Below are positions 1 through 40,486 of a stretch of 40,486 bases of DNA, one piece after another. Origin of the DNA: an uncultured Flavobacteriales bacterium. Lineage in GTDB: Bacteria; Bacteroidota; Bacteroidia; Palsa-965. A program made the position numbers and the translations under genes. Below the pieces are notes generated by a model. It searched no databases. It was not told the DNA's origin and was given only the letters and a program-made list of their open reading frames with translations. The stretch lies in assembly GCA_903873905.1 (NCBI GenBank), contig CAIQQJ010000066.1, positions 1 through 40,486 on the forward strand, in the 5' to 3' direction. Positions within the stretch are counted from its first letter, which is position 1; each line of letters opens with the position of its first letter.

Positions 1-4
1 CATT

Positions 5-56
5 TCTGAACATAAAAAAGTCTCCTGAAATTTCAGGAGACTTTTTTATGTTCAGA
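5..56. terminator. Bidirectional intrinsic terminator (perfect 52-bp palindrome)
   Basis: Two 26-base arms (5-30 and 31-56) are exact reverse complements. The core is GTCTCCTGAAATTTCAGGAGAC, shortened here to its arms GTCTCCTGAA and TTCAGGAGAC, flanked by A6 on the left and T6 on the right. Either strand therefore gives a stable hairpin followed by a U tract. It lies just past the stop of the minus-strand adhesin gene and would end that transcript as well as any plus-strand transcript entering from the left. Confidence 0.9.
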
Positions 57-79
57 TTGTTTTTTGTCCTAACTGTTTT

Positions 80-3007
80 TTATTTCAATAGATGAACAAA
101 GCCCGTGAATGTGTAGTCCTTCGAATCATAACCTGTGGCTGTAACGATGTAATAATAAACACCATCATCAGAAATTTTTCCGCCACCCGCTTTTCCGTCC
201 CATAGGGCAACGTCTTGTTGGTTTGATGGAAGTCCACTTTGTTCTCCATCAAAAACCCTTCCGCCCCAACGATTGAAAACTTCCACTTTGATATTTTTTA
301 CCCCACTTACTGAGGCGTAAAAAAAGTCGTTGGTTCCATCACTGTTTGGAGTAAATACATTCGGAAGAGAAATGATAGCTTGGTCCACAACAGTAATGGT
401 GAGTGTGTCATAAACCGCACAACCAGGAACGCTATTCCATGCCGTAAGAATTACAGTGTATGTCCCAGGATTTACATAGGTGTAAGAAGGGGCTTGTGAA
501 TTGGACGTTCCGCTTAGGTCTCCGAAATTCCAGAAATAATTATCAATGCCTGTTGTGCCGGTTGCTCCAAACCCAACCGCCAAAGGATAAACACCATACG
601 TTGGATTGGCTGATCCAATTATCGACGCAGTGTTTACTGTTCCAACATTTACAACTTGTGTTGAAACACAACCATTCGCATCTGTTGTTGTTATGGTGTA
701 TCCGCCTGCGTTCAAATTGGTGATCGGAAGATTGTTGTAAGTGTTTGGCCCAACTGTGTAAGTAAATGGTCCTGTTCCGGAAATAAGTCCTCCTAATGTT
801 ATGGCTCCTGTTGTGTCTCCACATTCTGTTGGAGTTGGAATCATATAAACAAGTGGCAATGGGTTTACAGTAATTGTAATTGACGCTGTGTCTGTACAAC
901 CATTTGCATTTGTTCCAATCACCTGATACGTTGTGGTGTTTGTTGGGTTCGCTGTTGTAGTCCCAATATTCGGATTTTGTAATCCAACAGTAGGAATCCA
1001 CGTATATGTTGTGGCTCCAGATGCACTCACCATTGTACTTGATCCAACACAAATTGAATTGTCAGGGCTTGAAGCGGTAACAGTTGGATTTGCATTCACA
1101 ACAAGATTAATTGTATCGGAAGAAATACACCCTCCTGGTCCTGTTACTGTGATCGTGTATGATGTGGTTACCGCTGGTTGAACAATTACACTTTGAGTGG
1201 TATTGCTTCCTAAAATTCCAATTGGTGGTGTCCACAAATAAGAACTTCCTGTATTGGCAACATTCAGTGTTGCTTGTGAGCCAGAACAAATTGAGAGGTC
1301 TGGTCCTGCAAAAACAAATGGTGGTGCAGAAACGTTTACCACAATGCTATCGGCACTAATACAATTATTATTATTTCCAGTAACCGTATAAGTTGTAGTT
1401 GAATTTGGGCTTACAGTAATTGTTGGGCCAGAAATATTTCCTGGTTGCCATACATAAGTAAGAGAACCGCTAGCTGTAAGTGTTGCGTTTCCTCCGGCAC
1501 AAAATGATGTATCGTTTGATATAGTTAGCGGTGGGGCGTTCGTGACAGTTACAATTACAATGTCGGTTGAAATGCAACCAAGCAGACTTGTTGCTGTAAC
1601 CGTGTAGGTGGTTGTAACGCTTGGGCTCGCTGTTGGGTTCGCTGTTGTTGCTCCAATTAGGGTTCCTGATGGCTGCCAACTATAAGTGTTTCCATTAGGA
1701 CCGGTAGCTAAAAGAATTGTGTTGTTGCCATTACAAATGGACACATCAGGACTCGCAGTTACAGTTGCATTGGAAAGATTTACAATAACATTGTCTGTAG
1801 CCGTACAGCCGTTGATATCTGTAACAGTCAAGGTATAGGTGGTATTTGACACTGGACAAACACTAACACTTACTCCACTTAAATTTCCCGGCATCCAATT
1901 GTAGCTCACACCACCTGTTCCAACAAGCGTTGCGCATCCTCCAGAGCAGACCGTTTGATTAACACCGGCATTTGCAGTGGGGGCTGGGTTGACGGTAACT
2001 AAAATTGGAGCTGATATTGCTGTTCCGCATCCTGTTCCCGGCCAACCGCTTCCTGTAACAATTGCCTGATAATACAACGAGGAAGAAAGTGGGCCTGTGT
2101 TAAGAGTGTCGTTGGTTGCACTAGGAATATTAAACCAAGATGTTGAGTTTGGGGAAACTTGCCATTGTATGGTGTTTGAGCCCATTCCTGTAAGAATTAC
2201 CAGTGAAGATTGTCCAGAGCAAAGTGAGGCCGGATGTGGCGTGGCGGTTCCTGCAACAACAGTTGGGCCCATGCTTATTCTCACTGTATCGTCACTTGAA
2301 GTAATGGTAAAACATCCGCCAGTTACCGTAACCGTGTAAGTTATTCCACCTGAAATAAGCGCCGTTGGATTTGCAATGTTTGGGTTGCTTAATCCTGTTG
2401 TTGGAACCCAAGAATAAGTAAAAGTTGCGCCAGGACATCCGCCAGAAACGTTTGCATTTAACTGAACGGTACTGCCAGGACAAACTGCATATGCAGATGA
2501 TGTTGTGCTCAAAATTGCAGATGGAGGTAAGCCCGGGGTTAAAAAAGAAGAGACGTTAGACCACGGACCAGCAGAGGAGGAACCTTCAACAAATTCCCTT
2601 GCTCGCCAGTAATAAGTTGTCCCAGGACACAACTGTGCAAAAGGAACGACTACATCAAAATAGGGTTCGAGAGCGCAATTTTCCAAATAACTCGGAGGTC
2701 CATAACCTGGAACGTTCAAACCAGATTCGTACCAAGGTGCAGTTCCCCATAAAGGGTTGCTAGATGGAGTTGGGGGCGCTCCAGTAAATCCTGATGGATT
2801 ACAAGTTACCTCAACTTGCATCCAATAGGGCCCACAACCACAGGTGGCGGGATCAGAGCTACCTGAAATAGTTAGGTTAGATGGGTTTTGCACACCCACG
2901 AGTCCAACAAGAGCTACGCCATGGCATGCGTTCGCTTCATTAGCTCCCGCTATAAGCAAAAACACAGCGAAAAATAGTCTAGTAAAAATTTTGTACATGT
3001 ATTTCAT
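80..3007 (-). CDS. Secreted multi-repeat adhesin with T9SS type B (gliding-motility) C-terminal domain
   Basis: A 975-residue protein predicted to be exported and attached to the cell surface. Residues 1-27 form a signal peptide (basic start, hydrophobic FFAVFLLIAG, then ANA-C). Residues about 45-155 look fibronectin-III-like. About 160-790 hold serial Ig-like modules that each open with a Cys-Gly motif (SICNGNN, SFCAGGN, SICSGSQ, SICVGSS) and contain Tyr-x-Trp. A PKD-like module follows at about 800-880 (YFWNFGD, YTYVNPGTYTV). The last 85 residues match the type B sorting domain: LPNVFTPNSDGTNDFF, VFNRWGG, WDGK, GVYYYIVT. That domain is known to direct export through the Bacteroidota type IX system; the ligand is unknown. 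Strong Thr/Ser/Asn/Gly bias and repeats create many spurious out-of-frame reading frames here. The start at 3007 keeps the signal peptide complete; the next Met is only three codons later. Confidence 0.9.
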   Translation of the reverse strand: MKYMYKIFTRLFFAVFLLIAGANEANACHGVALVGLVGVQNPSNLTISGSSDPATCGCGPYWMQVEVTCNPSGFTGAPPTPSSNPLWGTAPWYESGLNVPGYGPPSYLENCALEPYFDVVVPFAQLCPGTTYYWRAREFVEGSSSAGPWSNVSSFLTPGLPPSAILSTTSSAYAVCPGSTVQLNANVSGGCPGATFTYSWVPTTGLSNPNIANPTALISGGITYTVTVTGGCFTITSSDDTVRISMGPTVVAGTATPHPASLCSGQSSLVILTGMGSNTIQWQVSPNSTSWFNIPSATNDTLNTGPLSSSLYYQAIVTGSGWPGTGCGTAISAPILVTVNPAPTANAGVNQTVCSGGCATLVGTGGVSYNWMPGNLSGVSVSVCPVSNTTYTLTVTDINGCTATDNVIVNLSNATVTASPDVSICNGNNTILLATGPNGNTYSWQPSGTLIGATTANPTASPSVTTTYTVTATSLLGCISTDIVIVTVTNAPPLTISNDTSFCAGGNATLTASGSLTYVWQPGNISGPTITVSPNSTTTYTVTGNNNNCISADSIVVNVSAPPFVFAGPDLSICSGSQATLNVANTGSSYLWTPPIGILGSNTTQSVIVQPAVTTSYTITVTGPGGCISSDTINLVVNANPTVTASSPDNSICVGSSTMVSASGATTYTWIPTVGLQNPNIGTTTANPTNTTTYQVIGTNANGCTDTASITITVNPLPLVYMIPTPTECGDTTGAITLGGLISGTGPFTYTVGPNTYNNLPITNLNAGGYTITTTDANGCVSTQVVNVGTVNTASIIGSANPTYGVYPLAVGFGATGTTGIDNYFWNFGDLSGTSNSQAPSYTYVNPGTYTVILTAWNSVPGCAVYDTLTITVVDQAIISLPNVFTPNSDGTNDFFYASVSGVKNIKVEVFNRWGGRVFDGEQSGLPSNQQDVALWDGKAGGGKISDDGVYYYIVTATGYDSKDYTFTGFVHLLK

Positions 3008-3096
3008 GTTTGATGTTTGGTGGCGGAAACCTGCTTACTCCTAAGACAAATTCCCAAAAAGTTGAAAATCAACAATAGGGTAATGTTTGCTGTTAG

Positions 3097-3104
3097 CAAA
3101 AATA
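3097..3104 (-). promoter_or_regulatory. Candidate -7 box for the adhesin gene
   Basis: The minus strand reads TATTTTTG, matching the Bacteroidota TAnnTTTG -7 consensus, 89 bases before the adhesin start. It overlaps a small inverted repeat (TTTGCT-GTT-AGCAAA, 3086-3100). No clear -33 TTTG is present at the expected spacing, so this is tentative. Confidence 0.3.
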
Positions 3105-3192
3105 GGCAAAACGAGTCATTCTCCACTCCCATTTCAATACTTTTATACAATGGTGTTTGTCAAAAGCCCAATTAACAAGAGAATTTTAGAAA

Positions 3193-5604
3193 ATGAGTAA
3201 AAAAAAACAAGGAAACGGGCGACTGCTTTTTGAAGATATTCTTCAATTATTAAACAATAACGGGGGCAAGCCACTAAATTATAAGCAGGTTGCAGCTGCT
3301 CTGGAAATCAAGGATAACAACGAAAGACAACTACTGGGTTCTCTATTGGCTGATCTTGCAAAAAAAACATTGATAGAAGAAGTTGAAATTGGAAAATACA
3401 GAGGAAAGTCTGGGCCAAAGTCAATTGAAGGAACTATTGACATTACACAATCAGGACAGGCTTATGTGAAGTCAATTGACTTTCCTGAAGAGATTTGCAT
3501 TTCCGCCCACAATACAAACGGCGCGATGCATGGCGATAAGGTGAAGGTGAAAGTGTTTTCCAAAAAACGGGGAGATGGAAGAGCTGAAGGGGAAATCATT
3601 GATGTTCTCCAACGTGCACGGACTGAATTTGCGGGAACGATTCACATAGAATCGAGAATGGCTTTTGTTTCTCCTGACAATAAAAAGTTTCGCGACTTTT
3701 TAATTCCAAAAGATAAAATAGGAAAAGCGAAGGATGGTCAGAAGGTGGTTGTGAAGATGACGGATTGGGAAGATTATTCCGATTTGCCGCAAGGGGAGGT
3801 AATAAAAGTTTTGGGTGAAGTTGGGAACAATGACACGGAGATTAACGCCATTATGGTGGAGTATGGTTTGCCATATGAATTTCCGAAAGGCGTTGAAAAA
3901 ATTGCGGAATTGATTCCAACAAAAATTACAGAAGAGGAAATTTCAAATAGAAAAGACTTCAGAAAGATCACAACTTTTACCATTGACCCTTTCGATGCAA
4001 AAGATTTTGATGATGCACTTTCGGTTCGCAAATTAGAAAATGAAAATTGGGAAATTGGCGTTCACATTGCTGATGTTTCGCATTATGTAAAACCGGGTTC
4101 TGTTCTCGACAAAGAAGGTTTGATTAGAGCAACATCTGTTTATTTGGTTGATCGTGTTGTGCCGATGTTGCCGGAAATTTTATCCAATAATGTTTGTTCG
4201 CTTCGTCCGAATGAAGAGAAGCTCACTTTTTCTGCTGTTTTTGAATTGGACGAAAACGCAACTGTTGTGAAAGAGTGGTTTGGAAGAACAATCATTAATT
4301 CCGATCGAAGATTCACTTACGAAGAAGTGCAAGAAATTCTCGAAGGGAAAGAGGGTGATTTCAAGGCGGAAATTCATTTACTCGACACGCTTGCAAAAAA
4401 ATTGCGTGATAAAAGAATGAAAGATGGCTCTATCACATTTGAGCGTGAAGAAGTGAAATTTCATTTGGATGAAAACGGAAATCCAACGGGCGTGTATTTC
4501 AAAGTGATGAAAGATTCCAATCAGCTCATTGAGGATTTTATGTTGTTGGCAAATCGTCGTGTGGCGGAATATGTTGCGCTCTGTAGAAAAGCCGGCGAGA
4601 CAGAAAAAAAGAAAAGTGATTTGCGCCGACCTTTTGTATATCGCGTGCATGCATCGCCAAGCCCGCAGAAGGTGCAAGAATTTTCAACATTCGTTGCAAC
4701 GTTTGGTTACAGAATGGGTTCTGGAAACAACAAATCCATTTCTTCTTCCCTCAATCAATTGCTGAAAGATGTGCAGGGAAAACCAGAAGCTAACATGATT
4801 GAAACACTCGCTATTCGCACCATGGCAAAGGCGATTTACACAACGGAAAATATCGGGCACTATGGATTGGGATTTCATTATTACACGCATTTCACTTCTC
4901 CAATTCGCCGTTATCCCGATGTGATGGCGCATCGCTTGTTGCAATTTTACATTGACGCTGACGCTGGAAGAAAAGTTGGAAAACCTGCCGATCAAAATGA
5001 ACTGGAACAAGAATGTAAACATTGTTCGGAAAGAGAAAAGGCCGCAGCTGAAGCTGAGCGCGCTTCGATAAAATATAAACAAGTACAGTTTTTACAAGAT
5101 AAAGTTGGGCAAGAATTTGATGGAATTGTTTCGGGCGTAACTGAATTTGGATTTTTTGTGGAGTTGGTTGGAAACAAATGTGAAGGAATGGTTCATGTGC
5201 GAAATCTTCGTGACGATCGTTATGTTTTCGAAGCGGAAAAGTATTGTATGCGAGGAATGCGAACTGGAAAAATTATTTCACTTGGCGATTCCGTTCGTGT
5301 TTTAATTAAGGGCGCTGATTTAATTAAAAAGCAAATTGATTTTGAGCTAGTGGGACAGGAGACTCGGGACAAGGGACTTGGGGACGTGACGCGAGACGGG
5401 GGATCAAGGACGAGTGAACAAGGTGGCGGAGGTGGAAGAAGAAAAAATCCTTACGAGGGAAAATTTTCTGAAACGTCTGGAAAGGATGATTGGAATTCTC
5501 CGAAGAAGAAAGATTCTGGCGGTGGAAATTGGAGAGATAAAAAAGTGGGTGGTGGAAAAAGAAATGACAGAGGAAAAGATAAGGGAAAAAAGAAGAAAAG
5601 GTGA
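3193..5604 (+). CDS. rnr: Ribonuclease R (3'-5' exoribonuclease, RNB/S1 family)
   Basis: An 803-residue processive 3'-5' exoribonuclease that degrades structured RNA in the cytoplasm. An N-terminal winged-helix-like segment (about 5-70) is followed by cold-shock/OB folds (about 80-215) and the RNB catalytic domain (about 245-590). The acidic metal-binding motif DPFDAKDFDDAL starts at residue 265, and HFTSPIRRYPD lies near the end of the catalytic domain. The S1 domain (VGQEFDGIVSGVTEFGFFVEL) occupies about 637-720. The remaining tail is Gly/Lys/Arg-rich low complexity. The start of that tail (nt 5350-5420) is built from repeated GGGAC-type units that look like an intergenic repeat read in frame. 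The gene stands alone on its strand and is divergent from the adhesin. Confidence 0.95.
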   Translation: MSKKKQGNGRLLFEDILQLLNNNGGKPLNYKQVAAALEIKDNNERQLLGSLLADLAKKTLIEEVEIGKYRGKSGPKSIEGTIDITQSGQAYVKSIDFPEEICISAHNTNGAMHGDKVKVKVFSKKRGDGRAEGEIIDVLQRARTEFAGTIHIESRMAFVSPDNKKFRDFLIPKDKIGKAKDGQKVVVKMTDWEDYSDLPQGEVIKVLGEVGNNDTEINAIMVEYGLPYEFPKGVEKIAELIPTKITEEEISNRKDFRKITTFTIDPFDAKDFDDALSVRKLENENWEIGVHIADVSHYVKPGSVLDKEGLIRATSVYLVDRVVPMLPEILSNNVCSLRPNEEKLTFSAVFELDENATVVKEWFGRTIINSDRRFTYEEVQEILEGKEGDFKAEIHLLDTLAKKLRDKRMKDGSITFEREEVKFHLDENGNPTGVYFKVMKDSNQLIEDFMLLANRRVAEYVALCRKAGETEKKKSDLRRPFVYRVHASPSPQKVQEFSTFVATFGYRMGSGNNKSISSSLNQLLKDVQGKPEANMIETLAIRTMAKAIYTTENIGHYGLGFHYYTHFTSPIRRYPDVMAHRLLQFYIDADAGRKVGKPADQNELEQECKHCSEREKAAAEAERASIKYKQVQFLQDKVGQEFDGIVSGVTEFGFFVELVGNKCEGMVHVRNLRDDRYVFEAEKYCMRGMRTGKIISLGDSVRVLIKGADLIKKQIDFELVGQETRDKGLGDVTRDGGSRTSEQGGGGGRRKNPYEGKFSETSGKDDWNSPKKKDSGGGNWRDKKVGGGKRNDRGKDKGKKKKR

Positions 5605-5605
5605 T

Positions 5606-5635
5606 TTCAAATTGCAGATTTGCAAATTGCAGATG
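5606..5635. repeat. Short tandem repeat, CAAATTGCAGAT units
   Basis: Two adjacent copies of AAATTGCAGAT (about 5609-5619 and 5622-5632) lie directly after the rnr stop codon, and a related CAAATTGCAAT occurs near 5745. They look like degenerate intergenic filler repeats; no function is apparent. Confidence 0.5.
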
Positions 5636-5714
5636 AAAAAAATATCGCTCCGATTAAAACATCCAAATTTTCTTTAGCGGAACTTTCTTGTTCGAAAAAT
5701 AATTTCAAGAAAAA

Positions 5715-5743
5715 AGTCCCGCTGTTTTTGCGAGACTCTTTTT
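5715..5743 (+). terminator. Probable intrinsic terminator of rnr
   Basis: The arms AGTCCCGC (5715-5722) and GCGAGACT (5730-5737) pair over eight positions with one mismatch around a 7-base loop. A5 precedes the stem and a T5 run (5739-5743) follows. It lies 111 bases past the rnr stop, and no other gene on this strand is near. Confidence 0.6.
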
Positions 5744-5851
5744 ACAAATTGCAATTTATTTATTTCTACAAACTTATTAGGCTGAGTATTTTTGCCAATG
5801 AAAATGTTTCAAAAATAGTATAGAGTTGATTTGGCAAAAATGTATCGAAGC

Positions 5852-6604
5852 CTATACCTGATTGATTTTTTTCGTGAGTTCATCCTTGTAAGAACCTCCT
5901 ATTGGAATTGGTTTTTTCTCGTCTTCCAACAATAAATTTGGTGGCTCGATGGCTGTGATTTTGTCGATGCGCACGATGAAGGAACGGTGAACACGAACAA
6001 ACTCGTTTGGAGAAAGTTTACGTTCAATATCTTTCATGGTGGAGTGAATGGTGTAACGGGCGTTGGAAGTGTTGATGACCACGTAGTCTTTCAAGGCCTC
6101 AATGAAAAATATATCTTTTGTGCGAACTTTCACCAGGCGAGAATTTGATTTCACGAAGATGATGTCCTTGCTGTCTTTATTTTCCACGATGCTGTAAAGA
6201 AAATCGCGCTCCTTGCGAACATCGGTTTCTTTTTGATGTTTGTAAAGCGCCATTTCAATGGATGTGCGCAAATCGATTTCCTTGAATGGCTTAATGATGT
6301 ATCCGTAAGGCTCTGTGATTTTTGCTTTGCTCAATGTGCTTTCGTCGGCGTATGCTGTGAGATAAATAATTGGAACATTGTACCGAGAGCGAATTTGTTC
6401 GGCAGCCTCTATTCCACTCATTTCTCCCTTGAGCATAATGTCCATAAGAACGAGATCGGGCGTGTGCTCTTCCGCTGCGCGGATTGCATCTTCGCCATTG
6501 GAGCAGATAGCCACAACATTATAGCCAAGCTTTCGCAAGCTCATTTGAATGTCTTTTGCAACGATACTCTCGTCTTCAACAATTAAAATGTTCGTTTTTG
6601 ACAT
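5852..6604 (-). CDS. LytTR-type response regulator
   Basis: A 250-residue cytoplasmic two-component response regulator. Residues 1-125 form a receiver domain with the acidic pair E10-D11, phospho-acceptor D55 (LVLMDIML), switch T83 (YLTAYAD) and K105 (IIKPF). Residues about 148-250 form a LytTR DNA-binding domain (FVKSNSRLVKVRTKDIFFIEA, YTIHSTMKDIERKL, FVRVHRSFIV). The gene follows the histidine kinase by 18 bases on the same strand, so the two almost certainly form a cognate pair. Targets cannot be read here; LytTR proteins usually bind direct repeats upstream of exported or regulatory genes. Confidence 0.95.
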   Translation of the reverse strand: MSKTNILIVEDESIVAKDIQMSLRKLGYNVVAICSNGEDAIRAAEEHTPDLVLMDIMLKGEMSGIEAAEQIRSRYNVPIIYLTAYADESTLSKAKITEPYGYIIKPFKEIDLRTSIEMALYKHQKETDVRKERDFLYSIVENKDSKDIIFVKSNSRLVKVRTKDIFFIEALKDYVVINTSNARYTIHSTMKDIERKLSPNEFVRVHRSFIVRIDKITAIEPPNLLLEDEKKPIPIGGSYKDELTKKINQV

Positions 6605-6622
6605 GGTGATAACGTTTATGGG

Positions 6623-9313
6623 TTATGCCGAAAATTCGATGGTGAATTTAGTGCCTTTTTTGGTATCAAGCTTTATTTTGCCATTGATTTGCTCAATTAG
6701 CGACACAACCAGCTGTAATCCGAGTGATTCCGTATTGCGAAAATCTACTTCTTTCGGAAACCCTTTTCCATTATCAGCAATGCTGACAGTAATTAATTTG
6801 TCCTGTTGTTTAATGTCGATACTTATTTTTCCCTTTTTCCCTTCTGGAAATGCATACTTGAGGGAATTCGTCAAAAGTTCGTTGATGATCAAGCCACAAG
6901 GAATGGCTGTGTCAAGGTTCAATTGAATATCTTGAAGGTCAAGATTTAGTATTGGTGGAGATTTTGTTGAGCCATAAGAGTGCACCAAGTTTCTGCTGAT
7001 GTTTTCAACATATTCCTTAAAACTGATGTTCGAAAAATCTTTGGTTTGGTAAAGGCTCTCGTGTACAAATGCCATTGACTTAATTCGATTCTGGCTTTCC
7101 AATAATATTTCCAGAATTTTTTTGTCTTTCACATAGGACGACTGCAAATTAAGAATGCTTGATATGACTTGTAAGTTATTTTTTACACGATGATGGACCT
7201 CTTTCAACAACACCTCTTTTTCTTTAAGCGACAACTGCATTTGTTCGTTCACTAATTTTTTATCGGTAATGTCATTGGCAATACAAGAAACCTCCAAGAC
7301 GTTTTCGTGTTCATCAAAAATTGGATTTAGAAATATTTCTCTCCAGGTTGTTTCACCCTCTAAATCAGTAAAAGATGTTTCAAAACTTTGCGAAGCGCCT
7401 TCAAAAGTTATTTCGAGTTTCTGTTTCCAAAATTTATTTTGGGCTTCTGTTGAAATCATTTTTCCAGAGACCATTGGAAGTCCGATATAGGCTTTCACTC
7501 CGAAATTTCTTCTTATCCATTCCGATTGATTTCGATTGAAGGAGGTTAGTTTATCGTTCCTGTCAATTGTCCAAATCATGTGTGAGCTACTTTCAAAAAC
7601 AGCATTTAATTTTGCCGCCTGAATTCTAATCTGCTCTTCTGCGCGGCGCTTTGGTGTAAGATCTTCATAAACATAAACGAAATACAAGGGAACCTGTTCT
7701 TCGTTTCTCACCAATGAAATGGTAACATTTACAATTACTGTGCTGCCATTTTTGTGGCCATATCGCTGTTCGTCAATAATACGCTCGAACCCAAGTTCTA
7801 TAAATTTTTTTCCCGCTGGAAGTCTTGATAAATCACCCGACAAACGCAATTCGTGCACTGTTTTCTCTCTCATTTCTTCTGCAGAATAACCAAGCATATC
7901 ACACAGGCGTTGGTTAACTTCCAAGTAAGAATCGTAGTCTGTTCCGACTAATGCAATGCCGACATAAGCCTGATTATAAATCGCACGGTATTTTTCCTCG
8001 TTGAGTTTTAATGCCTTTTCCGCACGTTTCGAATCTGTAATGTCGCGTGAAATTCCCATTGAGCCCACAATGTTTCCTTCTTCATCCTTGAGCACACTTG
8101 CAGACAAAAGTGCCGTAAATAGCTGTCCGTTCTTTTTAATATTAATTACTTCGCCATGAAAATATCCTCCACCCTCAACAATTTTTTCCGTTACATCACT
8201 TAATTGTTCGGAGGTTTCATAGAGAAATAAAGTGTGTTTACCAATAACCTCTTCGGCGGTGTAGCCAAACGTGTCCTGCGCAGCTTTATTAAATTCAGTA
8301 ATGTAGCCTTCATTGTCCGATGCACAAATCATATCAATAGAACTGTCAATAAGCAAACGAAGATTCTTTTTTGTTGAGAATAATGTTTGTTCTGTGCGTA
8401 TTCTTTCCTCCACCTCCTTCAGTAAGTTTCTGTTTGCCTCCTCTGCTAATTCGGCGCGCATTCGCTCTTTCTCTAGTTGTTTTTCTGCATTAACATCGCG
8501 GAGAAAAACCAAAATGGCTGGCTGCCCATGATAATTGCAAATGCTAGGCCTGGAATCCGCCTCAACAATTCTTCCGTCTTCGTGCTGAAGTTTTATTATT
8601 TCAAAAGGAACGTCAATTCCTTTTAATGCCATTTTAATTCTTTCGGCAGACCTTATTTGTTGTTCAGGCGAAAGAAATTCCAACATGGATCGCCCAAGTA
8701 ACTTCTTGTCATCGTTAACTCCTGCCATTACAACAGCCGCCTTGTTGGCGTAAATAATTTTCTGGTCGAAACCTGAAATAACAATTCCATCAGGATTTTG
8801 ATCAGCTAGTGACTTATAGCTGCCTCTGCTTTCAATTAATTCCAGCTCAATTTTTTTGCTTGCAGTGATGTCTCTTGTAATAGCATCAACAACCTCTATT
8901 TTTCCACTTGCATCATAAGATGGATTTAACCTGGTTTCTGTCCAGATAACCTGCCCGTCTTTACGGATACTTCTAAGCACAAGTGGCTCGCTTAATTCTT
9001 TGCTTCCTGAAAATAATTTATTATTTGCTTCATTCAATTTCCAAACATCCTCGGGATATGTAATTTCACTCACCAAATTTTTATTCGCATAAAACTCTTC
9101 TGGCGTATATCCTAAAATTGCTGTAGAAGATGGGCTGACAAAAACATAACGGCTCTCTGGAAAAAAACGGAACCTAAAAATCATGTCGGACGCATTTTGT
9201 GCAACTGCACGAAACCGAACGTCCTTGCTTTCTTGAAGCGAACTATCTGACTCAAGCTGTTCGATTTGCTCGATCAGCTCGTCCTTCGACATGGAAGAAT
9301 AATTTTTTTTCAA
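6623..9313 (-). CDS. Cytosolic multi-PAS sensor histidine kinase (HisKA_2 family)
   Basis: An 896-residue protein with no membrane segment, so it probably senses an intracellular signal. A short coiled N-terminus is followed by five PAS/PAC modules at about 33-155, 160-280, 315-435, 440-560 and 567-690; several end in the typical DIT motif (AITRDIT, GISRDIT, CIANDIT). The dimerisation and phospho-acceptor region is of the HisKA_2 type (EVHHRVKNNLQVISSILNLQ, H707-H708, with H708 the likely acceptor). The C-terminal HATPase_c domain has an N box (INELLTNSLKYAF) and DNGKGF. It sits between a YwqK-like gene (9-base gap) and the LytTR regulator (18-base gap), which points to one transcript. The PAS ligands are not identifiable from the sequence. 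Confidence 0.95.
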   Translation of the reverse strand: MKKNYSSMSKDELIEQIEQLESDSSLQESKDVRFRAVAQNASDMIFRFRFFPESRYVFVSPSSTAILGYTPEEFYANKNLVSEITYPEDVWKLNEANNKLFSGSKELSEPLVLRSIRKDGQVIWTETRLNPSYDASGKIEVVDAITRDITASKKIELELIESRGSYKSLADQNPDGIVISGFDQKIIYANKAAVVMAGVNDDKKLLGRSMLEFLSPEQQIRSAERIKMALKGIDVPFEIIKLQHEDGRIVEADSRPSICNYHGQPAILVFLRDVNAEKQLEKERMRAELAEEANRNLLKEVEERIRTEQTLFSTKKNLRLLIDSSIDMICASDNEGYITEFNKAAQDTFGYTAEEVIGKHTLFLYETSEQLSDVTEKIVEGGGYFHGEVINIKKNGQLFTALLSASVLKDEEGNIVGSMGISRDITDSKRAEKALKLNEEKYRAIYNQAYVGIALVGTDYDSYLEVNQRLCDMLGYSAEEMREKTVHELRLSGDLSRLPAGKKFIELGFERIIDEQRYGHKNGSTVIVNVTISLVRNEEQVPLYFVYVYEDLTPKRRAEEQIRIQAAKLNAVFESSSHMIWTIDRNDKLTSFNRNQSEWIRRNFGVKAYIGLPMVSGKMISTEAQNKFWKQKLEITFEGASQSFETSFTDLEGETTWREIFLNPIFDEHENVLEVSCIANDITDKKLVNEQMQLSLKEKEVLLKEVHHRVKNNLQVISSILNLQSSYVKDKKILEILLESQNRIKSMAFVHESLYQTKDFSNISFKEYVENISRNLVHSYGSTKSPPILNLDLQDIQLNLDTAIPCGLIINELLTNSLKYAFPEGKKGKISIDIKQQDKLITVSIADNGKGFPKEVDFRNTESLGLQLVVSLIEQINGKIKLDTKKGTKFTIEFSA

Positions 9314-9322
9314 TGCAAATAA

Positions 9323-10888
9323 TTATTTGCTACCTGGATTATTATCTGCGTCACGACCTCTTGGGTCTTCAAATTTCACTTTAACACCGTCGAATTTTAT
9401 TTCCACGTCGTCTTTATAAGTTACGGTAAGCGCAATATAACCGTCTTCATCAAAATATTTCCAATCGCCATCTTTTCTTCCGTAAACACATTTTCCCTCT
9501 TGCCAAACTCTTCCATTTTCATACCACCATGTTTGTTTTCCATCAGGCTGTCCATTGATAAAACTTCCTTCGAAACGTTGTTTTCCACTTGCAGTATACG
9601 TGTGTTTCCAAACGCCATTTCTTTCGCCGGCTGTATAATCTCCTTCTTCACGATAATCATCAATTTGAAAAAACCAATGTCCTTCTTTCAATCCATCCAC
9701 ATATTCTCCCTGTGTAATTACTGCTCCGGTTTCATTGTATTCAGTCAATGTTCCATTTCGTAAACCATCCGTATAAATTTCCTCGCGCAATAATTGTTCA
9801 TTTTCATAAAACCATTTCCATGTTCCTACAGGTCTTCCTTTCGCATCATATTTCCCAATTTGATCCGTTTTTCCATTCTCATATAAATATTTCCAGTTAC
9901 CAACTTTTACTCCGTTTTTATAATCCCCTTCTCCCTGCAATTCACCTGTCTCATAAAATTCCTGCCAATGGCCCTGTTTTATTCCTGCCTGATCAAAAAC
10001 CCCTTTACCTACAAGAATTCCTTCGAGATAAACTTCTGCTCCGATAATTGTTCCTGTTGTATCATATTCGCGAAAAACACCTTCTGGAACTCCATCCTTA
10101 TAATTTCCAATTTCTTTCGGTTTGCCATTGTTGTGATACGTAATTACCGTTTCAATCTTCGCCAATTCTGGTGGATTTTTTACCAGCACACCATTATCCC
10201 ATTTCGTAACAGTTATAAGATTTCCGAATTCATTGTATTCCTTGAAGTAGCCATTTTTTTTATTGTCAAGAAAATGTCCTTCATTTTTTATTTTTCCATT
10301 CGTCCAAAAATCTTTCCACACACCTTGTTTTAATCCATTTGCATCACGCCTATTCAGTCGCTCTGTATTTTTTATGAAGCCTGCTTTGTATTCCGTAATC
10401 GTGATAATTGTTCCACTCGTATCGTATTCATATCCGAAACCTTGTTCTTTCCCTTCACTGAAAGGTGTTGTTTTTTGGGTTTTTCCAGAAGCATAAAAAG
10501 ATTTTGTTTCTCCCTGCTTCATATTGTTTACGTACGTTTCCTCCGTTATAATTTTTCCATTCTCATCAAACGTTTTTAGAGGTCCGTTTTTCTTTCCTGC
10601 GGCGTAAGTATAAACAAATGTTAATCGACCCAATTCATTATAAAATTTCCATGCGCTATCCAACTGAAAATCTTTTCTATTTCCTTCTGATTTTATTTTT
10701 CCTGTTTGATAATAGGTTTTCCAATAACCATCAGGTTTACCATCGCGCATTGGCCCTTCACTAGAAAGTTTACCATTGTCGTAATAAAATTTATTGTAGC
10801 CGTTTGGATTGGTAGGCGTTTGCTGTGTTTGCGAAAAAGAAAATTTCGCACAGAACAGAAAAATCAAAATAAATACAAAGCGATTCAT
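9323..10888 (-). CDS. Exported YwqK/MORN-like repeat protein
   Basis: A 521-residue protein with a clear signal peptide (MNRFVFILIFLFCAKFSFSQ). The rest is about twenty tandem units of roughly 23 residues of the form YxNGKxxxxGxYKxGxxxGxWKxY. This is the MORN-variant repeat of the family labelled YwqK in databases. Examples are YYDNGKLSSEGPMRDGKPDGYW and WYENGRVWQEGKCVYGRKDGDW. Repeat proteins of this kind form an elongated beta structure and are thought to act in binding or scaffolding at the envelope. The database label 'antitoxin' for the family is not supported by any toxin gene nearby. It lies 9 bases before the histidine kinase and 34 bases after nadA, so it may share a transcript with both. 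Confidence 0.85.
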   Translation of the reverse strand: MNRFVFILIFLFCAKFSFSQTQQTPTNPNGYNKFYYDNGKLSSEGPMRDGKPDGYWKTYYQTGKIKSEGNRKDFQLDSAWKFYNELGRLTFVYTYAAGKKNGPLKTFDENGKIITEETYVNNMKQGETKSFYASGKTQKTTPFSEGKEQGFGYEYDTSGTIITITEYKAGFIKNTERLNRRDANGLKQGVWKDFWTNGKIKNEGHFLDNKKNGYFKEYNEFGNLITVTKWDNGVLVKNPPELAKIETVITYHNNGKPKEIGNYKDGVPEGVFREYDTTGTIIGAEVYLEGILVGKGVFDQAGIKQGHWQEFYETGELQGEGDYKNGVKVGNWKYLYENGKTDQIGKYDAKGRPVGTWKWFYENEQLLREEIYTDGLRNGTLTEYNETGAVITQGEYVDGLKEGHWFFQIDDYREEGDYTAGERNGVWKHTYTASGKQRFEGSFINGQPDGKQTWWYENGRVWQEGKCVYGRKDGDWKYFDEDGYIALTVTYKDDVEIKFDGVKVKFEDPRGRDADNNPGSK

Positions 10889-10922
10889 GATAATCTAATC
10901 TATTTTGATTTGAAATAAAGGA

Positions 10923-11912
10923 TCACAAACCAAATTGTGCTGATAATTCCAACATGCGCTGAATCGGTTTTACGGAGCGTTCAATTAGGTCAACACTCAT
11001 TGTAATTTCCGGTGATTCGTCCCTTAAACAAATATACAGCTTTTCAAGGGTGTTAAGCTTCATGTGAGGACAATCATTGCAAGCACAATTATTGTTCGGT
11101 GGTGCTGGAATAAATGTCTTTTGCGGCGATTCTTTTTCCATCTGATGAAGAATACCTGTTTCAGTTGCAACGATGAAAGTTTGTGCGGAATCTTTTTTTG
11201 TGAAATTTAACAGACCTGTAGTGGATCCAATATAATCGGCAAGTTGTAAAACGGCCTCTTCACATTCCGGATGCGCAATGAATTTAGCTTCGGGATGTTT
11301 CGCTTTAAGTTTTGTTATTTTTTCAAGAGAAAATATTTCATGCACCATGCATGATCCATCCCACAATACCATTTCTCTTCCTGTTTGTTTTGAAATATAT
11401 CTTCCTAAATTTTTATCGGGAGCAAAAATTATTTTCTGATTTTCCGGTAAACTTCTTACAATTTTTTCTGCATTACTCGAGGTACAAATGATATCACTGA
11501 GTGCTTTTATTTCTGCAGAACAATTGATGTAAGTGATCACAATGTGATCTGGATATTTTTTCTTGAATGCTAAAAATTTATCTGGTGGACAGGAATCAGC
11601 AAGTGAACATCCAGCATTGAGATCGGGTAATAAAACTTTTTTATTCGGGTTTAAAATTTTTGCTGTTTCCGCCATAAAATGCACACCGGCGAAAACGATG
11701 ATTTCTGATTTTGTTTTTGCTGCTTCCTGCGAAAGGCCCAAACTGTCACCGATGAAATCAGCTACATCCTGAATATCTCCTTCCTGGTAATAGTGGGCAA
11801 GAATAACTGCATTTTTTTCTTTTTTTAGTTTTTTGATCGCTGCAAATATATCCAGACTTGGATCAAGTGCCTCCACTTTTTTTTGATCACCTTGATTTGC
11901 TTTATATAACAT
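10923..11912 (-). CDS. nadA: Quinolinate synthase A
   Basis: A 329-residue enzyme of de novo NAD synthesis. It condenses iminoaspartate and dihydroxyacetone phosphate to quinolinate using an oxygen-sensitive [4Fe-4S] cluster. Family features are [19 protein letters not shown] near the start and the three expected cluster cysteines: C102 ([10 protein letters not shown]), C188 (WDGSCMVHE) and C281 (CACNDCPHM). Length is typical. Its usual partners nadB and nadC are not in the window. It leads a minus-strand gene run (nadA, YwqK-like, kinase, regulator) with gaps of 34, 9 and 18 bases; whether nadA is truly co-transcribed with the rest is inferred from spacing only. Confidence 0.95.
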
Positions 11913-12465
11913 AAAATATATTTTTAATAAAATCTATTACTATTACTAGCGTGTTAGTATGGTTCAAAAATTAGTTCAAAAATCCTTGTTTTGTCGATTA
12001 ATGAAAACATAGCAACATGATTTGAACAGCTATTTTTTTCTAATGTACTGATAACCTGAAACAATTCATTGTTATCAACACACTGTGAATTAAAAATGTT
12101 GATGGTAAATGTTAATTCTTTTTCCGTCAATTTGGTCTGATAAGGTGTTTACTGTTTACCCCTAAGTTATTTTTTAAAAAGTGCAATTCATGTTTTAATT
12201 ATGCTAAAGGAATTTATCATTGGATAAAACAAGAAAACTTGTGGTGAATTAATGAACCAATAAACTAATCTTTCAACAGGTTTTATGTTCATAAACTCTA
12301 AGTTAATATCCTTGTTATCAAGTCTATTTTTTGCTGACAATCCTTGCATTGTTCAAATCCATTTGGTAACAAAGCACATTACGCTTCAAAAAGGAGCCTT
12401 CTCTGATTTACATTTGTTATGATTTCCACTATTTCAACGAACAATACCGTAAAATTAACAAGAAG
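11913..12465. other. 553-bp AT-rich non-coding region between nadA and rpiB
   Basis: This is a divergent intergenic region with no credible gene on either strand. Visible items are a TAnnTTTG box before rpiB, an inverted repeat ATCAACA (12074-12080) / TGTTGAT (12097-12103), and one imperfect DnaA-box-like TTATCAACA (12072-12080). The region is unusually long for this compact genome segment, so a leader RNA or several regulator sites are possible, but no known motif could be assigned. Confidence 0.5.
12409..12416 (+). promoter_or_regulatory. Candidate -7 box for rpiB
   Basis: TACATTTG matches the Bacteroidota TAnnTTTG -7 box and lies 49 bases before the rpiB start. No TTTG is seen at the usual -33 spacing. 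Chance matches are expected at some rate in AT-rich DNA. Confidence 0.4.
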
Positions 12466-12903
12466 ATGGCTTCCATTTCCATTGCAATAGGATCCGATCA
12501 TGCAGGATTTGAACTAAAATCAAATATCATAACCTATTTAAAGTCGAATGGTTTTGATGTTCAGGACTTCGGCGCGCCTTCCGAACAAAGTGTTGATTAT
12601 CCAGATTTTGCACATCCTGTGGCCAATGCTGTGGAAGCAGGAAAAGTAAAATTAGGCATACTTATATGTGGATCTGGAAATGGAATAAGCATGGCTGCTA
12701 ATAAACATCAAGGAATTAGAGCTGCCGTTTGTTGGAACAGTGAAATTGCAAAATTAGCACGTCTTCATAATGATGCGAACATACTTTCTCTTCCTGCTCG
12801 CTACATTTCCATTGACGAGGCAAAAGCATGTGTTGATGTTTTTATGAATACTGCATTCGAAGGTGGCCGCCACGCAACTCGTGTAAATAAAATTACTGTT
12901 TAA
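12466..12903 (+). CDS. rpiB: Ribose-5-phosphate isomerase B
   Basis: A 145-residue LacA/RpiB-family sugar-phosphate isomerase that interconverts ribose 5-phosphate and ribulose 5-phosphate in the pentose phosphate pathway. Seen in the sequence are the N-terminal IAIGSDHAGFELK, the active-site loop LICGSGNGISMAANK with catalytic C68, and H103-equivalent region ARLHNDAN followed by LPARYIS. Length is normal. It is followed at 91 bases by the M28 peptidase gene on the same strand, possibly in one transcript. Confidence 0.95.
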   Translation: MASISIAIGSDHAGFELKSNIITYLKSNGFDVQDFGAPSEQSVDYPDFAHPVANAVEAGKVKLGILICGSGNGISMAANKHQGIRAAVCWNSEIAKLARLHNDANILSLPARYISIDEAKACVDVFMNTAFEGGRHATRVNKITV

Positions 12904-12994
12904 AAGACGCATCTTAATTAAAAGTGTTAGCGTGTAAAACGTTTTTATCCTCGCAAATGTTTTAATACCATCACTTCTATCTTTTTTATGTCAC

Positions 12995-14605
12995 ATGAGA
13001 ACTAAAACATTTTTTTTCCTTTCCTTATTTTTTACAATTGTATTTTTCTCTTTCATTGAAAAAGAAGATCCTCTTCGTAAAAAATATGCCCAAACAATTT
13101 CAGCAGCAGACTTGAAAATGCGCCTTTCTATTATCGCTTCCGATTCTTTTGAAGGAAGGGAAACAGGAAAAAAAGGCCAGCACATGACGGCGGAATATAT
13201 TGCACGTCAATTTATTTCATTTGGAATTCCACCCATTCCAAACAGAGAAAGCACAATGGAAAATCCTGTTTTGGATTATTTCCAGGACATTCCGCTTATT
13301 CAACTGCAAGCAGGAAGCGGTGAAATAAAAACGAAAAAGGCAAACTTTATTTTTGGGAAGGATTTTTATTACACAGCTGGAACAGACGGTCAGGAAATAA
13401 AAACTGAAAAAATTGTTTTTGCTGGTTATGGAATTCAAGATAGCCTGTACAAGGATTATGAAGGAATAGATGTGAAAGGAAAGACGGTAATGGTTCTTTC
13501 TGAGGAGCCGCTTGACAAAAAAGGAAATTCTATTATCACAGGAAAAAAAGACCCTTCTGCATGGACAAGCAACCGCCGACAAAAAGCGAACGAGGCAAAA
13601 AGAAGAAAAGCGGCCGCGCTTTTAATTGTGCTTGATGATTTTGATAAAAGATTTGCGCAGAATAAAAAATACATTTCAACTCCATTGTTACACCTTGATG
13701 AAGGGGAAACGAATACGGAACCACCAACAATGCCCGTTTTGTATATCAGCAAATCAATGGCAGACCAATTGCTTAAGGAAGGGAAACAAAAACAATCGAT
13801 TGATAAATTTCTTGCGAAGATTGCGAAAGGTAAACCCACAAAGCCTTTTGAATTTGATTTGGAACTTGGATTAAATATCATTCGCAAAATGGATAAAATT
13901 CATTCTGAAAATGTGTTGGGATATATTGAAGGAACAGATTTAAAAAATGAATTAATAGTTGTTTCTGCCCACATGGACCATTTGGGAAAAGACAGCACTG
14001 TTGTTTTTAACGGTGCCGATGATGACGGAAGCGGAACAGTTGCTGTTGTTGAAATGGCACAAGCGTTTGCACAAGCGAAAAAAGAGGGTCACGGTCCACG
14101 AAGAAGTGTTTTATTTCTTTGTGTTACCGGTGAAGAAAAAGGGTTACTAGGTTCAAAATGGTATACTGATCATCCTGTTTTTCCATTGGCAAATACAGTT
14201 TGTGATTTGAATATTGACATGATTGGAAGAGTGGATCCTGATCATATGAAAGACACAAATTATATTTATGTCATTGGTTCTGATAGAATCAGTAGCCAAC
14301 TGAAAGTCATTAATGAAACGAACAACAACACGTACACCAATATGTTTTTGGATTACAGATACGATGTTCCGAATGAACCCAATAATTTTTATGGAAGGTC
14401 GGATCATTACAACTTCGCAAAAAATAATATTCCAATTGCCTTTTTCTTTAATGGTGTTCACGCCGATTATCATAAGGAAACAGATGAAATTTCAAAAATA
14501 AATTTTCCTTTAATGGAACGACGTGCACAATTGGTTTTTTATGATGCATGGGAAATTGCAAACAGAGATCAACGGCTTGTGTTGGACGAAAAAAAATCTA
14601 AATAA
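12995..14605 (+). CDS. Exported M28-family zinc metallopeptidase
   Basis: A 536-residue predicted aminopeptidase-type enzyme with an N-terminal signal or anchor segment (FFFLSLFFTIVFFSF). A PA-like insert lies at about 95-280. The M28 catalytic domain carries two-zinc ligands in order: H326 and D328 (VVSAHMDHLG), D342 (GADDDGSG), E380 catalytic and E381 metal ligand (GEEKGLLGS), an Asp in NIDMIGR, and a His in GRSDHYNFA. All expected ligands are present, so it should be active, probably in the periplasm on peptides. The next gene, lutB-like, begins 6 bases after its stop, which indicates co-transcription. Confidence 0.9.
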   Translation: MRTKTFFFLSLFFTIVFFSFIEKEDPLRKKYAQTISAADLKMRLSIIASDSFEGRETGKKGQHMTAEYIARQFISFGIPPIPNRESTMENPVLDYFQDIPLIQLQAGSGEIKTKKANFIFGKDFYYTAGTDGQEIKTEKIVFAGYGIQDSLYKDYEGIDVKGKTVMVLSEEPLDKKGNSIITGKKDPSAWTSNRRQKANEAKRRKAAALLIVLDDFDKRFAQNKKYISTPLLHLDEGETNTEPPTMPVLYISKSMADQLLKEGKQKQSIDKFLAKIAKGKPTKPFEFDLELGLNIIRKMDKIHSENVLGYIEGTDLKNELIVVSAHMDHLGKDSTVVFNGADDDGSGTVAVVEMAQAFAQAKKEGHGPRRSVLFLCVTGEEKGLLGSKWYTDHPVFPLANTVCDLNIDMIGRVDPDHMKDTNYIYVIGSDRISSQLKVINETNNNTYTNMFLDYRYDVPNEPNNFYGRSDHYNFAKNNIPIAFFFNGVHADYHKETDEISKINFPLMERRAQLVFYDAWEIANRDQRLVLDEKKSK

Positions 14606-14611
14606 AAAGAA

Positions 14612-15991
14612 ATGGACGCGGCAACAACATTCATTACTGAAGCGGAGAAGAATGTCTTCAATGAGGAACATAGGAGAAAACTGCAACACAACATGGCGCA
14701 GTATGACAAGAAGGTGGTTCAGGGAAAAATGCAATATTCAAATCTGGACTTAGCAAAAACGCGTGCTGCAGGATTGAAAAATAAAACCACAGAACATCTC
14801 GATAAATATTTGATAGAGTTCGAAGCTAATTTTCTTAAGAACGGAGGAAAAATTATTTGGGCGCAAGATGCTGCAGAAGCCCAAAATGAAATCTCTGCAC
14901 TTCTGAAAAGGAAAAATGTCACCACTGTTGTAAAATCAAAATCGATGGTGACGGAGGAGATTGGACTGAATGAGCATTTGAAAAAAAATGGAATAGAATC
15001 GCTTGAAACTGATTTGGGAGAATTCATTCAGCAATTGGCCGGTGAAGCTCCTTATCATATTGTGACACCTGCCATGCACCATTCGAAAGAAGATGTGGCA
15101 AGAATTTATCACGAGAAAAAAGGAACGCCAATTGATTTTACGCCAGTTCAAATTATGAATTGGACACGCGAGCATTTGCGTGAAAAATACAGTATTGCCG
15201 GAGCAGGAATTACGGGAGCAAATTTTCTTGCGGCAGACATTGGTGCAATATCCATTTCAGAAAATGAGGGAAACGCTTTAATGTCAATGGCATTTCCAAA
15301 AATTCATATTGTCATTACAGGGATAGAAAAAATAATTCCTTCCTTCAAAGATCTTGATCTGTTCGACGCTCTTCTTGCTACACACGGAACAGGACAACAA
15401 TTGACCGTTTATAATTCTCTTATCACAGGCCCGAAACAAAACGGTGAAACAGATGGCCCTGAAGAATTATATCTCGTCTTACTCGACAATGGTCGATCAA
15501 ATGTTCTTGCACAAATTGAGCAACGTCGCGCATTGAATTGCATTCGCTGTGGCGCATGTTTGAATGTGTGTCCTGTTTACGAGGGCGTTGGCGGACATGC
15601 GTATGGAACCGTTTACAGTGGCCCAATTGGATCGGCATTGATGCCACATATGGGAGGCTTGAATGAATACAAACATTTGAGTTTTGCGTCAACAGGTTGT
15701 GCACGATGTACAGAAGTTTGTCCTGTGAAAATTGATGTGCATAAATTATTGCTTTATAATCGTCGTGATGCGACGGCGGCAGGGCTGGTTACTAAAACAG
15801 AAAACATGATGTGGTTTTTCTGGAAAGGCGCAATGTTGAAACGAAGCAAGATGGATAAGGGAGGGGCAAAATTGAAAAATTTCATGATGCGACAATTTTT
15901 CAGAAAGTCATGGGGAGAAAGAAGAGAACTTCCAGGCGTTGCACAAAAATCGTTCAATCAGCTTTGGAGAGAACGTAAGGGAATAAAATAA
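14612..15991 (+). CDS. LutB-like iron-sulfur oxidoreductase subunit
   Basis: A 459-residue protein of the LutB/YkgF family, cytoplasmic Fe-S proteins that act with LutA and LutC in L-lactate oxidation. An N-terminal LUD domain (about 60-290; GAGITGANFLAADIGAI, THGTGQQLTVY) precedes two [4Fe-4S] motifs: C310-x2-C313-x2-C316-x3-C320 (CIRCGACLNVCP) and C363-x2-C366-x3-C370 (CARCTEVCP). Both clusters are complete. No lutA or lutC lies beside it; instead it follows an M28 peptidase gene by 6 bases. Its substrate in this organism is therefore uncertain, and I leave the gene symbol empty. Confidence 0.85.
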   Translation: MDAATTFITEAEKNVFNEEHRRKLQHNMAQYDKKVVQGKMQYSNLDLAKTRAAGLKNKTTEHLDKYLIEFEANFLKNGGKIIWAQDAAEAQNEISALLKRKNVTTVVKSKSMVTEEIGLNEHLKKNGIESLETDLGEFIQQLAGEAPYHIVTPAMHHSKEDVARIYHEKKGTPIDFTPVQIMNWTREHLREKYSIAGAGITGANFLAADIGAISISENEGNALMSMAFPKIHIVITGIEKIIPSFKDLDLFDALLATHGTGQQLTVYNSLITGPKQNGETDGPEELYLVLLDNGRSNVLAQIEQRRALNCIRCGACLNVCPVYEGVGGHAYGTVYSGPIGSALMPHMGGLNEYKHLSFASTGCARCTEVCPVKIDVHKLLLYNRRDATAAGLVTKTENMMWFFWKGAMLKRSKMDKGGAKLKNFMMRQFFRKSWGERRELPGVAQKSFNQLWRERKGIK

Positions 15992-16156
15992 TTTTATTTT
16001 TCTTGCGAATCTTATTTTTCAATTCCAATTATTTCCCGCATTCCCGCTTACTTGTTAATAACAACTAACAGAACTTAAAAACTGTTCAAAAATCTGAGTA
16101 ACCCTGTCTGGTGTTTTGGCGTTTTATTAGTGAACTTTGAGAAAAGACCCCTTTCT

Positions 16157-16399
16157 ATGACGCAGTTTGAATTTAGGGTATATAATGACCAACCCTGTCG
16201 CTTTCGGTTAAAATCAGGTAAGGAAGTGTATGGTGTTATTTGGGAAAAGGCGCAGCCTGGAAAAGCATCCTATTATTTTGCAAGTTTGAGTGAAAGGTAT
16301 AATCATAACCTCAGAAACAATTCGATTGGAATAATGATCGATATTGAGGATGTTATCGGTGCGGAGTTGTTGAGCAACAGTGGCACGTTGGTTGGTTAA
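16157..16399 (+). CDS. Small conserved-looking protein of unknown function (possible Sm-like barrel)
   Basis: An 80-residue protein starting at ATG 16157. A GTG at 16130 would add nine residues and cannot be excluded. No signal peptide or membrane segment is visible. The pattern CRFRLKSGKEVYGVIWEK followed by an aliphatic segment GIMIDIEDVIGAELL resembles the strand-Gly-strand layout of small Sm/Lsm or SH3-like barrels (LxxGxxxxGxI), but this is only a visual likeness. It stands alone between the LutB-like gene (165 bases) and the zinc-ribbon gene. I do not recognise the family by name. Confidence 0.6.
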   Translation: MTQFEFRVYNDQPCRFRLKSGKEVYGVIWEKAQPGKASYYFASLSERYNHNLRNNSIGIMIDIEDVIGAELLSNSGTLVG

Positions 16400-16488
16400 T
16401 GCTTTTTATAGAATAGCAATAATAGATTTTCCTGCTTTTTTAAAACAGAACCACCAAGGTGAATTAATTTCCGCTGTATCTTCATGGC

Positions 16489-17034
16489 ATGGCTGTCGTA
16501 AAATGTTCCTGGTGCGAAACCGTAGTTCCAGAATCCTCTTTTATTAATTGTCCTAATTGTGGTGGAAATTTATCTCTAAGTAACGGAGCTGATCCAGGGC
16601 CCCCGCCTCCACCAACACCAAGATTTCTTCCTAAGCAATTTGTTAAGCGAATAAAATATTCCGGAAATGTTTACACGATTCTCGGAATGATTTTTACAAT
16701 TCCACTTTTCTGGACAATTATTTTTCCGATCATCGGAATTATTTTATGGAAGAAAGGAGCGCGCACTGCTAATGAAGAATTAAATCCATTGATGAATGGA
16801 ATTGCAACAGAAGGAACGATTACCAACATCAGGCAAAATTTATCCATTCAAATCAATGGAAGAAGTCCTTATGTTGTTGAATTTGTTTTTGATTTTCAGG
16901 GAAGAAAAGTGACGGGCGATGTTGGTAATATTTTTGATTCAAGTGTTCTGATAAAAAAGCCAGGCGATAAAGTTTGGGTGGTTTTTCTATATGACAAACC
17001 AGAACAAAGTAGCATTTGGCCACCAATGAAATGA
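16489..17034 (+). CDS. Zinc-ribbon membrane protein, DUF3592-like
   Basis: A 181-residue protein of unknown function. The N-terminus is a rubredoxin-like zinc ribbon with C6, C9, C21 and C24. A proline-rich linker (GPPPPPTP) leads to a hydrophobic hairpin at about 59-90 (ILGMIFTIPLFWTIIFPIIGIILW). A soluble domain at about 100-178 (GTITNIRQNLSIQINGRSPYVVEF, GDKVWVVFLYDKPEQSSI) resembles DUF3592, a small beta domain common in membrane proteins. Its stop overlaps the start of the next gene by four bases (ATGA), so the two are probably translated together. Confidence 0.75.
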   Translation: MAVVKCSWCETVVPESSFINCPNCGGNLSLSNGADPGPPPPPTPRFLPKQFVKRIKYSGNVYTILGMIFTIPLFWTIIFPIIGIILWKKGARTANEELNPLMNGIATEGTITNIRQNLSIQINGRSPYVVEFVFDFQGRKVTGDVGNIFDSSVLIKKPGDKVWVVFLYDKPEQSSIWPPMK

Positions 17035-17480
17035 GCGCAGAAAAAAAAACATATTTCTGGAGAGGAATTTATTTTCTAGCGCTTCTTACTTTTCTTTTTT
17101 CTTCTTGTTACGAAACACAAACGGCCGTATCATGCCCTGGTGCAAGTTCTGGGGGCATAGAAAACAAAGCGGGCGACCCAAAGAAGAAACACATTTCTAA
17201 ACGACAAAAGAAAGCGAAAGGTCAGGATGGATTTGTCCCGAAGGATAAGAAGAGCAAACCATCAGCGAAGAAAGCGGAGAAGGGAAAAAAGAAAGAGCGC
17301 AAGGAAACGAAGCTGGAGCGCAAGTGGCACTTGCTGAAGAAAAATCGTGCTGCAAAAAACGACAACAATTCTAAGCAAGGAGGAAATTCGCGACGCAATG
17401 AAAGGAAGCAGAAAAAGCAGGAGAAAAAACGTGCAAGACATCCGCAAATGGGACTTTTCCCAAATGGACATCCTGGTTAA
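17031..17480 (+). CDS. Small lipoprotein-like protein with a highly basic tail
   Basis: A 149-residue protein read from ATG 17031, which overlaps the previous stop (ATGA). A longer TTG start is possible but less likely. The N-terminus has a charged start and hydrophobic stretch ending in a lipobox-like LFSSC (IYFLALLTFLFSSCYETQ). The remaining roughly 115 residues are almost entirely Lys, Arg, Glu, Asn and Gln, with no fold visible. I do not recognise it. The stop at 17480 abuts, with zero spacing, the stop of the convergent acyltransferase gene at 17481. Confidence 0.6.
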   Translation: MSAEKKTYFWRGIYFLALLTFLFSSCYETQTAVSCPGASSGGIENKAGDPKKKHISKRQKKAKGQDGFVPKDKKSKPSAKKAEKGKKKERKETKLERKWHLLKKNRAAKNDNNSKQGGNSRRNERKQKKQEKKRARHPQMGLFPNGHPG

Positions 17481-18650
17481 TCAGGCGCGAGTTTTTACAA
17501 TTGCAAAACGTGATTTTAATTTCAGGAATGGCTTTTCCAATAATTCATAGGTGATTACAGGAATCAGAAACGAAGCGCCCAGTATTACCGGCCAATAAAT
17601 CCAACCACTTCCCGAAGGGAAAAAGCGCAACATGATTTTCGTGATGACAATTGGCAATAGAATATTTCCCCATAAATAAATTCCATATGAACATCTTCCT
17701 AAATAGGAAATCAGATTTTTGGAACCAAAACGCAATTTTACATCGGGATTAAAAACAAAATTCAACATAAGAAACCCTCCGATACCGAGATAAAAATATT
17801 TTTTCCAGCACAAGGAAAATATCGTTGACCATTCACTCAAATTATCAACACTCAATGACCAGATTAAAATTCCCAATAAGAGCAATCGTAAAATAAGTGG
17901 AGTGCGAAGTGAAATTGGTTTTTGAAAATGCGCCCATGCAACAAGACCCCCGATTGTAAGTTCATCTATGCGAGAAAGCGTGTGGAGATAAATAGGGAAA
18001 AAGGAATGGTCGCTGTTGAAAGAAAATTGATAAACCCGAAAGGCAATGCTTGCTAAAATAATTGTTATAAGAGCGGCAGGAAGACGGCGCATAGGAATGA
18101 AAGCAACGACAAAAGGCCACACCAAATAAAAATGCTCTTCAATACAAATTGACCAAAAATGTGCAAAAGGAAAAGCCCAAGGTTCTTGCCCCAATTTCTC
18201 AATGGCAATGGTGTGAAAATTATTGTAAAACAACAAAGCCGATTTGTAATCCGGAGTTGGTGTGCCAATCCAGTGAACTAAAAATGGACTGATGGCGATG
18301 ATGAAAAAGTACAACGGCCAGATGCGGAAAATTCTTCGCAGGAAAAATTTAGGAAAATTTATTTTTCCCTTTTCACTTTTTTCCTTGATCAATAAATAAG
18401 TAATGAGAAATCCGCTGATGAGAAAAAACAAATCCACACCAAAACCCCAATTACCAATTAGCTTATGAACATGCTCACCAAACCAGGAATAGGTTTTTGG
18501 GTCGTCACCCGCAAGTATTTTAGGAATGCCAAACCATCCTGCCCAAGCATCGAAAGCATGATAAAACACAACCATAAACGCCGCAAGAAAACGCAACGCA
18601 TCGAGCTGTTCAAAATGGATAGGTTTTTTATTTTCTGTGATTTCGCTCAT
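17481..18650 (-). CDS. Acyltransferase-3 family integral membrane protein
   Basis: A 389-residue OafA/YrhL-type membrane acyltransferase, expected to transfer acetyl or other acyl groups to envelope polysaccharide or lipid. The N-terminus has the family signature LDALRFLAAFMVVFYHAFDAW with the conserved H31, and GFGVDLFFLISGFLITYLL follows. About ten membrane segments are visible, plus FWSICIEEHFYLVWP and SYGIYLWGNILLP. No SGNH esterase domain is attached. The acceptor is unknown; no glycan cluster is in the window. Its 3' end abuts the convergent small basic lipoprotein gene with no gap. Confidence 0.9.
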   Translation of the reverse strand: MSEITENKKPIHFEQLDALRFLAAFMVVFYHAFDAWAGWFGIPKILAGDDPKTYSWFGEHVHKLIGNWGFGVDLFFLISGFLITYLLIKEKSEKGKINFPKFFLRRIFRIWPLYFFIIAISPFLVHWIGTPTPDYKSALLFYNNFHTIAIEKLGQEPWAFPFAHFWSICIEEHFYLVWPFVVAFIPMRRLPAALITIILASIAFRVYQFSFNSDHSFFPIYLHTLSRIDELTIGGLVAWAHFQKPISLRTPLILRLLLLGILIWSLSVDNLSEWSTIFSLCWKKYFYLGIGGFLMLNFVFNPDVKLRFGSKNLISYLGRCSYGIYLWGNILLPIVITKIMLRFFPSGSGWIYWPVILGASFLIPVITYELLEKPFLKLKSRFAIVKTRA

Positions 18651-18741
18651 TGGAATAGTTTGCCAAGATAAACAGAAAGTGTCATAGCTAAATGACTATT
18701 TTTACTGAATGGATTTTAAGGTTCATTAATTCTAAAATAAA

Positions 18742-19440
18742 ATGAAACAAAAATTTCTTCTTACGGTTTTATTTTTCTGCGGAATATTTCCCCAATTGAA
18801 CGCTCAGCGTTTTCGTGCAGGAATTTCTGTCGGACCTGTTATCACCGATATTCAGGGAGCTGACACACGCGATTTTGACAATGATTTTTATAAGGTTGGG
18901 ATTGCCGCGGGAGGAATTGTAAATACAAAACTGACAGAACAAAACTCTTTTCAATTTGAAATAAATTATGTTCCCAAAGGGAGTATGCAAAAACCCGACT
19001 CTATGAATATGGGTTATTACAAATTGAAATTGAATTATGTGGAAGTGCCTTTTGTTTTTCGCCACAGAATGCAATTCACCTTGAATAAGAAACCAAGAAC
19101 CCATTTGGAAACAGAAATCGGCGCATCCCTTGGGCGAATGATAAAATTCGAGGAAATCGTTGATAATTATTCGCAAACTTTCGGCACGGGCAATGTGCAT
19201 AAAACCGACATCAGTATTTTAATGGGCTTGAATTATGACTTTAATGAACATTTTTATTTTGGCGTGCGTTATGCGAATTCAGTAATTCCTGCCTTGAAAA
19301 GAAATTCAATCGACCCACTGTTTTTTCGCTTCACTTTTAATAATGGAAACAACATGGTTTGGCAATTAAGTTTCCATTATGTGTTTGGAAAAACAGCACC
19401 GATTCCAGACGACGAATCAAGTGCGCCAAGTCCGAATTAA
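18742..19440 (+). CDS. PorT-like outer-membrane beta-barrel protein
   Basis: A 232-residue exported protein with a signal peptide (MKQKFLLTVLFFCGIFPQLNAQ). Alternating beta strands typical of eight-stranded Bacteroidota barrels follow: RFRAGISVGPVITDIQG, SFQFEINYVPKGS, LKLNYVEVPFVFRHRM, FYFGVRYANSVIP, VWQLSFHYVFG. The LNYVEVPF segment is characteristic of the PorT/OMP_b-brl_2 group. Many such barrels are structural, so a role in the type IX system itself is not implied. It is divergent from the acyltransferase gene and followed 21 bases later by the DUF2079 gene. Confidence 0.8.
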   Translation: MKQKFLLTVLFFCGIFPQLNAQRFRAGISVGPVITDIQGADTRDFDNDFYKVGIAAGGIVNTKLTEQNSFQFEINYVPKGSMQKPDSMNMGYYKLKLNYVEVPFVFRHRMQFTLNKKPRTHLETEIGASLGRMIKFEEIVDNYSQTFGTGNVHKTDISILMGLNYDFNEHFYFGVRYANSVIPALKRNSIDPLFFRFTFNNGNNMVWQLSFHYVFGKTAPIPDDESSAPSPN

Positions 19441-19461
19441 AACTTCCAATCAGATTTAGAA

Positions 19462-20964
19462 GTGACAATAAACGAACCCTCACTTATTCGCCCCGATTCA
19501 TTTTCACTCAAATTTTTGAAGTGGAAGTTTCAGATCAGCACGCCCGATCTGCTTTTGATTTTTCTTATTCTCATTTTTGCTACGGTTGCTGGTCTGCAAT
19601 CTATTACTGCGCACTTGCATTATTTCACCAACAATGCTGACATGGGTTTTCATAATCAACTCATGTACAAGTTTGCGCATTTCAAGCGACCAAGCACAAC
19701 CTTATGGGGAGATGGTGATCAACTTTACAATTGTTTCGGTGATCACATGACGTTGTTGATGCCAATTAATAGTCAGTTGTATTGGATTTTTGGTTCTTCT
19801 GGTTTGTTGGTTGCACAAATAGGCTATTGCATTTTTGGCGCTGTTGGAATTTACAAACTGGTCGTTGAAAAATGCGCAAATAAATGGCTTGCATTGTCGG
19901 CTGTATTTTTATTTTTTTCCCATTATTCTCTTTATGCTGCATTGGTTTTTGATGCGCACGACAACGTGTACGGAATGATGTTTTTGCCTTGGATCTTTTT
20001 ATTCTTTTTTAGAAATAATCTGAAATGGTTTCTTATTTCTCTGGGAATATTTTTGATGGCACGTGAAGATCTTGCACTTACTGGAATGGCTTGCGGAATT
20101 ACATTTCTTCTGCTGGGCTGGAAAGGACAAAAACGTTTTGGCGTATTCTGTTTTTTTATCTCGCTTGTTTATTTTTTAATTGCCTATAAATTAATCATTC
20201 CAAGAATTTCTCCAATTAGCGGCGGATATACAGCGTGGCGTTTTCAAAGTTTAGGAAATTCTATTAGCGCAGTGCTGATTAATTTATTTTCTCATCCCGG
20301 AAATATTTTTGATTTGATGACCAATGATCTGGAAAAAGTTGAGAAGCTGAACTTTTTTCTTTTGACAGGTGGCGCACTTCTTATTTTTCAACCGAAATAT
20401 ATTTTTATTTTTCTTCCCACATTTGGCACAACGCTATTTACAGACTCTTGGGCACTTTGGGGAAATTTGGGTCATTACAACATTGTTTTTTCAGTCATGT
20501 TGCCAGTGGTAACAGTTTTTACGGTAAGCAAAATAAAACAGGAGGGAATAAGAATACTGCTGCTACAAATTGTAACAGGTCTGAGTTTTTATACGCTTGG
20601 TTTTGTTTATTTGCAACGGTGGACAAAGTTCGACAGAATATTCACAAGTAATTATTACGCCTACAGAACCAATCGTGACGAAATAAAAAGAGCGATAAAA
20701 ATGATTCCTGATAACGCATCTGTGAGTGCTACAAATTATTTAACACCACACATTGCTTTTAGAGATAAAGCATACATGTATCCGATTCTTAAAAATGCCG
20801 ACTACATTCTCATCAATGAAGAAGACAGACTTTATTTGAATTACCCTTATGGTTCACCAGAGGCTTATGATGCTGCCATGAAAACAATTTATGCAGACAC
20901 GCTCTATAGAATTGTTTTCAATCAAAAACACGTTGTGCTTTTTAAGAGAAAAGACTTAAAATAA
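19462..20964 (+). CDS. DUF2079 polytopic membrane protein
   Basis: A 500-residue membrane protein. The start is GTG 19462; no ATG lies before residue 60, so GTG is the simplest choice. The first segment (LLLIFLILIFATVAGLQSI) is followed by the family motif NNADMGFHNQLMYKFAH and FGDHMTLLMPIN, then about ten hydrophobic segments and a C-terminal soluble tail (PDNASVSATNYLTPHIAFRDKAYMYP). DUF2079 proteins resemble the GT-C glycosyltransferase architecture, with an acidic residue in the first external loop, but the substrate is unknown. It follows the outer-membrane barrel gene by 21 bases and converges with ytxJ. Confidence 0.85.
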   Translation: MTINEPSLIRPDSFSLKFLKWKFQISTPDLLLIFLILIFATVAGLQSITAHLHYFTNNADMGFHNQLMYKFAHFKRPSTTLWGDGDQLYNCFGDHMTLLMPINSQLYWIFGSSGLLVAQIGYCIFGAVGIYKLVVEKCANKWLALSAVFLFFSHYSLYAALVFDAHDNVYGMMFLPWIFLFFFRNNLKWFLISLGIFLMAREDLALTGMACGITFLLLGWKGQKRFGVFCFFISLVYFLIAYKLIIPRISPISGGYTAWRFQSLGNSISAVLINLFSHPGNIFDLMTNDLEKVEKLNFFLLTGGALLIFQPKYIFIFLPTFGTTLFTDSWALWGNLGHYNIVFSVMLPVVTVFTVSKIKQEGIRILLLQIVTGLSFYTLGFVYLQRWTKFDRIFTSNYYAYRTNRDEIKRAIKMIPDNASVSATNYLTPHIAFRDKAYMYPILKNADYILINEEDRLYLNYPYGSPEAYDAAMKTIYADTLYRIVFNQKHVVLFKRKDLK

Positions 20965-20999
20965 TAGATTGATTTTTTTCTCCCTGTCTTCTTACATTT

Positions 21000-21338
21000 T
21001 TACTTCAGCTTTGTCATAATATCATTGTAATCAATTTCTGAATGGCTTGTGGAATAGAAACAAATACCATTTCTGATTAATAAAACCTGCGGAGACTGAT
21101 GTGTTACGCCAAACTTTTTTTCTATCGCCGCAGAAATATCCCGATGCTCTAACAAATCCAGAAAGTATGGGATAATTTTTTGTTCGTCTTCCGTCTTCCA
21201 GTTTTTTTCTAATTGCCCCAATGAAAATCTGCTTACGCTACAACGCGTGCTGTGTTTCAAAATGAGAATATTCTGCTTTTCTGATAACGCAATCAGAGCA
21301 TCTAGGTCATTGATAGAAGTAAGTTGTTTCCAGTTCAT
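21000..21338 (-). CDS. ytxJ: Bacillithiol-system redox protein YtxJ
   Basis: A 112-residue monothiol thioredoxin-fold protein, linked in Firmicutes and Bacteroidota to the bacillithiol redox system. The signature LKHSTRCSVSRFSLGQLEKNW holds the single active-site C33, and HQSPQVLLIRNG supplies the cis-proline loop. Length is normal for the family. It is presumably a bacilliredoxin-like enzyme reducing S-bacillithiolated proteins; this is inferred from the family. A TACCTTTG -7 box precedes it by 22 bases. Confidence 0.9.
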   Translation of the reverse strand: MNWKQLTSINDLDALIALSEKQNILILKHSTRCSVSRFSLGQLEKNWKTEDEQKIIPYFLDLLEHRDISAAIEKKFGVTHQSPQVLLIRNGICFYSTSHSEIDYNDIMTKLK

Positions 21339-21360
21339 TTTATTGTTCTAATAGGGTTTG

Positions 21361-21368
21361 CAAAGGTA
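21361..21368 (-). promoter_or_regulatory. Candidate -7 box for ytxJ
   Basis: The minus strand reads TACCTTTG, an exact TAnnTTTG match, 22 bases before the ytxJ start codon. The terminator of the damaged tRNA-Cys copy lies immediately upstream, so ytxJ probably needs its own promoter. Confidence 0.5.
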
Positions 21369-21393
21369 AGAACATAGGTTTACCACCTGAAAA

Positions 21394-21427
21394 GCAAAAA
21401 TCCCCACAATTTCTTGCGAGGATTTTT
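21394..21427 (-). terminator. Intrinsic terminator, downstream copy (after the damaged tRNA-Cys copy)
   Basis: On the minus strand ATCCTCGCAA and TTGTGGGGAT pair over ten positions (with G-U pairs) around a GAAA tetraloop (arms 21400-21409 and 21414-21423), followed by a U5 tract. It is an exact duplicate of the terminator at 21510-21545. Confidence 0.85.
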
Positions 21428-21431
21428 TCAG

Positions 21432-21508
21432 AGGTCCCGTCCAGATTCGAACTGGAGTGGGAGCTTTTGTCCCAACAATTCTGTTGGGACTAAGCCGCTT
21501 GTTCACAC
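21432..21508 (-). pseudogene. Damaged tRNA-Cys copy carrying a hairpin in place of the anticodon arm
   Basis: Positions 21432-21469 are identical to the 3' half of the intact tRNA-Cys (discriminator U, acceptor 3' strand, T arm and 3' anticodon-stem strand). Instead of the GCAGAGCTCTG of the anticodon arm, the minus strand has the self-complementary 20-mer TCCCAACAGAATTGTTGGGA (21470-21489). Beyond it a diverged D arm is recognisable (AAGCGGCTTAG versus GAGCGGCTAGG). The 5' acceptor strand is lost: it would fall in the U tract of the upstream terminator. It cannot form a normal cloverleaf or read Cys codons. It has an exact copy of the tRNA terminator behind it. Confidence 0.85.
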
Positions 21509-21509
21509 G

Positions 21510-21545
21510 AAAAAAATCCCCACAATTTCTTGCGAGGATTTTTTC
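21510..21545 (-). terminator. Intrinsic terminator of tRNA-Cys
   Basis: The arms 21516-21525 and 21530-21539 form a ten-pair stem with a GAAA tetraloop on the minus strand, followed by U6-7 (21510-21515). It lies just past the 3' end of tRNA-Cys. Confidence 0.85.
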
Positions 21546-21547
21546 AG

Positions 21548-21618
21548 AGGTCCCGTCCAGATTCGAACTGGAGTGGGAGCTTTTGCAGAGCTCTGCCTAG
21601 CCGCTCGGCCACAGGACC
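21548..21618 (-). tRNA. tRNA-Cys (anticodon GCA)
   Basis: Read on the minus strand. The acceptor stem GGTCCTG pairs with CGGGACC. The D arm is GCC-GAGCGGCTA-GGC. The anticodon arm GAGCT-CTGCAAA-AGCTC carries the anticodon GCA. The variable region has four bases, and the T arm is TCCAG-TTCGAAT-CTGGA. Position 73 is U, the identity base known for cysteinyl-tRNA synthetase. CCA is not encoded. A TACTTTTG -7 box precedes it, and a GAAA-tetraloop terminator follows. A damaged copy with its own copy of that terminator lies directly downstream. Confidence 0.95.
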
Positions 21619-21633
21619 ATTTAATTAAGGACA

Positions 21634-21641
21634 CAAAAGTA
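21634..21641 (-). promoter_or_regulatory. Candidate -7 box for tRNA-Cys
   Basis: The minus strand reads TACTTTTG (TAnnTTTG), 15 bases before the mature 5' end of tRNA-Cys. This spacing suits a short leader removed by RNase P. Confidence 0.5.
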
Positions 21642-21670
21642 AGAAAATAGAAGGAACTATGGTAAAAAGA

Positions 21671-22021
21671 TCACCCTTCAATAATTACTGCCACAGCATC
21701 CACTGCGCCATTCATTGGAGGAACGAGTTTTATAACCTTTACAGAAAAACTTTTTGCATTGGGATATTTATTTCGAAGTGAAGAAACAATCCGCTGCGCA
21801 ACGTGTTCAATCAACTTTGAACGAATGGCCATTTCTGCTTTTACGATTTGAAAAACTACACAATAATCAATTGTATCAATCAACTCATCGGTTTGTGATG
21901 CTTTTGAAAAATCAGAATCAATTAAAACATCAACAATATATTCGCCACCAATGATTGCCTCTTCAGGAAGACAGCCGTGAAATGCGCGGACCCTTATACC
22001 AGAAACTTCAATTTTTCCCAT
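21671..22021 (-). CDS. folB: Dihydroneopterin aldolase
   Basis: A 116-residue tunnelling-fold enzyme of folate synthesis that cleaves 7,8-dihydroneopterin to 6-hydroxymethyl-dihydropterin and glycolaldehyde. The family landmarks are present: GIRVRAFHGCLPEE near the start, DTIDYCVVFQIV in the middle, IEHVAQRIV (substrate-binding Glu) and SVKVIKLVPPMNG with the catalytic-region lysine. Length is normal. It starts 36 bases after the glnS stop on the same strand, so it is likely the last gene of a gltX-glnS-folB run. Confidence 0.95.
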   Translation of the reverse strand: MGKIEVSGIRVRAFHGCLPEEAIIGGEYIVDVLIDSDFSKASQTDELIDTIDYCVVFQIVKAEMAIRSKLIEHVAQRIVSSLRNKYPNAKSFSVKVIKLVPPMNGAVDAVAVIIEG

Positions 22022-22057
22022 GAAATAGTAAACGAATTAAAAATTGGTTTTTATTTC

Positions 22058-23725
22058 TCAAGCCTTTTTCTGCTCCTTGCTCCATGAATCTTTAAGCGTA
22101 ACCGTGCGATTAAAAATCAATTTTTCAGAAGTTGAATCTTTGTCAGCACAAAAATATCCCAAGCGAATAAACTGAAATTTATCACCTGGTTTTGTATTTT
22201 TCATGTCTGCCTCTGCATAAGCATTTTCAATCACCTTCAAACTTTCAGGATTCATGTAGGTCTTAAAATCACCCTCTTCCGCTTGTGGATTTTCAACACT
22301 AAATAATCTGTCGTATAAATTCACTTGTACAGGCACAGCATTTTTTGCACAAACAAAGTGCATGGTTCCTTTTACTTTGATATCGCTGGTGTCGCTTCCG
22401 CTTTTGCTTTCGGGATAATAGATGCAATGAATTTCAGAAACATTTCCTTCAGCATCTTTTTTATACGATTCACATTTCACAATATAAGCGTGTTTCAATC
22501 TTACCGTCAAACCAGGACCCAAACGAAAAAATTTCTTCGGAGGCTCTTCCATAAAATCTTCGCGCTCAATCCACAATTCCTTGCTGAAAGGAATATCACG
22601 CGTTCCACCACCACCTTCTACTTCAGGATTATTTTCTCCCGACAACATTTCTGTTTTTCCCTCTTCGTAATTGTCAATGATCAACTTCACAGGATTCAAA
22701 ACGGCCATTCTGCGTGTTGCATTTTTATTCAAGTCTTCACGAATGCAAAATTCCAACAAACCAACATCAATCACATTTTCCCTTCGCGCAATTCCAACAC
22801 GCTCGCAAAAATCACGAATGCTCTCTGGTGTATAACCGCGTCTGCGCAAGGCGCTGATGGTTGGCATGCGAGGATCGTCCCAACCGCTCACGTGTTTTTC
22901 ATTGACAAGTTGCAGCAATTTGCGTTTGCTCATCACGGTGTAATTCAAATTGAGACGCGCAAACTCATATTGGTGTGATGGAAAAATTCCAAGTTGTTCA
23001 ATGAACCAATTGTAAAGTGGACGATGCGATTCAAATTCCAAAGTGCAAATGGAATGTGTGATGTTTTCAATCGAATCACTTTGTCCGTGTGCAAAATCAT
23101 ACATGGGATAAATACACCACTTGTCTCCCGTGCGATGGTGATGAACGTGTTTGATTCGATACATCAAAGGATCACGCAACAACATGTTAGGAGAAGCCAT
23201 GTCGACTTTTGCGCGTAATGTTTTTTCTCCATCCTTGAATTCACCCTTGCGCATGCGTGCAAACAAATCCAAATTCTCTTCGACAGAACGATCGCGGAAA
23301 GGAGAATTTTTTCCTGGTTCAGTTGGGGTTCCTTTTAAAGCCGCAATTTCTTCTGCGGTTGAATCATCAACATAAGCCAATCCTTTTTTGATAAGCGTTA
23401 CCGCAAATTCATAAATCTGTTCGAAATAATCGCTTGCATAAAACTCATTCTCCCATTCGAAACCCAACCATTTGATGTCTTCCTTGATGCTTTCAACATA
23501 TTCCGTGTCTTCCGTAACAGGATTCGTATCGTCAAAACGCAAATTGGTTTTTCCTCCGAATTTTTTCGCCAATCCGAAATTCAACACAATACTTTTTGAG
23601 TGACCGATATGCAAATATCCATTTGGCTCAGGAGGAAAACGTGTAAGTACACGACCGTTGTTTTTTCCGTTCTTGAGATCTTCGGTAATGATTTCTTCTA
23701 AAAAATTCAGATGTTCAGTTGACAT
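22058..23725 (-). CDS. glnS: Glutaminyl-tRNA synthetase
   Basis: A 555-residue class I aminoacyl-tRNA synthetase charging tRNA-Gln. The HIGH motif is H39-I-G-H42 in [16 protein letters not shown], and the KMSKS equivalent is MSKRK at 265-269. The catalytic core also has the RFDDTNP motif, and the C-terminal anticodon-binding beta barrels are intact ([23 protein letters not shown]). Length is typical for bacterial GlnRS. It lies between gltX (159 bases upstream, with a nested palindromic repeat in the gap) and folB. With gltX alongside, the genome may charge glutamine directly; whether gatCAB also exists cannot be told from here. Confidence 0.97.
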
Positions 23726-23759
23726 TTTGCGAATTTATTTTTTTGAATTATAGAACTTT

Positions 23760-23850
23760 TCAGGGCTAAAGCCCAGCGGTAATTTTTTCATTATCCCCGA
23801 GCTTAAGCTCGGGGTTAATTCGGATGTATAATTTTGGGCTTTAGCCCTGA
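23760..23850. repeat. Nested palindromic repeat between gltX and glnS
   Basis: Outer arms TCAGGGCTAAAGCCCA (23760-23775) and TGGGCTTTAGCCCTGA (23835-23850) are exact reverse complements over 16 bases. Inside lies CCCCGAGCTTAAGCTCGGGG (23795-23814), a perfect 20-bp palindrome. It occupies most of the gltX-glnS gap. On the minus-strand transcript it would form a long outer stem capped by side loops and an inner hairpin, which could pause or attenuate read-through into glnS. No U tract follows the hairpins on that strand. Confidence 0.85.
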
Positions 23851-23884
23851 TCTTTTTGGATGATATTTATTTTGAACATTTTTT

Positions 23885-25441
23885 CTATTTGGCAATTACA
23901 AGCAAGCCTTTTGTAATTCTTGCAATCACCTCTTCTTTTCCAAGTAATTCAGCCATTCCCATCAAATCAACTCCGCCACCTTGTCCGCTTAAAAGTATTC
24001 GGAAAAGAAATAACACGTCACCTGGTTTCTGATTGTTCTTTGCAGCACACTCTTTGAATGTAGGTTCGATGTTCGATGCAGTAAACTCATCTAATGATGA
24101 TAAAGTTTCTTTCAGCGATTCAAAAAATTCTTTGCAACCGTCTTTCCATTTTTTTGCAATGGCTTGTTCGTCAAAAACGGTTGGTGCAGTGAAAAGATAA
24201 TTTCCTTTTTCAATCATTTCATTCTCAAACTGCACACGAGGCTTCAACAGTTGTACAGCCCGATTCAAAAAACTATCGCTCAAACGCCTGTCATCATCAT
24301 TGAATTGAAAATGATTTTTTACCGAGGTGCGAATATGATTTGCAATTTCAGCATCAGGTTTTGCGCGAAGAAATTGTTCGTTAAACCACTTTGCTTTTTC
24401 AGGATCGAATTTCGCTCCCGCTTTGTGAATATGTTCAAATGAAAATACCTTGCACAATTCCTCAACAGAAAAAATCTCCTGCTCTGTTCCCGGATTCCAT
24501 CCCAACAAAGCAAGCATATTGATAAACGCCTCTGGAAAATATCCTTTCTCGCGGTAACCCGAAGATTTTTCTTTTGTAATCGGATCTTCCCAATCAAGAG
24601 GAAAAACAGGAAATCCCAAACGATCACCATCGCGCTTCGACAACTTTCCATTTCCGTCTGGACGCAACAACAATGGCAAGTGAGAAAAATGTGGCATTAC
24701 ATCTTCCCAGCCCAAATAACGATAAAGCATCAAATGCAATGGCGCAGATGGCAACCACTCTTCACCACGAATGACGTGTGTGATTTTCATCAAATAATCA
24801 TCCACCACATTTGCCAAATGATAGGTTGGCATTCCATCGCTCTTGAATAAAACCTTGTCGTCGAGTTGTGATGCGTTTACCACAACCCACCCACGAACGA
24901 TATCCTGAAAACGAATTTCTTCATCAGCAGGAATTTTGATTCTTACTACATAAGTTTCTCCAGCATCAATTTTATTTTTCACTTCTTCAGCAGAAAGTGT
25001 GAGTGAATTTTTCAAATTCAAACGAGTGATGGCGTTGTATGAAAAATTCTTTTTCAGAGCATCAAACTTCTTGCGCTGTTCATCCAACTCTTCTTTCGAG
25101 TCAAATGCATAATATGCATGGCCGGCATCAATCAGCTGTTTTGCATATTGTGCGTAAACACCTTTTTCTTTACGCTCGCTCTGACGATATGGCGCATAAG
25201 GACCATCGCCAAAACCAACTCCTTCATTCGGTTCAATGCCGCACCATTTCAAAGCTTCGATAATATATTGCTCTGCACCGGGAACAAATCTGTCGGTGTC
25301 GGTGTCTTCAATGCGAAGAATAAAATCCCCACCATTCTTTTTCGCAAACAAATAATTATACAAAGCCGTGCGCACACCGCCCATATGAAGCGGGCCAGTC
25401 GGACTTGGCGCAAAACGCACTCTTACTTTTCTGTTTTCCAT
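23885..25441 (-). CDS. gltX: Glutamyl-tRNA synthetase
   Basis: A 518-residue class I synthetase charging tRNA-Glu. The start VRVRFAPSPTGPLHMGGVRTALYNYLFA holds the HIGH-type motif H19-M-G-G22. RIEDTD follows, and the KMSKS equivalent is K266-L-S-K-R270. The C-terminal all-helical anticodon-binding region is complete. Length is slightly above the usual 470-510. A -7 box TATCTTTG lies seven bases before the start codon, leaving almost no leader. It is divergent from the methyltransferase gene across a 131-base inverted-repeat region. Confidence 0.97.
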   Translation of the reverse strand: MENRKVRVRFAPSPTGPLHMGGVRTALYNYLFAKKNGGDFILRIEDTDTDRFVPGAEQYIIEALKWCGIEPNEGVGFGDGPYAPYRQSERKEKGVYAQYAKQLIDAGHAYYAFDSKEELDEQRKKFDALKKNFSYNAITRLNLKNSLTLSAEEVKNKIDAGETYVVRIKIPADEEIRFQDIVRGWVVVNASQLDDKVLFKSDGMPTYHLANVVDDYLMKITHVIRGEEWLPSAPLHLMLYRYLGWEDVMPHFSHLPLLLRPDGNGKLSKRDGDRLGFPVFPLDWEDPITKEKSSGYREKGYFPEAFINMLALLGWNPGTEQEIFSVEELCKVFSFEHIHKAGAKFDPEKAKWFNEQFLRAKPDAEIANHIRTSVKNHFQFNDDDRRLSDSFLNRAVQLLKPRVQFENEMIEKGNYLFTAPTVFDEQAIAKKWKDGCKEFFESLKETLSSLDEFTASNIEPTFKECAAKNNQKPGDVLFLFRILLSGQGGGVDLMGMAELLGKEEVIARITKGLLVIAK

Positions 25442-25448
25442 AAGTGTG

Positions 25449-25456
25449 CAAAGATA
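25449..25456 (-). promoter_or_regulatory. Candidate -7 box for gltX
   Basis: The minus strand reads TATCTTTG (TAnnTTTG) with only seven bases to the gltX ATG, implying a leaderless or nearly leaderless mRNA. Confidence 0.5.
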
Positions 25457-25462
25457 GGGAGG

Positions 25463-25561
25463 AGTTCGGAGTGGGGAGTGGGGAGTTCGGAGAGTTTTTG
25501 TTATGATCTAATTAAAGCGACTATTTTTTATCTCCGAACTCCAAACTCCCCACTCCGAACT
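25463..25561. repeat. AGTTCGGAG inverted-repeat element, copy 1
   Basis: The left part has two AGTTCGGAG units (25463-25471 and 25484-25492). The right part has their reverse complements (TCTCCGAACT 25531-25540, ACTCCGAACT 25552-25561), with GGGGAGT/ACTCCCC pairing between them. It fills the region between the divergent gltX and methyltransferase promoters. Related copies lie at 35027-35059 and 39560-39605. Confidence 0.8.
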
Positions 25562-25568
25562 ATATTTG
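25561..25568 (+). promoter_or_regulatory. Candidate -7 box for the methyltransferase gene
   Basis: TATATTTG (TAnnTTTG) lies only four bases before the ATG at 25573, which would make the mRNA leaderless. Confidence 0.5.
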
Positions 25569-25572
25569 CAGA

Positions 25573-26445
25573 ATGTTACTCCTCTCCCCCACTCATTGGA
25601 AAGATTACGAACTGCTCGATTCCGGCAATTTCGAAAAGCTCGAGCGCTTCGGGCAGTACATTACTATTCGTCCCGAGCCACAGGCGGTTTGGGATAAAAC
25701 CATTACTGAAGACGAGTGGATGAAAATGGCGCATGTGAAATTCATTCCGAAAAGTTCCTCGGCTGGAGAATGGAAAAAGTTGAAACCAACTCCTGATCGT
25801 TGGAACATCAATTATGAAATGCAAGGTGGAAAAACATTGACATTTCGTTTGGCATTAACATCATTCAAACACGTTGGAATTTTTCCGGAGCAAGCGGTGA
25901 ATTGGGATTATATTTTTTCTGCCATTGGAGAAATGCAAACGCCTAAACCAAAATTTCTGAATCTCTTCGCATACACAGGTGGCGCATCATTGGCCGCACG
26001 TGCAGCTGGTGCGGATGTCACACACGTGGATTCCATCAAACAAGTGGTGACTTGGGCGAATGATAACATGTCACTTTCGAATTTGGACAATATTCGTTGG
26101 TTGGTGGAAGACGCTTTGAAATTTGTAAAGCGCGAACAACGTCGTGGAAATAAATACAACGGAATTATTTTGGATCCGCCTGCTTATGGTCATGGACCGA
26201 ATGGAGAAAAGTGGAAGTTGGAAGAAAACATCAATGAGATGGTAAAGGGTGTGGTGGAGTTGTTGGATGAAAAAGAACATTTCCTAATTCTCAACGCCTA
26301 CTCACTTGGTTTTTCCGCAATGATCTTGGAAAATCTTTTTCCAAAAATGAAAAACACAAAATTGGAAACTGGAGAATTATTCCTGAAAGCAAAATTCGGA
26401 AGCACTTTGCCACTGGGGGTTTTCGGAAGACTAAGAAATTTCTAA
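25573..26445 (+). CDS. Class I SAM-dependent methyltransferase (RlmI/COG1092-like)
   Basis: A 290-residue Rossmann-fold methyltransferase, likely acting on rRNA by family. The SAM-binding motif FLNLFAYTGGASLAARAAGAD begins near residue 128 and is followed by THVDSIKQVVTWANDN. The catalytic-type motif IILDPPAYGHGPNGEKW lies at about 197. This is the pattern of the RlmI/RlmK group of 23S rRNA cytosine or guanine methyltransferases, but the N-terminal PUA domain of RlmI is absent and replaced by a roughly 120-residue segment. The exact base is not predictable. It is divergent from gltX, with a -7 box four bases before the start. Confidence 0.85.
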   Translation: MLLLSPTHWKDYELLDSGNFEKLERFGQYITIRPEPQAVWDKTITEDEWMKMAHVKFIPKSSSAGEWKKLKPTPDRWNINYEMQGGKTLTFRLALTSFKHVGIFPEQAVNWDYIFSAIGEMQTPKPKFLNLFAYTGGASLAARAAGADVTHVDSIKQVVTWANDNMSLSNLDNIRWLVEDALKFVKREQRRGNKYNGIILDPPAYGHGPNGEKWKLEENINEMVKGVVELLDEKEHFLILNAYSLGFSAMILENLFPKMKNTKLETGELFLKAKFGSTLPLGVFGRLRNF

Positions 26446-26565
26446 AATAATGCTTTGATTTGACGCACAAGCGCAGCGCACCAAGAGCGTTTTCATTAGC
26501 ATATCAGCACATCAATTCATTAGCACATCCCATCGGTAATTTGTAATCCGATAATCTGTAATCCA

Positions 26566-26739
26566 TCACGCCCCTCTCCTATTCTTCTTTTTCATCCGCT
26601 TATTCTTCTTCATTCCAAAACTCTCTTTTCCACTAATGAGTTTCCCATTTTCCTTCGCCATCTTTTTGCACGCCGAATGACAGCCATCACCCAACAGAGA
26701 AAGAGAAAATACACCAGCAAGAATTAGTAATCGACGCAT
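26566..26739 (-). CDS. Small basic lipoprotein-like protein
   Basis: A 57-residue reading frame from ATG 26739. It begins MRRLLILAGVFSLSLLGDGC, which resembles a signal peptide with a lipobox-like Cys at residue 20, and ends in a dense Lys/Arg tail (MKKNKRMKKKNRRGA). An in-frame upstream extension to 26886 runs through GGGGR repeat DNA and is unlikely to be coding. The composition echoes the larger lipoprotein with basic tail at 17031-17480. It is isolated within repeat-rich DNA, so it could be spurious, but the signal-like N-terminus argues for a real gene. No family recognised. Confidence 0.5.
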   Translation of the reverse strand: MRRLLILAGVFSLSLLGDGCHSACKKMAKENGKLISGKESFGMKKNKRMKKKNRRGA

Positions 26740-26784
26740 AATTTCAAACGAGATTTTTGAAGAATTAGTATTGCAAATTAATAA

Positions 26785-26855
26785 AAAAGGGACGAGAGAC
26801 GTTGCGGAAAACTTTTTTCGTCCCCCGCCCCCTTTTCGTCCCCCGCCCCACCATA
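26785..26855. repeat. GGGACGA-type interspersed repeat
   Basis: AAAAAAGGGACGAGAGACG is followed by TTTTTTCGTCCCCCGCCCCC and a second CGTCCCCCGCCCC. The outer GGGACGA/TCGTCCC units face each other. The same GGGAC(n)AGGGAC composition occurs inside the rnr tail (5350-5420), so this is an interspersed family. Confidence 0.5.
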
Positions 26856-26980
26856 GGTAATGGGCAATCCAGTAATTTGTAATCAATGCGCGTGTGGATT
26901 GTGGGTGGATGAAGCATCTTTTAACAAACTAATCACACAAACGAAGTAACCATTGCATGGTGATTCCGTTATTAATAAAC

Positions 26981-26988
26981 TAAATTTG
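26981..26988 (+). promoter_or_regulatory. Candidate -7 box for the DUF4175 operon
   Basis: TAAATTTG (TAnnTTTG) lies 13 bases before the DUF4175 start at 27002. It would drive the DUF4175, ATPase and ybeY run. Confidence 0.5.
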
Positions 26989-27001
26989 TGTAATTCACAC
27001 A

Positions 27002-30000
27002 ATGGAAAACAGAGGCAGTTACGAAATTCTTATTGGCAAGCTCGATGAGTTTATCAGGAAGTATTACAAAAACGAACTTATTCGTGGTTTGTTGTATGCT
27101 GTAGGAATTCTTGTAAGCGGATTTTTGGTAATGACAGTGTTGGAATATTTTGCGCATTTCGACACGTTTGTTCGAACCATTTTATTCTGGAGTTTTATTC
27201 TTGCAGCCTTAGGGGTTCTTACGCAATTTGTCTTCTTTCCTATTTTCAAACTCAATCGAATCGGGAAAATAATTTCGCATGATGAAGCGGCAAACATTAT
27301 CGGCAAACATTTTACAAATGTTCAGGATAAACTGCTCAATGTGCTTCAATTGCGCCGTACCGAAGAAACATCTTCAATTGACGGAGGAACAAGTCCGGAA
27401 TTAATTCACGCAAGCGTTGATCAGAAAATTCGCGAACTCAAACCCGTTCCGTTTACTTCAGCAATCGATTTTCGTCAGAATAGAAAATATGTGAAATATG
27501 CGCTTATACCATTGCTCGTAATTATTGCAATTATTTTTACCAATGCAGGAATCATTACCGACAGCACAAATCGCCTTGTACACCATAGTGATTTTTTCGA
27601 AAATGACGCGCCGTTTAAATTTGAAATCCAGAACAAGAACCTTAAGGCAGTAGAGAATCAGGATTTTACGTTGGAAGTAAAATTGACTGGGAAAGAAATT
27701 CCCGAAAGCGTTTTTATTCTTGTCGATGGAAACGAATACAAATTGAATCGCGAGAACACGATTAATTTCAATTATGTTTTCCGAAATATTCAGAAATCAA
27801 AATCATTTCGTTTTTCGGCCGACGGCTTTTCCTCGAAAGAATATGATCTGGATGTTTTACCCAATCCAATCGTTCTGAATTTCAATGTTGATTTGCATTA
27901 TCCGAAATACACAGGGAAAAAGGACGAATCATTGAAAAATACCGGTGACTTAGTTGTGCCATGTGGAACAACCATATCTTGGAATTTCAACACACGCGCA
28001 ACAAAGAATTTCCTTTTTGCCTTCAGCGACACCTCGTTCTCGCTCAAACCAACGGGTGATAATGCATTTTCATTCTCTCACCGCTTTCTAGATTCAAAAA
28101 ATTATTCCTTGCACACGGCGAACGAATTTTTGAAAAGCAAGGATTCAATTCGATATTCCATTAACGTCATTCCCGATTTGTATCCTTCTATTGCCATTGA
28201 CGAAAAGAAAGATTCCGCTTCACGATTGAAGATATATTTTAATGGCGAAGTGAAAGACGACTATGGATTTACGGGGCTTGCTTTTGTTTATCACACACTG
28301 AATAAAAAAGATTCTACTGGAAAAGACATTGCGGACAAAACAATGACCCTGAAAATCCCAGTGAGTTCTGCTATTCAGCGCGATCAATTTTATTATTACT
28401 GGGATCTTTCAAAACTTGGCGTTACCGCTGGCGATGAAATTGAATATTATTTTGAAGTTTGGGATAACGATGGAGTTCACGGAGCAAAATCAACGCGATC
28501 ACAAAAAATGATTTATCACGCCCCCACTGAACAAGAATTGAAAGATCAGAATGAGGCAAACAACAAAAAGACAGAAGAAGATTTAGAAGCTAGCCTTTCC
28601 GAATCGCAAGCTTTGCAAAAAGACATTGACGATATGTATAAAAAGCTGATGGAGAAAAAAACACTCAGCTGGGAAGACAAGAAAAAAATCGAGGATCTGA
28701 AAAATCGTCAGAAAGACCTGCAGCAAAAAATTGACAATATCAAACAGAAGCAATCACAGAGCGCACAACAAAAAAATGAATTTTCACCACAAGATCCAGA
28801 ATCGGCCGCAAAACAGGAAGAGATTCAAAAATTATTTGATCAGCTCCTTACTGATGACATGAAAAAAATGATCGCGCAGCTGGAACAACTTTTGCAAAAT
28901 GCCGACAAGGACAAAACGCAAAAAGCGCTCGATCAAATGAAGCAAGAGAATAAGGATGCGCAGAAAGATCTCGATCGAACATTGAATCTTTTCCGCGACA
29001 TGCAAGTGCAACAAAAATTGGATGACGCTATTAAGAATCTTGACGCAATGCAAAAGCAACAAGATTCTCTTTCAAAACAATCAGCACAGAAAAATATTTC
29101 CAAAGAAGACCAGAAGGAAAATAAGAATGCACAAGACAGTTTGAATAAAAAGTTTGATCAATTCCGAAAAGACATGGATGCGCTTCAGGAAGAAAATCAA
29201 AAACTCGAAACACCGCATGATATTCCAAACACCGACTTAAAGGAAATGGAAGTTCAACAACAACAACGCGAGGGTTCACAGAATCAAAATGAAGGCTCTC
29301 CGAAAAAAGCGTCTGACTCTCAAAAGAAAGCTTCCGATAAAATGAATGAGCTTTCCGCAGAACTTCAGGCAGCTGAGAAAAAAATGAATGAAGAAGAAAA
29401 TACGGAAGACATGCAAGCGATTCGTCAATTGCTAAGCAACCTTATTCAACTTTCTTTTGATCAAGAAACATTAATGGGAAAAGTAAAAACGACCAGCGTT
29501 AATGATCCCCAATACACAACACTTGCCCGTGAACAGAAAAAGTTGCGCGACGATTCGAAAATGATTGAAGATAGTTTGCTCGCACTTAGCAAACGCAACC
29601 CCAAAATTTCTCCGCTTGTCAACAAAGAAATCACGAACATAAACATGAATATGGATCGTGCGCAGCAATCGCTTGGCGATAGAAATACGGCCGAAGCACA
29701 AAACCGTGAACAACAAGCAATGACTTCCATTAATAACCTTGCGCTAATGTTGAATGAATCCTTGGAACAAATGATGGCCGAGGCAAATGCGCAAAGTAAA
29801 GCGCAATGTTCGGGCGGAACTTGTAAGAAACCAGGTAACGGAAAGAAGAATAAACCAGGAATGTCAAGTCTTCGCTCGATGCAACAAGGATTGAATCAAC
29901 AAATGAAAGCAATGCAACAAAGTGGAAAGCCTGGCAGCGCAGAACAGTTAGCGAAAATGGCAGCTCAGCAAGCCTACATTCGTCAAATGCTTCAGGAGTC

Positions 30001-30361
30001 CATGAAACCTGGAAAAGATGGTGAAGGTGGTCCTGATCCGGGTGGACAAACCCAAGCAAAAATGGAAGAAACTGAAACTGATCTTGTGAACAAGCAAATT
30101 ACCGCCGAGACAATTCAGCGTCAGCAAGATATTTTGGATAAAATGTTGGAGTACGAAAAGGCTGAGAAACAGAAGGAAATGGACGAACAGCGCCAATCAA
30201 ACGAAGCAAAAAATCAACAAGAGAGTAACCCTGCAGGCTTTTCTGAGTATAACAGACAGAAACAGAAAGAAGCCGAGCTTCTTAAAACCGTTCCGCCGGC
30301 TCTTTCGCCTTATTACAAGAATAAGGTAAATTCTTATTTTGATGGTGTAGAACAAAAGTGA
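27002..30361 (+). CDS. DUF4175-family membrane-anchored coiled-coil protein
   Basis: A 1119-residue protein typical of Bacteroidota. Two membrane segments lie at about 24-48 (LLYAVGILVSGFLVMTVLEYF) and 58-80, and a third at about 162-181 (YALIPLLVIIAIIFTNAGII). A beta-rich region with Ig-like character spans about 190-510. From about 520 the protein is almost wholly Gln/Lys/Glu/Asp-rich coiled coil (KKIEDLKNRQKDLQQKIDNIKQKQ-type heptads), with a Gln/Met-rich stretch near 960-1010. The function is unknown; an envelope-spanning or scaffolding role is an inference. It leads a run with the ATPase gene 12 bases downstream. Confidence 0.85.
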   Translation: MENRGSYEILIGKLDEFIRKYYKNELIRGLLYAVGILVSGFLVMTVLEYFAHFDTFVRTILFWSFILAALGVLTQFVFFPIFKLNRIGKIISHDEAANIIGKHFTNVQDKLLNVLQLRRTEETSSIDGGTSPELIHASVDQKIRELKPVPFTSAIDFRQNRKYVKYALIPLLVIIAIIFTNAGIITDSTNRLVHHSDFFENDAPFKFEIQNKNLKAVENQDFTLEVKLTGKEIPESVFILVDGNEYKLNRENTINFNYVFRNIQKSKSFRFSADGFSSKEYDLDVLPNPIVLNFNVDLHYPKYTGKKDESLKNTGDLVVPCGTTISWNFNTRATKNFLFAFSDTSFSLKPTGDNAFSFSHRFLDSKNYSLHTANEFLKSKDSIRYSINVIPDLYPSIAIDEKKDSASRLKIYFNGEVKDDYGFTGLAFVYHTLNKKDSTGKDIADKTMTLKIPVSSAIQRDQFYYYWDLSKLGVTAGDEIEYYFEVWDNDGVHGAKSTRSQKMIYHAPTEQELKDQNEANNKKTEEDLEASLSESQALQKDIDDMYKKLMEKKTLSWEDKKKIEDLKNRQKDLQQKIDNIKQKQSQSAQQKNEFSPQDPESAAKQEEIQKLFDQLLTDDMKKMIAQLEQLLQNADKDKTQKALDQMKQENKDAQKDLDRTLNLFRDMQVQQKLDDAIKNLDAMQKQQDSLSKQSAQKNISKEDQKENKNAQDSLNKKFDQFRKDMDALQEENQKLETPHDIPNTDLKEMEVQQQQREGSQNQNEGSPKKASDSQKKASDKMNELSAELQAAEKKMNEEENTEDMQAIRQLLSNLIQLSFDQETLMGKVKTTSVNDPQYTTLAREQKKLRDDSKMIEDSLLALSKRNPKISPLVNKEITNINMNMDRAQQSLGDRNTAEAQNREQQAMTSINNLALMLNESLEQMMAEANAQSKAQCSGGTCKKPGNGKKNKPGMSSLRSMQQGLNQQMKAMQQSGKPGSAEQLAKMAAQQAYIRQMLQESMKPGKDGEGGPDPGGQTQAKMEETETDLVNKQITAETIQRQQDILDKMLEYEKAEKQKEMDEQRQSNEAKNQQESNPAGFSEYNRQKQKEAELLKTVPPALSPYYKNKVNSYFDGVEQK

Positions 30362-30373
30362 TTCGACTGAAAA

Positions 30374-30802
30374 ATGACCCATGCACAAGAAATGATAAGG
30401 GAGCAAAAAATATCGTTCCCGTCCGTTGCAGACAACATTGGATTAGTTGAGAAACTAATCAATGAAATTTGCTTAGCCTATGGAATTTCCGAAGATTATT
30501 ATGGAAATATCCTTGTGGCCGTAACCGAAGCTGTTAACAACGCGATTCAACACGGAAATAAATTAGACCCTGGAAAGAAGGTGGTTCTTGCCTTTCATGC
30601 AGGAGACAAATCGCTTTCTTTTGAAGTGAGCGATCAGGGAAAAGGATTTGATTTCAAAAACCTGCCCGATCCCACCAATCCCGAAAACCTTGAAAAGCCA
30701 AATGGCCGAGGCGTTTTTTTAATGCGTCACCTTGCCGACCATGTTGAATTTTCCGATAGTGGACGCTCTGTCCAACTTAATTTTCAGATCCTAAATAATT
30801 AA
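30374..30802 (+). CDS. RsbW-like ATP-binding protein (GHKL anti-sigma/serine kinase fold)
   Basis: A 142-residue single-domain GHKL ATPase of the anti-sigma-factor/Ser-kinase type. The N box is VTEAVNNAIQHGN, the G1 box is VSDQGKGFDF and the G2 box is NGRGVFLMRHLAD; all are intact, so ATP binding is expected. Family members bind a sigma factor or phosphorylate a STAS antagonist, but no STAS or sigma gene lies nearby, so partners are unknown. It sits 12 bases after the DUF4175 gene, and its stop shares a base with the ybeY start (TAATG). Confidence 0.9.
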   Translation: MTHAQEMIREQKISFPSVADNIGLVEKLINEICLAYGISEDYYGNILVAVTEAVNNAIQHGNKLDPGKKVVLAFHAGDKSLSFEVSDQGKGFDFKNLPDPTNPENLEKPNGRGVFLMRHLADHVEFSDSGRSVQLNFQILNN

Positions 30803-31248
30803 TGACTAAGGCGAATTCAGATATCCTGTTTTTCACAGGCGACATTCGTTATACACTTCGAAATAAAGCCGCGATAAACACCTGGCTTCAATCGGTTTGT
30901 AAAAAGCATAAAAAGAAAATTGCTTCTTTGAACTATGTTTTTGTTAGCGATGATTATTTGCTAGATATTAATAAGCGATTTCTGCGACACAATTTCCTAA
31001 CCGACATTATCAGTTTTGATTATTCAGCTGACAAGAAAGCGAAGAATGGCGTGATTGGAGAAATTTATATTAGCATTGCTCGAGTCAATGAAAATGCTAC
31101 AAAATTCAAAACCACAAAAACGGATGAGCTTCATCGCGTAATGGCACACGGATTGCTGCACCTTTGTGGCTATGGTGACAAAACGCCTCGTGAAATAAAA
31201 AGGATGCGCGCCGAAGAAGAAAACGCACTAGATTTACGTGATTTTTAA
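30802..31248 (+). CDS. ybeY: Endoribonuclease YbeY (rRNA maturation)
   Basis: A 148-residue metal-dependent endoribonuclease needed for 16S rRNA 3'-end maturation and ribosome quality control. LRHNFLTDIISFDYS and GVIGEIYISI are family segments. The metal motif is MAHGLLHLCGYGDKT, where the usual third ligand of HGxxHLxGYDH is replaced by GYGD, leaving an acidic side chain. From memory, related Bacteroidota proteins also lack that His, so this looks lineage-typical rather than damaged. The start overlaps the preceding stop by one base, so translation is probably coupled. Confidence 0.95.
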   Translation: MTKANSDILFFTGDIRYTLRNKAAINTWLQSVCKKHKKKIASLNYVFVSDDYLLDINKRFLRHNFLTDIISFDYSADKKAKNGVIGEIYISIARVNENATKFKTTKTDELHRVMAHGLLHLCGYGDKTPREIKRMRAEEENALDLRDF

Positions 31249-31258
31249 ACACTTTATC

Positions 31259-31720
31259 ATGAAAATAGTTTTTACTGCTGCATTATTATTTATTGGTTTT
31301 ACAATGTTTGGCCAATCAACTCAAACAAAGAACACCACTCAAAACTCTACCGTAAGCACCACTGGTTCTTCAACAACCAATCCTAAGGCTAATTCGCTTT
31401 GTAAGACATGGTACTTATCACAAACTGAAAATTTCGGTGACGTACACAAACCAACAGACCAACAAAAAGGAGACTTGCTTTTATTGATGGATGGCGGCAG
31501 ATATCGTATAATCATGAATGGTGTTGCTGAGGGAGGCACATGGTCCTTAAGCAAGGACAATCTTTGGATTTCTTTTACATCTGATTCCTCTGTGGTGAAA
31601 AAATTCAAGATTATTGAGTCTACTGATAAAGGACTAAAGGTGGATTATAGAGATGCTGACGAGGTTCATAATATCCTTTATTATTCAATTGATGCCCCTA
31701 CTCAGACTAAGGTGAAGTAG
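31259..31720 (+). CDS. Exported lipocalin-like small protein of unknown function
   Basis: A 153-residue protein read from ATG 31259, which follows the ybeY stop by ten bases; a GTG overlapping ybeY (31238) is less likely. The signal peptide is MKIVFTAALLFIGFTMFGQ, followed by a Thr/Ser/Asn-rich linker. The domain from about 47 on (LCKTWYLSQTENFG, LLLMDGGRYRIIMNGVAEGGTWSLSKDNLWISF) has the W-x-L and G-x-W pattern of small lipocalin-like beta barrels found in Bacteroidota exported proteins. The ligand is unknown. A strong terminator follows, ending the operon. Confidence 0.75.
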   Translation: MKIVFTAALLFIGFTMFGQSTQTKNTTQNSTVSTTGSSTTNPKANSLCKTWYLSQTENFGDVHKPTDQQKGDLLLLMDGGRYRIIMNGVAEGGTWSLSKDNLWISFTSDSSVVKKFKIIESTDKGLKVDYRDADEVHNILYYSIDAPTQTKVK

Positions 31721-31739
31721 ACAATATTTTTTTAATACC

Positions 31740-31773
31740 GCCGCATCAATTATTTGATGCGGCTTTTCTTTTT
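31740..31773 (+). terminator. Intrinsic terminator after the DUF4175-ybeY operon
   Basis: The arms GCCGCATCAA (31740-31749) and TTGATGCGGC (31754-31763) pair perfectly around TTAT and are followed by TTTTCTTTTT. Confidence 0.9.
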
Positions 31774-31803
31774 GTTTCTGCGGCTTCTGCGTATTGTGTG
31801 ACT

Positions 31804-31811
31804 TACCTTTG
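31804..31811 (+). promoter_or_regulatory. Candidate -7 box for mnmG
   Basis: TACCTTTG (TAnnTTTG) lies 20 bases before the mnmG start and just after the preceding terminator, so mnmG appears to have its own promoter. Confidence 0.5.
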
Positions 31812-31831
31812 GTCCCTGTTAAAAAACTTAC

Positions 31832-33697
31832 ATGCTTAAAGATTACGATGTTATTGTTGTTGGTGCTGGTCATGCGGGATGTGAAGCAGCAGCAGCAGCA
31901 GCTAATTTAGGATCAAGTGTTTTGCTTGTTACTATGAATATGCAAACCATTGCTCAAATGAGTTGTAATCCCGCTATGGGCGGTGTTGCAAAGGGACAAA
32001 TTGTGAGGGAGATTGATGCGTTAGGTGGTTATTCTGGAATAATTACCGACAAAACGGCGATACAGTTCCGGATGCTGAATAGATCTAAAGGACCTGCTAT
32101 GTGGAGCCCAAGAGTTCAAAGTGACAGGATGCGATTTGCTGAGGAGTGGCGCCTAATGTTGGAGCGAACTCCAAATGTTGACTTCTGGCAGGATATGGTG
32201 TGCGGGTTGATCATTGAGGGTGATAAAGTTTGTGGTGTTGAAACGGCAATGGGAATTAAAATCAAAGGGAAGTCTGTTATCCTTACAAACGGCACTTTTT
32301 TAAATGGTATAATCCATATTGGCGAGAAGCATTTTGGCGGAGGCAGGGCTGGGGAGAGTCCAGCAAAAGGAATTACTGAGCAGTTGGTTGCCATTGGTTT
32401 TAAAAGTGGAAGGATGAAAACGGGAACGCCTCCACGTGTTGATGGTCGTTCTCTTGATTATTCTAAGATGGAAATTCAAGCTGGTGACGAGCAGCCAGAA
32501 AAATTTTCTTATTTGGATTCTAGTCGTGCTTTGGTTAAGCAACGACCTTGTCATATTACTTATACAAATCAGGAGGTCCATGATATTTTAAAAACCGGAT
32601 TTGAGCAATCTCCTATGTTTTCGGGGAGAATACAAGGTTTAGGCCCTAGGTATTGTCCCTCTATTGAAGACAAGATCAATAGGTTTGCGGATAAAACGCG
32701 GCATCAAATATTTGTTGAACCAGAGGGTTGGGAAACTGTTGAGGTATATGTTAATGGATTTTCTACATCATTACCTGAAGAGGTTCAATTGAAAGCGCTT
32801 CGTAAAATAGTTGGTTTTGAGAATGTTAAAATGTTCAGACCTGGATATGCAATTGAATATGATTATTTCCCTCCAACGCAATTGGATTCGACCCTTCAAA
32901 CAAAGCTTCTTAAAAACTTGTTTTTTGCTGGTCAAATTAACGGGACAACGGGATACGAGGAAGCGGCTTGCCAAGGCTTAATGGCAGGTATTAATGCTCA
33001 TTTAACAATCCGGAATTTAGCCCCGTTTATTCTTTCTAGGGCCGAGGCATACATTGGGGTTTTGATTGATGACCTTGTTACCAAAGGAACGGACGAGCCT
33101 TATAGGATGTTTACTTCTCGAGCGGAATATAGAATTCTCCTTCGTCAAGACAACGCTGATTTAAGATTGACCCCCAAGTCCTTTGAGTTGGGATTAGCTT
33201 CAGAGGAGCGTTATAATCGTGTAAAAGAAAAGTTGGCCAATTCCAATTCAATTCAGAATTTCTTCAAGAAGGAAAGTATTTCTCCTGCTGAAATGAATCC
33301 TGTTTTGGACGTTCTGGGCTCGTCCCCTATTTCACAGCTGGTAAAGATGTTTGGTGTTTTGTCACGCCCAGGTGTTTCCATTTTCGATTTTATAGATGTT
33401 AATGCAAAGACAAGAGAATTTCTATCAGTTTTTAATAAGGAAGATATAGAGCAGGCTGAAATTCTGATGAAGTATGAGGGCTATATTCAACGAGAATTCG
33501 AGCTTGCCGAGAAGATTTCTCGACTTGACAATGTGACTCTGGAATCAGACTTTGATTATTATCAATTGACATCACTTTCATTGGAGGCCAGAGAAAAGTT
33601 ATCAAAGATTAAACCATCCACTCTTGGGCAGGCATCCCGCATTAGCGGAATAAACCCATCAGATATTTCTGTTTTAATGATTTATTTGGGCAGGTAA
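31832..33697 (+). CDS. mnmG: tRNA uridine-34 5-carboxymethylaminomethyl modification enzyme MnmG (GidA)
   Basis: A 621-residue FAD-dependent enzyme that, with MnmE, installs the cmnm5 group on wobble uridine 34. The N-terminal dinucleotide fold is VIVVGAGHAGCEAAAAAANLG. Further signatures are MSCNPAMGGVAKGQIVREIDALGG, GTPPRVDGRSLD, the CPSIEDKINRF region with a catalytic Cys, NGTTGYEEAACQGLMAGINA, and TSRAEYRILLRQDNAD. Length is standard. Codon choice seems richer in GAG, AGG and TCT than in neighbours. It is followed by a terminator and then by a non-coding region with parS and DnaA boxes; mnmG neighbours the origin in many bacteria. It reads toward that region. Confidence 0.97.
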   Translation: MLKDYDVIVVGAGHAGCEAAAAAANLGSSVLLVTMNMQTIAQMSCNPAMGGVAKGQIVREIDALGGYSGIITDKTAIQFRMLNRSKGPAMWSPRVQSDRMRFAEEWRLMLERTPNVDFWQDMVCGLIIEGDKVCGVETAMGIKIKGKSVILTNGTFLNGIIHIGEKHFGGGRAGESPAKGITEQLVAIGFKSGRMKTGTPPRVDGRSLDYSKMEIQAGDEQPEKFSYLDSSRALVKQRPCHITYTNQEVHDILKTGFEQSPMFSGRIQGLGPRYCPSIEDKINRFADKTRHQIFVEPEGWETVEVYVNGFSTSLPEEVQLKALRKIVGFENVKMFRPGYAIEYDYFPPTQLDSTLQTKLLKNLFFAGQINGTTGYEEAACQGLMAGINAHLTIRNLAPFILSRAEAYIGVLIDDLVTKGTDEPYRMFTSRAEYRILLRQDNADLRLTPKSFELGLASEERYNRVKEKLANSNSIQNFFKKESISPAEMNPVLDVLGSSPISQLVKMFGVLSRPGVSIFDFIDVNAKTREFLSVFNKEDIEQAEILMKYEGYIQREFELAEKISRLDNVTLESDFDYYQLTSLSLEAREKLSKIKPSTLGQASRISGINPSDISVLMIYLGR

Positions 33698-33719
33698 CCC
33701 CTCTATTGCTTTTCACTTA

Positions 33720-33752
33720 CCCCGTTCCTTTATTGGTTCGGGGTTTCTTTTT
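33720..33752 (+). terminator. Weak intrinsic terminator of mnmG
   Basis: CCCCG (33720-33724) pairs with CGGGG (33739-33743) around a 14-base loop, followed by TTTCTTTTT. The stem is short but GC-only. Confidence 0.6.
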
Positions 33753-33823
33753 GAGATGTATTTTGGCCTTTGCCACGGCCAACCGATAGCAAGGGGTCAA
33801 TTTCAAAACTTTTAAAAAGTTAC

Positions 33824-33837
33824 GTTTCACGTGAAAC
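33824..33837. other. parS site 1
   Basis: GTTTCACGTGAAAC is a perfect 14-bp palindrome and the core of the parS consensus TGTTTCACGTGAAACA; only the outermost base on each side differs. It is the binding site of ParB/Spo0J. Confidence 0.85.
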
Positions 33838-33948
33838 CACCAAACAATAAACCACTAAAAAACATTAGGACGACATTGAAAGTTCCAAATTATTAAAGTA
33901 CCATAAAAACTATATAAAAGCTTTGTATATAACAGATATACAGGTTAA

Positions 33949-33957
33949 TGTGTATAA
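33949..33957 (-). other. DnaA box 1
   Basis: The minus strand reads TTATACACA, an exact match to the TTATnCACA DnaA-box consensus. Surrounding bases (33947-33960) are identical to those of box 2. Confidence 0.6.
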
Positions 33958-33996
33958 ATAAAAACAAGAATATCATGTATTATGATGAACATTGAT

Positions 33997-34012
33997 TGTT
34001 TCACGTGGAACA
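33997..34012. other. parS site 2
   Basis: TGTTTCACGTGGAACA. Its reverse complement TGTTCCACGTGAAACA is a full 16/16 match to the canonical TGTTnCACGTGAAACA parS. It lies 173 bases from site 1. Confidence 0.9.
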
Positions 34013-34032
34013 ACACAAATATGTTAAAAAAA

Positions 34033-34041
34033 TGTGTATAA
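34033..34041 (-). other. DnaA box 2
   Basis: A second exact TTATACACA on the minus strand, 84 bases from box 1 in the same orientation. Confidence 0.6.
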
Positions 34042-34110
34042 ATATCGCTTTTGATTTTCACAAAAGCACTGCAAATCAGTATATTTAAACATTATTAAAA
34101 TAAAAAAGCG

Positions 34111-35007
34111 ATGCAAAGCACAAAAGTTGAAAAAGTTGAAAAATGTCGTGTTTGTGGAGGGGTCGCCACAGAATTATTTCTAGCATGTAAAGACCATACA
34201 GTTTCAAAAAGCAGTTTTGAAATTGTTGAATGTAAAAATTGTGGTTTTGCATATACAAGCCCAAGGCCAATTGAAAGTGAGCTTGGCAAGTTTTATGAAT
34301 CTGAAGAATACATTTCTCATTCAAACACTTCAAAGGGAATCGTAAGCAACCTCTATCAGCGAGTTAGAAAACACACATTGGCAAAAAAGTTGGAGCTAAT
34401 AAACAGTGTGGGAAAAAAAGGTGCGCTCCTTGATATTGGATGTGGCACAGGTGAGTTTCTAAATACCATGAAATCGGGCGGATGGGAAACAATAGGAATT
34501 GAACCAAGCCCTAGTGCCCGAAAACAAGGAGTTGAAAACTACAATCTGGATGTACGTGAAGAAAAGGAGTTGGAAAATTTTCCACCAAATAGCTTTAATG
34601 TGATAACAATGTGGCATGTTCTGGAGCACGTGCCACACCTTTTGGAGCGCGTACAAAAACTTAAAGATTTACTGAAGTATGATGGCGTACTTATTATTGC
34701 AGTTCCTAATCGTAATTCCCATGACGCAAAACATTACGGTGAATATTGGGCAGCCTATGATGTTCCTCGCCACCTATATCACTTTCGAGCACAAGACATG
34801 CGTACATTAATGGGTGTTGTTGGATTTGAAGTGGAAAAAATTCTGCCAATGAAATTTGACAGCTATTATGTTTCCATGTTAAGCGAAAAATGTAAAACAG
34901 GAAGCAACAACCTTATTTCTGCTGTTTGGACTGGGTGGATTTCAAATCTGAAGGCCGGAGCAGAAGGCTCTTCCAGTTTGATTTACATTATCCGGAACAA
35001 AGAATAG
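34111..35007 (+). CDS. Zinc-ribbon class I SAM-dependent methyltransferase
   Basis: A 298-residue protein with an N-terminal zinc ribbon (C12, C15, C41, C44) joined to a Rossmann methyltransferase domain. Motif I is ALLDIGCGTGEFLNTM near residue 107, then TIGIEPSPSARKQG and ITMWHVLEHVPHL. The PNRNSHDAKHYGEYWAAYDVPRHLYHF segment is typical of the group of methyltransferases found beside surface-polysaccharide genes, which methylate sugars or O-antigen components. No such cluster is adjacent here, so the substrate is open. It is the first gene right of the parS/DnaA-box region. Confidence 0.85.
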   Translation: MQSTKVEKVEKCRVCGGVATELFLACKDHTVSKSSFEIVECKNCGFAYTSPRPIESELGKFYESEEYISHSNTSKGIVSNLYQRVRKHTLAKKLELINSVGKKGALLDIGCGTGEFLNTMKSGGWETIGIEPSPSARKQGVENYNLDVREEKELENFPPNSFNVITMWHVLEHVPHLLERVQKLKDLLKYDGVLIIAVPNRNSHDAKHYGEYWAAYDVPRHLYHFRAQDMRTLMGVVGFEVEKILPMKFDSYYVSMLSEKCKTGSNNLISAVWTGWISNLKAGAEGSSSLIYIIRNKE

Positions 35008-35026
35008 TATTTAGTTGAGAGTGATT

Positions 35027-35059
35027 AGTTCGGAGGTTGAGTTAAGGCCTCTCCGAACT
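35027..35059. repeat. AGTTCGGAG inverted-repeat element, copy 2
   Basis: AGTTCGGAG (35027-35035) faces CTCCGAACT (35051-35059) with a 15-base spacer. It lies 15 bases before the start of the DMT-like gene. Confidence 0.8.
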
Positions 35060-35074
35060 TAAAACCAATCAAAC

Positions 35075-35443
35075 ATGCGCGGACTTCTCACCATTCTTTT
35101 ACTTGTTGCATCCAATACATTTATGACAATGGCTTGGTATGGACATTTGAATTTCAAATCATGGGGATGGTTTCCGAAGGCGGGAGTTTTTTCGCTCATA
35201 CTTATCAGCTGGGGATTCGCATTTTTCGAATATTGTTTTCAAGTCCCTGCAAATCGCTTAGGATTTTTAGAAAACGGTGGCCCCTACTCCATGGTTCAAT
35301 TAAAAGTTATTCAAGAGGTGATTACACTCGTTGTTTTCACAATATTCCTTGCCCTGGTTTCTAAAAAGGAAACAATGCAGTGGAATCACCTCGTTGCATT
35401 TGCGTTACTTATCGGTGCCGTATATTTTGTGTTCAAAAAGTAG
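35075..35443 (+). CDS. DMT-family (DUF486) small membrane protein
   Basis: A 122-residue integral membrane protein with four hydrophobic segments (LLTILLLVASNTFMTMAWYG, VFSLILISWGFAFFEY, VITLVVFTIFLALV, LVAFALLIGAVYFVF). The motifs TFMTMAWYGHL and CFQVPANRLGF identify DUF486, a family related to drug/metabolite transporters. No substrate is known. An AGTTCGGAG inverted repeat lies directly upstream. Confidence 0.9.
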   Translation: MRGLLTILLLVASNTFMTMAWYGHLNFKSWGWFPKAGVFSLILISWGFAFFEYCFQVPANRLGFLENGGPYSMVQLKVIQEVITLVVFTIFLALVSKKETMQWNHLVAFALLIGAVYFVFKK

Positions 35444-35505
35444 CTCCAAGACTATTATCGTTTTTTCAATTCGAGCAATTTCTTAAACCGTCGTGAACAT
35501 TTTTT

Positions 35506-35567
35506 GCGTGAGGGATTGAAGCAAGCTACCGTGTAGCGCGAAAAGCCCGACCCGATTAGGGACACGC
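35506..35567 (+). ncRNA. Structured repeat/ncRNA candidate, copy 1 (possibly Flavo-1-like)
   Basis: The conserved flanks GCGTGAGGGATTGAAGC and GCGAAAAGCCCGACC enclose a small hairpin GCTAC-CGT-GTAGC (35525-35537). The outer GCGTG (35506-35510) pairs with CACGC (35563-35567). The same flanks with a different but still paired hairpin recur at 40407-40478. Similar elements recur in Bacteroidota genomes; assignment to the Rfam Flavo-1 motif is from memory and unverified. It lies in the 232-base gap before the PLP-enzyme gene. Confidence 0.6.
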
Positions 35568-35675
35568 CCAAAAGAAATATAATACGTTACTTTTCTAATT
35601 TAAAATTCAATTCAAAAGAGAAATATTTTTTCCAGCCGAATTAGAGTTGGAGCCAAAAAATAGCGAAACTTGTAA

Positions 35676-36833
35676 ATGGAATTATCATACATACTCAACC
35701 ACCTTGGCGAAGAGCGTGAAAATTATTACAACGCAGTAAGTCCGCCAATTATTCTTTCTTCTAATTTTTGTTTTTCTTCCGTTGGAGATATGCGGGAGAA
35801 ATTAAAGCGTGAATTGGAAACGCCATTTTACACTAGAGGATTTAATCCGACCGTAGGAACACTCAGACAAAAAATTGCGGCGCTTGAAGGAACAGAAGAC
35901 GCGCTGGTTTTTGCAAGTGGAAGTGGGGCAATTGCCGCTGCGGTCATGTCGTCGATTAAAGGAGGGGAGCATGCGGTTTGTGTTGCGAAACCATATTCAT
36001 GGACGAGCAATTTGTTTTCAAAATATTTGGCGAAGTATGGAGTGGAAGTAACTTTTGTTGAAGGTGAAAATGCAGAAGATTTTGAAAAGGCAGTAAAGCC
36101 AAATACAAAGCTGATTTATTTAGAGAGCCCAAATTCATTGACGTTTGAGTTGCAAGACATTTCTGCTATTTGCACAATGGCAAAAAAATATGGCATAACC
36201 ACAATACTTGACAACAGCTACAATTCTCCATTGAACCAACAGCCGCATTCAATGGGAGTAGATATTGTTGTGCATTCGGCAACAAAATATTTAAACGGGC
36301 ACAGCGATATTGTTGCAGGAGTTGTTGCTTCTTCGAAAGAACGCATCATGAAAATGTTGGCGGAGGAGTATATGACTATCGGCGCAATTATCAGCGCGCA
36401 TGATGCATGGTTGATGATTCGTGGGTTACGAACATTGGAGTTGAGAGTGAATCGTTCTTCGGAATCTGCACAACAATTGGCAGAATGGTTGGAGAAACAT
36501 CCGAAAGTGGAAAAAATAAATTATCCATTTCTAAAGAGCAATAGCAATTTTGAATTGGCGAAAAAACAAATGAAACAGGGTGGAGGATTGATTTCAATAC
36601 AGCTCAAAGCAAAAGACATTTCAACGGTAGAAAGTTTTTGTGATTCACTAAAAGCGTTTTTACTTGCAACATCTTGGGGTGGACACGAATCACTTTGTTT
36701 TCCAGTTTGCGCTTTAATTCAATCGGCCAGTTTTAAAAACCCCCTGCCGTATAATTTAATTCGATTGTATATAGGATTGGAAGATCCTGCTTATTTGAAA
36801 GCTGATTTGGAAAAAGCTTTTGAAAAAATATAA
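35676..36833 (+). CDS. PLP-dependent trans-sulfuration enzyme (Cys/Met metabolism family)
   Basis: A 385-residue fold-type-I PLP enzyme of the cystathionine gamma-synthase/beta-lyase/methionine gamma-lyase family. Seen are YTRGFNPTVGTLRQKIAALEGTEDALVFASGSGAI (split here as motifs around residues 50-85), the PLP-contact DNSYNSPL, and the Schiff-base lysine K204 in HSATKYLNGHSDIVAG. Towards the end GGLISIQL and the SWGGHESL substrate-binding segment are intact. The reaction (synthase or lyase) cannot be decided from motifs alone, so no symbol is given. It stands alone, with a tRNA-Arg gene on the other strand behind it. Confidence 0.9.
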   Translation: MELSYILNHLGEERENYYNAVSPPIILSSNFCFSSVGDMREKLKRELETPFYTRGFNPTVGTLRQKIAALEGTEDALVFASGSGAIAAAVMSSIKGGEHAVCVAKPYSWTSNLFSKYLAKYGVEVTFVEGENAEDFEKAVKPNTKLIYLESPNSLTFELQDISAICTMAKKYGITTILDNSYNSPLNQQPHSMGVDIVVHSATKYLNGHSDIVAGVVASSKERIMKMLAEEYMTIGAIISAHDAWLMIRGLRTLELRVNRSSESAQQLAEWLEKHPKVEKINYPFLKSNSNFELAKKQMKQGGGLISIQLKAKDISTVESFCDSLKAFLLATSWGGHESLCFPVCALIQSASFKNPLPYNLIRLYIGLEDPAYLKADLEKAFEKI

Positions 36834-36861
36834 AAATAGTTGGTTGTGATTTTTCATTAAC

Positions 36862-36890
36862 AAAAAAAAGTCCCACAATATGTGTGGGAC
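36862..36890 (-). terminator. Intrinsic terminator of tRNA-Arg
   Basis: GTCCCACA and TGTGGGAC form an eight-pair stem (36870-36890, loop of five), followed on the minus strand by a run of eight U (36862-36869). Because the stem is symmetric and AT-flanked, it might also slow plus-strand transcription from the PLP-enzyme gene. Confidence 0.85.
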
Positions 36891-36897
36891 CAACTTG

Positions 36898-36971
36898 TGA
36901 CACCGGAGGGATTCGAACCCCCAACCAACAGTACCGGAAACTGCCATTCTATCCAGTTGAACTACGGTGCC
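36898..36971 (-). tRNA. tRNA-Arg (anticodon CCG)
   Basis: Read on the minus strand. The acceptor GGCACCG pairs with CGGTGTC, with discriminator A. The D arm contains AACTGGATAGAAT. The anticodon arm GCAGT-TTCCGGT-ACTGT carries CCG, which reads the Arg codon CGG. The T arm is GGGGG-TTCGAAT-CCCTC. CCA is not encoded. A partial copy of its 5' half, with an inserted hairpin, lies directly upstream, between the tRNA and its candidate promoter. Confidence 0.95.
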
Positions 36972-36986
36972 AATATTTTAATTTTT

Positions 36987-37038
36987 TGCCATTCTATCCA
37001 GTTGTCCCGAAGGGATCCCTATGGGAAACTACGGTGCC
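36987..37038 (-). pseudogene. Partial tRNA-Arg copy with a 22-bp hairpin inserted in the D arm
   Basis: On the minus strand this repeats the first 30 bases of tRNA-Arg exactly (GGCACCGTAGTT, then CAACTGGATAGAATGGCA). A clean 22-base insertion (37005-37026) splits it between D-stem bases 12 and 13. The insert reads TCCC-AT-AGGGATCCCT-TC-GGGA, a self-complementary hairpin with a perfect 10-bp palindrome at its core. Sequence after the anticodon-stem start is missing. It lies in the predicted leader of the tRNA-Arg transcript. Confidence 0.9.
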
Positions 37039-37065
37039 AATAGGGAAAAAACAATCTTCTTTGCG

Positions 37066-37073
37066 CAAAGATA
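37066..37073 (-). promoter_or_regulatory. Candidate -7 box for the tRNA-Arg transcript
   Basis: The minus strand reads TATCTTTG (TAnnTTTG), 27 bases before the partial tRNA-Arg copy. If this is the promoter, the partial copy is transcribed ahead of the intact tRNA. Confidence 0.45.
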
Positions 37074-37149
37074 CACTGACAATACAATTTAAATCCGCTA
37101 AGGGGCAATAAACACGCGATTTTCAAGTTATTATCCCGCACGAAACCAT

Positions 37150-37157
37150 TAAATTTG
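37150..37157 (+). promoter_or_regulatory. Candidate -7 box for porZ
   Basis: TAAATTTG (TAnnTTTG) lies three bases before ATG 37161 and six before ATG 37164, implying a leaderless mRNA and favouring the second ATG. Confidence 0.45.
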
Positions 37158-37160
37158 TTC

Positions 37161-39554
37161 ATGATGCGCTGCGCGAAACGCGAAATATTATTTTCAAAAA
37201 TAACACTGTTTTTTCTTATTGCTTTTGTGGCGATTGGAAATGCGCAGAATTTACCAATCGGCGGATGGCGCATGCACCTACCGTATAAGAATTGCAGGTT
37301 TGTCACTGGGTCAAATTCATCCATTTGGAGTGCTACTGATGAGGGGCTTTTCCATTTAAATAAAACGGATTTGGCGCTTGAGCGCATTACAAAAATTGAA
37401 GGACTAAGTGATCTTGCAATTCGTGCAATTGCATATAATCCTTACAACGATATTTTATTTGTAGGATACCAAACAGGTAACATTGATCTCATTCACGGAA
37501 ATGAAATCATCAACCTTCCAGATATCAAGCATGCTAATATTATTGGAAACAAGTGTATTCAGAATGTTTATTTCGTTGGCAAACTTGCCTATGTTTCAAC
37601 GGGTTTTGGAATTGTTGTTGTGGATACAGACAGGAAAGAAGTGAAAGACACTTACCTCATTGGGCCCAACGGAACCTACCTTTCAATTCTTGATATTGTT
37701 TCTGATGCAACGAGAATTTTTGCAGCAACAGAAAATGGAATTTATTATGCGCCAATTAACAGCCCATACCTTTCAAACTTTAGCACATGGACAAAGTTTA
37801 GCGACATTCTTACAAATTATACAAATAGCATTTATGATGCGATGATAATTTTTAACGGAAAATTAATCGTGACACGAGCAGCCACTTTTCCAGGCCTTGC
37901 TTATCAACAAGACATGGTTTTTGATATGGACCTTACAACAGATATTTGGGACACCACGCTTTTTGATGCTGTTGCACAGTTCAGTGACAATGCAAATAAT
38001 ATCCACGATTATTATGTTTACAACAACAAGCTTTACATGGTTGACTTGTATTCAACTTTTGAAGTAAGCTCATCTTATTTATTAATCAACAATTCTTACC
38101 CAGCTAATTTGCAACCGCTCGGCCTTCCTTCTCCACAACAAGTTTATGTTGATCAAACGGGAATGTGGGTTGCGGATTTGGCTCATGGTTTAATAAAACA
38201 AAACAACGCTTACAACGGAACGCCTTATTATCCGAATGGACCTGTTTCTACCGATGCTTATGCAATGACGGAAGTAAACGATCAACTCTTGGTTGTTCCG
38301 GGTGGACACGATGACGCTTGGAACAATGTGTTGAACAGGAAAGGACTTTCTACTCTGACAAATGGATGGTGGACGAATTATGACAAGTACGCCATTCCAC
38401 AAATAGATACGCTGTTTGATATTCTATCTGCGGCAATTGATCCGAAGGACGCTAACCATTATTATCTCGGTTCGTATGGCTGGGGGTTATTTGAAGTGAA
38501 AAACGGAGTGTTTGATACGCTATGGGATAATCACAATAGCACACTGCAAAGAAGGGCAGAATATCAGTGGTGTGGAATTTCAGGAATGCAATTTGACACA
38601 AGTGGAAACTTGTGGGTGGTAAATGCAAACGTTACAACATGTCTAAATGTTTTCAAAGCAGACAGAACATGGCAGGCATTTGATTTCAGTTCGCTAATTC
38701 CAATTGGAACAAACATGTCTTCAGTGATGATCACTTCAACGGGACAAAAATGGATGATTGTTCCACGTGGTGGAGGAATGCTTGTGTTTGACGACAACGG
38801 AACGCTATCCAATACAGGTGATGACAGGAAAAAAAGACTTGGATTTACAGCGGGCATTGGAAATATTCCCGGCACCGAAGTTTCTGCAATGGCAGAAGAT
38901 CAAAATGGAGAAATTTGGATTGGAACAGATAAGGGCATTGGGGTTTTTTATTGTGCGGATAATATTTTCAATACAAACGGATGTGACGCACAACAAATTC
39001 TTATAACGCAAGATACGTACGTGCAAATTCTTCTTGAAACACAAGTTGTGACCGCCATTGCAATAGATGGCGCGAATAGGAAATGGATTGGAACGGAAAG
39101 TGGTGGCGTGTTTCTCATGTCGTCGGATGGACAAAAAGAATTACAACATTTCACTGCAGCAAACAGTCCGCTTCTTTCTGATGATGTTACAAGCATTGAA
39201 ATAGACAAGGCGACAGGCGAAGTTTTTTTCGGCACCACAAAAGGAATAGTTTCTTACATGGGCGAAGCGAATGAGGGAAAAGAAACGATGGGCGAAGTTT
39301 ATGCCTATCCGAATCCTGTTGCACATGAATATCTTGGACCGATTGCGATTACAGGACTTGTAAAAAATGCTGATATTAAAATCACAGATATACGCGGTCA
39401 AGTTGTTTTTAAAACAACCGCTCTCGGCGGACGTGCAATTTGGGATGGAAATAATTTTCAGGGCGTGCGTGCAGCAACGGGAGTTTATATTGTGTTTATC
39501 AGCAATGCGGATGGAACAGAGAAGGCGGTTACGAAAATCCTTTTAATTAATTAG
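37161..39554 (+). CDS. porZ: PorZ-like type IX secretion beta-propeller protein with type A sorting domain
   Basis: A 797-residue exported protein. I start it at ATG 37161 (37164 is equally possible); a TTG two codons earlier overlaps the -7 box. A signal segment (SKITLFFLIAFVAIGNAQ) precedes NLPIGGWRMHLPYKNCRF and WSATDEGLFHLNK, the opening of the PorZ family. Two beta-propellers built of two-component-regulator-propeller blades fill the body (GEIWIGTDKGIGVF, NRKWIGTESGGVFLM, GEVFFGTTKGIVSYM). The last roughly 85 residues form a type A C-terminal domain (VYAYPNPVAHEYLGPIAI, WDGNNFQGVRAATGVYIVFI, AVTKILLIN). PorZ is part of the surface sortase complex that attaches cargo to anionic LPS. recO follows 74 bases later, a pairing I recall from other Bacteroidota. 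Confidence 0.88.
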   Translation: MMRCAKREILFSKITLFFLIAFVAIGNAQNLPIGGWRMHLPYKNCRFVTGSNSSIWSATDEGLFHLNKTDLALERITKIEGLSDLAIRAIAYNPYNDILFVGYQTGNIDLIHGNEIINLPDIKHANIIGNKCIQNVYFVGKLAYVSTGFGIVVVDTDRKEVKDTYLIGPNGTYLSILDIVSDATRIFAATENGIYYAPINSPYLSNFSTWTKFSDILTNYTNSIYDAMIIFNGKLIVTRAATFPGLAYQQDMVFDMDLTTDIWDTTLFDAVAQFSDNANNIHDYYVYNNKLYMVDLYSTFEVSSSYLLINNSYPANLQPLGLPSPQQVYVDQTGMWVADLAHGLIKQNNAYNGTPYYPNGPVSTDAYAMTEVNDQLLVVPGGHDDAWNNVLNRKGLSTLTNGWWTNYDKYAIPQIDTLFDILSAAIDPKDANHYYLGSYGWGLFEVKNGVFDTLWDNHNSTLQRRAEYQWCGISGMQFDTSGNLWVVNANVTTCLNVFKADRTWQAFDFSSLIPIGTNMSSVMITSTGQKWMIVPRGGGMLVFDDNGTLSNTGDDRKKRLGFTAGIGNIPGTEVSAMAEDQNGEIWIGTDKGIGVFYCADNIFNTNGCDAQQILITQDTYVQILLETQVVTAIAIDGANRKWIGTESGGVFLMSSDGQKELQHFTAANSPLLSDDVTSIEIDKATGEVFFGTTKGIVSYMGEANEGKETMGEVYAYPNPVAHEYLGPIAITGLVKNADIKITDIRGQVVFKTTALGGRAIWDGNNFQGVRAATGVYIVFISNADGTEKAVTKILLIN

Positions 39555-39559
39555 TGGTT

Positions 39560-39605
39560 AGTTCGGAGTGTTGGGTTCGGAGATCTTTTCGAACTTCTCC
39601 GAACT
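39560..39605. repeat. AGTTCGGAG inverted-repeat element, copy 3
   Basis: AGTTCGGAG (39560-39568) faces CTCCGAACT (39597-39605), with a further GTTCGGAG and CGAAC inside. It fills the porZ-recO gap and ends 23 bases before the recO start. Confidence 0.8.
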
Positions 39606-39628
39606 AAAAACTTTGAACTAAAAACCAA

Positions 39629-40354
39629 ATGCTTCAACAAACACGGGGAATTGTTTTTCACACGGTTCCTTATTCTGATAACCGTGTTATTGCAAAAATT
39701 TATACGGAACATTCTGGAATAGAATCTTTCATCATTACCATTTCCAGAAGCAAAAAAGGCAAAATAAAAAACAGCCTTCTTCAGCCGCTCACACAATTGG
39801 AATTGGTGGTGGACTACCGGGATAAAAATAGTTTGCAAAGTGTAAGGGAAATTTCCTGTAGCGAACCGTATTTGCATTTGCAGGAAGACATAATCAAAAC
39901 GAGCATTGCACTTTTTCTTGCAGAGGTTTTGTATAAGGCGGTGAAAGAGGAAGAGGCGAACGAACAGCTGTATTCCTTCATTTCAAATTCACTTCATATT
40001 TTGGATTTGAAAGAAGATGGCGTTGCGAATTTTCACTTGTGTTTTTTAGTTCAACTTACAAAGTTTCTGGGGTTTTATCCTCAGCCAAATTCATTGGGAG
40101 AAAAAAGCATTTTCGATTTGCGTGATGGTGTTTTCAGAAGCAGTTATCCAGATCACGCGAATACGCTTGATGCAAATGAAGCGAGAATACTTGAAAACAT
40201 TTTGCAATTGAGTTATGATACGATGCATTTGTTTTTGCTCTCGGGTGAATCGCGCAGGTTGATGGTGAAACATTTACTGAAATATTATGAATTGCATTTG
40301 AACAGTATGCACGAAGTGAAATCGCATCATGTGTTGGAAGTGGTGTTGGGGTGA
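39629..40354 (+). CDS. recO: DNA repair protein RecO
   Basis: A 241-residue recombination mediator of the RecFOR pathway, which helps load RecA on SSB-coated single-stranded DNA. The N-terminal OB fold is clear (TRGIVFHTVPYSDNRVIAKIYTEHSGIESFII, split here only for description; KNSLLQPLTQLELVV). A helical C-terminal domain follows (IKTSIALFLAEVLYKAV, FHLCFLVQLTKFLGFYP). The zinc-binding Cys cluster found in many RecO proteins after the LGF/LGY segment is absent (PQPNSLGEKSIFDL). Length is normal. Confidence 0.92.
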   Translation: MLQQTRGIVFHTVPYSDNRVIAKIYTEHSGIESFIITISRSKKGKIKNSLLQPLTQLELVVDYRDKNSLQSVREISCSEPYLHLQEDIIKTSIALFLAEVLYKAVKEEEANEQLYSFISNSLHILDLKEDGVANFHLCFLVQLTKFLGFYPQPNSLGEKSIFDLRDGVFRSSYPDHANTLDANEARILENILQLSYDTMHLFLLSGESRRLMVKHLLKYYELHLNSMHEVKSHHVLEVVLG

Positions 40355-40404
40355 AAAAAATTCCAATTTGTTAATTTCCAATTTCTAATTAGGTTATTCT
40401 TATT

Positions 40405-40486
40405 CCGCGTGAGGGATAGTAGCGGTTACCCTCCCAACAGAAATGTTGGGACGAGGAGTAATAGCGGATAGCCCGACCTGAGGCAC
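40405..40486 (+). ncRNA. Structured repeat/ncRNA candidate, copy 2, carrying a TCCC...GGGA hairpin (cut by window end)
   Basis: The flanks GCGTGAGGGATAGTAGCGG and AGCGGATAGCCCGACC match copy 1 at 35506. Between them the arm is extended by TCCCAACAGAAATGTTGGGA (40432-40451), further paired by CCTC/GAGG. That 20-mer differs by one base from the hairpin inside the damaged tRNA-Cys copy. The outer closing stem partner lies at or beyond the window edge (the last bases are GGCAC). Confidence 0.6.

Follow-up and report, generated by a model that had tools for sequence, protein, structure and literature searches.

Upstream of the tRNA-Arg(CCG) gene in the stretch of DNA analysed here (below, the window: 40,486 nucleotides of a contig from an uncultured Flavobacteriales bacterium) lies a truncated copy of the gene's own 5' half, and this copy is interrupted by exactly 22 bp that form two abutting small hairpins. 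The recurrence of such structures across tRNA genes, relatives and distant phyla suggests a small insertion element of a kind not yet described. The reading that we favour, with a probability of roughly 60%, is that a tandem partial duplication of the tRNA was followed by the structure-directed insertion of a tiny, mobile-like palindrome. The features are listed in Table 1.

Table 1. Features of the tRNA-Arg(CCG) and tRNA-Cys loci (window coordinates)
Feature	Position	Strand	Basis
Intact tRNA-Arg(CCG)	36897..36971	-	ARAGORN and Rfam RF00005, 58.5 bits
A/T-rich spacer (15 bp) between intact tRNA-Arg and copy	36972..36986	-	sequence
3' part of truncated copy, CAACTGGATAGAATGGCA, tRNA positions 13-30	36987..37004	-	exact 18-nt repeat
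22-bp double hairpin TCCCATAGGGATCCCTTCGGGA, clean insertion	37005..37026	-	sequence comparison with parent tRNA
5' part of truncated copy, GGCACCGTAGTT, tRNA positions 1-12	37027..37038	-	exact 16-nt repeat including TATT
TATCTTTG, Bacteroidota-type -7 box upstream of copy	37066..37073	-	sequence
Terminator-like hairpin GTCCCACACATATTGTGGGAC and T run 3' of tRNA-Arg, also with TCCC...GGGA ends	36870..36890	-	
3' half copy of tRNA-Cys, anticodon arm replaced by TCCCAACAGAATTGTTGGGA hairpin	21431..21500	-	
Intact tRNA-Cys, parent of the downstream 3' half copy	21547-21618		

On the minus strand, positions 1-30 of tRNA-Arg(CCG) are present a second time, with the insert between positions 12 and 13. 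When the 22 bases are deleted in silico, the parent tRNA is restored letter for letter and the boundary is unique; no base has been lost and no target sequence duplicated. Copy and parent also share a TATT (37039-37042) beyond the copy's span of about 36987-37038. An earlier, sequence-only reading had described a clean 22-bp hairpin insert that splits the D arm of a duplicated tRNA-Arg 5' half at the boundary GTT / CAACTGG, in a copy located between a short sequence box and the intact tRNA. We can confirm this description: both flanks match the parent exactly, removal of the 22 bases gives an unambiguous result, and the copy does sit between the -7 box and the tRNA. That reading had treated the insertion as a local case; the insertion is real, but it turned out to be one member of a recurrent class that includes other tRNAs, relatives and other phyla. 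Equivalent structures were found in independent assemblies, which argues against the duplicate being an assembly artefact. At the very start of the contig (window 5-56) there is a perfect 52-bp palindrome, TCTGAACATAAAAAAGTCTCCTGAAATTTCAGGAGACTTTTTTATGTTCAGA, which may be an assembly end effect.

Next, we looked at the inserted unit itself. It consists of two 11-nt hairpins, TCCC-ATA-GGGA and TCCC-TTC-GGGA, each with a 4-bp stem and a 3-nt loop. Folding of the insert as RNA predicts a single nested hairpin that contains two small internal loops (-8.3 kcal/mol), and therefore "double hairpin" should be understood as a sequence grammar and not as a proven structure. While the exact 22-mer occurs only once in the 3.93-Mb genome (and not once by chance in 100 shuffles of the window), the pattern TCCCN3GGGA is found there 81 times, as compared to 6 times for the reversed control pattern. 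Reading 40 distinct contexts of this pattern in the same genome, we found that in 23 of them another perfect 4-3-4 hairpin adjoins directly (distance 0), versus 0-3 at each of the distances 1-15; two adjacent hairpins are thus a dispersed unit in this genome. The second halves are variable (CTCCTTCGGAG, CCACATAGTGG, TTCCTTCGGAA and others). A longer dispersed repeat, GCGTGAGGGATAG...GAAAGCCCG, harbours many of the double hairpins; it also exists in insert-free versions (L074; window 40408-40486). The latter segment of the window belongs to a dispersed repeat, GCGTGAGGGATAGTAGCGG...GGATAGCCCGACC, whose internal hairpins are interchangeable, and many genome copies of this repeat contain a 22-bp double hairpin. 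In the class, the strict TCCC doublet is rare (1 of 395 genomes). Four viral contigs (L046-L049) match the loose pattern TCCCN3GGGATCCCN3GGGA.

In three genomes, eight insertions could be verified against uninterrupted sequence. Seven are exactly 22 bp long and one is 21 bp long; three of the eight lie in a single tRNA-Ser(TGA) copy, and one occupies the loop of a different double hairpin. The tRNA-Ser(TGA) copy belongs to the genome of the window (contig C145); its three clean 22-bp insertions are situated in the leader, behind G1 and in the anticodon loop. The same genome also has a 99-bp tandem array of tRNA-Arg(TCT) copies (C62, C89), which carry TCCCGRAGGGACTCCTTCGGAG exactly in the anticodon loop. 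Within the window, the 3' half copy of tRNA-Cys lies downstream of its parent; its palindrome is of the TCCC...GGGA type, and the terminator region has been duplicated as well.

The same insertion sites are seen in other phyla. In 3' copies of tRNA-Val from Melioribacteraceae, TCCCAAAGGGACTCCTTTGGAG interrupts the T loop between GGTTC and GAATCC, and an LCP-89 tRNA-Val(TAC) 3' copy has the same T-loop insertion, GGTTC^GAATCC, as judged by eye. Also by eye, we find CCCCAAAGGGGTCCCCACGGGA in the T loop of Neomarinimicrobiota tRNA-Leu 3' copies, one of them with a second, nested 22-bp unit, and a nested insertion in an LCP-89 tRNA-Val(CAC) copy. In tRNA neighbourhoods that were fetched for their tRNAs alone, and not selected for double hairpins, the strict form gave ten hits in four genomes, all of them within a tRNA copy or its duplicated leader. 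The exact 22-mer of the window is present in 16 stretches of FCB-group MAGs, where we estimate that about 0.03 would be expected. These sites are biased to palindrome centres (p = 0.006), although several of them show no palindrome; for the seven tRNA-copy sites alone the bias is not significant (p = 0.26). Since the TCCC/GGGA stems are fixed and only six loop bases vary, repeated origin of the exact 22-mer, rather than its horizontal spread, is possible.

We wanted to know how frequent partial tRNA copies are. With a threshold of 13 nt or longer, partial self-copies flank 5/34 tRNAs in the genome of the window (G000), 6/36 in a genome of the same genus (G003) and 12/57 in one of the same family (G007), that is, 23 of 127 tRNAs, whereas comparing the flanks with foreign tRNAs at the same threshold gave 26 matches in 5512 pairings (about 0.5%). 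For the same tRNAs, a scan for copies bridged by an insert returned 20 cases against 0-3 in controls. Stems of 5 bp or more are present in 16 of these 20 inserts (shuffles: mean 3.9, maximum 9), and in most of the bridged copies the palindrome is located at a tRNA loop. Copies were also found in G002 (4/9 tRNAs), G005 (2/20), G008 (1/5), G019 (2/16), LCP-89 (1/14), Neomarinimicrobiota (1/14), Melioribacteraceae (2/14) and CSMAG_1571 of the Bacteroidota (2/14), and none in G006 (0/10), G009 (0/2) and six other Bacteroidia genomes (0/77); for each genome from outside the family 6-19 tRNAs were sampled, and the fractions are rough. All these counts are lower bounds, because the 13-nt criterion overlooked two LCP-89 tRNA-Val copies. 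With few exceptions, 5' pieces lie upstream of the tRNA and 3' pieces downstream of it, which is what a tandem duplication that has one of its ends within the gene should give.

Partial tRNA copies are a known by-product of integration and are common in prokaryotes (PMC9897764), while palindromes at their loops are unreported in the literature that we searched. Potentially, the copies could be footprints of integrative elements that used a tRNA as attachment site and were later lost, the hairpins being incidental decay. The tRNA-Cys 3' copy, which begins near the anticodon and comes with a duplicated terminator, would fit this explanation, and so would the small GIY-YIG genes that lie between copy and tRNA at tRNA-Ser in G000 and beside tRNA-Met in G003. 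Like attachment-site fragments, the structures described here are partial tRNA copies near an intact tRNA. On the other hand, this explanation fits 3' copies better than 5' copies that stand upstream, 15-50 bp from the tRNA and behind the same promoter, with palindromes at their loops. An attachment-site copy would be expected to border an integrated element that carries an integrase; no integrase or island was seen beside tRNA-Arg, where the ORFs between 33 and 40.5 kb are, by eye, chromosomal genes. Furthermore, neither the 16 of 20 palindromic bridged inserts nor the exact, loss-free 22-bp loop insertions would be explained. We therefore regard lost integrative elements as an unlikely source of these structures.

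As the sequence-only reading had suggested, we compared the tRNA-Arg locus in close relatives with regard to the order of events. G003 and G007 share the syntenic gene order PLP-lyase / tRNA-Arg(CCG) / PorZ-like, and in both genomes the tRNA has upstream copies with other palindromes (TCCCGATAGCTATCGGGA in the D or anticodon loop). No copy is present at the same locus in G002, G005 and G006, which belong to the same genus as the window; the presence of the copy thus differs between relatives, as do the copies and hairpins themselves between species. Given these different palindromes and the genomes that have none, the tRNA-Arg copies seem to have arisen repeatedly and independently, with hairpins that vary from lineage to lineage. 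The simplest order would be a duplication that was followed by the insertion, because the same insertion in the only functional tRNA would disable that tRNA.

Does the copy have a function? That it is transcribed as a leader, as had been proposed, is plausible, since it lies between the -7 box and the tRNA. Similar -7 boxes are found upstream of tRNA copies at L170 (TATCTTTA) and L190. The suggested competition for RNase P is doubtful, as both the T arm and the 3' acceptor strand are missing from the copy. One could imagine a functional leader RNA, in which the transcribed 5' half and its grafted hairpin tune the folding or processing of the adjacent tRNA. In favour of this, the copy occupies the interval between -7 box and tRNA in the window as well as in two relatives; three species have it at one and the same syntenic locus; and folding predicts that its GGCACCG mispairs with the 3' acceptor strand of tRNA-Arg. 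The predicted native acceptor pairing is 0.97 without the copy, 0.43 with a plain copy and 0.56 with copy and insert, figures that come from an energy model only and ignore co-transcriptional processing. However, the copy is absent from this locus in three genomes of the genus, the sequence and the site of the hairpin vary between species, 3' copies lie downstream of a terminator, and the z-scores for RNA fold stability are unremarkable. We find a functional leader improbable; the tRNA-Arg copy is probably a non-functional, co-transcribed leader. Finally, template switching at a quasi-palindrome might have made the insert in place, since ATAGGGA in the insert has its reverse complement, TCCCTAT, in the upstream leader, but three insertions in a single tRNA-Ser copy and a 22-bp grammar with partly identical halves at unrelated sites and in other phyla, with no local template noted, make this very improbable.

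For duplication followed by insertion, we propose the following course of events, reading movement from the comparison of copy and parent. A tandem duplication would have placed a truncated version of the 5' half of the tRNA in the tRNA-Arg(CCG) leader, and a 22-bp double hairpin of a dispersed family would then have entered the copy at the D arm, with neither duplication nor loss of the target. Such elements have the form N4-N3-N4' N4-N3-N4', often with TCC...GGA ends, and would preferentially enter loops or palindrome centres, namely the D, anticodon and T loops of tRNAs and the loops of each other. This preference suggests an enzyme that acts on extruded or single-stranded hairpins. Partial copies presumably tolerate inserts that a functional tRNA cannot, which may be why inserts accumulate there.

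The breaks behind the partial duplications may come from small GIY-YIG nucleases that cluster with tRNAs. Of 13 small GIY-YIG ORFs, 8 are no more than 250 bp away from a tRNA (binomial p ~ 1e-15), and four of the six tRNAs near such genes have partial copies (p = 0.01); there is no GIY-YIG gene at the tRNA-Arg locus of the window. Homing-type cleavage of tRNA genes is an attractive candidate for the origin of the duplications. Small GIY-YIG-like ORFs adjoin tRNAs with partial self-copies at L134, L154, L189, L218 and L293, the last with a 57-nt tRNA copy that has no hairpin and a GIY-YIG identity read by eye. As to mobilisation, Y1 transposases were considered and rejected: 18 Y1 loci of about 2-3.3 kb each were inspected and were free of double hairpins to a distance of about 1.5 kb from the genes. 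No mobilising enzyme came to light at these loci. In its full extent, the picture would be that of a gene-less 22-bp element that inserts by structure into hairpin loops, creates no target duplication, is found across several FCB phyla and is linked to some process that partially duplicates tRNAs, perhaps by tRNA-linked GIY-YIG nucleases; we put this forward tentatively, as something less than an even bet.

If true, few if any mobile-like DNA units with exact ends would be smaller than this one, and the empty sites next door would allow its mode of movement to be read from sequence. It would also provide a bacterial counterpart of the mitochondrial double-hairpin elements, whose mobility is unexplained. 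The tRNA neighbourhoods in these bacteria appear to be shaped by repeated partial duplication, and tRNA-like fragments at such loci should not be annotated as genes.

A literature search that covered few subscription papers returned nothing about the sequences themselves or about hairpins in the loops of tRNA copies. We compared the elements with known systems. Bacterial REP sequences, which are associated with RAYT (Y1) transposases, are likewise short, dispersed intergenic palindromes. Unlike REPs, the elements described here are not single stem-loops tagged by GTAG/CGTC, they insert in the loops of tRNA copies, and no double hairpin was encountered at the Y1 loci examined. In LCP-89, GCACCGGACTAAAGTTCCGGTGC palindromes stand on both sides of a Y1 transposase gene (L363), and at L045 a double hairpin lies in the loop of such a palindrome. 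The insertion sequence IS1272 recognises an inverted repeat rather than a sequence as its target and makes no target duplication (PMC5678879). The proposed structural choice of target is reminiscent of this, and target duplication is absent here, too; however, IS1272 is a full insertion sequence whose transposase deletes the target, whereas the present elements are 22 bp long and gene-less, and their clean cases are loss-free. The double-hairpin elements (DHE) of Allomyces mitochondria and the repetitive hairpin-forming elements (RHE) of sponges are considered mobile by a means as yet unexplained (PMC2800124). As described there, they are also very short, consist of two abutting hairpins, and are dispersed in non-coding DNA and in those parts of RNA genes that tolerate them; in the text that we read, a tie to truncated tRNA copies or to an exact length of 22 bp is not reported. 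They are organellar and seem to differ in sequence and size from the elements of this bacterial genome. In summary, the 22-bp elements appear to resemble DHE in their way of working and IS1272 in their targeting, which we understand as a likeness to both and not as membership of either.
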